From Deltaproteobacteria bacterium (GTDB lineage: Bacteria; Desulfobacterota; GWC2-55-46): DNA of 64,000 nt. Of this stretch, positions 1-64,000 are shown piece after piece. Every line of letters begins with the position of its first letter. The first letter of the stretch is position 1. Location: assembly GCA_016182655.1 (NCBI GenBank), contig JACPGB010000012.1, positions 1-64,000 on the forward strand, given 5' to 3'. The position numbers and the translations under genes were made by a program. The notes below the pieces were generated by a model. The model was given only the letters and a program-made list of their open reading frames with translations, did no database searches and was not told the DNA's origin.

Positions 1-8
1 ACTTAAAA

Positions 9-122
9 ATGGTTAAAAAACAAGATATCATCGACAGATTGATATGCAATCTCGATGAGTTAGTCGTTCCTGCCGTACTTGTGATCATCACCATTTCAAT
101 GCTCCGCCTCTACGCTTTTTGA
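9..122 (+). CDS. Possible 37-aa single-pass membrane peptide or C-terminus of a gene entering from the left
   Basis: The frame is open from the window edge and ends in TGA at 120-122. If the ATG at 9 is the start, the product is 37 residues: a charged N-terminus (MVKKQDIIDRL) followed by a hydrophobic stretch of about 18 residues (VVPAVLVIITISMLRLY). No ribosome binding site can be judged because only 8 bases precede the ATG, and the frame is also open upstream of it. It may therefore be the tail of a larger gene. A GC-rich hairpin follows at 150-170. No family recognised. Confidence 0.3.
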   Translation: MVKKQDIIDRLICNLDELVVPAVLVIITISMLRLYAF

Positions 123-149
123 CACCCCCTTTTATCCCCCCCATCCCCA

Positions 150-170
150 GGGAGGCCCTCAGGGCCTCCC
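150..170 (+). terminator. GC-rich hairpin, probable terminator
   Basis: Perfect 9-bp stem GGGAGGCCC / GGGCCTCCC with a 3-base loop, followed by a C/T-rich stretch rather than a clean T-run. It separates the short reading frame at the window edge from the kinase operon. Confidence 0.5.
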
Positions 171-192
171 CCACTTCCTTTTCCGGCTTCCC

Positions 193-221
193 TTGACAAT
201 GTTACCTTTTTGTAATACTCT
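193..221 (+). promoter_or_regulatory. Putative sigma-70 promoter of the kinase-regulator operon
   Basis: Perfect -35 TTGACA at 193-198, 17-base spacer, and a weak -10 TACTCT at 216-221. The inferred start near 228 gives a leader of about 80 bases before the kinase at 307. No GG-N10-GC sigma-54 element was found here, although the operon encodes a sigma-54 activator. Confidence 0.45.
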
Positions 222-306
222 ATTTCCTATACCAATGCACACCTAAAGGCCGGAAAGTACCGGAAAAACGGCCTTTTTCCTCTCCTTATCCAAAAAGGCG
301 TCGTAG

Positions 307-2574
307 ATGAATATCGGCGGCAAACTTATATTATCCTTTCTCCTGGTCACACTTCTGCCCACTGTCCTGATAGCCTTTCTTACGACGACCATCATAAGCA
401 ACAGCAAAAAAGACGACGCCCAGGAGACGATAAACAACAACCTGAAGGCCGCCTGGATGCAATATTACGCCAGGGCCTACCAGATGCAGTACGGCATGCT
501 CCAGGCCTCGACCGAGATCTACTTCAAGGACGCCATCGTCAAAAAAGACAAGGAGTTCCTCCGCGACCAGCTCAAGTCCTGGAAGAAGTACCGCCCGTAC
601 GTCGACCTCTGGGCCGTGGTCGACGGCAAGACCAATGTAATAGCCTCCCACAACTCTCCGTACTCGGGCGTCAGGATGTCTTTTAACGGCCTCGTGGAGA
701 CCGCCCTTGACAAGAAGACCTCCTTTATCTCAACCGAGATAGTCCCGAACAGCCTGCTTGTGAGCGAAGGGCTGGACGGCATAGCCAGGATTAAAATCGA
801 ATCCGAAAAAGAAGAGCCCAAGGGAGAGCTCAAGGACGGGATGATGCTCCTTGTAGTCACGCCCGTAATGGATGAGAACGACTCGGTCCTCGGCGCCATC
901 ATATCCGGAGACCTCATCAACAACGACAACTTCGTATCCGACGCGCTTGCCGACTCCATCCCCGGGTCTCTCGCCACCATCGCGATGAATAATGTCCAGA
1001 TAGCGACGAACGTCAGGCAGGAGTCGGGGTTGAGGACGCTCGGCCACCTGATCCCGAGCGAAGTCGTCGAGGCCGTAAAAAGCAACCTGAGCTTCCGCGG
1101 CGAGACGTCTATAGCCCGCCAGAAGTACATAACCGCCTTTGACCCGATAATCAGCTACCAGGGGAAGATAATAGGCTCTCTCTTCGTCGGAGTCCCGAAG
1201 GTCAAGTTCGTCGACCTCCAGTACAAGAACATGAAGGCTGTGACAGGCATCGCCTTCATAGGGCTTGTCATGGCCGCCGGGGTCGGGTCCCTAATCACCT
1301 ACAGGATAACGAGGCCGATAAAGGCCTTGAAGAAGAAGGCACAGTTGGTGTCAAGCGGCAACCTCGATATCAGGACGCAGGTCAAGGAAGGCAACGACGA
1401 GCTCGCCGACCTCGAGCGGACCTTCGACAAGATGGTCATTAACCTGCGCGACCACGAAGAAAAGATAGGCCAGAGCCAGGTGCGGCTCCGCCAGCAGAAG
1501 AACCTTATCGAATCCATCATAAACAGCCTGCCGTACTGCCTCTATGTCCTTGAGCGGAACCTCTCCATCGCGGTCTGGAACCGCCACGCCGCGCAGGCCT
1601 GCCCGGTCTGCAAGTGCGAAAACGGCGAGGACTGCTACAACCTGAACTTCATCGGGCACCTGCCGAACCAGGATATGAAGAAGGGGCTCGACAAGATCAT
1701 AAACAACGTCTTCGAGACCGGAGAGCCCTGCCAGATAGAGCAGAAGATAACGGGCAAGGACGGCAAGGACATGATGGTCCGCACCTCCATCTTCCCGATA
1801 CTCTCGGGCAAGGGCAGGGACGCGGACTATGTCGTCTGGATGGCCGAGGACATCACCAAGAAAAAGGAGCTCGAGGCGTCCATCCTTGCGAGCGAAAAGC
1901 TCTCAGCCGTCGGGCAATTGGCCGCCGGTATCGCGCACGAGGTAAACAACCCCCTTGGCGGCATACTGAACTGCTTTTACAACTTCAGGAACTCAAAAAT
2001 TTCGGACGAGCGAAAGGTCGAGTACCTGGACTTCATGGAGGACGGCGTAAAGAGGGTCCAGAACATCGTAAGGCAGTTGCTCGATTTTTCCCAACAGCAC
2101 GCGCCGGAGTTGGGTCTTACCGACATAAACTCGATGATAGAGGGGATAGTCCCGCTCTTCGTCCACTCGATAAAAGGCCGGGACATAAGGCTTGTAAGGA
2201 ACCTGGGGCAGGGGCTCCCTCCGATACTGGTCGACAAGCACCAGATAGAGCAGATACTCGTGAACCTGATATTGAACGCCGTGCAGGCCCTGCCCGGCGA
2301 GGGCGTTATCGAGGTCTCGACCAGGTTCGAGGGCAGGTGGTTCTGCATACATGTGGCGGACAACGGCTGCGGCATACCGCCCGAGAACATCTCCAGGATA
2401 TTCGACCCGTTCTTTACGACCAAGGGGGTCGGCAAGGGCACCGGCCTCGGGCTCTCGGTCAGCCGGGGAATAATAGAGCGGCATAAAGGCAGGATAGAAG
2501 TAGAGAGCCAGGTGGGTAACGGGACCGTGTTCAAGGTCTTTCTCCCGATACCCTCAAAGGAGGCGGCATGCTGA
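307..2574 (+). CDS. Sensor histidine kinase, Cache-HAMP-PAS-HisKA-HATPase
   Basis: 755-residue membrane sensor kinase. Transmembrane segment 1 at about 6-28, a large periplasmic region (about 35-310) of Cache type, transmembrane segment 2 at about 312-335, HAMP (about 335-390), PAS (about 400-520), HisKA with the phospho-acceptor H544 in GIAHEVNNPLGG, then HATPase with N box (NLILNAVQAL), G1 (DNGCGIP) and G2 (GKGTGLGLS). The PAS region carries four clustered cysteines (CPVCKCENGEDC), unusual for a plain PAS and possibly metal- or redox-sensing. The stop codon overlaps the following regulator by 7 bases, so they form a coupled kinase-regulator pair. Family assignment is clear; the signal is unknown. 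The ribosome binding site is weak. Confidence 0.93.
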   Translation: MNIGGKLILSFLLVTLLPTVLIAFLTTTIISNSKKDDAQETINNNLKAAWMQYYARAYQMQYGMLQASTEIYFKDAIVKKDKEFLRDQLKSWKKYRPYVDLWAVVDGKTNVIASHNSPYSGVRMSFNGLVETALDKKTSFISTEIVPNSLLVSEGLDGIARIKIESEKEEPKGELKDGMMLLVVTPVMDENDSVLGAIISGDLINNDNFVSDALADSIPGSLATIAMNNVQIATNVRQESGLRTLGHLIPSEVVEAVKSNLSFRGETSIARQKYITAFDPIISYQGKIIGSLFVGVPKVKFVDLQYKNMKAVTGIAFIGLVMAAGVGSLITYRITRPIKALKKKAQLVSSGNLDIRTQVKEGNDELADLERTFDKMVINLRDHEEKIGQSQVRLRQQKNLIESIINSLPYCLYVLERNLSIAVWNRHAAQACPVCKCENGEDCYNLNFIGHLPNQDMKKGLDKIINNVFETGEPCQIEQKITGKDGKDMMVRTSIFPILSGKGRDADYVVWMAEDITKKKELEASILASEKLSAVGQLAAGIAHEVNNPLGGILNCFYNFRNSKISDERKVEYLDFMEDGVKRVQNIVRQLLDFSQQHAPELGLTDINSMIEGIVPLFVHSIKGRDIRLVRNLGQGLPPILVDKHQIEQILVNLILNAVQALPGEGVIEVSTRFEGRWFCIHVADNGCGIPPENISRIFDPFFTTKGVGKGTGLGLSVSRGIIERHKGRIEVESQVGNGTVFKVFLPIPSKEAAC

Positions 2575-3959
2575 GGACACCGAAGGTGCTTATAATAGAC
2601 GACGAGCCGCTGATGCGCATATCCATCAGCGACGCGCTCAAGGTCGAAGGGTTTTCGGTCAGGGAGACCGGGCTCGGGAAGGAGGGCATTACGCTCTTCC
2701 GGGACTTCAGCTTCGACGTCGTGATAACGGACTTGAGACTTCCCGACCTCGACGGCATAGAGGTGCTTAAGGCCTGCAAACGGTACTCGCCCGACACGAT
2801 GGTAATACTCATAACCGCGCACGGCTCGGTAGACACCGCCGTCGAGGCGATGAAGTACGGCGCGTACGATTACATCACCAAGCCCTTTTCGATGGACGAA
2901 CTCCTCCTCATGGTAAAGAGGGTCATAAGGTACAAGGACCTTGAAGAGGAAAACCTTCTGCTGAAGGAACAGGTCGAGGGCAGGTACAACTTCGGCGGCA
3001 TCATCGGCAAGAGCGTGCGGATGCAGGAGATTTTCGACAAGGTGAAAATTGTCTCGCAGACCGACTCCACCGTCCTCATCCTCGGCGAGTCCGGCACCGG
3101 GAAAGAGCTTGTCGCGAACGCAGTCCACTTCAACAGCGCGAGGAAGAACGAGCCGTTCGTGAAGATAAGCTGCGCGGCGCTCCCTGAAACGCTCTTGGAA
3201 GCCGAGCTATTCGGGTACGAGAAGGGCGCGTTCACCGGGGCCGTGAAGCAGAAGAAGGGGAGGTTCGAGCTTGCTAACAAGGGGACTTTCTTTTTGGACG
3301 AGATAGGCGAGATATCCCCGGCGATACAGGTGAAGCTCCTGCGCGTGCTTCAGGAAAAAAAGATAGACAGGCTCGGCGGCACAGAGACCTTGAGTGTGGA
3401 CGTGCGCATCATCTGCGCGACCCAGAGAGACCTCAAGAAAGAGGCGCAGAAGGGTACATTCAGGGAGGACCTGTATTACAGGCTTAACGTCGTCCCCATT
3501 ACGCTCCCGCCGCTTCGCGAGCGGCAGGGCGACATCATGCTCCTTGCGAACCACTTCCTCAAATACTTCGCCGAACAGCACAAGAAGACCATCAAGGGGA
3601 TCTCCATAGAGGCGATGGAGCTGTTACTTAAGTACCCGTTCCCGGGGAACGTGAGAGAGCTTGAGAACACGTTGGAGCGCGCGATCGTCATGGGCAAATC
3701 CGACGAGGTCCACCCATGGGACTTACCCGAAGAAATAACGAACGCCGCCGAGTGCTTCAAGGTCATACAGAACAACATCCAGAGCTACGAGAACCTCTCC
3801 AAGGCCATGAAGGACTTCGAGCGGAAGTACATCGCGAAGGTGCTGGAAGAAACGAAAGGTAACAAGAGCCTCGCGGCAAAGCTTCTTGGGGTATCCAGAA
3901 AGACGCTCTGGGAGAAGTGCAAGGTGCTGGAGATCGTGAAGGACGGGATCAATAATTAG
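2568..3959 (+). CDS. Sigma-54-dependent response regulator, NtrC family
   Basis: 463 residues: receiver domain (1-120) with phospho-acceptor D55 in VITDLRLPD, AAA+ sigma-54 interaction domain with Walker A GESGTGKE (about 174-181) and the sigma-54 contact loop GAFTGA (220-225), arginine-finger region, and a C-terminal Fis-type helix-turn-helix ([16 protein letters not shown]). It is the cognate regulator of the overlapping kinase and should activate sigma-54 promoters when phosphorylated. No target can be assigned from this window. A strong terminator follows at 3985. Confidence 0.95.
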   Translation: MLRTPKVLIIDDEPLMRISISDALKVEGFSVRETGLGKEGITLFRDFSFDVVITDLRLPDLDGIEVLKACKRYSPDTMVILITAHGSVDTAVEAMKYGAYDYITKPFSMDELLLMVKRVIRYKDLEEENLLLKEQVEGRYNFGGIIGKSVRMQEIFDKVKIVSQTDSTVLILGESGTGKELVANAVHFNSARKNEPFVKISCAALPETLLEAELFGYEKGAFTGAVKQKKGRFELANKGTFFLDEIGEISPAIQVKLLRVLQEKKIDRLGGTETLSVDVRIICATQRDLKKEAQKGTFREDLYYRLNVVPITLPPLRERQGDIMLLANHFLKYFAEQHKKTIKGISIEAMELLLKYPFPGNVRELENTLERAIVMGKSDEVHPWDLPEEITNAAECFKVIQNNIQSYENLSKAMKDFERKYIAKVLEETKGNKSLAAKLLGVSRKTLWEKCKVLEIVKDGINN

Positions 3960-3984
3960 CTATCTTAAATATAAATAATACGAA

Positions 3985-4015
3985 CGGCCCGCCGAAAGGC
4001 GGGCCGCTGTTTTTA
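3985..4015 (+). terminator. Rho-independent terminator after the two-component operon
   Basis: 9-bp perfect stem CGGCCCGCC / GGCGGGCCG with a GAAA tetraloop, followed by CTGTTTTTA. It lies 25 bases after the regulator stop codon. Confidence 0.85.
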
Positions 4016-4117
4016 GTGTAGGGTGCTCTTCGCGCACCAGTTTTTTTGGTGGGCTGAGCCCACCCAATATAAAGTCATCATTCCCGCGTGCTTCAAACGG
4101 GAATCTTAGTAAAACCG

Positions 4118-4200
4118 ACCTCCCCTGGCCCCTCCTTGTCAAGGAGGGGAACCGTTTAACTCCTCCCCTTTTTACAAGGGGAGGCTGGGTGGGGTGATGG
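4118..4200. repeat. Double-hairpin intergenic repeat
   Basis: Two GC-rich hairpins face each other: CCCCTCCTT-GTC-AAGGAGGGG (4129-4149) and CCTCCCCTT/AAGGGGAGG (4162-4184), ending in GGGTGGGGTGATGG. The two halves are roughly reverse complements, so the whole unit is palindromic. It belongs to the same loose family as the units at 5131, 8596 and 23232. The rest of the 3960-4204 gap holds only the terminator. Confidence 0.6.
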
Positions 4201-4204
4201 TATT

Positions 4205-5086
4205 TTAATTTAAGCTTACCGACGCCCTTTTCCTCCCCACCACTATCCTCTCCACACCTCCGTAGTCCTTCCTCACCTTTACCTCTTCGTATCTTCCGTC
4301 AGCTTCCAAGAGCTCTCTTACCTCTTCCGCCTGGTCCCAGCCGATCTCCATTATGAGATACCCGCCCGGCAGGAGGAAGTCCGGGGCTTTTTTGATTATC
4401 CGCTTTATTACAGCGAGGCCATCCGCGCCTCCGAAGAGCGCGGCGTGGGGCTCGAAGTCCTTTACCTCGGGCGCGAGGCTCTCTTTCTCTGTCTCGGCGA
4501 CATACGGCGGGTTGGTGACGATGATATGCGCGCCTTTGAAGCCGGTATCCCTGAGCGGCCAGAAGAGGTCGCCTTCGATGAATATCATGCGGCCCTCGAC
4601 CCCGTGCCTTCGCGCGTTCTCCCCGGCGACGACGAGCGCGGCCTTTGATATGTCGGTAGCGAATACTATCGATTCAGGTAATTCTATGGCCGCGGAGACG
4701 GCGATACAGCCGGAGCCCGTGCAGAGGTCGATTATTGTAATGGCCTTGTCCTTGAAAGACCTGGCCGCCTCAAGGGCCTCATCTATGAGAAGCTCTGTCT
4801 CCGGCCTCGGTATGAGAGTATCCTTCGTGACCTTGAAGGCGAGCCCACGGAACTCGGTCTCCCCGGCGATGTACTGCGCAGGCTCACGGTTGGCCCTCCG
4901 CTCTATGAAGGAGAGGAAGTCATCCTCCTCCGCGTCGGTTAGTTGAAGTCCGGGATTGAGATAGAGCTCGTGCCTTTTCCGCTTCAGGAGGTGGGTGAGC
5001 AGGAACTCGGCCTCTTCCCTCGCGTCGGGTATCTTGAACTCTTCGAGCTTGTTAACGGCCCAGGTAAGGGCCTCATTGATGGTCAT
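4205..5086 (-). CDS. prmC: Peptide chain release factor N5-glutamine methyltransferase
   Basis: 293 residues, usual length for PrmC/HemK. It methylates the glutamine of the GGQ motif in release factors RF1/RF2 using S-adenosylmethionine. Visible features: N-terminal helical release-factor-binding domain (1-85), SAM-binding motif I IIDLCTGSGCIAVS, and the hallmark substrate-binding NPPY motif (IIVTNPPYVAE). In many bacteria prmC follows prfA; here it stands alone between intergenic repeats, so its partner gene must be elsewhere. Confidence 0.95.
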   Translation of the reverse strand: MTINEALTWAVNKLEEFKIPDAREEAEFLLTHLLKRKRHELYLNPGLQLTDAEEDDFLSFIERRANREPAQYIAGETEFRGLAFKVTKDTLIPRPETELLIDEALEAARSFKDKAITIIDLCTGSGCIAVSAAIELPESIVFATDISKAALVVAGENARRHGVEGRMIFIEGDLFWPLRDTGFKGAHIIVTNPPYVAETEKESLAPEVKDFEPHAALFGGADGLAVIKRIIKKAPDFLLPGGYLIMEIGWDQAEEVRELLEADGRYEEVKVRKDYGGVERIVVGRKRASVSLN

Positions 5087-5130
5087 TTGGCAATAACCCT
5101 TAAATTATTCTCATTGCAGATGAGACTCAT

Positions 5131-5169
5131 TTCACCCTCCCCTCTATCCCCTCCCGTCGAGGGAGGGGA
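5131..5169. repeat. Half-unit of the GC-rich palindromic repeat
   Basis: CACCCTCCCCT followed by a perfect hairpin TCCCCTCCC-GTCGA-GGGAGGGGA (5147-5169). This is nearly the same sequence as 8749-8784 and 23391-23429, which are the right ends of the complete copies. Here the left partner is absent. Confidence 0.65.
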
Positions 5170-5195
5170 AGTTTGAGGAGACTTCGCCAAGTAGC

Positions 5196-5281
5196 TCATT
5201 GCACGCGAAGCAATCTAAATTCTTTAGGTATTCCATTCCCCTTGAGATTGCTTCGTCGCAAAAGGCCGCTCCTCGCAATGA
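5196..5281. repeat. Palindromic intergenic element with inverted ends
   Basis: Inner inverted repeat of 11 bp, CGAAGCAATCT (5206-5216) and AGATTGCTTCG (5245-5255), with outer TCATTG (5196-5201) and CAATGA (5276-5281). It resembles the widespread GATTGCTTCGTCGC / CCTCGCAATGAC type of bacterial intergenic repeat. Together with the unit at 5131 it fills most of the gap between prmC and the next gene. Confidence 0.6.
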
Positions 5282-5364
5282 CCACCATAAGATGATACGC
5301 AAGCCGTTCGATTATGTCAATTGTGTGTGAAGCGCTCGAATGGATAAAAGGAGAGGGGAGGGGC

Positions 5365-5985
5365 TTAAGTGAAGTACTCGGGTGCCTGTTCTTTCAGGGA
5401 CTTTAACAGCTCATAGGCTATCTGCCGCACGCTTGCGAACTCTATCATTATCATGTCGGCGTGCGTAGCCTCGTGCTCGTCGACCCAGCCGATGGCCGTC
5501 TTCAGTAGTATCTTGTTGTAACTGTCGTTAAGGGACGGGTCTACATCGTTCGCCTGCGTGTTGGAGACCGCGATCACGATGCCTTCGCGCGTGAGGTCAA
5601 GCCCCTTTTCCTCGTCGACTATCTCGGTCTTCCTCCACCACTCGTCGAACGGGACCATCGCCGATCTTATCCGCGGGTTCTTGCCGAGGCGCGGCGTGTA
5701 CCTGCTCACCGGGCCTCCGATGGTCACGACCGCGAGGCCGCTGAACGGGAGCCCGATGGAAGGGTCGTAGTCCGGGGAGTTGTCGCAGAAGAGGAGCGAC
5801 TTGAGTTTCAGCCTTTCAAGGAGCGAGCGCGAAAAGCCCGTGTCCTCGGCCACGGCCCTTATGCAGACCGCGAGCCTCTGCGCCTCGCCCGTGAACTCGT
5901 TGTCGTAGGACGAGGAGGCGCCCTCCATAAAGCGGACGAGGGCTCGCATGAGCTCTTTCAGGTTTTCCTTCGTCGCGTCTCCCAC
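5365..5985 (-). CDS. Protein of unknown function, tandem paralogue B
   Basis: 206 residues from the GTG at 5985, 14 bases after the stop of its upstream paralogue. This start is chosen because its N-terminus then aligns with the paralogue from the first residue; the longer open frame upstream is the neighbour's shadow. Shared blocks: FTGEAQRLAVCIR, LPFSGLAVVTIGG, FDEWWRKTEIVDEEKGLDL, and SVRQIAYELL near the C-terminus. No signal peptide, no membrane segment and no family recognised. Probably arose by duplication and is cotranscribed with paralogue A. Confidence 0.7.
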   Translation of the reverse strand: MGDATKENLKELMRALVRFMEGASSSYDNEFTGEAQRLAVCIRAVAEDTGFSRSLLERLKLKSLLFCDNSPDYDPSIGLPFSGLAVVTIGGPVSRYTPRLGKNPRIRSAMVPFDEWWRKTEIVDEEKGLDLTREGIVIAVSNTQANDVDPSLNDSYNKILLKTAIGWVDEHEATHADMIMIEFASVRQIAYELLKSLKEQAPEYFT

Positions 5986-5999
5986 GGGCTTTGGGCCTG

Positions 6000-6599
6000 T
6001 TAATGTATCTGGAGGTGTTCGCCGTACTGGCCGTAGAGCGTATCGAGCATCTCGAACGCTATCTGCCGGACGGACGCGTACAGCACCTCGATGAGCTCCG
6101 GGGAGGCCGCCTTGGCCCCGGTATCCGGGAGCGGGGCCTTGTTGACGATCGCTTCGAACGCGCCGGTCAACTTGGAGTCGACGACCCCGACCCTCGTGTT
6201 CGCGACGCTCTGCGCGATGGCCTCGCGGCTCATGTCGACGCCTTTTTCCTCCTCGACGAGGACGGGTTTCGTCCACCACTTCTCGAAGGGCGAGAACTGG
6301 ATGCGGAGGTTGTTCTCGAGCCTCGCCAGGTACCTCTGGGACTTGCCGCCTATGGTGATTATCGCGAGCCCGCTGAAAGGGAGATCGATCTTCTTCACGT
6401 AGTCGGGCGAGCCGTCGTGGAAGTTGAGGCCCTTAAGATTGAGCCTGTCCAGAAGCGAGCCCTGCCCCTCGGCTATTACGCGGATGCAGTACGCGAGCCT
6501 GCCCGCCTCTCCGGTCTTGTTAAAATCGAAGGCCTCGCACGATCCCTTCATATAGGAAAGGACCTCCCTTAAAAGGGCGAGTGAATCGCTCTCGGTCAT
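6000..6599 (-). CDS. Protein of unknown function, tandem paralogue A
   Basis: 199 residues from the ATG at 6599, which has AAGGAG at good spacing; an upstream ATG at 6632 lacks a ribosome binding site. It shares with the following gene the blocks TGEAGRLAYCIR, LPFSGLAIITIGG, FEKWW, EEEKGVDMSREAI, and SVRQIAFEML. Soluble, mixed alpha/beta by eye, with no known motif. The conserved WW-containing block and the GEA-RLA-CIR block would be the places to look for a remote family. Confidence 0.7.
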   Translation of the reverse strand: MTESDSLALLREVLSYMKGSCEAFDFNKTGEAGRLAYCIRVIAEGQGSLLDRLNLKGLNFHDGSPDYVKKIDLPFSGLAIITIGGKSQRYLARLENNLRIQFSPFEKWWTKPVLVEEEKGVDMSREAIAQSVANTRVGVVDSKLTGAFEAIVNKAPLPDTGAKAASPELIEVLYASVRQIAFEMLDTLYGQYGEHLQIH

Positions 6600-6737
6600 G
6601 TCAATGCTCCTTGTCTCGGATTGTTCGTTCAAGGGATTAGATTACAGGAATTCGGGCGTGAAATCAAATCATTAAGTAAGGCGGGGGCGGGGAGGACCGC
6701 GTCAATGGGTGGAAAAGCTCGAGCGTGGCCCTCGTCC

Positions 6738-7205
6738 TCAGTGGACGGCGAATTCGGCGACCTTAGGCCTTACGAGTTCCTCGTACTTGCTGTACTCCAT
6801 CTCGACCGCCTCGTAGTGGGTCCCGGCGTTGAAGTAAATATCCTCGTCCCCGGCAAGGGATCTGTCAACGACGGTTTCCACATCGTAGAGGTTGCCGAAG
6901 GGCGGCTCGGCCCCGGGCTCGCAGTCCGGGAAAAGCCGGGCAAATTCCTTTTCGGAGGCAAGCCGTATCTCCTTTTCACCGAGCGTCGCCTTGAGTTTTT
7001 CGAAATCCACCCTGTGGCTCGCCGGGAGCACCGCCATGACGATCTTCCCGTCGGCCTTGACCATTACGGATTTCACGAGCTCCCTGCCTTTGACGTGCAT
7101 CGACGCCGCTATCTCCTGCGCGGTGTACGCCTCGGGATGTATTACGGCCTTGTAGGTGACGTGGTTTCTCTCCAGAAATTTCTCAAGCCTCTTGAGTATG
7201 GCCAT
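6738..7205 (-). CDS. YbaK/EbsC-family aminoacyl-tRNA deacylase
   Basis: 155 residues, typical of a stand-alone YbaK/prolyl-tRNA editing domain. These proteins hydrolyse misacylated tRNAs in trans. Recognisable features: N-terminal HPEAYTAQEIAASMHVKG block, the lysine in VKSVMVKADGKIVMAVLPAS, and the GxEPPFG-like loop (GAEPPFGNL). The exact editing specificity cannot be read from the sequence. Monocistronic on the minus strand, divergent from the archaemetzincin gene. Confidence 0.85.
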   Translation of the reverse strand: MAILKRLEKFLERNHVTYKAVIHPEAYTAQEIAASMHVKGRELVKSVMVKADGKIVMAVLPASHRVDFEKLKATLGEKEIRLASEKEFARLFPDCEPGAEPPFGNLYDVETVVDRSLAGDEDIYFNAGTHYEAVEMEYSKYEELVRPKVAEFAVH

Positions 7206-7312
7206 AAAGTCCTCCTGTTGAGATTATATACCGTTATCCGGGAAACGCAAAAGAGACGGGGAGGGGCATTGCCGGGCCGTCTGTTATAATACTTAATGGA
7301 TATGGAGGCGCC

Positions 7313-7831
7313 ATGGACATTCTGATAGTCCCTTTCGGGAAGGTCGAGCACGAGGTCAAGGAGCTCATAAAAAAGAAGCTCAACGAGGCGTTCGGGAGGA
7401 ACGTCGCCGAATCCGGCAACGAAGACCTCCCGGATTACGCCTTTGACAGCATGAGGGACCAGTACCTCTCCATCAGGATAATCAACAGGCTCGAGGAGGC
7501 GACTGACTTCGAGCGGTTTGATAAGGTACTGGGGATCGTGGACGGCGACCTCTTCGTGCCCGGCTTCAGGTTCATATTCGGCCAGGCCGGGAGAAGGGCG
7601 GCGGTGATCGCGCTCCAAAGGCTACGGGAGAGCTTCTGGGGGCTACCCGAGAACAGGGCGCTTTATTTGAGGAGGGCGGCGATAGAGGCGGTCCACGAGC
7701 TCGGCCACTCCTACGGCCTCGGCCACTGCGCGAATGACCACTGCGTCATGTTCTTTTCGAATACGATAGACGACACCGACAGGAAGGGCGCGGATTTTTG
7801 CGGGGAGTGCGTAAGGAGGCTCGGAAATTAA
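7313..7831 (+). CDS. amzA: Archaemetzincin-type zinc metalloprotease
   Basis: 172 residues, matching the small archaemetzincin family. It carries the extended metzincin site HELGHSYGLGHC (HExxHxxGxxHC) with the conserved Met downstream in CVMFFSN, and a second cysteine pair (CGECVRRL) at the C-terminus, both diagnostic. Predicted cytosolic aminopeptidase-like enzyme of unknown physiological role. The ATG at 7313 has GGAGG at 7304-7308, and a TATAAT at 7285-7290 could be its -10. Convergent with the DUF4956 gene, separated by a bidirectional hairpin. Confidence 0.9.
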   Translation: MDILIVPFGKVEHEVKELIKKKLNEAFGRNVAESGNEDLPDYAFDSMRDQYLSIRIINRLEEATDFERFDKVLGIVDGDLFVPGFRFIFGQAGRRAAVIALQRLRESFWGLPENRALYLRRAAIEAVHELGHSYGLGHCANDHCVMFFSNTIDDTDRKGADFCGECVRRLGN

Positions 7832-7836
7832 GCCCC

Positions 7837-7863
7837 TGTGCGGCCCTTTAAAAGGGCCGCACA
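7837..7863. terminator. Bidirectional hairpin between convergent genes
   Basis: Perfect 10-bp stem TGTGCGGCCC / GGGCCGCACA around TTTAAAA. It lies exactly between the stop codons of the archaemetzincin gene (+) and the DUF4956 gene (-). Confidence 0.7.
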
Positions 7864-7872
7864 GAGCTCTTG

Positions 7873-8556
7873 TCAGAAGTCTACGTCGCTCTTCGAGGCT
7901 ATGAGCGTCACCTCCGACACCCCGGCCACCTTTGCGACCTCGCTCGAGAAGGCCTCGGTCTTTACGTCGGGCTTAAGTATTATGTCGTAAGTGACCGTAA
8001 CGAACCTGCCGTCTCCTGAGGGCTCGACGTGGAGGAGGTTCGACCTCTTTGAGAAATTAGAGAGCTTTTCGAGATACCCCTCGTCTCCCTTTTCCCTGTC
8101 GTACTGGAAGCGCAGGATGAACTCGCTCTTGTACAGCGCGCCGAAGTTAAGGTGGTGGAGTACGACGGCGAGCGCCGAGATGGCGGCCGTCATGATGCCC
8201 GCTATGAAGTAATTGCTCGTGCCCGACGCCATGCCCGCGGCGAGCGCGAAAAAGACATAGGCCGTGTCCTTCGTGTCCTTCACGACCGTCCTGAAGCGTA
8301 TGATCGAGAGAGCGCCGACGAGGGCGAAGGCGCGGGCGAGGCTGTTGCCGATTATCATCATCACCGCTGAAACGATGACCGAGACGAAAACGAGCGTCAG
8401 CACGAAGGACTGTGAATAAGAGAGCCCCTTGTGGGTGTACCTGTAGACGAGGGAGATTATGATGCCGAGCGCTATGGCGAGCGCCATGTTGACAGCGATG
8501 TCCGTGTGCGAATATATGAGGAGATCGCCTATTTCCGCCAATGCCTTTTTATCCAT
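7873..8556 (-). CDS. DUF4956-family membrane protein
   Basis: 227 residues with about four N-terminal transmembrane helices (between about 17 and 130) followed by a cytosolic domain of about 90 residues. The block RAFALVGALSIIRFRTVVKDTKDTAY, in part RTVVKDTKDTAYVFF, is the family hallmark. DUF4956 genes often sit beside VTC polyphosphate polymerases and CotH kinases; here the VTC gene lies just upstream, separated by a repeat unit. Function unknown; presumed partner of the VTC enzyme. Confidence 0.85.
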   Translation of the reverse strand: MDKKALAEIGDLLIYSHTDIAVNMALAIALGIIISLVYRYTHKGLSYSQSFVLTLVFVSVIVSAVMMIIGNSLARAFALVGALSIIRFRTVVKDTKDTAYVFFALAAGMASGTSNYFIAGIMTAAISALAVVLHHLNFGALYKSEFILRFQYDREKGDEGYLEKLSNFSKRSNLLHVEPSGDGRFVTVTYDIILKPDVKTEAFSSEVAKVAGVSEVTLIASKSDVDF

Positions 8557-8595
8557 TTTCAGCTCCTTGCGTTTTATTCTCTCTCAGAGTTAAAT

Positions 8596-8825
8596 ACTCC
8601 GCGGCTTGCCGCGTTTTTTCACTCCCTCCACCTTGATGGGGGAGGGTCGGGGTGGGGGTGAAGCGTGCCGGGCGGGCAAAATCACAACGGACGGCATTGC
8701 GTCAATGAGCCCACGAGCCGCCCGATTTGAAATTGGCGTGCCGAAGTCACCCTCCCCTCAGTCCCCTCCCATCGAGGGAGGGGAGGCATTAGAAGACACC
8801 CCTGCTTCGGCGGGGTAGTTCATTC
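8596..8825. repeat. Complete palindromic intergenic repeat, copy 1
   Basis: The left arm holds CGCGGC-TT-GCCGCG followed by T6, then a C-rich/G-rich hairpin ending in GGGGTGGGGGTGAAG. The centre contains GCCGGGCGGGCAAA. The right arm holds CACCCTCCCCT and the hairpin TCCCCTCCC-ATCGA-GGGAGGGGA, ending in GGCGGGGTAGTTCATT. Left and right arms are imperfect reverse complements, giving an overall MITE-like palindrome of about 230 bases. It lies between the DUF4956 and VTC genes; the copy at 23232 has the same architecture. Confidence 0.7.
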
Positions 8826-8829
8826 GCCG

Positions 8830-9570
8830 TTATTCGAGGTTGTCCGCAAGCCCGGTCCTCTCCATGCCCTTGCAGTACTTCGAGACCGAGAGCCTCTTCA
8901 ACTCGTACGATTGGATGAGCCTGTGGAACCACGATGGTATGTGCCGCTTGAACTTGACCTCCACGATGCTGTATCCGGAGAGGAGGAGCCTTTTCCTGTC
9001 GGTCTGCCTTTCGAAAAGCCTCTCCGTTACCGTCGATTCGAGAGAGTCGTCGAATGTGACGCGAAAATCCGGCGCGTACTTGCTCACATAAGGCCGCCGC
9101 GCGTAATCTATGAGGACGCGGGGCTTCAACCTCATCTTTATCGCGTCGAAGAGGAACCCCGAGACGAGCGGGTCCTTGCCTGACTTAAGGCACTCCGTCA
9201 CGAACCCGCTCCCTCCTTCGTCGAGGGATTTTATAATCGAGCGCGGCAACGGCGTCCTGTGCTTGTAGACGAGCGAGTTGTACCTGCCCTTCATCTCGAG
9301 GAATATCGCGGAGTCCTCCTCTCTCGTATCCGTATATGTCCGTATCCTGTATTTGCGCCGTATCATGACGCCGTCGGTCTTCTCGTAGTAGAAGGTCAGC
9401 GCGTCGTCGTCGAAGTACAGGGAGCGCACAAAGTACTTCTGGTGCCTCGCGGCGCTCACGTGCGGGTCGAGCCCCATGAAGTACTGGAGCTCTCCCTCGA
9501 AGGAGACCCGTTGCGAGCGAGGCATGATGTACTTGAACTCGAACCTTGAAAAGTGCAGCTCAGGCCCCAT
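8830..9570 (-). CDS. VTC-domain polyphosphate polymerase family protein
   Basis: 246 residues forming a single VTC (CYTH-like triphosphate tunnel) domain. Characteristic basic and acidic strands are visible: RSLYFDDDALTFYYEK, RRKYRIRTYTD, IFLEMKGRYNS, RVLIDYARRPYV, and VEVKFKRHIPSWF near the end. The yeast homologue Vtc4 makes polyphosphate from ATP; bacterial single-domain versions are assumed to act similarly but this is not proven. The start codon lies 11 bases inside the end of the CotH-like gene, so it is translated from the same minus-strand transcript. Confidence 0.88.
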   Translation of the reverse strand: MGPELHFSRFEFKYIMPRSQRVSFEGELQYFMGLDPHVSAARHQKYFVRSLYFDDDALTFYYEKTDGVMIRRKYRIRTYTDTREEDSAIFLEMKGRYNSLVYKHRTPLPRSIIKSLDEGGSGFVTECLKSGKDPLVSGFLFDAIKMRLKPRVLIDYARRPYVSKYAPDFRVTFDDSLESTVTERLFERQTDRKRLLLSGYSIVEVKFKRHIPSWFHRLIQSYELKRLSVSKYCKGMERTGLADNLE

Positions 9571-12367
9571 CGTAGGTCCCCCTTATCGCGGGTTTCATCT
9601 TTTCCATAAAAGGCCTGACGAACTCGGGCGGCGATTGTCCCATGCCGAAGAGGTCGGGCGTGCGCGCTTTTGCCTCGAACCCCTTCTCCGAATCGACCGA
9701 CTCGTGGATCCTTATCCGCTTCACCTTACCCGCAACGCCGCCGGACATGTATGAATCGAATACCGCGATGCTGGAGTTCTTGTCGGCGGTGAGCGCGTCG
9801 ACCCCCTGGGCCTCAAGCCGGCTTTTGTATACGAGCGCGTGGCCGCCGTCGCCGTACTGCCAGTTCTTCTTGTACGCGTCTATAGTCTTTGCGTTGCCAG
9901 AGAGGACCGAGTTGTAGATGACGGCCGTAGAGCCGTCCTTGGCCTGCACGCCTATCTGGTTGCCGGTAAGGCGCGTGTTCAAGACAAAGACTTCCGTGCC
10001 TTCGCCGACCGAGATGCCCTTGTCCCCTGAGCCTTCCATGCTACTCCCCAGCACCGCCACATGGCTGGACATGAGGTCGAGCCCGTCGTTGCCGCTTTTT
10101 ATGAACTGAGAGTCTATGACCTGCCCCCGCACATAGTCGAGGTCGAGGGCGTCGGCCTTCGCTCCCGTAAATACGCTCTCTTTTATTGTTACTTCGGAGT
10201 AAACGAGGTGGACCATGTCGTCTACAAGCTTGTTATCCGAAAAGGCGCAGTTTTCGATTTCAACGCCTTTGACCCCGTGGACCGAGAGCATCGCCGAGTG
10301 TTCGACGAGCGCGTGGCGCGCCCCGCTCCCGCCCTTGAACTCGCAGTGGCTCAAAAGCGACCCGTTGGCCCCGCTTCCCGTGAGAATGACCGCGCCCCAC
10401 GGCCCTTTAGCGGCATCCAGCGGCAGGAACCTTACGATTCTCCCCGGCTCTCCCTTTGCCTGGAGCCTGCCTCTGATCACAAGAGAAGCCGAAGGCGCGA
10501 GCCGGACCGTCACCCCCGGCCTTATAACGAGGTCTTCGACTTCCCTGACCCCGTTGATCGTGATATCGGATGAGAAGACCGTTTCCGTCGGCTTCTCTTC
10601 GAGCGGCGCGACATTGAAAGTACCGTCGAGCGGATAGGCGGGGGACGACTCCGCGCGCCTGACTTCCACTGTTTTGCCGTCCGGCAGTATTGCCTTTAAG
10701 GAGAGCAGGTCGCGCGCCTTCGCGCCTTTTATGCCGAATGAGTACGTGGCCGGGCTTATTACGGCGTCCCTTATGATTATCGGGACTCTAAGAGCCGGGG
10801 CCGACATGGCTCGCCTTGCGAATAGCGGCGCGTCGATCCTTACGGTGTCCTTGTCGATGAGCGAAATTGCGCCGGATAAGTCCCTTGAGACGGCCTTCCC
10901 GTCCGAAGTATACGAAAGGCGCGCCGAAAGCGGCCCTTTTATCGAGCTGTAATCGGCCTCCAGCGCCCTTACGGGCGCGAACCCCTCGACAATCACCCAT
11001 ATCTCGCCGGTCTTTTCATCGACCGAGTACGAGGCAACGGGCGGCGTCCCGATGTACGCCTCCCTTACGTCAATGAGGCTCTTTTTCACGAGCCCTTTGA
11101 GTTCGTCTATGTTGGATATGACCTCGGAAGGCGAGAGGACATAGGAAGACTCGAAGTGCAAATTTCTATCGCGCTTGAGCGACGAGAAGAGCGGGGCTGT
11201 GTCATATAGGAGGCCCGCGATATGCTCGGCCCCGCCGTCTTTGAAGAACTCCTCCATCGCGGTATGCTTTTTGAGGAGAAACCGCTGGTCCCTGTGCAAG
11301 GCCTCGAATATCAGGTTGGTTATTATGTCCATCCTGTTTGTCTGCGCCTCTATCAGCGGGACATAGTCCTTGTAATTCCAGCCGAGCGGGTCCCATACTA
11401 TCGGGATGAAACGGCCCATCGACGGGTCGAAGAAGAGCCTCCAGTTGTGCTCCGCGTCGAAGTGAACGGTCCGGGTGAGCGTAATAAAAGCCGCGAACCG
11501 CGCCCACTCGTCCATGTCGAGGAGCCCCGAGAGCGCGTCCATGTCCCCCCTGTATACGGCGGAGCTCAAGCGCACGAGCGATTCATTCCACTCTTGCTCG
11601 TTGTGGTTGTTGATAGCGGCCTTTGACCAGAATCCGGGGTTGAGGAATACCTCGGTCCCGACGATCGGGAATACGTCCGTTCCCACAAGCTCGCCGACGT
11701 AGATGTCGCCCGGCATGCGGTCGTTTCTCCGGAGGAACTGCTCGCCTATCTGCTCGGTCAATATCTCCACCCCCATGTACCTGCCGTTTATATAGACCTC
11801 CACGGGGTTCGACTCCGGCGCCATGAGCCCCATCTTTTTGGCGAGCGAGTACGCGAGGTGGTCGGTTATTATATGAGGGGTCTTGGGGATGATAAGGTTG
11901 AACTCGCGCATCCCGTCATAGAGCCGCTCCTTCTTCGTCTTTATGCGTATCGACTTCTTCCTCTCGGCCCAGTGGTATGAAAAGTCCCCCCTGTACTTCA
12001 TCTTCACCTCGAAGAGCTTGCCGTCGGGGTAGAGGAGCTTGGCCTCCACATACTGCCGCCCTGAGTAGGGGAGGTCCGCGTCCAGCTTCTTAAGCTCTCC
12101 TTCCTGTACGTAGATATTCACCGCCGGAAGGCCCCTGTTATCGCCGAGCGCGTGTGAAACCGACCCAAGGTCGTTAAGGAGTAGCCCGGCACGCATCGAT
12201 CCGATGGATTTGAGCCCCACGTTCATCGTCGCCCGGTAGTCGAGCTTCAGGAGCCTGTACGACTCGGCCGTATCCTTTATCCAGACGAAAAAAAATACCG
12301 CTATCGGGAGCGTGGCTACCCAGCTCCACTTCCAGAGCGCCTTTATTATGCAGGCCGCGCCGCGCAT
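9560..12367 (-). CDS. CotH-like kinase with C-terminal right-handed beta-helix (copy 1)
   Basis: 935 residues: N-terminal signal anchor (about 12-30), CotH-type kinase domain (about 80-420) with KYRGDFSYHW, KSIRIKTKK, the catalytic-like pair HNWRLFFD and VWDPLGW, a beta-rich linker, then a parallel beta-helix (about 640-860) with repeated turns such as NDGLDLMSSHV and GDKGISVGEGTEV. CotH enzymes phosphorylate protein side chains at the cell surface (known in Bacillus spore coats). No spore genes are seen here, so the substrate is unknown. The start overlaps the TPR gene stop by one base. A close paralogue lies at 24680-27478. Confidence 0.85.
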   Translation of the reverse strand: MRGAACIIKALWKWSWVATLPIAVFFFVWIKDTAESYRLLKLDYRATMNVGLKSIGSMRAGLLLNDLGSVSHALGDNRGLPAVNIYVQEGELKKLDADLPYSGRQYVEAKLLYPDGKLFEVKMKYRGDFSYHWAERKKSIRIKTKKERLYDGMREFNLIIPKTPHIITDHLAYSLAKKMGLMAPESNPVEVYINGRYMGVEILTEQIGEQFLRRNDRMPGDIYVGELVGTDVFPIVGTEVFLNPGFWSKAAINNHNEQEWNESLVRLSSAVYRGDMDALSGLLDMDEWARFAAFITLTRTVHFDAEHNWRLFFDPSMGRFIPIVWDPLGWNYKDYVPLIEAQTNRMDIITNLIFEALHRDQRFLLKKHTAMEEFFKDGGAEHIAGLLYDTAPLFSSLKRDRNLHFESSYVLSPSEVISNIDELKGLVKKSLIDVREAYIGTPPVASYSVDEKTGEIWVIVEGFAPVRALEADYSSIKGPLSARLSYTSDGKAVSRDLSGAISLIDKDTVRIDAPLFARRAMSAPALRVPIIIRDAVISPATYSFGIKGAKARDLLSLKAILPDGKTVEVRRAESSPAYPLDGTFNVAPLEEKPTETVFSSDITINGVREVEDLVIRPGVTVRLAPSASLVIRGRLQAKGEPGRIVRFLPLDAAKGPWGAVILTGSGANGSLLSHCEFKGGSGARHALVEHSAMLSVHGVKGVEIENCAFSDNKLVDDMVHLVYSEVTIKESVFTGAKADALDLDYVRGQVIDSQFIKSGNDGLDLMSSHVAVLGSSMEGSGDKGISVGEGTEVFVLNTRLTGNQIGVQAKDGSTAVIYNSVLSGNAKTIDAYKKNWQYGDGGHALVYKSRLEAQGVDALTADKNSSIAVFDSYMSGGVAGKVKRIRIHESVDSEKGFEAKARTPDLFGMGQSPPEFVRPFMEKMKPAIRGTYDGA

Positions 12368-13404
12368 CAGATGTCGAGGGCCCTTTTAAGTCTCATGATG
12401 CCTTCCGAGGGGCTCTGGAAGAACGCGGCCTCGATATCGATTGAGAGTATCTCCGCCTCCATTAAACGTTCGGGGAGCTTGAACTCGATATGGGGGCGCG
12501 AGCCGGTGACGGTCAAAACCCCGTCGCTATCTTCCGAGAGGTCATGGAGCCCGTAGTCCAAACTTCTAAGATCGATCGCCTCGCTCCCGCCTTTCACGGA
12601 GAGCGCGACGGACCCGACCCTGATATTGAGGTCAAGGACGGCCGGGAGCTCTAAGCGGAACCTTTCTACCCCGGAGGCCTTGAGAGGAAGGCTGATCCGC
12701 TGGTCTCTTCCTGTGAAGGCGATGGAGATAAGGCGCGAAGTCTTGTCCTGCGAGAACTCGGCCCCCCTTGATGCGTGGTACACGGCGATCGAGCCGCCCC
12801 GGTTGGCGTTGATGAACCCCTTTATAACCTCCCGCGCCTCGTCCTTTTTCCCTTCCTCGAAGAGGAGCGTGGACAAGGGCTCGGCCGTCTGGATGGAAGC
12901 GGGGGCTATCCTGAAGGCGTTCCTCAACGCCTTTATGGCCTCGGTCTTCTCTCCGCCCGAGTTGAGTATATAGGCGAGGTTAAGCCAGTAGTTATAATTG
13001 TTCGAGTCGAATTCGGTCTGGGCGCGCGCAACGGAGAGGGAGGCGGGGTGGTCGTTTTCCCTGCCCGCTATAAAGAGGAGGAGGTCCTGCGCTTCGGCGT
13101 AGAATCCGGCCCTCCGGTCCTGTTTCCTGACCCTGCCGAGGTCTTTCAACAGGGAACCGAGGACCGTTCGGGCCTCAGGGAGCTTCGATTCCGCAAGGAG
13201 CGACTTGGCCTCCGAGAGGCTCTTCGCATATCCATTGAAGTGTCTCTCGACGATATTGGAATCCAGACTATCGACGAGCGACGCCTTGAAGGACCAGACG
13301 AAACATGTGGATACCGCCAGAGCCGCGACAATGAGGAGCGCGGCCCTTAACAGATGTCCCGAGACCTTGATGAGCTTTCTTGTCTTTGCGTAACGGCCTG
13401 ACAT
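12367..13404 (-). CDS. Membrane-anchored TPR-type protein (copy 1)
   Basis: 345 residues. A basic N-terminus and one transmembrane helix (about 17-38) anchor an extracytoplasmic region. Residues about 60-200 are helical and TPR-like (ALRNAFRIAPASIQTAEPLS), followed by a beta-rich domain (about 210-345). The ATG at 13404 has GGAAGG 8 bases upstream. It aligns from residue 1 with the protein at 23650-24675. First gene of the TPR-CotH-VTC operon; likely a scaffold or partner for the CotH-like kinase, which is an inference from the duplicated pairing. Confidence 0.75.
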   Translation of the reverse strand: MSGRYAKTRKLIKVSGHLLRAALLIVAALAVSTCFVWSFKASLVDSLDSNIVERHFNGYAKSLSEAKSLLAESKLPEARTVLGSLLKDLGRVRKQDRRAGFYAEAQDLLLFIAGRENDHPASLSVARAQTEFDSNNYNYWLNLAYILNSGGEKTEAIKALRNAFRIAPASIQTAEPLSTLLFEEGKKDEAREVIKGFINANRGGSIAVYHASRGAEFSQDKTSRLISIAFTGRDQRISLPLKASGVERFRLELPAVLDLNIRVGSVALSVKGGSEAIDLRSLDYGLHDLSEDSDGVLTVTGSRPHIEFKLPERLMEAEILSIDIEAAFFQSPSEGIMRLKRALDI

Positions 13405-13511
13405 CTCGAAGACCTTCCAATGCGGTCCAGAGCTCGCGCTTGACGCCCGGTAGAATCAAAGGGCGCAGTTCGAGCCTTGGCCAAAAAAACAATATTTCAT
13501 TGATGTTACAG

Positions 13512-13540
13512 ATTTTACATTTTATGGATGGAAAGTTCAA
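13512..13540 (-). promoter_or_regulatory. Sigma-70-like promoter of the TPR-CotH-VTC operon
   Basis: On the minus strand: -35 TTGAAC (13540-13535), 17-base spacer, -10 TAAAAT (13517-13512). The expected start near 13505 leaves a leader of about 100 bases before the ATG at 13404. The rest of the 13405-13658 gap shows no further gene. Confidence 0.6.
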
Positions 13541-13658
13541 GGTTCTATCTGTAACTGCTTGAATCTGAACAGGTTTTGCCGCTCTCCCGCAGGCCCTCAG
13601 GCGGGTCCGGGAATTTGATGTAAAATCTAAGGTAACGACGCAAAAACGGAGGTGAAAG

Positions 13659-14480
13659 ATGGCGTTCCCAGGCCGTTTCATATATCCGACGCTGGCGCTC
13701 TTCCTTTTTGTCTTCGCCTGCTCGACGGTCCCGTACACGGAGAGGAAGCAGATAATGATGCTCTCCGAAGGCGAAGAGGAAAAAGTAGGGCAGTCACTTT
13801 TTACACAGGTGAAAAAGGAGTCACGCATAAGCCAGAGCCCCGAGTACAACGCGCTTGTAAACGAGGTGGGGAGACGCATAGCCTCGGTCGCGGAAAAGCC
13901 CGACTACCAGTGGGAGTTCGTGGTTATAGAAGATAAGTCCCGGAACGCCTTTGCGCTCCCCGGGGGCAAGGTCGCCTTTTACACGGGCATCATGCCCGTA
14001 TGCGCGGACGAGAACGGTGTTGCTACGGTCACGGGACACGAGGTGGCCCATGTCCTTGCCCGGCATGGGGCGGAGAGGATGAGCCAGCAACAGGCGCTCG
14101 CGGTCGGAAAGGCGGCGCTCTTCGCGGCGATAGACGGCGGAAACCCGGCCACGATGGAGGCGATCCAGCAGGCATACGGAATCGGTGCCCAGGTAGGCGT
14201 GCTCCTCCCTTACAGCAGGAAACACGAGTCCGAGGCCGACAGGATCGGCCTCATCCTCATGGCAAAGGCCGGGTACAACCCAGAGGCCGCCGTCGAGTTC
14301 TGGAAGAGGATGGCGGCGTCCGGCGGAAAGGGGAGCGGGATAGAGCTCCTTTCCACCCACCCGTCCGACGAGCAGAGGATAAAGGGCCTTCAGGCCGCGC
14401 TCCCGGAGGCGATGAAGTATTACCAGACGGCAATCGCGGCGAACCCGGCCCTGCAAAGGCCGCCCTTGGCTGTAAGGTAA
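13659..14480 (+). CDS. M48-family metalloprotease, lipoprotein
   Basis: 273 residues. The signal peptide ends in a lipobox (FVFAC) with C21 as the lipidation site, so the protein is tethered in the periplasm. The zinc motif is HEVAH (H127, E128, H131) and the third ligand is in HESEADRIG, as in the M48B group (BepA/YcaL/LoiP-like), which handles misassembled outer-membrane proteins. The length fits the catalytic domain without the TPR tail of BepA. The ATG has GGAGGTG upstream. Monocistronic. Confidence 0.92.
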   Translation: MAFPGRFIYPTLALFLFVFACSTVPYTERKQIMMLSEGEEEKVGQSLFTQVKKESRISQSPEYNALVNEVGRRIASVAEKPDYQWEFVVIEDKSRNAFALPGGKVAFYTGIMPVCADENGVATVTGHEVAHVLARHGAERMSQQQALAVGKAALFAAIDGGNPATMEAIQQAYGIGAQVGVLLPYSRKHESEADRIGLILMAKAGYNPEAAVEFWKRMAASGGKGSGIELLSTHPSDEQRIKGLQAALPEAMKYYQTAIAANPALQRPPLAVR

Positions 14481-14565
14481 GGAGGGGGGAGGCGGCCCGC
14501 TCCATTGACTCAGCTTGCCATTTTATCCAAAATTATATCAGGGATAATAGGAAGGGGGGATAAAA

Positions 14566-14769
14566 ATGGCAACCAAGATGTGTCACATAAACAGATCGAG
14601 TGTAGAGGATATCTCGAGGTTCTCCGGGATCGACGACAGAGATGCGCGGAAGCTCATCGACTACCGCGAATCCCACGGCCCGCTAAAGGATTGGAGCGAG
14701 CTTGAGGAGATAGGCGGTTTCGACAAGAGCGCCGTTAACAAGCTTAAAAGCGAGTGCGACCTCGATTAA
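14566..14769 (+). CDS. Small helix-hairpin-helix protein
   Basis: 67 residues made of two helix-hairpin-helix motifs of the ComEA type (VEDISRFSGIDDRDARKLI and LEEIGGFDKSAVNKLK). Such motifs bind DNA backbone non-specifically. No signal peptide, so unlike ComEA it is cytosolic. GGGGGG precedes the ATG at suitable distance and a strong terminator follows. Role unknown. Confidence 0.75.
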   Translation: MATKMCHINRSSVEDISRFSGIDDRDARKLIDYRESHGPLKDWSELEEIGGFDKSAVNKLKSECDLD

Positions 14770-14792
14770 GATAGCTCGAAAAGGAGCTCGAA

Positions 14793-14826
14793 AGCCTGCG
14801 CGCCATATGGCGCGCAGGCTTTTTTT
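14793..14826 (+). terminator. Strong rho-independent terminator
   Basis: Perfect palindrome AGCCTGCGCGCC-AT-ATGGCGCGCAGGCT region (14793-14820) followed by T6, 24 bases after the HhH gene stop codon. Confidence 0.92.
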
Positions 14827-14935
14827 GCGTCAGCCGGATTGGCTGGCGCTCTTTAAACGTTTGACAAACCTTCTGTTTTTGGATATGTATGAGTAACAAT
14901 CTTGCGGACGGACGCGCCCGGGACTCCGGGAGAGT

Positions 14936-14978
14936 AGGCCAGTTTGGACACGGACCGTGTTCAGCTGGCCTTTTATTT
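14936..14978 (+). terminator. Hairpin with T-rich tail upstream of the glycosyltransferase operon
   Basis: Stem AGGCCAG (14936-14942) with CTGGCCT (14965-14971), an inner ACACGG-ACC-GTGT stem, and a TTTATTTTG tail. No obvious gene ends just before it, so it could terminate a small RNA or act as an attenuator for the following operon. The preceding 14890-14935 stretch contains GGGAGAGTAGG, reminiscent of a 5S rRNA 3' part but too incomplete to call. Confidence 0.6.
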
Positions 14979-15023
14979 TGCGCTCTATGCGGGTTTGTTT
15001 ACAAGTAACCATGGACGTCCATT

Positions 15024-16235
15024 TTGCCTGAAAAGACGGATATACTCGCGGGCATCGCGAGCTACAATAACGCCGGTACGATAGGCCATGTGGTAAAGGC
15101 GGTCGACGCCGGGCTCTCGAAGTACTTCGGCGGCAAGAGGGCCGTGATCGTGAACTCGGACGGCGGCTCGATAGACGGCACTACCGACGCGGTCAGGACC
15201 GCCTCCTTCGAGCACGAGGCCATATTCACCTCCCATCCGGCCTATGCCATAAACCGTATATCGATGCCTTACGACGGTATACCCGGGAAAGGGAGCGCCT
15301 TCAAGGCCATATTCAGGAAGGCTGTCGAGATGAACGCCGGGGCCTGCTGCGTGGTGGACGCGGACTTAAGGAGCATAACCCCGGAGTGGATAGAGCTCCT
15401 CGTCTCCCCGGTCCTCAACTACGGCTTCGACTTCGTCGCGCCCCTGTACAGCAGGCACAAGTACGACGGCACCATCACGAACTCGATAGTCTACCCGATG
15501 ACCAGGGCCCTTTACGGAAAGAGGATAAGACAGCCCATAGGGGGAGAGTTCGGTTTTTCAGGCAGGCTCGCGGAATATTACCTTGGGCAGGATGTCTGGG
15601 AGACGGAGGTCGCGAGGTTCGGGATAGACATATGGATGACGACCGAGGCGCTCGCCAACGGGTTCAGGGTCTGCCAGACATTTCTGGGCGCCAAGATTCA
15701 CGACCCCAAGGACCCCGGGGCCGATTTATCGGACATGATGACGCAGGTCGTAAGCACCCTTTTCTCGCTCGCCGAAAGGCATTCGTCGGCGTGGAGGGAA
15801 ATAAACGGGTCCCTGGACGTGCCGACTTTCGGGTTCAGGCACCACGTCGGGCTCGACCCTGTGAGGGTGAATATCGAGAGGATGCTCCGCATATTCAGGC
15901 TCGGCGTAAAGGAGCTCGGCCCGATATGGAGCGATGTGCTCGGCAAGGGGGACTTCCGGGAGCTTGAACGGATCGCAGGGGACAACGACGCCTCTTTCCG
16001 CTTCCCGCAGTCACTCTGGACAAGGCTCGTATACGACTACGCCATAGCGTTTCATAAAAAGAGGCTTCCGCCTGGTCACCTTATCAAATCCCTGGTCCCC
16101 CTGTACCTCGGGAGGACCGCCTCGTTTTTCATGGAGGCCGCGGATATGGGCCATAATGAGGCGGAAAATGCGGTCGAGACGCTCTGCGCCGAGTTCGAGG
16201 CGAATAAGGGCTATCTCGTAAACAACTGGAAATAA
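15024..16235 (+). CDS. Glycosyltransferase, GT2/GT81-like
   Basis: 403 residues, GT-A fold: nucleotide-binding start ILAGIASYNNAGTIGHVV, DxD-type metal site in CCVVDADLRSITPEW, and PIGGEFGFSG in the acceptor region, shared in style with glucosyl-3-phosphoglycerate synthases. The start codon is uncertain: the frame opens after a stop at 15006-15008 and has no ATG at the right place, so TTG at 15024 is used. A short ATG frame (15011-15031) overlaps it and could couple translation. It leads an operon with an MscS-like membrane protein and a second GpgS-like transferase. Confidence 0.78.
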   Translation: MPEKTDILAGIASYNNAGTIGHVVKAVDAGLSKYFGGKRAVIVNSDGGSIDGTTDAVRTASFEHEAIFTSHPAYAINRISMPYDGIPGKGSAFKAIFRKAVEMNAGACCVVDADLRSITPEWIELLVSPVLNYGFDFVAPLYSRHKYDGTITNSIVYPMTRALYGKRIRQPIGGEFGFSGRLAEYYLGQDVWETEVARFGIDIWMTTEALANGFRVCQTFLGAKIHDPKDPGADLSDMMTQVVSTLFSLAERHSSAWREINGSLDVPTFGFRHHVGLDPVRVNIERMLRIFRLGVKELGPIWSDVLGKGDFRELERIAGDNDASFRFPQSLWTRLVYDYAIAFHKKRLPPGHLIKSLVPLYLGRTASFFMEAADMGHNEAENAVETLCAEFEANKGYLVNNWK

Positions 16236-16252
16236 TTGAAGGAGGAAGATAC

Positions 16253-16948
16253 ATGGAGAACTTCAAGGACCTTCTTATCGACCCGTTCAGGAAGTTTTGG
16301 GCGGGGCTGGTGGACTTCCTGCCCAACCTGCTCGCCATGGCCGTAATAGCCATCGGAGGCGTGTTGCTTTCGTGGGCGTTCAGGCTTGTGCTCCTCAAGG
16401 CCTTCAGGGCGCTCAACTTCGACGCCTTCTGCGACAGGATGGGGATGACGACGATGCTCAGGAAGGCGAATGTCTGGACGACCCCGTCCGTCCTCGTCGC
16501 GAACGGGGTCTTCGGCTTCTTCGCCGTAGTATTCTCGATGCTCGGCCTCTCGGCCCTCAGGCTCCAGGCCATAGACAGCCTCTCGGTGCAGTTCTTCATG
16601 TATCTGCCGAGGGCCTTCTCGGCGCTCGTCATACTCATCGTCGGCTACATGGCCGCGGGGTTCGTCGCGCGCACGGTGCTCATAGCCGCGGTGAACGGCG
16701 GCTACAATTACGCGAAGCTTCTGGCCGAAGGTGTGCGGCTCCTCGTGATAGTCATGGTCCTGGCCATGGCCCTTGAGCAGTTGCAGATAGCGCCGGGGAT
16801 AGTCGTAGCCGCGTTTTCGATAATATTCGGCGGCATAGTCATCGCGCTCGCGGTGGCCTTCGGCGTCGGCGGCATAGACGCGGCGAGGAAGGTGATAAAC
16901 AGGGGGCCCGAAGGAAAGGCCGGGCGCGACGAGATAGAACACTTATAG
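16253..16948 (+). CDS. MscS-like conserved transmembrane-helix protein lacking the channel beta-domain
   Basis: 231 residues with about five transmembrane helices (about 20-48, 80-105, 118-145, 160-178, 182-205). The glycine-rich repeated helices (MAVIAIGGVLLSWAFR; LVILIVGYMAAGFVAR) match the conserved TM-helix unit of small mechanosensitive-channel relatives. The usual MscS cytosolic beta-domain is missing. GGAGG lies just upstream of the ATG. Sandwiched between two glycosyltransferase genes (gaps of 17 and 9 bases), so it is probably cotranscribed and involved in osmotic response. Confidence 0.75.
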   Translation: MENFKDLLIDPFRKFWAGLVDFLPNLLAMAVIAIGGVLLSWAFRLVLLKAFRALNFDAFCDRMGMTTMLRKANVWTTPSVLVANGVFGFFAVVFSMLGLSALRLQAIDSLSVQFFMYLPRAFSALVILIVGYMAAGFVARTVLIAAVNGGYNYAKLLAEGVRLLVIVMVLAMALEQLQIAPGIVVAAFSIIFGGIVIALAVAFGVGGIDAARKVINRGPEGKAGRDEIEHL

Positions 16949-16957
16949 GGGGGCGGG

Positions 16958-18166
16958 ATGTCGGACTTCTACCAGACGGACATAATAACTACACTGCACA
17001 GGCTTGGAAGGCCGGGCCTTGAGAGGCTCGAATCCGAGCTTCAGGACTTCTCGAGGCAAAGGCCTCTAGCTCTGGTACTCCCTGCGCTCTATTCCGAGTT
17101 CGAGGCCGAGGCCCTCCGTGGCATAGTCGAGGAGCTCAAGAAGGTAAGGTACGTAAAGGAGATAGTCCTTTCCCTCGGCAGGGCGTCGGACAAGGAATTC
17201 CAAAGGGCCCGCGAGTTCATGTCGGTCATCCCTTACGATGTGAAGATAATCCACAACGAGGGCAGGAGGGTCAAGGAGATCTACGCCACCCTTGAGAGGA
17301 ACGGCCTCTGGGCTGGCGAAGACGGCAAGGGGCGCTCGGCCTGGCTCGCGTACGGCTACATCGCCGCCTCGGGAAGGGCGGACGTTATCGCGCTCCACGA
17401 CTGCGACATCGTGACCTACGGACGCGAGATGCTGGCACGGCTCTGCTACCCTGTAGTCAACCCCAATATAGACGTCGTCTTCTGCAAAGGCTTTTACAGC
17501 AGGGTCACTGACAGGATGCACGGAAGGGTCACACGCCTCCTTGTAACGCCGCTTATAAGGGCCCTGCAGAAACTCATAGGAGGACACGAGTTCCTCTCCT
17601 TCCTCGACAGCTTCAGGTACCCGCTGGCAGGCGAGTTCTGCATGACAACCGACCTTGCCTGGGTGAACAGGATACCCTGGGACTGGGGTCTCGAGATAGG
17701 GATGCTCTCGGAGGTTTTCAGGAACTACTCAACCAAGAGGGTATGCCAGGTAGACATCTCGGACAACTACGAGCACAAGCACCAGCCCCTTTCCAACGGC
17801 ACGGGAAACGGCGGGCTCACGAGGATGTGCGTGGACATCTGCAAGACCATATTCAGGGTGCTTGCCGCCGAGGGGGTCGTCTTCTCCGATAATTTTTTCA
17901 AGTCCCTCGAAGTCGGTTACCTGAGGCTCGCCGAGGACACGATGGTGAAGTATGAGGCCGACGCGACGCTGAACGGGCTCTTCTACGACAGGCACGGAGA
18001 GGCCAAGGCCGTTGAGACATTCGTCACCGCGATACAGACGGCTTCGAAGGTCGTCCTCGATAATCCCATGGGCACTCCGCTCATCCCGAGCTGGAGAAGG
18101 GTGAGCTCCGGCATCCCGGGCATACTTGACATGCTTAGAAGCGCCGTAGACGAGGACAATCGTTGA
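16958..18166 (+). CDS. Glucosyl-3-phosphoglycerate synthase-like glycosyltransferase (GT81)
   Basis: 402 residues. Motifs fit the GpgS/GT81 family: ALHDCDIVTY (DxD site for nucleotide-sugar and metal), VVFCKGFYSRV, YPLAGEFCMT, and a DISDNYEHKHQPLS block with metal/phosphoglycerate-binding histidines. GpgS makes glucosyl-3-phosphoglycerate, precursor of the compatible solute glucosylglycerate. No GpgP phosphatase is seen nearby, so the end product is unproven. GGGGGGCGGG precedes the ATG; third gene of the operon beginning at 15024. Confidence 0.8.
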   Translation: MSDFYQTDIITTLHRLGRPGLERLESELQDFSRQRPLALVLPALYSEFEAEALRGIVEELKKVRYVKEIVLSLGRASDKEFQRAREFMSVIPYDVKIIHNEGRRVKEIYATLERNGLWAGEDGKGRSAWLAYGYIAASGRADVIALHDCDIVTYGREMLARLCYPVVNPNIDVVFCKGFYSRVTDRMHGRVTRLLVTPLIRALQKLIGGHEFLSFLDSFRYPLAGEFCMTTDLAWVNRIPWDWGLEIGMLSEVFRNYSTKRVCQVDISDNYEHKHQPLSNGTGNGGLTRMCVDICKTIFRVLAAEGVVFSDNFFKSLEVGYLRLAEDTMVKYEADATLNGLFYDRHGEAKAVETFVTAIQTASKVVLDNPMGTPLIPSWRRVSSGIPGILDMLRSAVDEDNR

Positions 18167-18224
18167 CGCTTGATAATTTCCGGCGCCGCGTGTAAGAATA
18201 GCGGAAAAAAAGAGGAGGTCACCC

Positions 18225-18536
18225 ATGTCCGTACTGCTCGAGTTCAGCATGTCGCCGATCGGAAAGGGCGAGTCCGTCTCAAAGTTCGTCGCAAGGTCTC
18301 TGGACATCATCGACAGGAGCGGCCTTCCTTACCGCGTAAACCCGATGGGTACGGTAATGGAAGGCGAGTGGGACGAGGTCTTCGGCGTCGTTAAGAAGTG
18401 TTTCGAGAGGATGAAAAGGGACTGCCCGCGCGTGACCGCCTCGATAAAGCTCGACTACAGGAAGGGCAAGGGCGGGAGGATAACGGCAAAGGTCGAGAGC
18501 CTGGAGAAGAAGCTAAAAAGAAAGCTCAAGGCATAG
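18225..18536 (+). CDS. MTH1187-family thiamine-binding-type protein
   Basis: 103 residues, a single ferredoxin-like domain of the MTH1187/YkoF-like family (DUF77). The N-terminal VLLEFSMSPIGKGESVSKFV and the GLPYRVNPMGTVMEGEWDEV block are characteristic. Members bind thiamine or related compounds and form tetramers; direct function in this organism is unknown. GAGGAGGT lies 8 bases before the ATG. It stands 58 bases after the glycosyltransferase gene and may be the last gene of that operon. The 18537-18694 stretch after it holds no gene. Confidence 0.85.
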   Translation: MSVLLEFSMSPIGKGESVSKFVARSLDIIDRSGLPYRVNPMGTVMEGEWDEVFGVVKKCFERMKRDCPRVTASIKLDYRKGKGGRITAKVESLEKKLKRKLKA

Positions 18537-18694
18537 CAGGCCGCTCCCAAGTCCATCTGCTTTGTTGGCCTCAAAGCTCGAAACTCAGGCGTACAAAAAG
18601 AGTACGCCTCCCTCCTCGCGCTCGACGCCTCGCATCTGGAGCTTATTTGAGTGCCTGAACCTTCTAAGTGTTTTTATATCCTGTAAAGGTTTTT

Positions 18695-18723
18695 TTGTAT
18701 TGGCCGCCCCGTTGTTGTAAAAT
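18695..18723 (+). promoter_or_regulatory. Sigma-70-like promoter of the YgiQ gene, possibly leaderless
   Basis: -35 TTGTAT (18695-18700), 17-base spacer, -10 TAAAAT (18718-18723). The expected start falls at about 18730, which is the A of the start codon, and there is no spaced ribosome binding site (the GAAAGG abuts the ATG). Confidence 0.5.
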
Positions 18724-18729
18724 GAAAGG

Positions 18730-20502
18730 ATGTTTCTCCCGACGACGAAAAAGGAGATGGACTCCCTTGGCTGGGACGGCCTCGACGTAATACTTGTAAC
18801 CGGCGACAGCTACATCGACTCTCCCTTCTCCGGGGTAGCCGTAATCGGCAAGGTATTGCTGGACTCCGGTTACAGGGTCGGGGTCATAGGCCAGCCCGAT
18901 GTGAATACTGACGCCGATATCATGCGGCTCGGCACGCCCGCCCTCTTCTGGGGCGTCACCGGCGGGTGCATTGATTCTATGGTCGCAAACCGCACCGCCT
19001 CGGGCAAGAGGCGCATGAGCGACGATTATACCCCCGGAGGCGTAAACGACCGTCGCCCCGACCGCGCGACGATAATTTACTCCAACCTCATAAGAAGGTT
19101 TTCCAAGACAGATCCCAGGCCCATAGTCCTCGGCGGCATTGAGGCAAGCCTTCGCCGTATAGCCCACTACGACTTCTGGACGGACAGCGTCAGGAGGTCG
19201 GTCCTCTTTGACGCGAAGGCAGACTACCTCCTTTACGGAGAGGGCGAACGCTCGGTAGTCGAGCTCGCCGGGAGACTTAAAGAAGGTGGAGACCCCTGGG
19301 GAGTGCGCGGGCTCTGCTATATCTCCAAGGAACTGCCGGAGGGGTGCGTCGAGTTGCCGTCGTTCGAAGAATCAGCGAACGACAAGGCCGCCTTTGCGCG
19401 CGCATTCCGGACATTCTATGAAAACACCGACCCACCGACAGCGCACCAGCTTGCGCAAAGGCACGACGCCAGGTATCTCGTCCAGAACCCTCCGGCTTTT
19501 TATCTTACGCAGGAGGAGCTAAACAGGGTATACAGCTTAAAATATGAACGGGACCTCCACCCATTTCACAAGAAGGACGGCGAGGTCAAGGCCCTTGAGA
19601 CGATCCGCTTTTCCATATCCACTCACCGTGGGTGTTACGGCGAATGCAACTTTTGCGCAATCGCGGTCCACGAAGGCAGGAGAGTCCGGAGTAGAAGCAA
19701 GGCATCCATCATCGCCGAGGCCAGGGATATAACCAGGCACCCGCTCTTCAAGGGGAGGATACACGACGTCGGCGGGCCTTCGGCGAACATGTACGCCTCT
19801 TTTTGCGAGAGGATGGAAAAAAAAGGATGTTGCACCAAGAGGAGCTGTATCTCTCCGAAGGTCTGCCCGCTTCTGAGATCAGGCCTTGCCGAGCAGATAG
19901 AGCTTCTTGCCGCGCTACGCTCAATCGACGGAGTTAAAAAGGTCGTCGTAGCCTCGGGGCTGAGGCACGACCTGGTGCTCTCAGACAAGAAAGAGGGGGA
20001 GAGATTCTTAAAGGAGCTTGTAAGCCACCATGTCTCAGGGCAGATGAAGATAGCCCCGGAACACACCGAGCCCCATGTGCTTGAGACGATGGGTAAGCCC
20101 GGTTGCGACAAGGAGGCCCTTATAAGGTTCAAGGACCTTTTCTACAGATTCACGAAAGAGGCGGGGATGAAGCAGTTCCTCTCCTACTATCTCATGGCCG
20201 CGCACCCGGGGTGCGACAAGGACGACATGAAGAGGCTTAAGTCGTTTGCATTGAAAGAGCTCGGCACCGTGCCGGAGCAGGTGCAGGTCTTTACGCCGAC
20301 ACCGTCGACGTACTCCACCCTCATCTACTGGACGGAAAAAGACCCGTTTACCGACGAGCCGTGCTTCGTGGAAAAGAGCGGACGGGGGAGGGAAGAGCAG
20401 AAGTCCATACTTACCGGCCCCGCCCCTGACAAGGAGAAAGGCGGCTTTAAGAGATACGGTTTTAAAGAAGGCCGTTTCAGGTCCAAGGGGAAGGGTAGAT
20501 AA
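18730..20502 (+). CDS. YgiQ-family radical SAM protein
   Basis: 590 residues. N-terminal Rossmann-like domain (LDVILVTGDSYIDSPFSGVA) and a radical SAM core with the CxxxCxxC cluster C302, C306, C309 in CYGECNFCAIAVHEGR, then GGPSANMY and MKIAPEHTEPHVL typical of YgiQ. It is expected to bind a [4Fe-4S] cluster and cleave SAM; the reaction is not established for this family. Shorter than E. coli YgiQ (about 740), as in many anaerobes. A probable own promoter lies immediately upstream; pepN follows 33 bases later. Confidence 0.92.
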   Translation: MFLPTTKKEMDSLGWDGLDVILVTGDSYIDSPFSGVAVIGKVLLDSGYRVGVIGQPDVNTDADIMRLGTPALFWGVTGGCIDSMVANRTASGKRRMSDDYTPGGVNDRRPDRATIIYSNLIRRFSKTDPRPIVLGGIEASLRRIAHYDFWTDSVRRSVLFDAKADYLLYGEGERSVVELAGRLKEGGDPWGVRGLCYISKELPEGCVELPSFEESANDKAAFARAFRTFYENTDPPTAHQLAQRHDARYLVQNPPAFYLTQEELNRVYSLKYERDLHPFHKKDGEVKALETIRFSISTHRGCYGECNFCAIAVHEGRRVRSRSKASIIAEARDITRHPLFKGRIHDVGGPSANMYASFCERMEKKGCCTKRSCISPKVCPLLRSGLAEQIELLAALRSIDGVKKVVVASGLRHDLVLSDKKEGERFLKELVSHHVSGQMKIAPEHTEPHVLETMGKPGCDKEALIRFKDLFYRFTKEAGMKQFLSYYLMAAHPGCDKDDMKRLKSFALKELGTVPEQVQVFTPTPSTYSTLIYWTEKDPFTDEPCFVEKSGRGREEQKSILTGPAPDKEKGGFKRYGFKEGRFRSKGKGR

Positions 20503-20535
20503 AAGAACCGTAGGCATGGAAAGGAAAGGATACGG

Positions 20536-23205
20536 ATGGCAATCGAAGAGAAGACAGGCGCGCGGCAGTTCAAATACCAGAGGGAAGACTTCGGAGACCT
20601 CCCGGTCAGGCTCGAACATCTGACTATCTACTTGAACTTCAAGAATGATGCGGTCGAGGCACGTAACTGCCTCCGGATGACCGCCGTCAAGGCCGTCGAC
20701 GAGATACGGCTCGACGCGAGGGACTTGGAGATCGGCAAGGTGGAATGGTGCACGGGCCCGGAGGACGCGCACGGCTCCCCTCTCGCATTCGAATACGAGC
20801 GTGACAAGAACTCTCTCGTTATAAGACTCCCGCGCCGGATAGGGGCAGGGGAGAGGTTCTTCGTGAGGACCGAGTCCAGGTGTTTTCCGTCAGACAACCT
20901 GCTTGAAGGGATATATAAAGACACGACCCCGCCTGAAGCGCCACAGCAATACATCTCGCAGTGCCAGCAGTGGGGCTTCCAGCGCATCATGCCCATTTTC
21001 GACGACTGCCGCGCCAAGTGCACGATGACGACGACGATAGAGGCCGACGCCGCCTACACCCACCTCATAAGCAACGGGAACTTGAGCCTCAAGCACAATC
21101 CCGAAGGCAAGCCGGTCAGGAAGCCCAATGATGCATCCCGGCAAATGATCACATACGAGAACCCGGTGCCCATGGCGCCCTATCTCTTTTTCGTCGGAGC
21201 CGGCACATGGGATACGCTCGCCGACGAGGTCGTCTACCCTTCCGGCCGCAAGGTCCGCCTCGAATACCTCGTCCCGCCCGGGTCAGTGGAATACGCCCGG
21301 ATGCCGATGGAGATACTGAAGGAGTCGGTCCTCTGGGTAGGGAGGACCCAGAATTATGAGTACCCGTTCGACACATACCGCACCATCTGCATGACGAAGT
21401 CAAACTTCGGCGGCATGGAAAACCTCGGGAACACGACGATCGTGACCGACGCGGCGCTCATAACCGAACACACGCTCGACACCCTCATCCTCTACGCCCA
21501 CGCCGTCATCGTGCACGAGTTCGAGCACAACCAGTGCGGCAGCGATACGACGATGGAAACGCCTTTCGACGTCTGGCTGAACGAGGCCTACACGGTCGAT
21601 GTCGAGAGGCAGTTCATGGCCGACAACTTCGACCCCTCGTTCGTGAGGCTCAACCAGGTGGAATCGATCAGGGCGCCTCTTTTGGGCCCCCTTACCATAG
21701 AGGACGCGGGCCACTACGGCAGGATAGTAAGGGAGGGCTTCAACGACCCGGAAGAGCTCATAGACGGGGTCACCTATGTCAAGGCGGCGGAAGTGATAAG
21801 GATGCTCCGCCTCATAGTCGGGAAAGACGCCTTCCAGAAAGGCAAGGCCCTCTACTTCGACCGCTACCGTTCCGGCAACGCCAATACCGACCAGTTCTTC
21901 GCCTGTTTCGAGGAGGTCTCAGGCATGGACCTCGGACAGTTCAAGAGCGAATGGCTCTTCAGGATCGGCTACCCGAAGGTCTCGGCCACGACCTCGTATG
22001 AAGGAGGTCGCTATAGGATTAAATTTACTCAGGACGCGGGAGAGGGAAAGAGGCCTTTTGTGCTGCCGATTTGCCTCGCCCTCGTCGATGGAGAAGGGCG
22101 GGACATTGCGGGGACGGAAAAGGTCTTTACGCTCAAGGAGAAAGAGGCGAAAGTCATCTTCGAAGGTCTCTCTTCTCCCCCGGCCTTCGCATCCATGAAC
22201 CGCGACAGCTCTTTTTACGGGACATTTACGCACGCGAACGCGGAACCCTCGACCCTCATCATGCAGACCCGCCTCGACCCGAACGCCTACAACCGCGTTG
22301 ACGCGATGCGGAAACTTACCGACATCGAGAGGGTCAGGCTTCTTAATGACCCTAATTCCAAAATAAGCGAAGAGTGGCTCGACTTATTCGGAGAGTTACT
22401 TGCGGATGACAGGCTCCCGGCCTCCCTCAAGGCGTACTTCCTCCGCATAGACGAACAGCCGATTGACCGCGCGTATACGACCTGGTACACGGAGCTCGTA
22501 GTAGCAAGGGAGCGGCTCATGTCCGCGGTAAACGCCCGTTACGGAAAAGAGCTCGTCAGTGCATTCCGGAACCTCGGTGCAGTGGCGTACAAAGGCAAGT
22601 CCCCAAAGGACGGGATAGAGGAGAGGATGCTCAGGAATGTCCTCCTCGAGCTTATCGCCGTGGACGATTCGCCCGCAAGCCACTCTCTCATACTCGATTA
22701 CTTCAACGCGGCCACGACCGCGAGCGAGCGGGTCGCGGCGCTTACCTCCCTTAACCGTTCGTCCGACCCGTCGAGAAGGGCCGTTCTCGAAGAGGTCTAC
22801 AAAGACTGGCACATATACTTAAGCGGATACGCAAATTACCTCCGCGTGGTATCGAGCGGCACGAGGGAGGATGTGTTCGAGATGATCGAGGGCGAGAGGA
22901 ACAGGGAGACCTTCGACATCAACCAGCCCACATGGTGCCGCGCCCTCTTTTTGACGATGGCCACGAACAACAAGATGGTCTGGACGGACAAGGGAATAAA
23001 CTGGGCCGCTGATACGGTCATCCGTCTCGCGCCCATTAACGCAACGACTGCGAGCAGGTTACTCAATACCTTCCAGCATGTGCGTTCCCTTAAACCGGGC
23101 CTCAGGGAAAAGGTAAGCGCGGCCCTTGAGCGCATAGTCGAGTCCGTTTCTGAAGAAGCGTGCGCATCCATACACGGCCAGGCCTCGGCGTATCTTGGGA
23201 AGTAG
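20536..23205 (+). CDS. pepN: M1-family aminopeptidase N (PepN-like)
   Basis: 889 residues, length and order of PepN. It contains the exopeptidase motif GGMEN (292-296, GAMEN variant) and zinc site HEFEH (H327, E328, H331) with the third ligand E350 in NEAYT, i.e. HExxH-x18-E. E. coli PepN has HEYFHNWTG at this place; here HEFEHNQCG, so the aromatic residue is replaced by Glu. The C-terminal half is the helical DUF3458 region. Cytosolic (no signal peptide). AAAGGAAAGGA precedes the ATG. Confidence 0.92.
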   Translation: MAIEEKTGARQFKYQREDFGDLPVRLEHLTIYLNFKNDAVEARNCLRMTAVKAVDEIRLDARDLEIGKVEWCTGPEDAHGSPLAFEYERDKNSLVIRLPRRIGAGERFFVRTESRCFPSDNLLEGIYKDTTPPEAPQQYISQCQQWGFQRIMPIFDDCRAKCTMTTTIEADAAYTHLISNGNLSLKHNPEGKPVRKPNDASRQMITYENPVPMAPYLFFVGAGTWDTLADEVVYPSGRKVRLEYLVPPGSVEYARMPMEILKESVLWVGRTQNYEYPFDTYRTICMTKSNFGGMENLGNTTIVTDAALITEHTLDTLILYAHAVIVHEFEHNQCGSDTTMETPFDVWLNEAYTVDVERQFMADNFDPSFVRLNQVESIRAPLLGPLTIEDAGHYGRIVREGFNDPEELIDGVTYVKAAEVIRMLRLIVGKDAFQKGKALYFDRYRSGNANTDQFFACFEEVSGMDLGQFKSEWLFRIGYPKVSATTSYEGGRYRIKFTQDAGEGKRPFVLPICLALVDGEGRDIAGTEKVFTLKEKEAKVIFEGLSSPPAFASMNRDSSFYGTFTHANAEPSTLIMQTRLDPNAYNRVDAMRKLTDIERVRLLNDPNSKISEEWLDLFGELLADDRLPASLKAYFLRIDEQPIDRAYTTWYTELVVARERLMSAVNARYGKELVSAFRNLGAVAYKGKSPKDGIEERMLRNVLLELIAVDDSPASHSLILDYFNAATTASERVAALTSLNRSSDPSRRAVLEEVYKDWHIYLSGYANYLRVVSSGTREDVFEMIEGERNRETFDINQPTWCRALFLTMATNNKMVWTDKGINWAADTVIRLAPINATTASRLLNTFQHVRSLKPGLREKVSAALERIVESVSEEACASIHGQASAYLGK

Positions 23206-23231
23206 CGGCCAGGATTTTCTCTCTTATGGTC

Positions 23232-23471
23232 TAATACCCCGCGACTTGCCGCGTTTTTTTCCCCTCCCCATTGATGGGGGAGGGTTAGGGTGGGGGTGAA
23301 GCCCTGGCCGGGCGGGCAAATCCGTAACCAACATCCGGGGCTCATGTTATCCAGTGGGGCTCCGGGTGACTTTGGCCCTGCGCCGAGCAGTCACCCTCCC
23401 CTCATTCCCCTCCCATCGAGGGAGGGGAAGTATAAGAAGGATGCCCCGCAGCTTGCTGCTGGGTTGTTCAT
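23232..23471. repeat. Complete palindromic intergenic repeat, copy 2
   Basis: Same plan as 8596-8825: CCGCGACTTGCCGCG with T7, a hairpin ending in GGGTGGGGGTGAAG, centre GCCGGGCGGGCAAAT, then CCTGCGCCGAGCAG, CACCCTCCCCT and the hairpin TCCCCTCCC-ATCGA-GGGAGGGGA, ending GGGTTGTTCATT. It fills most of the gap between pepN and the second TPR gene. Its central GCCGGGCGGGCAAA and GCCGAGCAG parts match the 89-base units at 58475-58652. Confidence 0.7.
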
Positions 23472-23479
23472 TAAAAAAA

Positions 23480-23516
23480 GAAGCCCTGAAGGCTTAAGCC
23501 TTCAGGGCTTCTTTTT
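23480..23516. terminator. Bidirectional terminator
   Basis: 14-bp perfect stem GAAGCCCTGAAGGC / GCCTTCAGGGCTTC with a TTAA loop, T5 on the right and A7 on the left. The same GAAGCCCTGAA / TTCAGGGCTTC stem occurs at 27490 and, in part, at 30401. Confidence 0.85.
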
Positions 23517-23649
23517 GCCTTCGTTTCCCCATCCTTTAAGGGCCGCTTTATTTTCTCCCTGTTTTGTGATATCTAACAAATACACTAAAAATCTACGATT
23601 CTACAGGCTCCGTACGGACTGTGGCTTCATGCGCGTGAAGGGTTCCCGA

Positions 23650-24675
23650 GTGGCTGACCGGCGTGAAAAGACAAGGAAGCTTTTGAGGATTGCGGGCCAT
23701 GTCTTGAGGGGAACGCTCTTCTTTTTTGCGCTTATTGGTATCATTGCGCTCTGGGCCTGGCCGTCACAAAAAGGCCTGATAGACCGGCTTGACGGGAAGA
23801 TAGCCGCATACTACTCCGGCCGCTACGCTTCAAGGCTTGACGCCGCCTCCTCTCTCCTTGCTTCGGGTAAATCCGCCGAATCCAAAAAAGAGTTTGAAGC
23901 GATCGTCACCGAACTCTCCGGGGTCGATAAGGAAGAGAAGCTCGGACACGCTTACAGCCGCGCCCTCGGCAGTCTCCTCTCGATAAGCAAAGACGAGCAA
24001 GGCTGGAAAGGGGCGCTCGCGTACTCCAGGGCGCTCGTCGATTTCGAGCCTAACGATTATGGCTTCTGGCTTGACCATGCCGAAGCCCTCGACAAGAACG
24101 GCAAGAGGGAAGAGGCTATCACAGCCATGCAGAGGGCATACGCGATAGCCCCGCAGTCTCTCGTCGTCACAAAGGCCCTATCAGCCGCCCTCATCGACGA
24201 GAAAAGGGGGGCGGAGGCCGTTGAGACGGCGCGGGGATACATGGACGCCAACCGCGCGGCGCAGGTCTACGCATACTATGCCGGGCCCGGCGAGGGCTTT
24301 TCGAAGTCGAGGGTCGGCTCTGCCACAGCCGTCATCACCGGCAAGAAACAGGTCTTCAGGGTCCCGATTGGGAGCGCCGGGGTCGAAAGGTTGAGGATAG
24401 ACTTTAGAGGCCTTCTCGACATGGAGCTCGAGCTTTCCTCCATCTCTCTCATGGCGAACGGCGCACAAATCGAATTGCCGATAGAAGGCCTTGAGCTATC
24501 CACATTCGGCCTCGAGCAAAGGTCCGCGAAGAGGTACGACCTTACTGGTAAAGGGGATGTGAGGATAGGGTTCACTCTCCCCGGAGGGCTACGGGGGGCT
24601 AAAATAACGGCGGTATCCGTAGAGGCTGTTTTCACGCCTAAGCTGGACGGCCTTTCAGCCCCGGCCGGGATATAG
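23650..24675 (+). CDS. Membrane-anchored TPR-type protein (copy 2)
   Basis: 341 residues from the GTG at 23650, chosen because GAAGGG lies 7 bases upstream and the N-terminus then aligns residue for residue with copy 1 (MADRREKTRK against MSGRYAKTRK). An in-frame ATG at 23629 is the alternative. One transmembrane helix (about 22-40), a TPR-like helical region (about 60-200; REEAITAMQRAYAIAPQSLV) and a C-terminal beta-rich domain. Ends 4 bases before the second CotH-like gene; an apparent duplication of the 12367-13404 gene. Confidence 0.72.
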   Translation: MADRREKTRKLLRIAGHVLRGTLFFFALIGIIALWAWPSQKGLIDRLDGKIAAYYSGRYASRLDAASSLLASGKSAESKKEFEAIVTELSGVDKEEKLGHAYSRALGSLLSISKDEQGWKGALAYSRALVDFEPNDYGFWLDHAEALDKNGKREEAITAMQRAYAIAPQSLVVTKALSAALIDEKRGAEAVETARGYMDANRAAQVYAYYAGPGEGFSKSRVGSATAVITGKKQVFRVPIGSAGVERLRIDFRGLLDMELELSSISLMANGAQIELPIEGLELSTFGLEQRSAKRYDLTGKGDVRIGFTLPGGLRGAKITAVSVEAVFTPKLDGLSAPAGI

Positions 24676-24679
24676 ACGC

Positions 24680-27478
24680 ATGACCAAGAGGCTCATAAAA
24701 ACGATATGGAAGTGGAGCTGGGTATTCACCCTGCCGATCACGGCCGCATTTCTCATATGGGCGTTCGACTCATGGCAGTTCTACTCCAACTTTTCGCTCC
24801 GATACGGCGGCACGACTACGGTCGGCCTCTTCGATTCAGGGGAGATAAGCGCCGCATACATTTCGAACGGCCTCAAGAGCTTTATCGCGCCTGACCTGCA
24901 CGCTAAAGTGGAGAGGCTGGAAATGATGCACCTCTATGTAAAAGAGTCCGAGGTAAATAAGCTGAACGCCCGCCTCCCGGGCTCGGGGAGGGAGTATGTG
25001 GAAGCGAGCCTACTCTACCCCGACGGCAAGGTGCAAGGCGTGGAGGTGAGGTACAGGGGTGACTTCCCGTACCACTGGAGCGGAAAAAAGAAATCGCTCC
25101 GCGTCAAGACCCGCAAGGGGCGGTTATACAACGGCATGCGCCAGTTCAACCTCATCGTGCCGAAGACGAGGGACGTCTTCTCCAATTACCTGTCCTACGC
25201 GCTCGCCTCCCGCATGAACCTCATGACGCCCGAGGCCAAGTTCGTCGATTTATACATGAACGGGCGGTACTCGGGCGTCTATCTCTTTGTGGAACAGCTC
25301 GGCGAGCAGTTCCTCCGGAGGAATTCCCGGATGCCCGGAGACCTCTATGCAGGAGAGCTGGTCGGCAGAGACCTCGTCCCTGTCGTCGGCAGGGAGGTCT
25401 TCCAGACACCGGGGTTCTGGACGAAGGCGGCCGTCAATAACCACAACCCGCCGGAATTCAACGAGCCTATGAAGGAGCTTACGAAGGCCGTTTACTCCGA
25501 AGACCCCGAGAGGCTTTTAAGCCTGATAGATATGGATGCGTGGGCGCGCCTTGCCGCGTTCATAACCATCTGCCGCACGACGCACTTCGACATCACCCAC
25601 AACTGGAGGCTTTATTTCGACCCGGCAAAGGGCAGGTTCGAGCCGGTCGTCTGGGACCCGCTCGGGTGGAGCTACGACGCCTTTGTCCCGAACATCGAAA
25701 AGCAGTCGAACACGATGGACATCATATCGAGCTTCGTATTCGAGCGGTTGCATTCTGACCACCGTTTTCTGGCGGCCAAGCATAAGCTTGTCGAAGAGTT
25801 CTTCGCCTCCGGAGGGGCCGAATATCTTACCGGGCTCATGGATGCGACCGGGCCGCTCAAGGCCTCCATCAAGCGCGACCGGAACATCGTCGTCAACATG
25901 TCGCGGTTCTTTTCGCCGCCGATGGTGTTAAAGGAGATGGAGGATTTCAGGCGCTTGACCGTCGCGAGCCTTGAAGAGGTCAAGGCGGCCTATTCGGCGG
26001 AGCCGTCCGCGTCATGGGACATTGAAAAAGGAAAGTTATGGGTGACGGTCGACGGGTTTACGCCTGTAAAATTTTTGGAAGTGGAATTCGCCTCGCCCCA
26101 GCGCGGCGTATCAAAAGCGACTATAGGCTTTCAGAAAGACGGTGCGTCTATTTCAAAGGATATATCGCGGCATGTGACCGTGAACGGGAATGTCGTAAGG
26201 GTCGCCGCGCCTCTTTTTGCAAGGCGGGCAATGACCTTTCCCTGGGCGCCGGACTCATCCGGCATCGTCAAGGACGCGGTAATAGAGCCCGCGAGCTATA
26301 TGATAAGCCTTGCGGGGACAAGAGGGCAGATAATCGGCGTGCGCGCGGGCTACGCAGGCGGACAGGTCGCTGAGCTTGAAAAAGCCGCTGGAATGGAGCA
26401 ATACCCGCTCGACGGGAATTACTCAGTAGTGCCGGTAGAAGAGACTGTAAAGGCGTACGCCTGGTCCGGCGAGGTCGTCATAGACGGGGTCATGCGGATA
26501 GACGGAGACCTGACCATCGCCCCTGGCACGAGGGTAAGCTTTACTCCGAATTCATCGTTAGTAATTCGGGGCAAACTATTCGCCGGGGGCGAGGAGGGCA
26601 GGCTTGTAGTCTTCGGGCCTCTCCGGAAAGGGCAGGAGCCGTGGGGGGCGGTCGTGCTTGATGGACGCGGCGCTAACGGCTCAACGCTCAAGCACTGCGT
26701 CTTCTCCGGAGGTAGCGGCCTGCGGGACAGATTCGTCGAGTACTCGGCCATGCTCTCGATCCATGCCGTAAAGGGTGTGGTCGTGGACAACTGCGTCTTC
26801 TCGGACAACAAGGTCGTAGACGACATGGTGCACGCGGTCTACTCCGGTATGACCATCAGGCGGAGCCTCTTTACCGGGGCCAACCGCGACGGGCTCGATC
26901 TCGATTATACGGACGCTACGATAATGGAATCCCGTTTTACAGGGAGCGGCAACGACGGGCTCGACCTCATGAGTAGCCAGGTCGTTGTCCTCGGCTCCGA
27001 GATGATCGGTTCGGGCGACAAGGGTGTGTCCGTCGGCGAAGGCGCGAAGGTCTTTGTATGGAACACGCGGATAACGGGGAACGAGATAGGCGTGCAGGCA
27101 AAGGATGGCTCGAGCGCGTTCATCTATAACACGGAGCTAACCGGCAACAAGAAGACGATAGACGCGTACAAGAAGAACTGGCAGTACGGAGACGGCGGCC
27201 ATGTCTTCGTCTCCAAGAGCAGTATGAGGGGCGCGGGCGCGGCGCTTACCGCAGACAAGGACTCGTCGCTCAGGGTCTTTGATTCGTTCTTCGAGGGCGA
27301 GACCGGCGGGAAACGCAAAAACATACTTATCCACGAGACGGTCGATACCGAAAGCGCCTTCGAGCGCAGGGCTCGGACAAAGGAGGCCTTTGTCCCTTCA
27401 TTCGAACTGCCCGCCTTCATCGAGCCCTACCTTGAGATGATGGACCCTACGGTAAGGGGGAGGACGGCGGAGAACTGA
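24680..27478 (+). CDS. CotH-like kinase with C-terminal right-handed beta-helix (copy 2)
   Basis: 932 residues, paralogue of the 9560-12367 product over the full length. Signal anchor (about 12-30), CotH-type kinase domain with RYRGDFPYHW, KSLRVKTRK, HNWRLYFD and VWDPLGW as the likely catalytic acidic residues, then a parallel beta-helix (about 640-860) with NDGLDLMSSQV and GDKGVSVGEGAKV turns. Unlike copy 1 there is no VTC or DUF4956 gene behind it: the next feature is a terminator and then a tRNA-Glu fragment marking the island edge. Extracytoplasmic protein kinase by analogy; substrate unknown. Confidence 0.83.
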   Translation: MTKRLIKTIWKWSWVFTLPITAAFLIWAFDSWQFYSNFSLRYGGTTTVGLFDSGEISAAYISNGLKSFIAPDLHAKVERLEMMHLYVKESEVNKLNARLPGSGREYVEASLLYPDGKVQGVEVRYRGDFPYHWSGKKKSLRVKTRKGRLYNGMRQFNLIVPKTRDVFSNYLSYALASRMNLMTPEAKFVDLYMNGRYSGVYLFVEQLGEQFLRRNSRMPGDLYAGELVGRDLVPVVGREVFQTPGFWTKAAVNNHNPPEFNEPMKELTKAVYSEDPERLLSLIDMDAWARLAAFITICRTTHFDITHNWRLYFDPAKGRFEPVVWDPLGWSYDAFVPNIEKQSNTMDIISSFVFERLHSDHRFLAAKHKLVEEFFASGGAEYLTGLMDATGPLKASIKRDRNIVVNMSRFFSPPMVLKEMEDFRRLTVASLEEVKAAYSAEPSASWDIEKGKLWVTVDGFTPVKFLEVEFASPQRGVSKATIGFQKDGASISKDISRHVTVNGNVVRVAAPLFARRAMTFPWAPDSSGIVKDAVIEPASYMISLAGTRGQIIGVRAGYAGGQVAELEKAAGMEQYPLDGNYSVVPVEETVKAYAWSGEVVIDGVMRIDGDLTIAPGTRVSFTPNSSLVIRGKLFAGGEEGRLVVFGPLRKGQEPWGAVVLDGRGANGSTLKHCVFSGGSGLRDRFVEYSAMLSIHAVKGVVVDNCVFSDNKVVDDMVHAVYSGMTIRRSLFTGANRDGLDLDYTDATIMESRFTGSGNDGLDLMSSQVVVLGSEMIGSGDKGVSVGEGAKVFVWNTRITGNEIGVQAKDGSSAFIYNTELTGNKKTIDAYKKNWQYGDGGHVFVSKSSMRGAGAALTADKDSSLRVFDSFFEGETGGKRKNILIHETVDTESAFERRARTKEAFVPSFELPAFIEPYLEMMDPTVRGRTAEN

Positions 27479-27489
27479 GTCGTCAGACG

Positions 27490-27530
27490 AAGAAGCCCTG
27501 AAATCGGAAGATTTCAGGGCTTCTTATTTT
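27490..27530 (+). terminator. Terminator of the second TPR-CotH operon
   Basis: 13-bp stem GAAGCCCTGAAAT / ATTTCAGGGCTTC with a CGGAAG loop followed by TTATTTT. Immediately downstream begins the tRNA-Glu 3'-end copy, so on the minus strand the same hairpin would sit after a tRNA. Confidence 0.85.
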
Positions 27531-27531
27531 C

Positions 27532-27572
27532 TGGCGTCCTACCGGGATTCGAACCCGGGTTTCAGCCTTGAG
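27532..27572 (-). repeat. Outer att copy: 3' fragment of tRNA-Glu
   Basis: 41 bases matching the tRNA-Glu gene from its CCA end through the T-arm to CTCAAGG of the anticodon loop, with one deleted base in the acceptor stem and one substitution in the variable region. Beyond 27572 the match stops, so this is a truncated gene copy and not a functional tRNA. It marks the left end of the island. A second tRNA-like T-arm may follow at 27589-27640 (CAGGCTCGAACCTATG on the plus strand), uncertain. Confidence 0.75.
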
Positions 27573-27848
27573 TGCTCGGTCTGATAAGGTGCGCACAGGC
27601 TCGAACCTATGCCCTGCTAATTAGCAATCAAGACATAATTAAAGAAAAATTAAAATTCTGGAGAGAATTATTTTCTTGCATTTTATCTTTAAAAACGAGA
27701 ACTTAGAAAAGGAGATGTAGAATATATACATTTATATTATAAATGTCCGCAATAATGCTATTTGCAACATATTGCTTTTTATGCTAAATTTTATATATTT
27801 TAGTATATAAATAACCTTATCGTATAAAGGGCATCGAAAATTCATCCT

Positions 27849-28538
27849 ATGCTCATAAATCCTGAAATTAGCAATGTAAGTATAGTTTTGGTAGGGAATT
27901 TCAATCCTATTATTTTTAGGCCAGAATGGTTTGAGAAACATGATATACTTAGCAAAGATGATACTGAAAAAACTAAAGTCAAAATTGTTCACCCAGAGAT
28001 ATCTGACTTTCAAAACGAATGGCTAAATCTTCAGGTACAGACTAGTAAATTTACGGTTAGCACATCAGAACCGCCATATGTAAAATTATTTGATTTTGTT
28101 GTTAAAACTTTCAAGGAGTACTTAAGCCATACTCCAATCTCTAAGTTAGGTATTAATAGAGAAGTTCATTTCAGTGCAAATGATTTAGCCAATCGAGATC
28201 GAATTGGTAAAATACTTGCTCCACGCGAGCCTTGGGGAGAATGGGGAAAACTTATTGATGCTGGCGAAGGCGAAGAGCATGGTGGAATGGCTAACTTAAC
28301 TATGCAGATAAAAAAACTAGATGATCGAGAGAAGGGAATGATTAATATTACAGTACAGCCCTCATCTAAGGCGTATGCTGGGATATTGGTTAGTGTCAAT
28401 GATCATTTTGAGCTTTCAGACACTACCACTACTGGATATCTTGATAGTAATAAGATTATGGATTTGCTTGTAAAAAAGTTTGATACATCGTTGGAAAATT
28501 CTGAAAAAATAATAAATCAAATTATGGGACTTGTATGA
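27849..28538 (+). CDS. Unknown protein, first gene of the AT-rich metallo-beta-lactamase operon
   Basis: 229 residues, no signal peptide. Layout by eye: a beta-strand start (SIVLVGNFNPIIFRP), an aromatic-rich middle (YVKLFDFVVKTFKEYLSH), then PISKLGINREVHFS, a charged glycine-rich loop, and a C-terminal helix after a TTTTGYLDSNKIM turn. The order of short strand, VGxF opening, GIN-x-x-HF strand and final long helix reminds me of TIGR04255-type proteins, but this is only an impression. No catalytic motif. Overlaps the next gene by 4 bases (ATGA). AT-rich codon use unlike its neighbours indicates transfer. The ribosome binding site is poor; the preceding 250 bases are very AT-rich with TATAAA-like boxes. 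Confidence 0.72.
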   Translation: MLINPEISNVSIVLVGNFNPIIFRPEWFEKHDILSKDDTEKTKVKIVHPEISDFQNEWLNLQVQTSKFTVSTSEPPYVKLFDFVVKTFKEYLSHTPISKLGINREVHFSANDLANRDRIGKILAPREPWGEWGKLIDAGEGEEHGGMANLTMQIKKLDDREKGMINITVQPSSKAYAGILVSVNDHFELSDTTTTGYLDSNKIMDLLVKKFDTSLENSEKIINQIMGLV

Positions 28539-29110
28539 GCATTTATGTGCAGCAGGCTGAAACCACTTATTTGGACCTCCGTCCTGTAGAGTCATCTACA
28601 ACAAATATGTCAGCTACAAGAGGAGATGTGCTTAAAAAAATGTATCTTACAAATAAGCCTGTTGTTGAACAAGGTAGTGCAGAAAAAATTGATCAAATTG
28701 GGTTGCGAAGTGAAAGTAAACCAGAAACTGATCGCGTAATCTCTCTCCCTAGTTTTAAAGCGGTTACTGAGCAGGCGATTACCCCTATTGCGTTGCTCCA
28801 AGAATGGGAAGGTTATGTTGAATGTATTAATGAAAATGAATTTACTGCATCCTTAGTAGATATTACTAAAAAAAAGAATATAGCAGAGGAGGAAGCCGAT
28901 TTTCCGATTGAAGATTTAAATCAGGATGACAAGAGGCTTTTGAAACCAGGTGCAGTCTTTAGATGGCTTATCGGTTATCGCTCGATAGGTGGTACTAAAG
29001 AGCGGTTTTCAAAAATCGTATTCAGACGAATGCCCCAATGGACTGCGAGAGATTTTGAGGCAGCCCGTACAAAGGCAAAATATATTTCGCGCACGATTGT
29101 ATGGGAATAA
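28535..29110 (+). CDS. Unknown protein, second gene of the AT-rich operon
   Basis: 191 residues in two parts. Residues 1-85 look low in structure (polar, MSATRGDVLKKM). Residues about 86-191 look like a small beta-barrel domain: LLQEWEGYVECINENEFTAS, then DFPIEDLNQDDKRLLKPGA, FRWLIGYR, and FSKIVFRRMPQW, ending in a helix. This second part could bind a partner or nucleic acid, but no named family is recognised. It overlaps both neighbours (4 bases upstream, 10 bases downstream), so all three proteins are translationally coupled and probably act together. Confidence 0.72.
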   Translation: MSIYVQQAETTYLDLRPVESSTTNMSATRGDVLKKMYLTNKPVVEQGSAEKIDQIGLRSESKPETDRVISLPSFKAVTEQAITPIALLQEWEGYVECINENEFTASLVDITKKKNIAEEEADFPIEDLNQDDKRLLKPGAVFRWLIGYRSIGGTKERFSKIVFRRMPQWTARDFEAARTKAKYISRTIVWE

Positions 29111-30228
29111 GCACTGTTAAACCAGTTCCTCCCCAAGCAAATCAAATTGAAATTACGCTCATTGGCCCAGGTTATGGAGAATCAACACTAGTACATATAG
29201 GTAACGATAAATGGGTAATTATAGACTCCTGTATTGATTCTGCAACATCAGAACCCGCCGCAATCTCTTACCTTCGGTCTATCGGAGTTAACCCGGAGAT
29301 ATCAGTAGTTCTTATCATTGCCACACATTGGCATGATGATCATGTGCGTGGCATAAGTAAGGTTCTGGAATCATGTCCAAATGCAATTTTTTGTGCCTCA
29401 AGTGTGCTTAGCAAGGAAGAGTTCTTGAATTATGTCCTTCCATTTGATGAATACAATCCAATAGCTGCTGGTTCAGGAATTAAAGAATTGAAGGAAATGT
29501 TTCGTATTCTATGTAATAAGAAGAGACATAAAATAGGTGCAATAATGAATAGGAGAATATACTATATCCCTGCAAGTGATACCGAGCCAGAATGCAGTGT
29601 TTGGACTCTTTCTCCGTCGGACAAACAAGTTGATCTTTTTCTTAATTCCTTAGCAGAGCTTATTCCAGAAGTCAAAACTACGAAATACCGTGTGGTTGAA
29701 CCTAGTGATATATCAAATCATCTAAGTATTGTAACTTGGATAGAGGTTGGAGATTTTGCAATCCTTCTTGGAGGTGACAAGAGGGAAACTAAAGACTATG
29801 ATACCGGTTGGTCAGTTATTATAAAATCTAAAGAGAGACCACAACGCAGGGCTTGTATTTATAAAGTGTCTCATCATGGCTCAAGCAATGCTCATAATGA
29901 TGGTATTTGGACTGAGATGCTGCTTTCTCAACCTTATGCATTATTAACTACATATAATCGAGGAAGAAGAAAGTTGCCGACTTCTGCAGATGTCTCAAGG
30001 ATAGAAACTTTTACAGGGAATGGTTATTCAACCTCAAGGTTATCAACTGTCAAATCGAAAACTCGTCGTTCACCTGCTGTCGAAAAAACTATAAAAGGTA
30101 AAATAAGAATTCGCAGTATTCAACCGCGAACTGGCATGATTAGGTTAAGACAAACAATAAATGAATTGGGGTCTTGGTCCGTTGAACTTTCAGATTCTGC
30201 TTGCAAATTGAAGGAAGTACATTCATAA
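29101..30228 (+). CDS. Metallo-beta-lactamase-fold hydrolase, third gene of the AT-rich operon
   Basis: 375 residues. Metal-binding motifs of the metallo-beta-lactamase fold are complete: HWHDDH (H76, H78, D80, H81), D226 in LLGGDKRE, and H258/H259 in KVSHHGSSN. The SHHGSSN and LLGGD motifs are of the ComEC/Rec2 C-terminal type, which in related enzymes acts as a phosphodiesterase or nuclease on nucleic acids or nucleotides. No signal peptide or membrane helix, so it is a free-standing cytosolic enzyme. The basic tail (about 310-345, many K/R) could contact nucleic acid. It begins inside the end of the previous gene. Substrate unknown. Confidence 0.85.
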   Translation: MGISTVKPVPPQANQIEITLIGPGYGESTLVHIGNDKWVIIDSCIDSATSEPAAISYLRSIGVNPEISVVLIIATHWHDDHVRGISKVLESCPNAIFCASSVLSKEEFLNYVLPFDEYNPIAAGSGIKELKEMFRILCNKKRHKIGAIMNRRIYYIPASDTEPECSVWTLSPSDKQVDLFLNSLAELIPEVKTTKYRVVEPSDISNHLSIVTWIEVGDFAILLGGDKRETKDYDTGWSVIIKSKERPQRRACIYKVSHHGSSNAHNDGIWTEMLLSQPYALLTTYNRGRRKLPTSADVSRIETFTGNGYSTSRLSTVKSKTRRSPAVEKTIKGKIRIRSIQPRTGMIRLRQTINELGSWSVELSDSACKLKEVHS

Positions 30229-30400
30229 AAAAAAGAACCTAATTGCTTTATGTAAAAGTACCTCCTTTCTTAAGAAAGGCGTATTGTGGGTCTTGTTTTC
30301 AATTCCTTTAGGGATGGAGTAATCAGAAAAGTACCATGTTTTTCGTCCATCTTATCCTACTTTATACCATATTGTCTTAGACGACAGAGCCAACAAAAAA

Positions 30401-30436
30401 GCCCTGAAACCATATGGTTTCAGGGCTTTGTATTTT
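30401..30436. terminator. Hairpin next to the middle att copy
   Basis: Perfect palindrome GCCCTGAAACC-AT-ATGGTTTCAGGGC region (30401-30426) followed by TTTGTATTTT, flanked by A6. The arrangement (hairpin, TATTTTCTGG, tRNA 3' end) repeats that at 27490-27540. Upstream, 30229-30400 holds only a 16-bp palindrome CCTTTCTTAAGAAAGG (30264-30279) and no gene. Confidence 0.75.
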
Positions 30437-30437
30437 C

Positions 30438-30471
30438 TGGCGGTCCTACCGGGATTCGAACCCGGGTTTTT
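30438..30471 (-). repeat. Middle att copy: 3' fragment of tRNA-Glu
   Basis: 34 bases identical to the 3' end of the intact tRNA-Glu gene (CCA end through T-arm). The match ends just before the anticodon arm. It separates the AT-rich operon from the higBA segment. Confidence 0.8.
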
Positions 30472-30503
30472 AGAGCTCGTCTCGCTGAAAGCTTTCAAAG
30501 CCC

Positions 30504-30782
30504 TTAAGCCGCCTTTAGCTGTTTGACCTTCAGCTTTTTTTTCCGCATCTCCCAAAGGTCATACTGCATCTGCTGATTCAACCAGCTCTCGGGCGTAGTG
30601 TTGAAGGCTATGGAAAGTCTTACAGCCATTTCAGGGCTTATCCCTGCGCGGCCATTGATAAGCTCGGAAAGGGTCTTACGGCTTACGCCAAGGGCCTTTG
30701 CCGTCTCGGTTATGGAGAGCCCCAAAGGCTCGATGCAGAGTTTCTTTATGACTTCCCCCGGATGGGGAGGGTTGTGCATCAT
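30504..30782 (-). CDS. higA: HigA-type antitoxin
   Basis: 92 residues, XRE-family helix-turn-helix ([20 protein letters not shown]) preceded by the HPGEVI signature of the HigA addiction-module group. It neutralises the HigB toxin encoded immediately upstream (13-base gap) and should repress the operon by binding the promoter palindrome. Toxin-first order is typical of higBA. Confidence 0.92.
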
Positions 30783-30795
30783 GGCTTATCTCCTT

Positions 30796-31074
30796 TCAAT
30801 GGTAGTCCAGATAATCGACCACATGGGCGTCGTGCCCCTCGAATTTAAATATTAGCCTCCAATTGCCGCTTACCTCTACGGACCAGAAGCCCTTTAGTTC
30901 CCCTGTCAGCTTATGTAGCCGCAGTCCCGGAAGGTTCATGTCCTCAGCCTCATAGGCGGCGTCAAGCCTCGCAAGTATCAGCCGCAACCTGTCCGCGTGC
31001 TTCGCCTGGATTCCAACCTTGCTGCCGGTAGAGTAAAAGGCCTTCAGTCCCTTATGGCGAAAGCTCTTTATCAT
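30796..31074 (-). CDS. higB: HigB-type mRNA interferase toxin (RelE superfamily)
   Basis: 92 residues, RelE/ParE-like fold: MIKSFRHKGLKAFY start, central LPGLRLHKLTGELKGFWSV and C-terminal GNWRLIFKFEGHDAHVVDYLDYH with the conserved Arg. HigB toxins cut mRNA at the ribosome. The start codon matches the family start exactly and sits at the inferred transcription start, so the mRNA may be leaderless. Confidence 0.92.
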   Translation of the reverse strand: MIKSFRHKGLKAFYSTGSKVGIQAKHADRLRLILARLDAAYEAEDMNLPGLRLHKLTGELKGFWSVEVSGNWRLIFKFEGHDAHVVDYLDYH

Positions 31075-31080
31075 TTGCTG

Positions 31081-31109
31081 ATTGTAACCCTATGCGTTAC
31101 GGTATGCAA
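31081..31109 (-). promoter_or_regulatory. higBA promoter with overlapping palindromic operator
   Basis: On the minus strand: -35 TTGCAT (31109-31104), 17-base spacer, -10 TACAAT (31086-31081). A palindrome GTAAC-N7-GTTAC (31084-31100) overlaps the -10 and is the likely HigA operator. Confidence 0.65.
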
Positions 31110-31238
31110 GGGCTTTTTTCAATTTGTCATATAAGCGGTATTTGACGGGGGGCGGTACTCGATTGAAGGCGGTTACGATTTGGTCACGGAGGCAAAAAAG
31201 AAAAGGGCTTGAGTTTCCTCAAACCCCTTGAAAATGCT

Positions 31239-31314
31239 TGGCGGTCCTACCGGGATTCGAACCCGGGTTTTAGCCTTGAGAGGGCCACGTCCTAGGCCTC
31301 TAGACGATAGGACC
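31239..31314 (-). tRNA. tRNA-Glu (anticodon CTC)
   Basis: 76 bases including encoded CCA. Acceptor stem GGTCCTA/TAGGACC, T-arm CCGGG-TTCGAAT-CCCGG, anticodon loop CTCTCAA giving CTC (Glu, codon GAG). On the minus strand; its 3' end is the attachment site of the island at 27532-31238. A hairpin at 31205-31227 follows it and is its likely terminator. The remaining parts of 31110-31389 hold no gene. Confidence 0.93.
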
Positions 31315-31389
31315 GGAAAAGTTTAACTCAAGAAAGATAACCCATGACGAGAGCAATTGTCAACCGGAAATAAGCCTGAGCGCGAAAAT

Positions 31390-32301
31390 CTACTCGGAGG
31401 CCGCCTTTATCGCCTTTATGATGGTCTCGGTGGAGGCCTTGAGCAATTCTGTCGCCTTGCCCTTCTCGCCCTTCTCCAGAGCCGCGGCGGCCTCGTCCTT
31501 CAAGGCCATGCCGTCGCTTAAAAGGCGCGAGGGCCCTGCCTTGTCCTCGGTAACTACCTGGGTGGCGAAGTAGATATACGAGTTGTTCTTCTTGAGCTCG
31601 TAGGCGAGCATGGCCGCCTCGTCTGTCACGGACGGCTTGGGGAAGGTGATGATGTCGTTCTGCGACCTCTTTATCTCCTTTACGGCGGCGGTCGAGAGCC
31701 TGTAGGCCTTGTTGAGGTCTTCAAGCGCGCCGTCTATAAGTCCGGCGGCGAGGTTCTTCTTCGCGGAGACATAAAGCGCCTTCGTCTCCTTGAGCTTTTC
31801 GTTCGCGGACGCGTTGGCGTTCTGGGCAAGCAGCCTCTCCGCGGTCCTTATGAATATCTCGACCTCGTCCATCGACTTCCTTATCATCGCTTCTTTTTTC
31901 TCTACCTCGTGCTTCTCGCGGAGGACCAGCTCCTCCACTATGACGGAGTCCCTTAAGGTCGAGTCCTTCTGGTTCTTCGAGAGAATGATGGCGCTTACGG
32001 CCAGATGGGTGGATTCGGCAATGTCCTCGAGCGCGAACTCGTACTCGCCTTTCCTGTAATGCGCCATGCCCTCCACGGCGGCCTTCTCCGCCATCTTGAG
32101 GAAGGTGGCCGCCTCCTTGCCCGCACCCTCCGATACTATCTGTCCGGCGGCCTTGAGGAACGCCTCGTTTGTCTTCATCTTGCGTTCAAGGGTCTTTACG
32201 GTCCGGGCCTTTGCCTCGCCGTTTTCCTGGCCCGACGCAATGGCCGGAGACCATGCAAACGAGATGGTTAGAGCGAGCATTATCGCGAGAACCTTTAGCA
32301 T
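31390..32301 (-). CDS. Exported helical protein of unknown function
   Basis: 303 residues from the ATG at 32301, which has a perfect AAGGAGGT 5 bases upstream; that sequence contains the in-frame ATG at 32316, so the longer start is rejected. Signal peptide (LKVLAIMLALTISFAWSPAIA), then almost entirely helical and rich in Lys, Glu and Ala, with three similar helical-hairpin segments (AVEGMAHYRKGEYEFALEDI; AAGLIDGALEDLNKAYRL; ALEKGEKGKATELLK), TPR-like. It lies 31 bases downstream of the exported M1 peptidase gene and may be cotranscribed. It resembles YfdX-type periplasmic proteins in composition only. Confidence 0.7.
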   Translation of the reverse strand: MLKVLAIMLALTISFAWSPAIASGQENGEAKARTVKTLERKMKTNEAFLKAAGQIVSEGAGKEAATFLKMAEKAAVEGMAHYRKGEYEFALEDIAESTHLAVSAIILSKNQKDSTLRDSVIVEELVLREKHEVEKKEAMIRKSMDEVEIFIRTAERLLAQNANASANEKLKETKALYVSAKKNLAAGLIDGALEDLNKAYRLSTAAVKEIKRSQNDIITFPKPSVTDEAAMLAYELKKNNSYIYFATQVVTEDKAGPSRLLSDGMALKDEAAAALEKGEKGKATELLKASTETIIKAIKAASE

Positions 32302-32332
32302 CGTTACCTCCTTCATGCCAACAATTAAAAAC

Positions 32333-34438
32333 TTATTTGCCGAAATCGAACCTCAAGGCGCGGCTCGCCTCGAAGACGCCCTTCTCGACGCCGCCGTCGG
32401 CCTTAAACACAAGCCAGCTCGCCTCTGAAAAATACCGCATCCTCTTCGCCGCGGCAAGGGCCGCCTCCTTCCCGCCGTCGGCTATGAAGAAACATATCAC
32501 CTTCGACGGTATGTGCGGGTTCCTCGCCGAGAGGACGAGTACAGAACCTTTCTTTGGAAAACCCTTGCCCTCTATGCGGAACTCATCGTCAGTGACGGTG
32601 GCGTGCTTCGCGAGATACTGACCGGTCAGCCACATCATCGAGTTCTCGCCCGAGCCGCCGAGTATGAGGATGGATGTCGAAGCGAGAAAATCCTTTACGC
32701 CGAGCTCGGTGTCAGAGGTCGTTTCGAGTCCGTAGTCCTTTGAAAGGAGGCTGGAGACCCCCGTGTATTTTTCGTTAGGCTTGTTTCTGTTCGGGAGTAT
32801 CATCACGCTCTCCTTGTCGCCGAGGAGCGTGGCAACAGACGGCGGGACCTCTTCGTCCTTCAATATCCTGAATGTCTGATACTCGGGATCTATTTCGAAT
32901 GAGAGGGGAGCGGAGGCGAGGTCGAAGGATACCTCGGTCTTTTCGTCTTTTACCCGTATATTCTTCCAGACGTCACCGGCTTCCGTCTTTATGAGGACGG
33001 GTAGATCGAGGATGTACGGCTCTCCAGCCTGCACTACCGTGAACTTAAGGATATGGTCCGGGCCCTGTTTCTCCCTTGCCGCGCCTTCGATAGATAACCT
33101 CGGACCGCCCGCCCTTTTAAGCCACTCGTCGAAGAACCAGCCGAGGTCCTCGCCCGAGGCCTTCTCGAAGCTCTCTTTTATACCTGTCCATGACGCGCTC
33201 TTGAAGGCGTTTGCAGAGTAGAACTCCCGAAGGCCGTTTCTGAAGGCCTCTTCCCCGAGGTGCTCCGAGAGCATGTTGAAGACCATCACTCCCTTGTTGT
33301 AGCCTACGGCCCTCGAAGCCGTGGTCGTCGAGTCCTGAAAATCTTTCAACGCGATACTCGCGCCTTCGGCGAAGTTCTTGTACCCCCGGAGTTTCTTCAG
33401 CCTGAAGTCTATTGCGTGCTTCTCGCCCTTGCGCTTCTCGTACATATAATCGGCGGTGTAGGTGGTAAGGGCCTCGACCCAGTTGCCCTCCGACGAATCG
33501 ATGAATACGGAATTTCCCCACCAGTTGTGGGCTATCTCGTGGCCGAGGGAGGTGTCGGGTATGAATGGGAGCCTTATGACCGACGAGCCCAGGAGCGTGA
33601 ACGACGGCATCCCGTAGCCCGTGGGGAGGAAGCTCTCGACTACGGCGAACTTTTTGTATGGGTAAGGTGCGATTGAAGACCCGTAGAGGTCGAGGTACTC
33701 CTTTGTCTTATCCATGTATGTCTTTGAGAGCGCGTCTTCTCTTTTGATGAAGAAGGTGTATATGTCGACTCCCTTGTATTTCTCTTCCGCGACTGAGTAC
33801 CTTGCGGCGACGAGGTCGGCGCCGTCGAGCGCTTCGGTCGAGCTCCATGTCTCCACGGCCCGCCCGCTCTCTTCGGATTTTACGAGCTCGCCTTCGGAGA
33901 CCGAGCGGAAGCCATCGGGGAGCGAGACCTTCATCGTAAACGGGGCGAGACCTTCGTCTTCCTGCGGATACCAGAGGGACGATGACGGGAGGAAGACGCC
34001 TTCCTCGCCGATCACGCCGTCGTCGAGGTAGGCTACCCCGCGCTTGACCTTGTCAAGAGCCTCGGAGGTGGACTGGAACTCTCCCTCAAAGGCGATGTAG
34101 AGCTTTGTATTTTCTCCGGGGCGCACCTTTACCGTTATCGCGGTAGCCTTCTCATTAGGGACCTTTACTGAATCGAACTTTAACGGCTTGCCCCCGTGCT
34201 CGATCTTAATGACTCTCGAGCCTTCCCTGATGTAGAGCTTTAACTCACCGGTCCCGGGCTTGAGCGTCACGGTGTCGGCGCCTGTGACTTTCCGTCCGGG
34301 TATATCGACCGTTACGTCGAGTGCGTGGGATGCGAGCGAGCCGCCCCCTGTCCCCTCTTCGGCGTGCGAGAGGGGGGCCGCAACCATAAGGAAAATAAAA
34401 AGAAATGCAAAGGTTTTTAAGAGGACAGGCATCGCCAC
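32333..34438 (-). CDS. Exported M1-family metallopeptidase
   Basis: 701 residues with a signal peptide (about 1-26). N-terminal beta-rich domain, catalytic domain with zinc site HEIAHNWWGN (H300, E301, H304) and third-ligand Glu in WVEALTTYTADY, spaced x17 rather than the canonical x18. In place of the GAMEN exopeptidase motif there is TGYGMPSFTLLG, so aminopeptidase activity is doubtful. The C-terminal about 170 residues (after PLSFEIDPEYQTFRI) are an extra domain of unknown function (ESVMILPNRNKPNEKYTG). Periplasmic. Confidence 0.82.
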   Translation of the reverse strand: MAMPVLLKTFAFLFIFLMVAAPLSHAEEGTGGGSLASHALDVTVDIPGRKVTGADTVTLKPGTGELKLYIREGSRVIKIEHGGKPLKFDSVKVPNEKATAITVKVRPGENTKLYIAFEGEFQSTSEALDKVKRGVAYLDDGVIGEEGVFLPSSSLWYPQEDEGLAPFTMKVSLPDGFRSVSEGELVKSEESGRAVETWSSTEALDGADLVAARYSVAEEKYKGVDIYTFFIKREDALSKTYMDKTKEYLDLYGSSIAPYPYKKFAVVESFLPTGYGMPSFTLLGSSVIRLPFIPDTSLGHEIAHNWWGNSVFIDSSEGNWVEALTTYTADYMYEKRKGEKHAIDFRLKKLRGYKNFAEGASIALKDFQDSTTTASRAVGYNKGVMVFNMLSEHLGEEAFRNGLREFYSANAFKSASWTGIKESFEKASGEDLGWFFDEWLKRAGGPRLSIEGAAREKQGPDHILKFTVVQAGEPYILDLPVLIKTEAGDVWKNIRVKDEKTEVSFDLASAPLSFEIDPEYQTFRILKDEEVPPSVATLLGDKESVMILPNRNKPNEKYTGVSSLLSKDYGLETTSDTELGVKDFLASTSILILGGSGENSMMWLTGQYLAKHATVTDDEFRIEGKGFPKKGSVLVLSARNPHIPSKVICFFIADGGKEAALAAAKRMRYFSEASWLVFKADGGVEKGVFEASRALRFDFGK

Positions 34439-34465
34439 AAGTCTATCATAAGAAAACGCGGAGGT

Positions 34466-34954
34466 CTACATCGAGGACTCCCCGCTCTGTTGTCTCTTTC
34501 GTCCGAATTTGACTACCCCGGCTATTGCCGCGATAACGGATATTGCGATATTTAACCCTCCGGCCACGGATTCGGTCAAGAGGGCCTTTCCGAGCGCGGG
34601 CGAGCGCGCCCCTTCGGCAATGGATGAGGTTGCGGCCGCAAGGGCGTCCTGAGCGGCAGGGACTATAACGAAGTGCGTGTTAAGGACCATGAGGATGGCA
34701 AGGGCGAGTTTCACTTTCAGCCACCATTCGCTTAAGCCCCAGGAGCGGAAGACCATAATCAATCCGCTTGCGACGACGAGCCAGAGCCCGGGAAGCGTTA
34801 TATAGGCCGTGCCAGAGGATATGATCGACCTGCCGAATGAGACCTCTTGCATGGGAGAGCCCCCTGTAAGGGCGGATATCATCGTGAAGACCGCGATGGA
34901 GCCGAGGAAAAGCGTCATCCCGGCAAGATGCAATAGCTTTAGCGTCTTTCCCAT
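34466..34954 (-). CDS. Small four-helix membrane protein (DUF2269/CopD-like)
   Basis: 162 residues, four transmembrane helices (about 8-28, 50-70, 82-100, 128-148). Conserved-looking residues: LHLAGMTLFLGS at the start and LNTHFVIVPAAQ before helix 4, similar to DUF2269 and copper-resistance D-like proteins with putative haem- or metal-binding histidines. GGAG precedes the ATG. It lies just downstream of the marR gene, with a copy of the MarR palindrome in between, so it is likely under MarR control. Confidence 0.68.
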   Translation of the reverse strand: MGKTLKLLHLAGMTLFLGSIAVFTMISALTGGSPMQEVSFGRSIISSGTAYITLPGLWLVVASGLIMVFRSWGLSEWWLKVKLALAILMVLNTHFVIVPAAQDALAAATSSIAEGARSPALGKALLTESVAGGLNIAISVIAAIAGVVKFGRKRQQSGESSM

Positions 34955-34983
34955 GTCATTCTCCTTTTTGAAGCGAAATTTGA

Positions 34984-34998
34984 TTAGTATGCTAACTA
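34984..34998. promoter_or_regulatory. Putative MarR operator 1
   Basis: TTAGTATGCTAACTA, containing the palindrome TTAG-TATG-CTAA, lies between marR and the DUF2269-like gene, 30 bases before the latter's start codon. The reverse-complement sequence recurs at the marR start (35448-35465). Confidence 0.6.
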
Positions 34999-35013
34999 TT
35001 TTACCAAAAAAAA

Positions 35014-35442
35014 TCAGCTTCCCAGGTTGCTTATTACCTTCCGGAGCGCGTCCTTAAGCGCCGCCGACTCCCTGGCATCGAGCCCCTTCGAAGCGGCCCT
35101 GTTCACCTCCTCGGCAAATGAGGGCAACTCGTCCATGAGATTTTTCCCCTTGCCTGTCAGGTGTACCTTGACCTCCCGTCTGTCTTTCGCGCCTTTGAGC
35201 CTTTTGACGAGCCCCTTTTTCTCGAGCCTTCCGACTATCCCGGTGATAGTCGGCTTGTCGAAGAACAACCGAGCGCATATCTCCGAGTGGTTGAGCCCGT
35301 CTTCTTCGGTCAGGCGCGCGAGCACGGCCCACTGGGGCGCGGTCAACCCGTATTTTCTGAGCCGTTCCTCTATGGCGCCCTTCATGAGATTGGCCGCCCT
35401 GTTCATCAGGAAACCGAGGCTTGAGTCGAGCGAGAACACCAT
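35014..35442 (-). CDS. MarR-family transcriptional regulator
   Basis: 142 residues from the ATG at 35442; an in-frame ATG at 35457 lies inside the operator and is less likely. Winged helix-turn-helix of MarR type: APQWAVLARLTEEDGLNHSE, FFDKPTITGIVGRLEKKGLVKR and the wing DRREVKVHLTGKG. It probably represses its own promoter and the downstream membrane-protein gene, since both are preceded by the same palindrome. Ligand unknown. Confidence 0.9.
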   Translation of the reverse strand: MVFSLDSSLGFLMNRAANLMKGAIEERLRKYGLTAPQWAVLARLTEEDGLNHSEICARLFFDKPTITGIVGRLEKKGLVKRLKGAKDRREVKVHLTGKGKNLMDELPSFAEEVNRAASKGLDARESAALKDALRKVISNLGS

Positions 35443-35447
35443 GATTA

Positions 35448-35465
35448 TAGTTAGCATACAAACTA
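35448..35465. promoter_or_regulatory. Putative MarR operator 2 (autoregulation)
   Basis: TAGTTAGCATACAAACTA overlaps the region just upstream of the marR start codon. Its TAGTTAGCATAC core is the reverse complement of GTATGCTAACTA at operator 1. Confidence 0.6.
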
Positions 35466-35515
35466 TTGTCTGTCAATGGGGCAATAGGGGGGCAATAGCA
35501 GGTGTTCTATCGAAT

Positions 35516-35558
35516 AAATGAGACAAAAATGTCCAAATGCGACATTGTTGTCTCATTT
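35516..35558. promoter_or_regulatory. Nested palindrome, probable NtrC-type upstream activator site
   Basis: Outer arms AAATGAGACAA (35516-35526) and TTGTCTCATTT (35548-35558), inner arms ATGTC/GACAT (35529-35533, 35541-35545) around CAAATGC. The inner TGTC-N7-GACA has the form of sites bound by NtrC-family dimers. It lies about 165 bases before the sigma-54 promoter at 35684. A further half-site CAAAATGAG lies at 35609-35617. Confidence 0.62.
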
Positions 35559-35683
35559 TGCATCATTAAAAGGCGCTCAAGCGGTTCGGGTCATCGTGGC
35601 CTTGCATCCAAAATGAGAAAAAAAGTTTTATGAAACAAGGGGGTAAGCGTTTTAATGATAGATGGAGCGATTGTCGCTCTCCA

Positions 35684-35699
35684 TGGCAGGGTATTTGCA
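35684..35699 (+). promoter_or_regulatory. Sigma-54 promoter of the hybrid-kinase operon
   Basis: TGGCAGG-GTAT-TTGCA matches the sigma-54 consensus TGGCACG-N4-TTGCW at all but one position, with correct GG/GC spacing. The expected start near 35709 leaves a leader of about 50 bases before the ATG at 35758. A short inverted repeat (35662-35684) sits just upstream of the -24 element. Confidence 0.72.
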
Positions 35700-35757
35700 A
35701 TTGTTAGGGGTATCAAAAAAATCGTATATTCTGCTCAGAATGCTTTTTGGAGGGGTC

Positions 35758-38181
35758 ATGGCTGAAAAGATGTCCTGGTGCGAGAGATTCTCGAAATACC
35801 CTTTCTTCCTGAAGGGGTACGGCAGCATACTTGGGCTGAAAATAGCCGTCACGGCGTGCATATTCATGGTCCTGCCCACCCTCTTCTATCTGTTCTATCA
35901 TGAGTACAGGAGAGAGGGGGCGGAGGAGTTCCTGGCGGTTTTGACGTATACACCCTTCTGGCTGATCAATATAGGGCTCTTCGCGGCGTTCATGGTTTTG
36001 CTGAGCAAAATAGTGATACTGCCGCTCAAGAGGTTCGAGCGACACATAAGCGAGCTCGAGAAGGGCTCCAAGAATGGCCCTTTCGAGCTTAAGAGGTTCG
36101 ACGAGATAGGGTATCTCGTGAGCAGGTTCAACAGGCTCCACAGGTTGACCGCCGAGAAGATCGAATCGAAGGACATCCAGCTCGACGTTCTCCATGACTT
36201 CACAAAGGCGACCTCGGGCGTTACGGACATACCGGCGCTCATGGACAACTTCTTCACGACGCTCCGCACGGCGATCGACTTCGACCTCGGCGCCTACATG
36301 GTATGCCACGACAACCATGTCGAGGGGCGGATATACTCCTCGGTGGGCGGGCTCGACGAGGCCTCCGTCGAAGGGATCTCCGCGGAGTTGTCCTCGTTCC
36401 AGAGGCAATGTTGTCAGGGCTTCGGCAAGGACAAGACGCACAGACTGCAGGTCTCCGTACTGGATACCAAGCCCGTTCACTCCACGGATAACCGTGAAAA
36501 GGAGACGCGCATCGACCTCCCCGTGACGTGCTTCGGAAAGACGGTCGGCATGGCGTCGATCATCCTCCGTTCCGACAAGGAGCGGGACAAGGCGGTATGC
36601 TCGAGGGTCTTCGGCGCGATGGTCCAGCACGCCGGCATAGTCATGGAAAAGCTCCTTGCGCACATCTCCGCCGAGGAAAAAAAGCTCTCCAACATACTCT
36701 CGAGCATGTCCGAGGGCGTATATCTCATAGACAAGGACGGCTACGCCACTTCGGTCAACAAGAAAGGCATGGAGCTTGTCGGCAACTTCTGCCTCGACGT
36801 CAAGGAGTGCGTAAAGAGCGGCTTTTATCCGAACCACGGCAAATGCCACGCCTCCTCGAGGGAGCCTTGCGAGTTTTCATGCTTGTTGGACAGGGTAAGG
36901 AAGCACGGCTGCGCGCTCGACGGCAAGGTGCATACCGAGGAGATCAGGAGCAAGGACGGCCAGGTGCTCCAGCTCTCGATAAGCCGGCTCGCCACCGGCT
37001 CCGATAGCAACGCCGGTTACGTCATAACGGTCAAGGATGTCACCGAGGACAGGCTCATACAGAAGAGGGTGATGCTATCGAGCAAGCTCGCGGCCCTGGG
37101 CGAGATGGCCGCCGGGATCGCGCACGAGGTGAACAACCCGCTTCAGGTCATGCTGGTCAACATAGAGCTCCTCGACGACGAGCTCTCCGAGCGGGGGAGC
37201 AAAAGGGTCGAGCACATAAAGGACGGCATCTTCAGGATAAAGGGGATCGTCAGGGACCTCCTCATATTCGCGAGGGAACAGACGACGCATGTGGAGATAC
37301 TCGAGATAAACACGGCGCTCGAGAAGGCGGTCGATATCATGCGCCACCAGCTCAAGCAATCTAACGTGGGGATAGAGCTCGACCTCGACAAACAGCCGCT
37401 CTTAGTCAAATGCAACAAGAACCTTTTCCAGCAGGTGATCATAAACCTCCTGCAGAACTCCAAGGACGCGATCGAGGAGTCGGCCAGGGGCTCCCGGGTG
37501 TCCATCAGGACCGGCTCCGTGAACGGCGAGAGCGTCTTCGTGGAAGTCTCGGACGACGGCCCGGGCATACCTGAAAAGATACTCGACAGGATATTCGACC
37601 CGTTCTTCACGACCAAGGACGTCGGCAAGGGCACGGGTCTGGGCTTGAGCCTCAGCAGGAGGATAATCGAGGGGATGGGCGGGACGATCGCCGTGGAGAG
37701 CCCGAAGGGCAGGGGGACCAGGTTCCTCATAACCCTCTCCCTAAGGCTCAACACGCCGGCGGAGACACAGCCCTCGGCCGTTCTGCCTGATTACGGGCGT
37801 CTCGCCGGAAAATCGATAATCATAGTGGACGACGAAAAAGAGCTGGGGCGGGCGATAAAGGACGGCATAGGGCCCAAGGTGGCAAGCATCGAGTGCGTCC
37901 ATGACGGGGTCACGGCGTTCGACCGCGTAATGGACAGGGATTACGACATCATCCTGCTCGACATCAAGATGCCCGGGATGAACGGCGTGGAGCTTTACAG
38001 GGACATCAAGCAGAACAAGCCCTATCTCGCCCAGAACATCATATTCCTCACCGGGGATACGGTCACCGAGGAGACGGAGTCGTTCATAAAGCTCACCAGG
38101 TGCGCATCGCTCTCCAAGCCCTTTACACTGGACGAGCTATTGAAGGCGATGTCCGAATACGAGCAGGAGGCGGGCGTATGA
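35758..38181 (+). CDS. Hybrid sensor histidine kinase with C-terminal receiver
   Basis: 807 residues from the ATG at 35758, which has GGAGGGG 3-9 bases upstream; upstream in-frame ATGs fall before the sigma-54 start and are rejected. Two transmembrane helices (about 25-45 and 62-85) with only a short periplasmic loop, HAMP-like segment, GAF-like region (about 140-290), PAS (about 305-430) with several cysteines (GKCHASSREPCEFSC), HisKA with H456 in GIAHEVNNPLQ, HATPase (GKGTGLGLSLSRR), and a receiver domain with D735. The stop overlaps the next gene as ATGA. Likely senses a cytosolic or membrane signal and feeds a phosphorelay. Confidence 0.92.
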   Translation: MAEKMSWCERFSKYPFFLKGYGSILGLKIAVTACIFMVLPTLFYLFYHEYRREGAEEFLAVLTYTPFWLINIGLFAAFMVLLSKIVILPLKRFERHISELEKGSKNGPFELKRFDEIGYLVSRFNRLHRLTAEKIESKDIQLDVLHDFTKATSGVTDIPALMDNFFTTLRTAIDFDLGAYMVCHDNHVEGRIYSSVGGLDEASVEGISAELSSFQRQCCQGFGKDKTHRLQVSVLDTKPVHSTDNREKETRIDLPVTCFGKTVGMASIILRSDKERDKAVCSRVFGAMVQHAGIVMEKLLAHISAEEKKLSNILSSMSEGVYLIDKDGYATSVNKKGMELVGNFCLDVKECVKSGFYPNHGKCHASSREPCEFSCLLDRVRKHGCALDGKVHTEEIRSKDGQVLQLSISRLATGSDSNAGYVITVKDVTEDRLIQKRVMLSSKLAALGEMAAGIAHEVNNPLQVMLVNIELLDDELSERGSKRVEHIKDGIFRIKGIVRDLLIFAREQTTHVEILEINTALEKAVDIMRHQLKQSNVGIELDLDKQPLLVKCNKNLFQQVIINLLQNSKDAIEESARGSRVSIRTGSVNGESVFVEVSDDGPGIPEKILDRIFDPFFTTKDVGKGTGLGLSLSRRIIEGMGGTIAVESPKGRGTRFLITLSLRLNTPAETQPSAVLPDYGRLAGKSIIIVDDEKELGRAIKDGIGPKVASIECVHDGVTAFDRVMDRDYDIILLDIKMPGMNGVELYRDIKQNKPYLAQNIIFLTGDTVTEETESFIKLTRCASLSKPFTLDELLKAMSEYEQEAGV

Positions 38182-38567
38182 GGCATGACGGCGCGTACAA
38201 AAACCTTTCCGGAAGGTCCGTGCTCATGGTAGATGACGAGGAGATCGTCACCGAGGTAATAAAAGAGGCGATGGGCCCGATCGTCTCGGCGATAGAGACG
38301 GCGAAAAACGGCGAGGACGCCCTCGCAAAGGTGCTGGAGCGGGACTTCGATTACATATTGCTCGACATAAAGATGCCGAAGATGAACGGCATGGACTTCT
38401 TCAGGCGCATGAGCTCGCTTAAACCCTATCTCGCCAAAAGGGTCATCTTCATAACCGGCGACACGGAAAGCGAGACCACCCGGAGCTTCATAAGGACATA
38501 CGGCTGTAGCTCGCTCAATAAACCCTTCGGGATAAGGGAACTCCTGAACCTCATGGCCGGTTCGTGA
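38178..38567 (+). CDS. Single-domain response regulator (CheY-like)
   Basis: 129 residues, receiver domain only: acidic pair in LMVDDEE, phospho-acceptor D63 in YILLDIKMPK, Thr in FITGD and Lys in SLNKPFG. Start at 38178 overlaps the kinase stop by 4 bases. Closely resembles the kinase's own receiver (both have IKMP and LKPYLA or NKPYLA blocks), so it probably arose by duplication and may act as a phosphate sink or relay. Confidence 0.9.
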   Translation: MRHDGAYKNLSGRSVLMVDDEEIVTEVIKEAMGPIVSAIETAKNGEDALAKVLERDFDYILLDIKMPKMNGMDFFRRMSSLKPYLAKRVIFITGDTESETTRSFIRTYGCSSLNKPFGIRELLNLMAGS

Positions 38568-38605
38568 CAAGAGGCCTTTGCGGTTTTGCCGGCGGGGCAT
38601 TGGTT

Positions 38606-38637
38606 CTTCTTATTTAAAAAATAAGAAGGATTTTTTT
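38606..38637 (+). terminator. Rho-independent terminator
   Basis: 10-bp stem CTTCTTATTT / AAATAAGAAG followed by GATTTTTTT. It ends the kinase-receiver operon and separates it from the NtrC-type regulator. The remaining 38638-38857 is AT-rich and holds no gene. Confidence 0.8.
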
Positions 38638-38857
38638 GCCTCAGGTATTGAGCCGATTGATGGATATTAACCCGGTGTTGCTATTTAAATTTTATCATGA
38701 ATTGATTGGTTTAAAAACACATCTATGGTGAGACCTAATCCTTTTTATAAAACCTTTTTTGCTTGTTAAAATTGATTTATTAATATATATTGTAGTTCTC
38801 CTGAATGTCAAAGAAGACTTCAGAATAAGCACTGGAAGTGTTCGCGACGGTCGTATT

Positions 38858-40273
38858 ATGAAAATGATAATGGTCGTAGACGACGAGGAGAGGGCGGCAA
38901 TAGAAGTCTCCCTGATACTGGAAAAAGAAGGCTATACGGTCGCCAAATTCACCGATGCCGCCTCCGCCATCAAGACCCTCGAAGCCGTTCAGGACATCGA
39001 CCTGATACTCACCGACATACGCATGCCCGGCATGGACGGCACCGAGATACTCAAGGCGGCCCAACGGTCCAAAAAGCCCGTACCCGTGATAGTATGCACC
39101 GGCTACGGCGACGTAGAGACGGCCGTCAATATCATGAGGTCCGGGGCGAGCGATTTCCTCTGCAAGCCGGTGAGCTCCAAAGAGCTTCTGGTGAGGGTCA
39201 AGAAGGTCCTTGAGAACAGCGACCTTGCCGGCGAGGTCGTCGCCTTGAGAAAGCGGCTCGAAACCGTCGAATCATCCGATGCCCTGATCCTGACAGGCAG
39301 GAGCAAGAAGATGGTCGAGGTCTACGATCTTACAAACTCGGTGGCGCAGACCGACGCTACCGTGCTTTTGAGGGGGGAGACCGGCACCGGCAAGGAGCTC
39401 GTCGCCAGAGCCATACACGATTCGGGTAGCAGGAAGAACGAGCCTTTCGTCGCCATAAGCTGTACGGCGGTCCAGCACACATTGCTTGAGTCAGTCCTCT
39501 TCGGACACGAAAAAGGGGCCTTCACCGGGGCGCACGCGCCTCACGTCGGCAAGATGGAAGCGGCAGGCTCCGGCACCATCTTCCTGGACGAGATCGGAGA
39601 CACTTCGCTCGACATACAGGCGAAGCTCCTGCGCGTGCTTCAGGAACGGGAGTTCGAGCGCGTGGGCGGCTCCAGGATGATGAAGCTTAACGCGCGGGTG
39701 GTAGCCGCCACAAACAAGGACCTCGAGCAGGCGGTAAGGGAGGGCGAGTTCAGGGAAGACCTCTACTACAGGCTGAACGTCGTCGAGATACGCCTGCCAC
39801 CCCTCCGGGAGAGGGAAGAGGACATCCTCTTCCTCGCCGACCACTTCCTCAATCTTTTCAAAAGGCGGTATCAGAAAGATATAGAGGGGTTTTCTCCCTC
39901 GGCCGTAAACCAGATCCTCGACCACGGCTGGCCTGGAAATGTAAGGGAGCTTAAGAACGCCATCGAAAGGACGGTACTTACCAACCCGCGCAGATGGATC
40001 GACCGGATACCGAGGCTCGTCTCCTCCATGCGCGCGCACGAGGAGATCTGTCCCTGCGCCAAGATGGTCAACCGCGTCAGCTACATAGAGGCGAAAGAAG
40101 ATTGCGCCGAGGAGCTTGAGAAGGCGTACCTCACGCACTACCTCAAGCAGGAGCACGGGCATATAAACAGGGTCGCCGACCTCATGGGTGTCAGCACGCG
40201 GACGGTAGCGCGCCAGATGGAAAAATTCGGCCTTGACAAGTCTTCCTTCAAGGATAGAAAGTCCGCCGTGTAG
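38858..40273 (+). CDS. Sigma-54-dependent response regulator, NtrC family
   Basis: 471 residues from the ATG at 38858 (MKMIMVVDDEE); the longer frame adds 33 residues that do not belong to a receiver domain. Receiver with D53 in LILTDIRMPG, AAA+ domain with Walker A GETGTGKE (173-180) and GAFTGA (220-225), C-terminal Fis-type helix-turn-helix (INRVADLMGVSTRTVARQM). It is the natural output of the hybrid kinase upstream and the best candidate to bind the palindrome at 35516 and activate the sigma-54 promoter at 35684. The inter-domain linker contains EEICPCAKMVNR. Confidence 0.93.
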   Translation: MKMIMVVDDEERAAIEVSLILEKEGYTVAKFTDAASAIKTLEAVQDIDLILTDIRMPGMDGTEILKAAQRSKKPVPVIVCTGYGDVETAVNIMRSGASDFLCKPVSSKELLVRVKKVLENSDLAGEVVALRKRLETVESSDALILTGRSKKMVEVYDLTNSVAQTDATVLLRGETGTGKELVARAIHDSGSRKNEPFVAISCTAVQHTLLESVLFGHEKGAFTGAHAPHVGKMEAAGSGTIFLDEIGDTSLDIQAKLLRVLQEREFERVGGSRMMKLNARVVAATNKDLEQAVREGEFREDLYYRLNVVEIRLPPLREREEDILFLADHFLNLFKRRYQKDIEGFSPSAVNQILDHGWPGNVRELKNAIERTVLTNPRRWIDRIPRLVSSMRAHEEICPCAKMVNRVSYIEAKEDCAEELEKAYLTHYLKQEHGHINRVADLMGVSTRTVARQMEKFGLDKSSFKDRKSAV

Positions 40274-40480
40274 GCCGGTCTTTGCTCCGCTCACGCGGCA
40301 TGCGCGGAAGGAAGAAGCACCCGAGCACGCCTTCTCCCGCCCCTATCGCCGTACCTTAAGCCCGCATACCTTGAAAAAAAACTCCGGGACGAAAAAAAAC
40401 TTCCGGCAGGCGGTGACTACCTGGATTTGTCTGTTATAATCTCTCTCAATAAATCGGGCGGACTTCAAAAGGAGAGTGCC

Positions 40481-40657
40481 ATGGCGAGAAAAATGCGCGC
40501 GAAAGAATTGACATGGCTCGAAGAGACGATGGCGGAGACGGAGCCGAAGATAACCGGCGCGTGCGGCACGTCGTACGCGCCGCAGGCGGTTTATTTTCTC
40601 CTCGACGATTCCTGCGTGATGTTGCTCGGAGAAAGGACGCTCAAGGGCTGGCAGTAG
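40481..40657 (+). CDS. Small protein of unknown function
   Basis: 58 residues from the ATG at 40481, with AAAGGAGAG upstream and a TATAAT at 40435-40440. Sequence is soluble, with LTWLEETMAETEPKI, then CGTSYAPQAVYFLLDDSC. Two cysteines. Its last 17 bases overlap the end of the convergent PhoX-like gene. No family recognised. Confidence 0.6.
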   Translation: MARKMRAKELTWLEETMAETEPKITGACGTSYAPQAVYFLLDDSCVMLLGERTLKGWQ

Positions 40658-42557
40658 GCGAGGCGGAAGGCAGTTCGATGTACCCCGTGTAGCTACGCCT
40701 CGCAGGCTCGTCGGCGTCCTTTATATAGGCCCTGTTCGCCTTGACGCCGGAGGCGTTCCGTGAATGGTCCTTGAGCGGGTGTTGGATGTTGATGAAGATA
40801 TATCTGCTCCCGCCCGTGTCGAGGGTAGCGAACGACCCTGTGACCTCGGCCCCGGTCGGGGCGGATAAGACCCTGGTGAGCGTCTTTTTAGCGGTATCAA
40901 AGGCCCAGACCGCGTTGTTCATGTGGTTTGAGGAGTCCTCGCCGACAAAGAGCACTCCGTCCGAGTACCCGAGGTTGTCGGGGTTCGCGATAACCCCGGG
41001 ATGGCAGGCGTTCTCCGCGGCATAGAGCTCCCCGGGCTTAAGCGTCCTGCCTTCGAGGACGGGAAAGAGCCGCGAGAGCACGAACCCGCTCTTTATAGGG
41101 GAGAGGGATGCGTCTTTTTGTCCGCCGGAGAGGGGACCCTCGAAGACGGCGCCGCACCTGTTCTCGGGCAACTTCATATTGTTCGCGGGGTCCGTTGGGG
41201 AGTCGCCCATGGAGCCGCCTATGGAGGATACGGCCGCATAGAGGACGTTTGCGTCGTTATTGTAAGCGAGCCCCTCGGTCTTCGTGAACTCGGCGGTGGC
41301 GCCCAGGTACGCGCCGTACCTTCTCGCTTCGAGGAATGAGAGCGCGAGACGCGCCTCGGTCGCGCCTTTGAACTTGTCGGATACACTCGCGCTTACGCCG
41401 TCGCGGGGCCTCAAGCAGAGCGCGCCGCCCCCGGCCTTTACCATCTTAAAACCGTTGCCGCACGGGCCCGGAGGGGCTATCTCGAATATATCGCTGAACG
41501 ACGGCTTTTTCCCGATGGCCGCCTTTATCGCCTTATCGCGCCCGTGCCCGAGCCTTACCCACGAGATCGCGCCGGAACCCGGCCGTCCTCGCTCAGCCGT
41601 CCACTTCGCCATGTAGAGCGTACCACTGGACAAGTCACGCGCCCTGTCCGCGACGAACATGAAAAATCCCGAGTAGGAACCGTCGTCCGATATGTAGACC
41701 GTCCTCTCATCCGGCATGACGAGCGCCATCTCAGGCGAGTATTTTCCGAAGGCGTAACGCTTGGTCCCGTCGACTATCCCGGCGCGTCCGTCTTCGTCTA
41801 TCGAGAGCTCTATGTTATATCCGTAGTTGTAGGGTGTGAAAAGGGAGGGGGCCTTGAGGTAATCGTCCCTTATGCCTTTTACGAACCCGCACCATTCGCT
41901 CAAATCCGACGCAGGCGAGAACGGCGGGGGCGAGTAGGCGCCCGTAAGGCGCCCGGCCGGGTCTTTTTCGCAATGTCCCACGTGCCTCGCGGTCATCCCT
42001 TCGGTGCGCGGGTCGAATGAGAAGGCGTCGAGGAAGTAGTCCTCCTCGGAGGCGAGGTGGGTGTCCCACGGCGTCCTTGACGCCGAGCAGTTTATGAAGG
42101 TCCCGTTCACCTGCGAGAAGTCGATCGGGGTGAACTTGAGCGTCTTTAAAGCCCCGTCCTCCATCCTTTCAAACTCGGTCACATAGGCCGCGCCCGGGGA
42201 GTCCTCGAATTGGGTGAGCAGAAAAAAACGGCCGCCCCTCTCAAACGCGGAGTTGCCGTCAGGCCTGTTGCTTATGCGCGCCACGTCCCCTTTTCTCAAA
42301 GCCTCTCCTCCGGCGTTCTTAATGAGCCCGAAGGTGTTGCCATCCGCGTCTCTATCTCCGACCCTGGCGAGCGTCCTGTAGGAGAGCATGTGTTCCCTGT
42401 TATCAAGGGTTGCCGACCTGGAGACGGTGACCGAGAGCCTCTCGTCGTCTGTCTGCGCGAATTTGAGGGGGGAGAATGAAATGACGCCCGAGGCCCGGAC
42501 GATTAAGGGCAGGGCGAGACTGATAATCATGATCAGATATATGGCTGGTTTTTTCAT
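40641..42557 (-). CDS. PhoX/DUF839-family protein, exported
   Basis: 638 residues with a Sec-type signal peptide (about 1-23; no twin-arginine motif, unlike many PhoX proteins). Beta-propeller-like architecture with PhoX-type blocks NLGYSDGVLFVGEDSSNHMNN in part, AVWAFDT, and IFINIQHP at the end. PhoX enzymes are calcium/iron-dependent phosphatases; whether this member is active cannot be judged. Monocistronic, minus strand. Confidence 0.8.
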   Translation of the reverse strand: MKKPAIYLIMIISLALPLIVRASGVISFSPLKFAQTDDERLSVTVSRSATLDNREHMLSYRTLARVGDRDADGNTFGLIKNAGGEALRKGDVARISNRPDGNSAFERGGRFFLLTQFEDSPGAAYVTEFERMEDGALKTLKFTPIDFSQVNGTFINCSASRTPWDTHLASEEDYFLDAFSFDPRTEGMTARHVGHCEKDPAGRLTGAYSPPPFSPASDLSEWCGFVKGIRDDYLKAPSLFTPYNYGYNIELSIDEDGRAGIVDGTKRYAFGKYSPEMALVMPDERTVYISDDGSYSGFFMFVADRARDLSSGTLYMAKWTAERGRPGSGAISWVRLGHGRDKAIKAAIGKKPSFSDIFEIAPPGPCGNGFKMVKAGGGALCLRPRDGVSASVSDKFKGATEARLALSFLEARRYGAYLGATAEFTKTEGLAYNNDANVLYAAVSSIGGSMGDSPTDPANNMKLPENRCGAVFEGPLSGGQKDASLSPIKSGFVLSRLFPVLEGRTLKPGELYAAENACHPGVIANPDNLGYSDGVLFVGEDSSNHMNNAVWAFDTAKKTLTRVLSAPTGAEVTGSFATLDTGGSRYIFINIQHPLKDHSRNASGVKANRAYIKDADEPARRSYTGYIELPSASPTASP

Positions 42558-42809
42558 TCCGGATTTCGGCTTTAGGGTACCGTATCATGATAATACAACA
42601 CAGCCAGTGAATGTGGAAGTTTTTTTACATGATATAGAATGGCAGGCGGGCATCTGCGGGGGTGCGGCCCTTCGGGCGTGTCCCAGGCCTGCGCTTATTC
42701 GGCAGGTCTTGTCAAATTTTACGATTCGGCGGTTCCAAAATAGTTTACAACTCCGATTCCTGTGGCAGACTGTATGATATTCAAAAAAACTACATAGCGG
42801 GCCATCGGC

Positions 42810-43508
42810 ATGAACTCTTTTGATGCCTCGATCATATTTTATGTAAACAGGCTCTCGCGGGAGTCCCTTGTATTCGACCACTTCATGGGTTACATGACCC
42901 AGTATAACCTCCTTAAAGGGGGCGTGCTGGCGCTCTTTATCTGGCGGATATGGTTTAGGGAGGGAGATCTCGGGCGTAAATACGTAACAGCCGCCATAAT
43001 AAGCTCTTTAGCGGCGATAGCCGTGGCCAGAGGGCTCGCGCTCTCTCTCCCGTACAGGGCCCGTCCCCTGCACGAGGCGTCGCTCGCATTCATTGTCCCG
43101 TACGGGGTAAGCCCGAAGTTACTCGACGGCTGGAGTTCATTTCCGAGCGACCACGCGGTCCTCTTCTTCTGCCTCTCCACCGGGATCTTTTTCGCGTCGA
43201 GGCGGCTGGGCGCGATAGCGCTCGCTTACAGCGCGCTCTTTATATGTCTGCCGCGCGTATACCTCGGTTTTCATTATCCCACCGACATACTCGCAGGCGC
43301 GGCGCTCGGGGTCTTCATCGCCTGGGCCGGCAACGCGTATTGCGCGAGGAGCAGGGCCTTTATGTCTTCTTACAGATGGCTGGACTTAAGGCCGGGCCTC
43401 TTCTATCCCGGACTTTTTCTCGTCACCTACCAGATAGCCGACCTCTTCGACAGTGGAAGGGGCGCGCTCAGCGGGGCTGTTGACCTCCTTGAGATGACAC
43501 TCGCCTGA
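42810..43508 (+). CDS. PAP2-family membrane phosphatase
   Basis: 232 residues, about five transmembrane helices. Motifs of type 2 phosphatidic acid phosphatases: SLPYRARPLHE (motif 1), SSFPSDHAVL (PSGH-like motif 2) and GFHYPTDILAG (motif 3, SRxxxxxHxxxD type). Such enzymes act on undecaprenyl-diphosphate or lipid phosphates. Located upstream of Kdo genes, which fits an envelope role. The 42558-42809 gap holds no other gene. Confidence 0.87.
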   Translation: MNSFDASIIFYVNRLSRESLVFDHFMGYMTQYNLLKGGVLALFIWRIWFREGDLGRKYVTAAIISSLAAIAVARGLALSLPYRARPLHEASLAFIVPYGVSPKLLDGWSSFPSDHAVLFFCLSTGIFFASRRLGAIALAYSALFICLPRVYLGFHYPTDILAGAALGVFIAWAGNAYCARSRAFMSSYRWLDLRPGLFYPGLFLVTYQIADLFDSGRGALSGAVDLLEMTLA

Positions 43509-43682
43509 GAGACTTACCTCATCTTCCCCTGAATTCCTCAATAAGCCCCTTTATTCGCTGACCCTTCGGCATACGGCTAATTTCAAATCCGGTTGCTCCA
43601 GGCTCCCGGACTCAAAGCCGTCCGATACGGATTTGCCCGTCTTTTTATTGACTTAAAATCCGGATTTGATATATTGACGTGG

Positions 43683-44420
43683 ATGCGGGTCGAGGCCTTC
43701 ATACCGGCGCGGTACGCCTCTACGAGGCTTGAAGGCAAACCTCTCGCCGACATAGCAGGAAAGCCGATGATACAGCGGGTCTATGAGAGGGCCAAGGAGG
43801 CCCGGCTCGTCGACTCCGTCACCGTCGCGACCGACGACGAGAGGATATTCAAGGCCGTAGCCTCGTTCGGAGGCAGGGCCGTGATGACTTCGTCTTCGCA
43901 CAGGTCGGGCACCGACAGGATCGCCGAGGCCGCCTCAAGGTCCGAGGCCTCCATAATAGTCAATGTCCAGGGCGACGAGCCCTTGATCGACCCAGGCCTC
44001 ATAGACGCGGCGATACGGCCCATGCTCGACGACCCCTCTATCGAGCTCTGCACCCTTAAGACGCGCATCACCGGGGAAGAGGAGTTCGGCAACCCCAACG
44101 CGGTCAAGGTCGTGACGGATAAGGACGGTTACGCGCTCTATTTTTCAAGGAGCCCGGTCCCGTTCTCGAAGCTCCCTTTTAAAGAACGCACCCCGGCATA
44201 CAAGCACATAGGGTTATACGTATACAGGAAAGACTTTCTCTTCGAGTTCTCGCGCTTCAAACCAACGCCGCTCGAGGACTCCGAGAGCCTTGAGCAGTTG
44301 CGCGCGCTTGAACACGGGCGGCGCATAAAGGTAGTCGAGGTCTCTTATAGCCCCGTATCCGTCGATACGGCCGAGGACTTGGAGAGGGTGAGAGAGATAT
44401 TCAGGGCGAGGGGACGGTAG
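43683..44420 (+). CDS. kdsB: 3-deoxy-manno-octulosonate cytidylyltransferase
   Basis: 245 residues from the ATG at 43683, giving the family start [21 protein letters not shown]; the longer frame has 30 non-homologous residues. It activates Kdo to CMP-Kdo for lipopolysaccharide core synthesis. Visible motifs: PARYASTRL nucleotide-binding loop, [33 protein letters not shown], and [10 protein letters not shown]. The product is used with those of kdsA and kdsD, just downstream. Confidence 0.95.
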
Positions 44421-44560
44421 TCGGGGCGGGGATACGGGGCGGGAGCGGGCCGGAGATTAAAAAAAGCTTTAAAATCAACCAGTTTTCAGGTTATATTAAT
44501 AAGATATATCCGGATTCCTTTCTTATATATAAGCATATATAGAATACAGAGAGGCCTTGA

Positions 44561-46256
<1,696 letters not shown>

Positions 46257-46270
<14 letters not shown>

Positions 46271-47084
46271 GGTCGACGGCTTCTCCATAGGGGCGGGCTC
46301 TCCGGTCTTCATCCTCGGGCCCTGCGTCATCGAGGACGAGGCCTCCACCCTTGCCGCCCTCGGGGAGCTCAAGCGGATAACCTCGGACTTGAACCTCCCT
46401 TTTGTCTTCAAGGCCTCCTACGACAAGGCGAACAGGACATCTGTCAAGTCCTTCCGGGGCCCCGGCCTCAAGGAGGGGCTTCGCATTTTAAGGAAAGCCA
46501 GGGACGAGTTCAAGGTCCCTGTCCTCACAGACGTCCACTGCAAGGCGGACGTAGCCGCCGTCGCGGAAGTCGCCGACATAATCCAGATACCCGCATTCCT
46601 TTCGCGCCAGACCGATCTCATTATAGAGGCGGCGAAGACCGGGCGCGTCATCAATATTAAAAAAGGCCAGTTCATGGCCCCCGAGGACATAGCCCAGTCC
46701 GTCAATAAGGCCGTCTCTACCGGGAACGATAGTATTATAATCACTGAGCGCGGCGTGAGCTTCGGCTACAATAACCTCGTCGTCGATTACAGGGCGCTCC
46801 CTATAATGAGGTCCTTGGGCTACCCCGTTGTGTTTGATGCGACACACAGCGTCCAGAGGCCCGGCGGCCTCGGCACCTGCTCGGGCGGCGACAGGGACAT
46901 GGCGCGCTATCTGGCGAGGGCCGCCTTTGCCGTGGGTGTCGACGGCGTATTCATGGAGGTCCACAAGGACCCGGATAAGGCGCTCTGCGACGGGCCTAAC
47001 TCCATCGCCATTTCCGATCTTTCCGGGCTCCTTAAGGAGCTCTCCTCCATAGATTCCATCGTAAGGGGCTTTCCCGTAAAATGA
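46257..47084 (+). CDS. kdsA: 3-deoxy-8-phosphooctulonate synthase
   Basis: 275 residues, TIM barrel. It condenses arabinose-5-phosphate with phosphoenolpyruvate. Signatures: [65 protein letters not shown] and [17 protein letters not shown]. Located between pyrG and kdsD, overlapping both, so all three are coupled. Confidence 0.97.
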
Positions 47085-48046
47085 AGAAAGACGCATCCAT
47101 TCGCGCGGCCAAGCGCGTGCTCGACATAGAGTCCCGCGCCGTAAAGGCCTTGAAAGACAGGCTCGACTCCGATTTTTCAAAGGCCGTAGGCATGGTGCTC
47201 GCCGTGACCGGCAAGGTCGTGGTGAGCGGCATGGGCAAGAGCGGCATCGTGGGGCAGAAAATTGCCTCAACGCTCGCCTCCACCGGCACACCGGCCTTTT
47301 TTCTCCACCCGGCCGAGGGCGTCCACGGCGACCTCGGGATGATAATGAGGAACGATATCATCATCGCCATATCCAACTCCGGAGAGACCGAGGAGCTCAT
47401 AAAGATAATCCCGGTAGTAAAGAGGCTGGGTGTAGCCATGGTCGCCATGACGGGAAAAAAGAAGTCCACCCTTTCCATGTACGCCGACGCCGTCCTCGAC
47501 GTGGGAGTAAAAGAAGAGGCCTGTCCCCTTGGGCTCTCGCCCACGGCCTCTACTACGGCGTGCCTTGCCATGGGCGACGCCTTGGCGGTCGCGCTCCTTG
47601 AGAAGAGGGGGTTCAAGGCCGAGGACTTCGCCTCGCTCCATCCGGCCGGGTCGCTCGGCAGACGCCTCATGAAGGTCGAAGACCTCATGCACTCGGGCAA
47701 AAACATGCCGATGGTCCCCTCCGGCACCAGGATGAAGGACGCGATAATAGAGATGACCGGCAAGAGGATGGGGCTGACCGGCGTATTCAAGGGGAGAAGG
47801 CTCTCGGGTATCATAACCGACGGGGACTTGCGGCGCGCTCTCGAAAAGGGGACCCCCGACCTCCTTAATAAGACCGTCGACGAGGTCATGACCAGAAACC
47901 CCAGGACCATAGAAAAGGGGGAGCTCGCCGAGGCGGCCCTTAAAAAAATGGAGGTCGGCTCCATAACCTCCCTTTTCGTCCTCGACGGAGCGGACGCCGT
48001 CGGCGTCGTACACATGCACGACCTCATAAGGGCGGGGGTGGTTTAG
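47081..48046 (+). CDS. kdsD: Arabinose-5-phosphate isomerase (KpsF/GutQ family)
   Basis: 321 residues: SIS domain (about 1-190; VVSGMGKSGIVGQKIAS, FFLHPAEGVHGDLGM, ISNSGETEEL) plus two CBS domains (about 200-321; IITDGDLRRAL). It isomerises ribulose-5-phosphate to arabinose-5-phosphate, the first Kdo-specific step. Overlaps kdsA by 4 bases (ATGA) and ends the operon. Confidence 0.96.
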   Translation: MKKDASIRAAKRVLDIESRAVKALKDRLDSDFSKAVGMVLAVTGKVVVSGMGKSGIVGQKIASTLASTGTPAFFLHPAEGVHGDLGMIMRNDIIIAISNSGETEELIKIIPVVKRLGVAMVAMTGKKKSTLSMYADAVLDVGVKEEACPLGLSPTASTTACLAMGDALAVALLEKRGFKAEDFASLHPAGSLGRRLMKVEDLMHSGKNMPMVPSGTRMKDAIIEMTGKRMGLTGVFKGRRLSGIITDGDLRRALEKGTPDLLNKTVDEVMTRNPRTIEKGELAEAALKKMEVGSITSLFVLDGADAVGVVHMHDLIRAGVV

Positions 48047-48154
48047 CCGCAGGGGCCTGCTCGCGAAGACATTCAAGACCGAAAATATCGGAAAACGGCC
48101 TCCTGATATGATAAAACTCATAAAAATTTTTTTTAAATCAAGCATACTTAATGC

Positions 48155-48183
48155 TTGACAGCCATTTTCAGGTTGTGTATAAG
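48155..48183 (+). promoter_or_regulatory. Sigma-70 promoter of the porin gene
   Basis: -35 TTGACA (48155-48160), 17-base spacer, -10 TATAAG (48178-48183): near-consensus. The expected start near 48190 creates a 5' leader of about 300 bases. Confidence 0.7.
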
Positions 48184-48493
48184 GATATTGCATTTTTGAA
48201 GGAGGGTGGCGCGTAAAGCGGCGGCTGGCATATAAAGCGCATCGAGCCTCCCCGGTTCCCCTTCCAATGCAGTCTTCCGAAAAAACAAAATACAACTGAA
48301 TAAGAGCAGGTAGCAAGGTTTCAGTCTTTCTTCGATCGTTGACTGTCGTTCCCGAGGATGTTGCGCCGACTAAATGAACTTGCCTATTAACAGCTCATAG
48401 GCTTTCCTGTGGCGACCGAGTCTCAAGCGCCGTAAAGCGGCGTTAATTCACCAGGGCAGTAATAAATATCTCAAACTTAAGGAGGAAGAAAGG
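48184..48493 (+). other. Long untranslated leader of the porin gene
   Basis: About 300 bases without a credible gene. It holds two copies of a GTAAAGCGGCG motif (in 48206-48226 and 48426-48446), the second forming a CGCCG/CGGCG hairpin, and a stretch (48355-48420) with CCTATTAACAGCTCATAGG that can pair. The ribosome binding site AAGGAGGAAG is at its end. No known riboswitch class recognised; a regulatory leader or a small-RNA target is possible. Confidence 0.4.
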
Positions 48494-49705
48494 ATGAAGA
48501 GAATCTTGTTGTCAGTTTTTGCAGTTGCCATCACCGCCGCTTGGGCAGTGCCCGCCAGCGCGGCAGATGTTTCCTTGAGCGGCCAGTACAGGCTCCGCGG
48601 CGAGTACAGGGACAATGTTGACTTTAACGAGGATGCCGGCGACGACAGGGCCTCCTGGGCCCAGAGGGTCAGGATAACCGCCAACGCCAAGGCCACTGAC
48701 GACACCTCCGTAAAGGCAACCATCCAGGACACCAGGACCTGGGGCGCAACCGGCGTTCTCTCTGACGCCAGCACCAGCACCAGCGTCACCAACACCGTGG
48801 ACCTCCACGAGGCCTATGTGAACATCTCCAACCTCCTCGAACAGCCGGTAACGCTCCGCGCCGGCCGTCAGGAACTCGCCTACGGCGATGAGAGGATCAT
48901 CGGCGCGTTCAACTGGTCGAACAACGGCAGGGCCTTCGACGCCTTCAAGCTCATGTACTCGACCGACGCCATCAACGTAGACGTCTTCGCCGCCACCGTC
49001 TCCGAGGACTCGGCTGACACCGACGCCACCTTGAACGACGACACCGACCTTAACGGCGTGTACGCGACACTCAAGCAGGTCATCCCGAACAACACCCTTG
49101 ACGTATACCTCCTCCACCAGACCGACAACGTCGATCTTACCCGCTACACCGTGGGCGCGAGGCTGAAGGGCGCGGCCGCCGGGGTCGACTACACCGTAGA
49201 GCTCCCCTTCCAGACCGGCGAGCAGAACGCCACGACCGACATCAGCGCGTGGGCGCTTGCCGTAAAGGCAGGCTACACCCTCCCGACCGCTCTTAAGCTC
49301 AGGGTGGGCGCCGAGTACGATATGGGTAGCGGCGACGACGATGCCACCGACAACGAGAACGGCACGTGGGTCGACCTCTTCCCGACCAACCACGCCCACT
49401 TCGGCTATGCCGATGTCTCCGGCGCCAACAGCTGGGCGAACCTCACCGCCATCAGCGTGAACGCCACGCTTGACCTGAACGAGAAGACCAAGCTCTATGC
49501 GGCGTACTGGAACTACACCCAGAACGAGACCGCGGCCGGCGCTGACGACAGCGTGGGCAGCGAGATCGACGTGACCGCGACCTACAAGTACAACAACGCG
49601 GTTGCGGTTGAAGCCGGTATCTCCCGCTTCTTCGTCGGCGACGCCCTTGCGACAGACGGCGACGACCAGGACTGGGCTTACCTCATGCTTACCGCCAACT
49701 TCTAA
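48494..49705 (+). CDS. Outer-membrane porin (alginate-export-like beta-barrel)
   Basis: 403 residues. Signal peptide 1-23 (ITAAWAVPASAAD), then alternating amphipathic strands, QYRLRGEYRDN opening, RAGRQELAYGDERIIGAFNW block typical of alginate-export/OprB-like barrels, and a C-terminal aromatic residue (LMLTANF), the signal for outer-membrane insertion. Rich in Asp, Ala and Thr. Substrate unknown. AAGGAGGAAG precedes the ATG; ends in a strong terminator, so monocistronic and probably highly expressed. Confidence 0.88.
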   Translation: MKRILLSVFAVAITAAWAVPASAADVSLSGQYRLRGEYRDNVDFNEDAGDDRASWAQRVRITANAKATDDTSVKATIQDTRTWGATGVLSDASTSTSVTNTVDLHEAYVNISNLLEQPVTLRAGRQELAYGDERIIGAFNWSNNGRAFDAFKLMYSTDAINVDVFAATVSEDSADTDATLNDDTDLNGVYATLKQVIPNNTLDVYLLHQTDNVDLTRYTVGARLKGAAAGVDYTVELPFQTGEQNATTDISAWALAVKAGYTLPTALKLRVGAEYDMGSGDDDATDNENGTWVDLFPTNHAHFGYADVSGANSWANLTAISVNATLDLNEKTKLYAAYWNYTQNETAAGADDSVGSEIDVTATYKYNNAVAVEAGISRFFVGDALATDGDDQDWAYLMLTANF

Positions 49706-49730
49706 TCTCGCGATTGGAAGCAGTATCAAA

Positions 49731-49762
49731 GAGGGGCAGGATATCCTGCCCCTCTTTTTTTT
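49731..49762 (+). terminator. Strong terminator of the porin gene
   Basis: 10-bp stem GAGGGGCAGG / CCTGCCCCTC with an ATAT loop followed by T8, 25 bases after the stop codon. Confidence 0.95.
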
Positions 49763-49939
49763 GCGGGGGAGGCGGGGCGGCACCAGCCGGACCTCCGGAT
49801 GAGCCGCGCCCGGAGGCCCCTCTCAAAATTTGACAACCCCCTTTTTTCTGATATAAATACCCCATACACCCCTAATACTCTATTCAAGCCTGATCCGGCC
49901 AAATTTCTTTGCTTTTGCGGCCCTTAAAGGCCCTGATAC

Positions 49940-49980
49940 TGACAAAAGTCATTTAAGGGGCACCCATATCTTATTATATT
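49940..49980 (+). promoter_or_regulatory. FNR/HcpR-like palindrome and -10 element before the CuA operon
   Basis: TGAC-AAAA-GTCA (49940-49951) has the 5-4-5 form of FNR/HcpR-type sites (TTGAC-N4-GTCAA), matching 8 of 10 positions. A TATATT at 49975-49980 fits a -10; a start near 49987 would place the palindrome at -41.5, the class II activator position. An overlapping inverted repeat CCCTTAAA/TTTAAGGG spans 49921-49959. The rest of the 49763-50012 gap has no gene. Confidence 0.5.
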
Positions 49981-50012
49981 AAAGCGAATCTAATTCGAAA
50001 GGAGGCAGGGCT

Positions 50013-50174
50013 ATGCACGAGAACAGGGAAGACGGGCCTATTCCGGCAGGGCAGAGGTTTTACGACAACATCTTTTTGCTTTTGGTCCTGGGTACCGTCG
50101 TACCGACATTAGTCTACACGGTTTGGGGATTGATCGAGATAATGAACGTCCCCAAGCTGCCAATAGTCCCATAA
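50013..50174 (+). CDS. Small single-pass membrane subunit of the heme-copper enzyme
   Basis: 53 residues; too short for routine calling but with GGAGG 7 bases before the ATG. One transmembrane helix (about 20-42: NIFLLLVLGTVVPTLVYTVW). First gene of the operon encoding CuA subunit II and the catalytic subunit I, 12 bases before subunit II. Probably a small accessory subunit; no named family recognised. Confidence 0.72.
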   Translation: MHENREDGPIPAGQRFYDNIFLLLVLGTVVPTLVYTVWGLIEIMNVPKLPIVP

Positions 50175-50186
50175 GGAGGAGGAGAG

Positions 50187-50711
50187 ATGGCGATACACGA
50201 GCCAGAGAGAATATGGTGGAACCCATTGAGCAAGGACGAGAGGATATGGGTCGCGGTGGCGCTCATATGGATGCTTGTCTCCTTCATCTTCATGCCCATA
50301 TATCACGTCGTGGGCTCGCAGAACCCGCCCTCGACGACTTACGCGGTGTCGGCCGACGACTTCGACAAGCTGGTGCAAAACATGATAGACAAGCGCAAGG
50401 TCGGAGAGGAGAACGGCTTTCCTGTAGTGCACCCGGACCCGTCGGAGCCGGTTTTCGTGAAGGCCTCGATGTGGCAGTGGTACCCGATACTGGAGCTTGA
50501 GAAGGGCAAGACCTACGACGTCCACCTCTCTTCGATGGACATCCTGCACGGGTTCTCGCTCCAGCCGGTCAATATGAACATAATGGCGCTTCCCGGCTAC
50601 GACTATGTCATGAAGCTCACGCCGACGTCGACCGGGGAGTTCCACATAGTCTGCAACGAGTACTGCGGCGTCGGCCACCACACGATGGTCGGAAAGATGT
50701 ACGTGAAATAG
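50187..50711 (+). CDS. CuA-containing subunit II of a B-type heme-copper oxidase-family enzyme
   Basis: 174 residues. One N-terminal transmembrane helix (about 20-42) and a cupredoxin domain. All CuA ligands are visible: His in DILHGFSLQ, then CNEYCGVGHHTM (Cys-x3-Cys-x3-His-x2-Met). It receives electrons from a cytochrome c or cupredoxin and passes them to subunit I. The short single-helix form is typical of ba3-type (B family) enzymes. AAGGAGGAG precedes the ATG. Confidence 0.92.
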   Translation: MAIHEPERIWWNPLSKDERIWVAVALIWMLVSFIFMPIYHVVGSQNPPSTTYAVSADDFDKLVQNMIDKRKVGEENGFPVVHPDPSEPVFVKASMWQWYPILELEKGKTYDVHLSSMDILHGFSLQPVNMNIMALPGYDYVMKLTPTSTGEFHIVCNEYCGVGHHTMVGKMYVK

Positions 50712-50738
50712 CATACACGAGGCAAAGGAGGAAGCGAA

Positions 50739-50873
50739 ATGCCTAAATACGATCACAGGGAGGAGATGGAGGCGCCGGGGGTATTCGTCCTCGCCCTTAT
50801 TTTCCTCGCGGTCTTCATAGTAATCTGGTTCGCCCATCTTAAGTGGCTCTCGAACGTCTGGGGCATCCGGTAG
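50739..50873 (+). CDS. Small single-pass membrane subunit
   Basis: 44 residues with AAAGGAGGAAG upstream. Soluble head MPKYDHREEMEAPG then one helix (VFVLALIFLAVFIVIW). Lies between subunit II and subunit I. Position and size resemble the small subunit IIa of ba3 oxidases, but the sequence is too short to assign. The gap to subunit I (50874-51028) contains a repeated CCCGGGTCATT and no gene. Confidence 0.7.
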   Translation: MPKYDHREEMEAPGVFVLALIFLAVFIVIWFAHLKWLSNVWGIR

Positions 50874-51028
50874 GCCCGGGTCATTCGGACGGCCGGCGGG
50901 GAGCGCGTACAAGGGCGCGGGATAAAAAGCGTCCGGGCTCCCCGGGTCATTTTAAGTCCGTCCCCGTCGGCCTAAGATCCCTCGCGGCGGGTAAGTCTCA
51001 AACTTGAACAGGGAGGTGTCAGTCAAAA

Positions 51029-52546
51029 ATGGCAAATACAGACTTCAGATTGAGTTCCCTATCGGGGCTTAAGATACACAAGAGCGCTCAGGCCCTGGTG
51101 CAGTGGAACCTCATAGCGGCGTTTGCCACACTTGCCGTGGGCGGTCTCATGGCCCTGCTGGTGTTGCTTACGAGATGGCCGAGCGTGCATCTACTGCCGC
51201 TCGACTACTATTACAGGTTCTTGACGCTCCACGGCATAGACGCGCTGCTGGCGTGGATAATATTCTTCGAGATAGCGCTCGTCCACTTCACCTCGGCGGT
51301 CATACTCGGCACGCGGTCGTACATATCGTGGCTCGGCTGGGTCGCCTTCGCCCTCATGCTCATAGGAGGCGGACTCATCAACACGATAGTCATCCTCGGA
51401 AGAGCCGACGTGATGTTCACCTCCTACGTGCCGCTCAAAGGCGACCCGATGTATTACCTGGGGGTCATCCTCTTCGCGGTGGGAGCGCTCATAGGCTTCA
51501 TACACTTCTTCATAAACATAGTCCTGTCCAAGCGGGACGGCGGGTACAAGAAGTCCTTGCCCCTCGGCTCCTTCGGCCTGGCCGCCGCGAGCATCATAGG
51601 CATTCTCACGCTCCTCCACGGCGCCGGGATATTCCTGCCGACCTTCCTGTGGTCGCTGGACATCCTGCCGACCATCGACCCGTCCGCCTACAGGCTCGTA
51701 TTCTGGGGCCTCGGCCATTCGTCACAGCAGATCAACGTCTGCGCGATGGTAGCCGTATGGTACATGACTTCGGCCTTCGTCGTCGGCGGCAAACCCGTTA
51801 ACGAGAAGCTCTCGAGGACGGCTTTCGTCCTCTACATACTCTTCATCAACCTCGCGTCCGAGCACCACCTCCTCGTCGACCCGGTCCTCTCGAACTGGCA
51901 CAAGGTCGTGAACACGAGCTACATGATGCACCTTGCGGTGCTCGCCTCGATGATACACGCCTTCGCGATACCGGCCTCGATGGAAGTGGCCTTGAGAAAG
52001 CAGGGGCACACCCGCGGGCTCTTCGAGTGGCTCAAAAAAGCCCCCTGGGGGAACCCGGCCTTCTCCGGCGTCGTCATCTCGATCGTGCTCTTCGGCTTCC
52101 TCGGAGGCATCACCGGCGTCATCTTCGGGACCGAGCAGTTCAGCATCATACGCCACAACACCTTCGCGATAACCGGCCACTTCCACGGCACGGTCGTCGC
52201 GGGCACCACCATCGCCTTCATGGCCTTCACCTATCTCCTCATCCCATACATCTTCAACAAGGAGATCATCTGGAAGGGGTTCGCCTCGGTCCAGCCCTGG
52301 CTCTACGGGGTAGGGGTAGCGACACTGTCGATCGGCATGATGAGCGCGGGCTCCTTCGGCGTCCCCAGGAGGCACTACGACATCACTTTCTCCGGCGCGC
52401 CGTTCTCCTTCACCTTCGACCCGGCGATCGACATGTTCATGTCGATGATGGGTGTGGGCGGGGTGCTCGCCGTGCTCGGCGGCGTACTTTACATCGTCAT
52501 AGCATTCGGCTCCATAATCTTCGGGAAGAAGATAGAACAGCAGTAA
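51029..52546 (+). CDS. Heme-copper oxidase-family catalytic subunit I, probable nitric oxide reductase (eNOR-like)
   Basis: 505 residues, about 13 transmembrane helices. Haem ligands H68, H384 and H386 (TGHFHG) and CuB-site ligands H230, H279 and H280 are present, with numbering almost the same as Thermus ba3 oxidase. However, the position four residues after the first CuB ligand (GHSSQQ) is Gln234, where oxygen-reducing A- and B-type enzymes have the cross-linked Tyr, and the His pair is preceded by Glu278 (SEHHL). Loss of Tyr and gain of acidic residues near the metal are traits of nitric oxide reductases within this superfamily. Assignment to the eNOR group is an inference; oxygen reductase remains possible. 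Confidence 0.85.
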   Translation: MANTDFRLSSLSGLKIHKSAQALVQWNLIAAFATLAVGGLMALLVLLTRWPSVHLLPLDYYYRFLTLHGIDALLAWIIFFEIALVHFTSAVILGTRSYISWLGWVAFALMLIGGGLINTIVILGRADVMFTSYVPLKGDPMYYLGVILFAVGALIGFIHFFINIVLSKRDGGYKKSLPLGSFGLAAASIIGILTLLHGAGIFLPTFLWSLDILPTIDPSAYRLVFWGLGHSSQQINVCAMVAVWYMTSAFVVGGKPVNEKLSRTAFVLYILFINLASEHHLLVDPVLSNWHKVVNTSYMMHLAVLASMIHAFAIPASMEVALRKQGHTRGLFEWLKKAPWGNPAFSGVVISIVLFGFLGGITGVIFGTEQFSIIRHNTFAITGHFHGTVVAGTTIAFMAFTYLLIPYIFNKEIIWKGFASVQPWLYGVGVATLSIGMMSAGSFGVPRRHYDITFSGAPFSFTFDPAIDMFMSMMGVGGVLAVLGGVLYIVIAFGSIIFGKKIEQQ

Positions 52547-52563
52547 ATCTGGAGAGCCTTTCG

Positions 52564-52597
52564 GGGGCCGCGCCTTTTGGCGCGGCCCCTTTTTTTT
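52564..52597 (+). terminator. Terminator of the CuA operon
   Basis: 11-bp perfect stem GGGGCCGCGCC / GGCGCGGCCCC with a TTTT loop and T8, 17 bases after the subunit I stop. Downstream, an extended -10 TGATATAAT (52623-52631) may start the Sco transcript. Confidence 0.95.
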
Positions 52598-52793
52598 GAG
52601 CCCTGTATTTGGCGGCCCTGTATGATATAATAGCGAAGGGCCCGGTAACGACGGGCGAGGGGCTTCAAGACCCGGAAACGGCTTCTTTCAATTCCTTCGA
52701 CTGATGATAAAAATCATACAACACGCCCGCCTCATGCTGTAACATTGATACGGTATTCGTTTGGTCCCCCTTCCTATTATTCAGGAGCAGTCG

Positions 52794-53630
52794 ATGGGCT
52801 TTAAGACAATCCGGTGGAGACGCTCCGTCATCCTTGCCCTTTTTCTGCTTTTATCCTTGAGCCTGAACGCCTCCGCCGAAGACCGGCAGATGCAGGAGCT
52901 CAAGGACGCCTTTGACGCATCCGTAAAGGCCGAGGGGAAAAAGGCCGGGGACTACGAGCTCGTCGACCAGGACGGAAGGCGCTTCCGGCTCTCCGATTAT
53001 TTCAAGGAGAACGGAGGCCCGCTCGTCGTAAGCTTCGTCTACACCTCCTGCCCGGAGGTCTGCCCGACGATAACCGCCGAGCTCAAGGCCTCCGTTGATA
53101 ACGCCCGCGCAAAGTTCGGCGACAGGTTCAACGTCCTCTCCGTCGGTTTTGACGCGGAGAACGACACTCCGGCGGCCCTTAAAAAATACGGGCTCAAATA
53201 CGCGAAAGACTTCTCCTCGATCAGGTTTGCGGCCGCCTCATCCGAGACCGCAAGGAAGATGACCGAGGACTTCGGGTTCTTCTGGAAGAAGAAGGCCGAC
53301 GGGAGTTTCGACCACATAGACATGGTGACGATAGTAAACGGCGACGGCGTGATATACAAGCAGGTCTACTCGATGAGGACTCAGGGCGCCACGCTCGGTT
53401 CGAGGCTCGAAGAGTTGCTGACCGGCAAGCCCATGGGCAAGGGCGGCGCGTCGATCATAAACAAGATAAAGTACTTCTGCTACAGATACGACCCGTACAC
53501 CGGGAAGTACGTTATAGATTATCCGATTATTTTAAGCGTATTCATCCAGCTCGCCGTAATACTCACGGTCATCTACGCGGTCTGGGGGAAAAGGATCATG
53601 GCGCGCCTCAAAAAGGGTCAGAAAGGGTGA
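52794..53630 (+). CDS. SCO1/SenC-family copper chaperone
   Basis: 278 residues from the ATG at 52794 (AGGAGCAG upstream); the longer frame adds 11 residues before the signal sequence. Signal peptide (about 8-28), thioredoxin-like domain with the copper-binding CxxxC in YTSCPEVCPT and partner His in DHIDMVT, and a C-terminal transmembrane helix (about 245-268). It delivers copper to the CuA site of the oxidase-type enzyme encoded just upstream. Stop overlaps the next gene start. Confidence 0.92.
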   Translation: MGFKTIRWRRSVILALFLLLSLSLNASAEDRQMQELKDAFDASVKAEGKKAGDYELVDQDGRRFRLSDYFKENGGPLVVSFVYTSCPEVCPTITAELKASVDNARAKFGDRFNVLSVGFDAENDTPAALKKYGLKYAKDFSSIRFAAASSETARKMTEDFGFFWKKKADGSFDHIDMVTIVNGDGVIYKQVYSMRTQGATLGSRLEELLTGKPMGKGGASIINKIKYFCYRYDPYTGKYVIDYPIILSVFIQLAVILTVIYAVWGKRIMARLKKGQKG

Positions 53631-55162
53631 AGATGGGGGAAAAAAGGGAGTTCAGCCGCGCCGGGTTCGCCGAAAGGGCCTGGCTCGCTATAGAGGGGCC
53701 GGTGAACGGCATTGTATCGTCCGAGTACAACCCGTTCTATTACCTCGGCGCTATCAGCATATTCTTCCTCTGGATAATACTCGTGACCGGAGTCTACCTA
53801 TTCCTCTTCTACGACATCTCGGCGAGAGGCGCGTACCTCTCGGTCCAGTCGCTGACCGTGACACAATGGTATCTCGGCGGGGTCATGAGGTCGTTCCACA
53901 GGTACGCTTCCGACGGGCTCATAATAACGATGCTCCTCCACGCCTTCCGGTGCTTCATCACGGGCAGGTACAGGCACTGGAGGTGGCTTGCCTGGGTCTC
54001 GGGGGCGGCCATGGCCTGGGTCATCTGGATAGGCGGCATCTTCGGCTATTGGATGGTATGGGACGAGCGTGGCAAACTCATAGCGACGCTTTCCGCCCGG
54101 ATGCTCGAGAGCATACCTATTTTCGGCCTGCCGCTATCGCTCAACTTCGCGAGGGCCGGGAACCTTACGGACCAGCTCTTCTATATCGTGCTGTTCATCC
54201 ACTTCTCGACCGCCTTCTTCCTCTTCATCCTCATCATGCTCCATATAACGAGGATAACCAAGGCGGTCATAAATCCGCCGAGGGTCGTCGCTTACGGCAT
54301 GATACTCGCGCTCCTTGCGCTCTCGTTCATGAAGCCCGCAATAAGCGGCTCCCCCGCGGATTTGAAGAGGCTCTCCGAGGCCGTCCCGTTCGACTGGCTC
54401 TTCATGTTCATATTCCCGTTCCTTAACTGGGTCTCCGGGCGCGCCCTCTGGGGTTTTATAGTAGCCGCCACACTTATATTCGCCGTCGTCCCGTGGCTCG
54501 GGAGGGCCAGGAGAAAACCTCCGGCAAAGGTTACGCTTGAGAACTGCACCGGGTGCGAGCTCTGCATGGAGGACTGCCCGTACCAGGCGATCACGATGAG
54601 AAAGAGGACCGACGGGATGCCGTATCCGCTCGAGGCGGTGGTGGTGGACAAGAGGTGCGCGAGTTGCGGCCTTTGCGTCGGGGCCTGCGACTACAAGGCC
54701 ATAAACCTGCCGGACCTGCCTGAAGAGTCGGTCAAGGACGATATAAGAAGGCTCGTTGCGGAGCTTAAGGATAAGGGCGAGGGCAGGAAGGTCATGGTCT
54801 TCGCCTGCGCCAAAGGCCCGTGGATAGACGGCATCAAGGACGGCAAAGGAGGCCTGAACGGATACGACTGGGCCCGTGTCGTCGCGCTCCCGTGCATCGG
54901 GATGCTCCAGCCGTCTATGCTCTCGATGGCGCTGGACAAGGATATCGACGGGGTGTTTATCGCCTCGTGCGCTCATGGGGATTGCCACTTCAGGCGCGGG
55001 AACGACTGGCTCTCCGGCAGGCTCGCCGGTTTCAGGCCGCCCGTCGTGAAAAAATCCCTGGACAGGTCCCGGATAGGGCTTCAATACCTCTCGGCCGTCG
55101 AGGGGGACGCGTTTATAAAGGAACTTACCGCCTTCAGGGAAGGCCTTAAGGCAAGGAGTTAG
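53627..55162 (+). CDS. Fusion of cytochrome b, two-cluster ferredoxin and MvhD-like domain
   Basis: 511 residues from GTG 53627 (ATG 53633 also possible). Part 1 (about 1-285): six transmembrane helices with paired haem-b ligands H91/H105 and H192/H206, each 14 apart as in cytochrome b. Part 2 (about 300-365): two [4Fe-4S] motifs CTGCELCMEDCP and CASCGLCVGACD. Part 3 (about 385-505): MvhD/hydrogenase-delta-like domain with FACAKGPW, CIGML and CAHGDCHFRRGN. Expected to pass electrons between the quinone pool and an iron-sulfur partner. This single-chain combination is unusual. Coupled to the sco gene by a 4-base overlap. Confidence 0.85.
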   Translation: MKMGEKREFSRAGFAERAWLAIEGPVNGIVSSEYNPFYYLGAISIFFLWIILVTGVYLFLFYDISARGAYLSVQSLTVTQWYLGGVMRSFHRYASDGLIITMLLHAFRCFITGRYRHWRWLAWVSGAAMAWVIWIGGIFGYWMVWDERGKLIATLSARMLESIPIFGLPLSLNFARAGNLTDQLFYIVLFIHFSTAFFLFILIMLHITRITKAVINPPRVVAYGMILALLALSFMKPAISGSPADLKRLSEAVPFDWLFMFIFPFLNWVSGRALWGFIVAATLIFAVVPWLGRARRKPPAKVTLENCTGCELCMEDCPYQAITMRKRTDGMPYPLEAVVVDKRCASCGLCVGACDYKAINLPDLPEESVKDDIRRLVAELKDKGEGRKVMVFACAKGPWIDGIKDGKGGLNGYDWARVVALPCIGMLQPSMLSMALDKDIDGVFIASCAHGDCHFRRGNDWLSGRLAGFRPPVVKKSLDRSRIGLQYLSAVEGDAFIKELTAFREGLKARS

Positions 55163-55165
55163 AAA

Positions 55166-55819
55166 ATGTGGGTCGCAGGCGTATTGCTCGCGTTCATACT
55201 GCCGGTCATATACATAGCCATAAAGGAATGGCGCTCCAGGAAGGCCTCTGAAAAGGACGGCGGGCCGCCCAGGAAAAAAGAACCGCTGAACTGGTCCGCG
55301 CTTGCAAGGGTCTCGGTCATCCTCTTTGTACTCATCCTCCCGTCGGTATGGCTCTCCGACATCTCTTACTCTTTTTACAGGAAGGAGGACGCCGCGTTGA
55401 AGGTCGCGTTCAAGCTCTCGGGGAGCAGGGTCGCCGACTGCGAAGAGGCCGACCTCATAAAGAAAGAGGGAGAGAGATACCGCAGGGAGCTTAAGGACAC
55501 CAGGCAGGTGAAGATGAGCATGTCGAAGCTCGGCAGGTGCCCGAGGGAGAGAAACCCTGTAACGGTCGAGCTCTACATGGACGGAAAAAAACTTCTGGAT
55601 AAGTCCTACGCGCCGACGGGGCTTAAGAAAGACATGGCCTCTTACGTATTCGAGGAGTTTCTGATAGAGCCCGGCACGCACAGGGTCGAGGCGAAGCTCT
55701 ACAGGAGCGGAGCGGGCAAACCGGCGGATTTTTCGCTCGACGGCACGGTGGGATCGAAGCCCGGCGAAATACGCGTCGTAAGGTTCGATGAGAAGGAGGG
55801 CGCGTTATTGATCGAATGA
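55166..55819 (+). CDS. Membrane protein of unknown function
   Basis: 217 residues. Two transmembrane helices (about 1-20 and 48-70) followed by an extracytoplasmic domain of about 145 residues that looks beta-rich (VTVELYMDGKKLLDKSYAP; GTHRVEAKLYRSG). Begins 3 bases after the cytochrome b fusion and so belongs to the sco operon. Perhaps an assembly factor or accessory subunit of that fusion; no family recognised. Confidence 0.65.
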   Translation: MWVAGVLLAFILPVIYIAIKEWRSRKASEKDGGPPRKKEPLNWSALARVSVILFVLILPSVWLSDISYSFYRKEDAALKVAFKLSGSRVADCEEADLIKKEGERYRRELKDTRQVKMSMSKLGRCPRERNPVTVELYMDGKKLLDKSYAPTGLKKDMASYVFEEFLIEPGTHRVEAKLYRSGAGKPADFSLDGTVGSKPGEIRVVRFDEKEGALLIE

Positions 55820-55947
55820 CAGGCCGCTCCCGTCTTTAAACCCTTTTCTTGAAAAAGGCTTTTCCTCCGCAAGGGCCCATGTCCAGAAAAACCTTGTAAG
55901 CCCGCCCCTTTTCTTATAATATTCAGGTAAATAGGCTTCCCCTGAGG

Positions 55948-58143
55948 ATGACAATGAGATTCGGCATAAGGACGAAGCTCCTCGTATTCGCCGCCCTGGT
56001 CTGGGCCGTGATATTCGGGGTCTACAGCTTCTACATATACCACGAGAGGATCGAGCAGACGAGACGCATGGCGCTCATGGCCGCCGACCTCCTCTCCAGG
56101 AAGATCGCCGCCGACAGGCAGTACTACGCCTCGACCGTTGTAAAGAGGGCGCTCGAGGCAGGCATCGCCGTCACCGGCTCCTACCATAACGACCCGAGAG
56201 CCATACCGCTGCCCACCACGTTTATAAAAGAGGTCTCAAGCTCCCTGGGCTCAAGCGGCGGCCTCCACATGGAGATCGTCAGCCTCCAGCCGATAAACCC
56301 GGCGAACGCCCCCAAGGACGAGTTCCAGAAGGAGGCGCTCGATCTCTTCGCCACGGGCGCGGAAGCGCGCCATTACCGTTTCGAGGACTTCGCGGGCAGG
56401 GCCTCCGTAAGGTACATGATCCCGGACATAGCAACTTCCCAGACCTGCGTCGACTGCCACAACAACAACCCCGGGTCCCCCAGGACCGATTACAGGATAG
56501 GCGACGTGGCCGGGGGTCTTGAGGTGGTCGTCCCCATCGAAGGGGAGATGTACGCGGCCATGGACGATATATGGCGCTCCATACTCTACGGCTTCGCCGT
56601 CGTCCTCGCCATGGGGCTCGTCGGGCTCGCCTTCATAAGGAAGGTCGTCACCTCGCCGGTCTTAAGCCTTGTCGACACGACGAGACAGCTCGCCTCCGGA
56701 GACCTGACCGCCGGGGCCGGGGTAAGGTCAAACGACGAACTCGGCCTTCTCGCCGCGCAGACTAACGAGCTCGCCAAGAACCTCTCCGTCGTAATAGAAG
56801 GCATAAGGAAGACGTCGGACGAGGAGACCGAGATAACCTCCGGGCTTAAAGAGGTCAGGAGGCATATAATAGAGGGCACGACGCGCCAGGGCGCGGCGCT
56901 CGATTCCATTGGCTCCAACATCGAGGGGCTTAACGCAACGATAGTCGAGATAGCCAGATACTCGGAATCGCTCGCCGCTTCGGTCGAGAAGGGGGCCGCC
57001 TCGGTACTTGAGCTCGGGGCCTCCGTTGCCGAGGTAGTCGACAACATGGACTCGCTTCTGTCCAGCGTGGACGAGACCGCCTCCTCCACCCGCGACATGT
57101 CGTATTCGATAAGGGAGATCTCCGAGAACATCGAGAGCCTCTCGTCCGCCGTCATACAGGTGTCGTCCTCGATGATGCAGATAAACGCGCGCATACGGGA
57201 GGTCGAGACCAACGCGGCAGAGGCATCCCGGTTCGCCGACGAGGTCATAAGGGACGCCAACGCGGGGCTTTCCGCGGTCGAATCGACGATAGACGGGATA
57301 ATAAGGACAAAGGACATAACGCGTGAGTCGACCGGGATAATAAACAGCCTCTCCGGGAAGATAATGGAGATAGGAAAGACCCTGGAGGTCATAAGGGACG
57401 TAGCCGAGGAGACGAACCTCCTTGCGCTGAACGCCGCCATTATCGCGGCCCAGTCGGGAGAGCACGGCAAGAGCTTCTCTGTCGTGTCGAACGAGATAAA
57501 GGATCTCGCCGAGAGGACCTCTACCTCGGCAAAAGAGGTGTCCGAGATAATAGACGCTGTCGAGATAGAGTCGAACAGGGCCGTCAAAGCCATGGAAAAG
57601 GGGTGCTTGAGCGTTGAAGAAGGCGTAAAGCTCTCGATGGAGGCCGGAGAGGGGCTCAAGAAAATAGTAAGCTCGGCCAGAAGATCGACCGAGTCCGTCC
57701 GCGAGATAGCCCGGGCCTCGGCCGAGCAGGCAGGCGAGATAAACCATGTAGTCGAGGCCACGGGCAAGGTCGCGGAGATGACCCGGAGGATCGTGAACGC
57801 CACGCAGGAGCAGGCCAAGGGGAGCGAGCTCATAAACAGGGCGTCGGAAAGGCTCGCCAACATCGCTTACAGGGTCAAGGGCTCGACAAGGGCGCAGTCG
57901 GAGTCCGATAAGGAGATAACCGCGGCCATCGAAGAGGTGAGGAGGATGGTGAACTTCATAAACAACATCATCCGGGAGCAGGAGAGGAACACGGCAAAGG
58001 TATTGGACGCCATCGAGGCCGTGAGGATGGTCTCGGTCGAGAACAGGAACGGGCTGGTAGAGTCCGAGAAGGCTGTGGAGAGGCTTATCCAGCTCAACCG
58101 CGACATGAGCGAGAGCGTAGCCCGGTTCAGGTTGCATAAATAG
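55948..58143 (+). CDS. Methyl-accepting chemotaxis protein with haem-binding Tll0287-like sensor domain
   Basis: 731 residues. Transmembrane helix 1 (about 10-28), a periplasmic Tll0287-like (DUF3365) domain with a c-type haem motif CVDCH (C167, C170, H171), transmembrane helix 2 (about 210-230), HAMP, then a long coiled-coil signalling domain with the hairpin tip [26 protein letters not shown], in part [10 protein letters not shown]. It likely senses redox state, oxygen or NO through haem and controls motility. A TATAAT at 55915-55920 with TTGTAA 15 bases upstream may be its promoter. No che genes are nearby. Confidence 0.93.
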
Positions 58144-58385
58144 GCGTTTTCTTTTTAAATTTCAAAGGTTTTAAGCGGGCCCGGAGCGGACGCCTTTTTT
58201 GTTGCAAGGGCCTTGCGAATCACATATAATACTTTAGAAGTAATTGAGTTTTTTGCCGTTTTCAGCCCCAAAGGCTCCGTAAGGCCTTCCATTTTGCCAT
58301 TTTTATCGCATTTTCTTCTCAAGCGGGCGCGCGCAGGTGTATCCGTCGCTCTTTGGCTGATTCCAGGAAGCAACGGTCCTTTTTC

Positions 58386-58468
58386 GCGAGAGTGGCGGAA
58401 CTGGCAGACGCGCCAGACTTAGGATCTGGTGGGCAACCATGGGGGTTCGATTCCCCCCTCTCGCACCA
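58386..58468 (+). tRNA. tRNA-Leu (anticodon TAG)
   Basis: 83 bases including encoded CCA. Acceptor GCGAGAG/CTCTCGC, anticodon loop CTTAGGA (anticodon TAG, codon CUA) on a CCAGA/TCTGG stem, short class-II variable arm, T-arm GGGGG-TTCGATT-CCCCC. Lies between the chemoreceptor gene and tig. Confidence 0.95.
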
Positions 58469-58474
58469 GTTGAG

Positions 58475-58652
58475 TCCTCGCCGGGCAGGCAAAGTTCATA
58501 ACGGGACGAGTAGGTTATTTTAGTCTCGACAGCTTCCGAAGACATCGGCCCCGAGCCGAGCGGTCCTCGCCGGACGGGCAGAGTTCATATCGAAGTGATG
58601 TGATACTCTTGCCTTGATAGCTTCGGAAGGACATTGGCCCCGCGCCGAGCGG
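58475..58652. repeat. Two tandem 89-base repeat units after tRNA-Leu
   Basis: Units 58475-58563 and 58564-58652 both begin TCCTCGCCGG and end GCCGAGCGG, with shared GGCA(A/G)AGTTCATA and GATAGCTTC/GACAGCTTC blocks. They start 7 bases after the tRNA. The same GCCGGGCGGGCAAA ... GCCGAGC(A/G)G pattern forms the centre of the repeat at 23232-23471. The remaining gap up to tig holds no gene. Confidence 0.7.
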
Positions 58653-58701
58653 TTTGCAACGGCGGGCTTAAGCGCCCTCGTACTTTTATAAAAAAGAAAT
58701 C

Positions 58702-60012
58702 ATGGAAAGGGTATACGAAGAGATGCAGAACACAGAGTTGAAGATCGCGGTTGAGGAATTAAGCCCTGTAAAGAAGAGACTCGACATCACAGTCCCGGCA
58801 GAGGCGGTAAAGAGGGAGATAGATTCGGCCTACAAGTCTTTAAGGTCGTCGGTCAATATAGCCGGGTTCAGGAAAGGCGCCGTGCCGATGAACATCCTCA
58901 AGGCGAAGTTCTCGGGCCACGTCCAGGAGGATGTCATAAAAAAGCTCATAGAGAACGCCTACCCGCACGCGCTGAGTGAAAAAGCCATACAGCCGGTCGA
59001 CGCCCCGAAGGTCGAGATAAAGACCGAGACGCTTGAAGAGGGCAAGGAATTCGCCTTCTCAGCGGTCGTCGAGGTCTCGCCCGCGCTTGAGATAGACGGC
59101 TACAAGGGGATGAAGCTCGAGAAGAAGCCGATAGAGGTCACCGACAAGGACGTAGAGGAAGGGATACAGAAGCTCCGCGAAGTAAAGGCCGACTTCAAGG
59201 ACGTGGAGAGGGCCGCCAAGGACGGGGACCTTGTCGTCGTGGACTTCGAGGGCTTCATGAATAACGAGCCCGTAAAGAACACCAAATCCGTGGATTACCC
59301 TGTCCTCCTCGGGGAAAAGACCTTGCTCCCCGGCTTCGACGAGGCCCTCCGTGGCTCCTCAAAGGGCGATAACAAGGACGCTAACATAAGCTTCCCGCCC
59401 AACTACAGCGAGAAAACGCTTGCCGGGCAAGAGGCCCAATTCAAGATAACCGTAAAGGCCGTAAAGGAAAAGGGGCTTCCGGAGTTGAATGAAGAGTTCG
59501 CCAAGTCCGTCGGGTGCGAAAGCATCGAGGCGCTGAACGCGAAAGTAAGGCAGGAGCTTGCGAGCGTTAAGGAGACCCATGATAAGGAGAGGCTCAAAAA
59601 CGAGATACTGGACAAACTCATCGAGAAGCACTCCTTTGACGTGCCTGACGCGATGGTGAACAGGTACTTGAGCGTTATCCTCGGCCGCGTGATAGACGGG
59701 ATGAAGCAGGGGGCCTATAACCAGGGGGACCAGGGCCTGTCCATCGACGAGCTTAAGGCGAAGTACAGGGAGATGGCCGTAAGGCAGGTAAAGGAGGACG
59801 TAGTCCTCGACACCATCGCGGCAAAAGAAAAACTTGAAGTTTCCCGCGAAGAGACCGAAAAGGCAGTAAGGAGCATCGCCGAGGCGAGGAACGTATCGTT
59901 CGAGTCCCTCATGGGCAGGATCGAGAAGGAAGGCGCCCTTGAGATAATAAAGGACGGGATGAAGCACGAGAAGGTCTTCGATATAATTATAGAGGCAAGC
60001 TCGGCCGCCTGA
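58702..60012 (+). CDS. tig: Trigger factor
   Basis: 436 residues. Ribosome-associated chaperone and peptidyl-prolyl isomerase. N-terminal ribosome-binding domain with signature GFRKGAVPMNIL (usual GFRxGKVP), FKBP-type domain (about 160-245; VVVDFEGFMNNEPV), and helical C-terminal domain. The ATG at 58723 (MQNTELKIAVEEL) is the better family start, leaving 7 extra residues if 58702 is used; neither has a strong ribosome binding site. Followed by clpP and clpX in the common order. Confidence 0.95.
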   Translation: MERVYEEMQNTELKIAVEELSPVKKRLDITVPAEAVKREIDSAYKSLRSSVNIAGFRKGAVPMNILKAKFSGHVQEDVIKKLIENAYPHALSEKAIQPVDAPKVEIKTETLEEGKEFAFSAVVEVSPALEIDGYKGMKLEKKPIEVTDKDVEEGIQKLREVKADFKDVERAAKDGDLVVVDFEGFMNNEPVKNTKSVDYPVLLGEKTLLPGFDEALRGSSKGDNKDANISFPPNYSEKTLAGQEAQFKITVKAVKEKGLPELNEEFAKSVGCESIEALNAKVRQELASVKETHDKERLKNEILDKLIEKHSFDVPDAMVNRYLSVILGRVIDGMKQGAYNQGDQGLSIDELKAKYREMAVRQVKEDVVLDTIAAKEKLEVSREETEKAVRSIAEARNVSFESLMGRIEKEGALEIIKDGMKHEKVFDIIIEASSAA

Positions 60013-60033
60013 AAGAGCAAAAATATAGGGCTA

Positions 60034-60055
60034 TCCTAAAAATTAGGAATTTTTT
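60034..60055 (+). terminator. Weak terminator between tig and clpP
   Basis: 6-bp stem TCCTAA / TTAGGA followed by ATTTTTT. The short AT-rich stem suggests partial termination. Confidence 0.5.
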
Positions 60056-60188
60056 CTGAGGTCAAGGAAGGGCGGAAATAAAAAGCGGAGCATATATGTT
60101 AATATGTGAGCACTTTTATTTACGCCCTGACGCAGAGATCGGGAAAAATAACAATTTTTAGGAAGCCCCAAAAGCCTAAGGAGGCTAA

Positions 60189-60797
60189 ATGACTTTGATC
60201 CCGATGGTTGTTGAGCAGTCCGGCCGTGGAGAGAGGGCCTACGATATTTATTCGAGGCTCCTTAAGGACAGGATAATCTTCCTCGGGTCCGCCATCGACG
60301 ATAACGTTTCGAACCTTATAGTCGCCCAGCTCCTCTTCCTCGAGTCCGAGGACCCGGATAAGGACATACACATCTACGTAAACTCGCCGGGCGGGCTCGT
60401 CTCCGCCGGGCTCGCCATCTACGACACCATGCAGTACGTAAAGCCCGACGTCTCCACTATCTGCATAGGACAGGCCGCCTCGATGGGCGCGCTCCTTCTC
60501 GCCGGAGGAGCGGCCGGAAAGCGCTTCGCCCTCCCGAATTCCAGGATACTCATACACCAGCCGCTCGGCGGCGCGCAGGGCCAGGCGACCGAGATAGACA
60601 TACAGGCGAAGGAGATACTCCGCATACGCGAGGAGCTCGCCAGGATCATGTCGCGCCACACGGGACAGCCTATCGAGAAGGTCCACAGGGACACCGAGAG
60701 GGACTTTTATATGACTGGGCAACAGGCAATGGAATATGGTATAATTGATAAGGTCATTGAGAAAAGGATTTCAGGCGAACAGGTCAAGCCCAGGTAA
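60189..60797 (+). CDS. clpP: ATP-dependent Clp protease proteolytic subunit
   Basis: 202 residues. Serine peptidase with S98 in [12 protein letters not shown]123 in ILIHQPLGG and Asp in the TERDFYM block. It forms the double-heptamer chamber used with ClpX. Start [20 protein letters not shown] is the family start, with AAGGAGG upstream. Followed by clpX after 108 bases. Confidence 0.98.
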
Positions 60798-60905
60798 AAT
60801 AAGCGAATTTCGTCACTGGCCGTGACGGGCTCCGCGATTTTGAAAATAAAGGCTCAAATAGCACTCTTAGGCTAATATCTTTTCTCAAGCGCTTGGAGGA
60901 TCGAG

Positions 60906-62156
60906 ATGTCAGTAAACAAGAAGGGCGGCAGTTATCTGACCTGTTCGTTTTGCAGCAAGGGGCAGGACGAGGTAAGGAAGCTCGTGGCTGGACCCATGGT
61001 CTACATATGCGACGAGTGCATCGAGCTCTGTAACGATATAATCGCCGAGGAGTACGAGAAAGAGGAGTTCAAGAAGCGCGAGCACACGATCCCCAAGCCG
61101 ACCGAGATAAAGAAGGTCCTTGACGAGTACGTGATCGGTCAGGAGCACGCGAAGAAGGTCTTGTCCGTCGCGGTCCATAACCACTACAAGAGGATAGAGT
61201 CAAAGGTCGCGCTCGGGAATGTCGACCTCCAGAAGAGCAACATCCTCATAGTCGGCCCGACTGGCTCGGGGAAGACGCTCCTCGCGCAGACGCTCGCGAA
61301 GATCCTTAACGTCCCCTTCACCATAGCCGACGCGACGACTTTGACGGAGGCCGGATACGTCGGAGAGGACGTAGAGAACATAATATTGAGCCTCCTTCAA
61401 AACGCCGAGTACGACATAGAGCGTTGCCAGAAGGGGATCGTCTACATAGACGAGATAGACAAGATATCGAGGAAGAGCGACTCTCCGTCGATCACGAGGG
61501 ACGTTTCGGGCGAGGGCGTACAGCAGGCTCTCCTTAAGATAATAGAAGGGACCGTCGCGAACGTCCCGCCCAAGGGCGGAAGGAAGCACCCCCAGCAGGA
61601 GTTCCTCCAGGTCGACACGACGAACATCCTCTTCATCTGCGGGGGCGCGTTCACCGGGCTCGACACCATCATCTCCCAGAGGGTGGGGAAAAGGTCCGTG
61701 GGATTCAGCACGGACGCGAAGAAGCCCGTGGAGCCGAACCTCTCGAAGGTCCTCCACGACGTGGAGCCGCAGGACTTCCTCAAATACGGGCTCATACCGG
61801 AGTTCATGGGCAGGCTCCCGGTGGTCGCGGTCCTCGACGAGCTCAACGAAAAGGACCTTGTAAAGATACTCATGGAGCCCAAGAACGCCATAATAAAACA
61901 GTACCAGAAGCTCTTCGAGTTCGAGAACGTGAAACTCAAATTCACGGAAGGCGCGCTCTCGGCCGTGGCCAGGGAATCGATGAGGCGGAAAGCCGGGGCC
62001 AGGGGCCTCCGGGCCATACTCGAGAACGTCATGCTGGACACCATGTACGAGCTCCCGTCGCAGTCCAATATAAAAGAGTGCATAGTAAACGAGGACGTAA
62101 TACTCGATAAGGCGAAGCCGATCATCGTATACGGAAACAGGGCCGAGACGGCCTGA
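60906..62156 (+). CDS. clpX: ATP-dependent Clp protease ATP-binding subunit
   Basis: 416 residues. N-terminal C4 zinc finger (CSFCSKGQ ... CDECIELC), AAA+ domain with Walker A GPTGSGKT, Walker B YIDEIDKI, and the ClpP-docking IGF-like loop region. Unfolds substrates for ClpP. GGAGGA precedes the ATG. Confidence 0.98.
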
Positions 62157-62253
62157 TTGCTTAAGGCCCTTGCCTGATAAAAGCCATGACGGACGCTCTC
62201 TATCATGCCGTCGGCCGGATGAGTTGATGATCTTTCTGAAGGGAGGAATTAAT

Positions 62254-64000
62254 TTGAAGAAGGATAAGATGATAATACCGTTGATCCCGCTCCGGGACAT
62301 AATCATATTCCCGTATATGGTGGTGCCGCTCTTTGTAGGAAGGGAGAAGTCCATAAAGGCCCTCGAGCACGCCATGAGCCACGATAAATCCATCCTGCTC
62401 GCGGCGCAGAAAAAGGCCAAGACCGAGGAGCCGGGCCCGGACGACATCTATGAGACCGGCACGCTCGGCACCATACTCCAGCTCCTGCGTCTCCCGGACG
62501 GGACAGTCAAGGTCCTCGTCGAGGGGAAAAAGCGCGCGCAGATAAAGGAGTTCGTGTCCGAGGACGAGTGCTTCATGGTCTCGGTCGAGGATGTCGAGGA
62601 GACGATAGACGAGACCGTGGAGACAGAGGCTCTCATACGCTCGGTCGTCAAATCCTTCGAGTCTTATGTGAAATTCAACAAGCGCATACCGCCCGAGATG
62701 ATAATGAGCGTCTCATCCATTGAGGACCCTTCCCGTCTCGGAGACACCATCGCCTCGCACCTGACCATCAAGCTCGAGGACAAGCAGGCGCTCCTTACCA
62801 TTTCGAGCCCGACGAAACGGCTCGAGCGCCTCTATTCCATCATGGAGAGCGAGATAGAGATACTCGAGGTCGAGCAGAAGATACGCCAGAGGGTCAAGCG
62901 CCAGATGGAGAAGACCCAGAAGGAGTATTATCTTAGCGAGCAGATGAAGGCGATCCAGAAGGAGCTCGGGGAAAAGGACGAGTTCAAGAGCGAGATACAG
63001 GAGTTCGAGGAGAAGATAAAGACCAAGAAGATGTCGAAGGAGGCTACGCGGAAGGCGAAGCAGGAGATAAAGAAGCTCCGGCTAATGTCTCCGATGTCGG
63101 CCGAGGCGACCGTCTCCCGAAATTACATAGACTGGATGGTGAGCCTGCCCTGGGACCACGAGACCGAGGAGAAGAAGGACATCTCGGAGGCCGAGCGCGT
63201 CCTCGAGGAAGACCACTACGGCCTTAAGAACGTGAAGGAGAGGATCGTCGAGTACCTCGCGGTGCGCGGCCTGGTCGAAGAGATGAAAGGCCCCATCCTC
63301 TGCCTCGTAGGCCCTCCGGGCGTGGGAAAGACCTCGCTCGCCAAGTCCATTGCGCGCTCCACCGGCAGGAACTTCGTCAGGCTCTCTCTCGGCGGCGTCA
63401 AGGACGAGGCCGAGATAAGGGGCCACAGGCGGACCTATATAGGCTCCATGCCCGGCAAGATCATACAGTCCTTGAAGAAGGCCGGCTCGAACAACCCCGT
63501 CTTCCTTTTGGACGAGGTCGATAAGATGAGCCACGACTTCAGGGGCGACCCGGCTTCAGCCCTCCTTGAGGTATTGGACCCGGAGCAGAACCACACGTTC
63601 AACGACCATTATCTCGACTGCGACTATGATCTCTCCAAAATAATGTTCATAACGACCGCGAACTCGGTTCAGGGCATCCCTTACCCGCTCCTCGACAGGA
63701 TGGAGCTCATAAGGATACCCGGATACACCGAGCTTGAGAAGCTCCACATAGTCGAGAGGTTCCTGCTCCCTAAACAGCTCAAGATGCACGGGCTTACAAA
63801 AGACAACCTTGACCTCGGCAAGGCGACTATCCTTACCGTAGTAAGGAGATACACGAAAGAGGCGGGTGTCAGGAACCTTGAGAGGCAGGTCGCTACCATC
63901 TGCAGGAAGGTCGCGAAAGAGATACTCAAGAAAGGCAAGGAGTCCAGGGTCGCGGTCTCGGCAAAGGCCTTGGCCAAGTACCTGGGCGTCCCGCAGTACC
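62254..64000 (+). CDS. lon: ATP-dependent Lon protease, truncated by the window end
   Basis: 582 codons visible from TTG 62254 (GGGAGG 7 bases upstream); an in-frame ATG at 62227 lies upstream of that ribosome binding site. N-terminal LON domain ([20 protein letters not shown]), long coiled region, AAA+ domain with Walker [10 protein letters not shown], the [13 protein letters not shown] loop and Walker [10 protein letters not shown]. The C-terminal peptidase domain with its Ser-Lys dyad lies beyond the window. The order tig-clpP-clpX-lon is widespread. Confidence 0.97.

Follow-up and report, generated by a model that had tools for sequence, protein, structure and literature searches.

Three overlapping genes, here called A, B and C, in a 64,000-nucleotide stretch of a deltaproteobacterial genome (the window) form a real conserved unit, found in the same order in many phyla. 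The trio is best read as a mobile immune (anti-phage or anti-element) or conflict cassette, a reading which we consider probable from the sequences and their surroundings.

The A-B-C locus and its tRNA-Glu site

The lead gene, A (27849–28538, + strand), encodes a protein of 229 aa with a predicted two-fold repeated alpha/beta fold. It is followed on the same strand by B (28535–29110, 191 aa) and by C (29101–30228, 375 aa), which encodes a soluble metallo-beta-lactamase (MBL) hydrolase resembling ComEC, Avs1a and LmuA. The ORF calls gave overlaps of 4 bases (ATGA) between A and B and of 10 bases between B and C, matching the arrangement described in the first-pass annotation, which had been made from the sequence alone. 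The AT-richness of the trio relative to its neighbors was also borne out, with a GC content of 37–39% over 28–30 kb vs. about 53–60% across most of the window. The genome (2.9 Mb) contains the window as its contig C18. Two CotH-like proteins are also encoded in the window (24680–27478 and 9575–12349); they are 53% identical and have right-handed beta-helix-like C-termini.

The trio had been placed inside a tRNA-Glu attachment array with higBA adjoining it, and both placements held. The 3′ end of tRNA-Glu is duplicated at 27536–27572 and 30443–30479, and each duplicate forms, with a terminator hairpin, one of two 86-bp, att-like direct repeats that bracket A-B-C (outer repeat, 27487–27572; inner repeat, 30393–30479, which closes the trio). 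The outer repeat shares 97% identity with the intact tRNA copy over 37 nt and 82% with 30393–30442 over 50 nt. The intact tRNA-Glu(ctc) (31239–31314, − strand) is the likely integration target. Between it and the inner repeat sits a higBA-like toxin-antitoxin pair (30504–30782 and 30796–31074, − strand), identified by eye.

None of the 96 nearest relatives sampled carried the trio, and four congeneric genomes have the same tRNA-Glu locus without it; the trio in the window was therefore most likely acquired recently, as a mobile unit. In one of these four, the sister genome G003, a tRNA-Glu-end duplication lies about 3.7 kb from the tRNA (L169, 3748–3807 and 7501–7576) and its cargo, a response-regulator/GAF-type gene, is unlike the trio. 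Because this genome has its own duplication with different cargo, we regard tRNA-Glu as a repeated insertion site.

Conservation and linkage of the three genes

A one-genome-per-species scan with A yielded 66 A loci in many phyla, and the ordered A-B-C trio was complete in 58 of them. Of the eight exceptions, four were truncated at the edges of contigs, one (L049) lacks C, two (L072 and L083) lack both B and C, and L082 is not a gene. The A-B pair of L049 (1964–4052), which has no MBL gene, adjoins a methylase fragment and a FIST-like gene, and it possibly serves another effector or is a decayed copy. Trios were found in Desulfobacterota, Bacillota, Bacteroidota and Actinomycetota, as well as in one archaeal (Thermoplasmata) MAG. 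As the same gene order recurs in dozens of unrelated genomes, the arrangement is beyond chance.

When A, B and C were each searched separately in a phylum sample, they were found in the identical 7 of 395 genomes. Every strong C match in this sample co-occurred with A and B, and none was solo or with other partners; the next-best C matches were ComEC proteins of about 800 aa (E ~1e-11). Tree distances were correlated between all three proteins (A-C r = 0.80, A-B 0.67, B-C 0.69; permutation maximum 0.24). A count of how often homologues occur as a triplet had been proposed as a check, and these adjacency and co-occurrence figures provide it. Neither of the two patterns named as evidence against the proposal, homologues rarely adjacent elsewhere or a triplet found mainly in core metabolic contexts, was seen. 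The suggestion of an undescribed conserved system is supported as regards the first two families.

C has a complete metallo-beta-lactamase site

The named active-site residues and motifs are all present in C (HWHDDH at 76–81, D226, H258, SHHGSSN and LLGGD). Across 51 C homologues H76, D80, H81, D226 and H258 were invariant, whilst H78 was kept in 49, confirming the claim of a complete MBL site. The size and solubility of C also agree with the earlier statement that it has no membrane part. The closest named relatives are LmuA, RTasMBL, Avs1a and the ComEC MBL domain; PADLOC matches among the 51 members were to LmuA (47/51) and RTasMBL (45/51), and the Avs1a model was also matched. A search with RTasMBL returned 2 genomes only, too few for a tree.

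Against solved structures, C aligned with the ComEC MBL domain (E 6e-7). The spacing between H81 and D226 is 133–156 residues in C vs. 94–101 in ComEC, an insertion of about 45 residues. C is likely a nucleic-acid-type MBL hydrolase and the effector of the trio. This role, which had been proposed at the outset, gains support from its relatives LmuA, RTasMBL and Avs1a, which are effectors, and from divergent cassettes in which the third gene is swapped (see below).

A and B belong to families without a catalogued match

Neither A nor B matched Pfam, NCBIfam (June 2026) or PADLOC, in keeping with the first-pass annotation, which had found no recognisable function for them, and none of 62 A proteins matched NCBIfam or PADLOC. 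Matches to PHROGs were weak and without assigned function. Neither protein was found to contain a protease, an NTPase or a known sensor domain. Within the literature surveyed, they look like uncatalogued families.

A carries the motifs SIVLxGxFNPxIFxPxW, GIN and NDH, and its AlphaFold2 model (pLDDT 93.5) consists of two successive strand-helices-strands-helix repeats. Comparison with a viral library gave one clear relative together with weak TBP/TFIID-like matches (TM about 0.3). Since these matches are consistent with the two repeats of the model, we took them as a hint that A may be a TBP-like saddle. AdoMetDC-like matches in the PDB were weak (E 2e-5, TM 0.3), and that homology was not accepted.

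The AlphaFold2 model of B begins with a variable tail of about 80 low-confidence residues, followed by a five-strand barrel (85–163) and a C-terminal helix, so that the model agrees with the barrel-like domain reported at the end of B, with the helix after it. Foldseek gave no significant match of this model in the PDB. Among the weak matches OB folds were prominent (ssDNA/RNA binders, e.g., RPA and Stn1/Ten1), and B is possibly an OB-like, nucleic-acid-binding adaptor. Outside the trio one solo case of the B barrel was seen, a 133-aa protein on an Acetobacter pasteurianus plasmid (L003, 7923–8324), with genes for a DNA cytosine methyltransferase and a HipA toxin in its vicinity.

Divergent cassettes keep the lead gene and change the effector

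A deeper A profile found six further genomes with a divergent A′, homologous to A by profile comparison (99.5%, E 1e-22). Each A′ leads a three-gene cassette without C. At L145 (5994–7622), next to a type III restriction pair, A′ is followed by an unassigned middle protein and then by a HEPN-domain protein (PF05168, E 1e-7). Another A′ cassette, which encodes a ‘QGDIF..TQSCDL’ protein, has an integrase on one side and an Eco57I-type methylase on the other. Because A′ cassettes carry other third genes, one of them HEPN, the lead gene is constant whilst the effector varies, a mark of immune and conflict systems.

The third- and middle-gene families of the A′ cassettes also trail proteins of TIGR04255 (E 2e-10; E 2e-17), an uncharacterised and ‘sporadically distributed’ family with the same position and partner genes as A′. 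These sequence matches suggest that TIGR04255, an orphan family, leads similar cassettes. At L156 (1486–3041) and L158 (216–1765), TIGR04255 genes are followed by A′-type third- or middle-gene families, and at L150 (2–2262) one is followed, a short way downstream, by what looks by eye like a type III modification methylase gene. A itself gave a weak colinear profile match to TIGR04255 (53%, E 1e-4). The NCBIfam cut-off of the TIGR04255 model (30 bits) was reached by 0/62 A proteins, and the model had no match in the genome of the window. No TIGR04255 gene accompanied an MBL gene in the loci examined, and the partner families shared by TIGR04255 and A′ were not seen for MBL-linked A.

The trio is carried by phages, plasmids and islands

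The earliest A/B match was on an Adhaeribacter (Bacteroidota) plasmid, and a Pantoea plasmid was then found via C; both carry the trio, and on the Pantoea plasmid its genes are consecutive and are flanked by two tyrosine recombinases. Viral contigs queried with C alone gave two dozen strong phage or prophage loci, and all C-positive viral loci uncut at a contig edge also encode A and B. Replication-nickase genes were among the neighbors on these contigs, as were portal, large terminase, integrase and antirepressor genes, and on this basis we regard the trio as real prophage or phage cargo. Viral scans with two-sequence alignments gave no match, but deeper alignments did find trio loci; a tblastn search of annotated phages with A and C as queries gave no match. 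Antiviral hotspots are known from prophages (PMC9122126).

Ten tRNA genes were found near trios in genomes, and 7 of them were no more than 1 kb away (p = 1e-4); this 1-kb zone accounts for 14% of the flanks. The GC content of the trio was below that of its own flanks in 53/54 loci. The island setting had been proposed from the tRNA-Glu repeats in the window, and carriage by phages, prophages and plasmids elsewhere now adds to it. In a Clostridia locus (L046, 6909–12746), two tyrosine integrases accompany the trio and a tRNA-Pro lies 308 bp downstream; it is likely an integrated element. Many trio copies are chromosomal with no recognisable element genes nearby, and chromosomal copies distant from phage genes are common.

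At individual loci the nearest neighbors included type I or III restriction, DUF1156/DUF499-type, HmaC/PbeA-type and Abi genes, some of them identified by eye. A PADLOC neighbor tally gave no clean defence enrichment against a small control set that included one control region with a CRISPR-Cas locus. No recurrent extra gene was seen beside the trio by eye, nor any link to competence or repair genes. In Scalindua/Brocadiaceae (planctomycete) loci L081 (1979–9161) and L080 (255–4079), a gene for a type I restriction subunit precedes a trio whose B is divergent.

Comparison with known systems

C falls in the same MBL branch as the gated MBL nuclease-protease modules described in PMC12799240 (Avs1a, HamM, the Lamassu MBL, RTasMBL of DRT and CanC of Canu). 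Like these nucleases it has ComEC-type motifs and an enlarged region from HxHxDH to the second Asp, and its gene stands in an operon with putative controlling proteins. In HamM, Avs1a and CanC the active site is, or is predicted to be, closed off by insertions of this kind until protease cleavage, and an enzyme of this type degrades DNA once freed (PMC12799240). The trio, unlike the gated modules, has no trypsin or caspase protease and no STAND, helicase, SMC or RT partner; its partners are two uncatalogued families, always A and B. No protease family was recognised in A or B of the window, nor in comparisons of 62 A members with PADLOC and NCBIfam. With no recognisable protease, A and B must therefore restrain or activate C in another way, or C is ungated.

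Lamassu has LmuB (SMC-like) and LmuC as partners and AVAST type 1 has a STAND ATPase and a trypsin gene beside Avs1a, whereas A and B match no PADLOC model; C scored 23.5 bits against the Avs1a model (cut-off 420). The MBL domain of ComEC/Rec2 provides the closest solved structures to C and has motifs in common with it, but C has no membrane channel, a larger insertion, a different C-terminal part and obligate A and B partners. It scored 24 bits against the ComEC/Rec2 model (cut-off 190), and genomic ComECs formed a separate score group. Because it departs from each in a defining feature, the trio was not filed as Avs1, Hachiman, Lamassu, Canu, ComEC or TIGR04255. It resembles the systems of prophage and satellite defence hotspots (PMC9122126) in being a compact accessory cassette beside the packaging genes of prophage contigs; it differs from them in that its genes lie outside the catalogued systems searched.

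Function of the trio

The immune or conflict reading draws on what C is related to, on the swapping of effectors, on carriage by phages and plasmids and on the trio's sporadic spread, and also on tRNA adjacency and low GC. A (two-repeat, possibly saddle-like) and B (OB-like, with its flexible tail) would form a recognition and restraint part that keeps the C metallohydrolase inactive. Infection would lead A and B to release or license C, which would then cut DNA and halt the phage, probably at a cost to the cell, as an abortive outcome. Several points count against this reading: A and B show no recognised protease, NTPase or sensor domain, the neighbor tally gave no clean defence enrichment, the substrate of C could be nucleotides or RNA and not DNA, and prophages may also carry toxins, morons or fitness genes.

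The trio could instead act as a toxin-antitoxin-like addiction or stabilisation module, in which the toxin C is held by A and B and islands, plasmids and prophages are maintained. Its presence on plasmids, prophages and tRNA islands, the adjoining higBA in the window and third genes that can be swapped, including for HEPN, would all fit. However, three genes, a well-folded conserved lead and a 375-aa enzyme are atypical of type II systems, and many copies are on chromosomes where no element genes were recognised. As immune systems show effector swapping just as typically, the two readings overlap; we consider addiction unlikely.

A role in processing or repair, with C as a ComEC-like nuclease acting on DNA that enters the cell or is damaged (during plasmid entry or phage DNA processing) and B as its OB-type ssDNA-binding partner, to the benefit of the carrying element, is less probable again. 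The structural alignment of C with ComEC, the OB folds among weak matches of B and phage carriage agree with it. Against it stand the sporadic distribution (7/395 genomes), the absence of any competence or repair gene link among the loci seen, the lack of a membrane part in C and the replacement of C by HEPN or other proteins in sister cassettes.

One phage nuclease that counters CBASS or Pycsar reportedly has an MBL fold. That the molecule hydrolysed by C is a nucleotide or a signalling compound, as with anti-CBASS MBL enzymes, so that the phage-borne trio counters host signalling, is highly improbable: many copies are on phage contigs and phage nucleases are able to break down CBASS and Pycsar cyclic nucleotides (PMC9117128), but the nearest sequence relatives of C are ComEC and the LmuA/RTasMBL/Avs1a nucleases, and copies remote from phage genes are common on chromosomes.

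Within the immune reading, a wider and more tentative proposal, to which we give slightly less than an even chance, is a new modular class of immunity. Its conserved two-repeat lead group (A, A′ and TIGR04255), possibly with a TBP-like nucleic-acid saddle, would sense invasion and, jointly with a middle protein that varies, activate interchangeable effectors (MBL nuclease, HEPN and others), using no protease, NTPase or nucleotide signal.

If the immune reading is true, the trio would be a widespread three-gene immune system of Bacteria, an archaeon and many prophages, with unnamed sensor and adaptor families and a ComEC-like MBL nuclease controlled without a recognisable protease. Shared partners would place TIGR04255 in this modular scheme as well, and many uncharacterised trios would gain a testable role.
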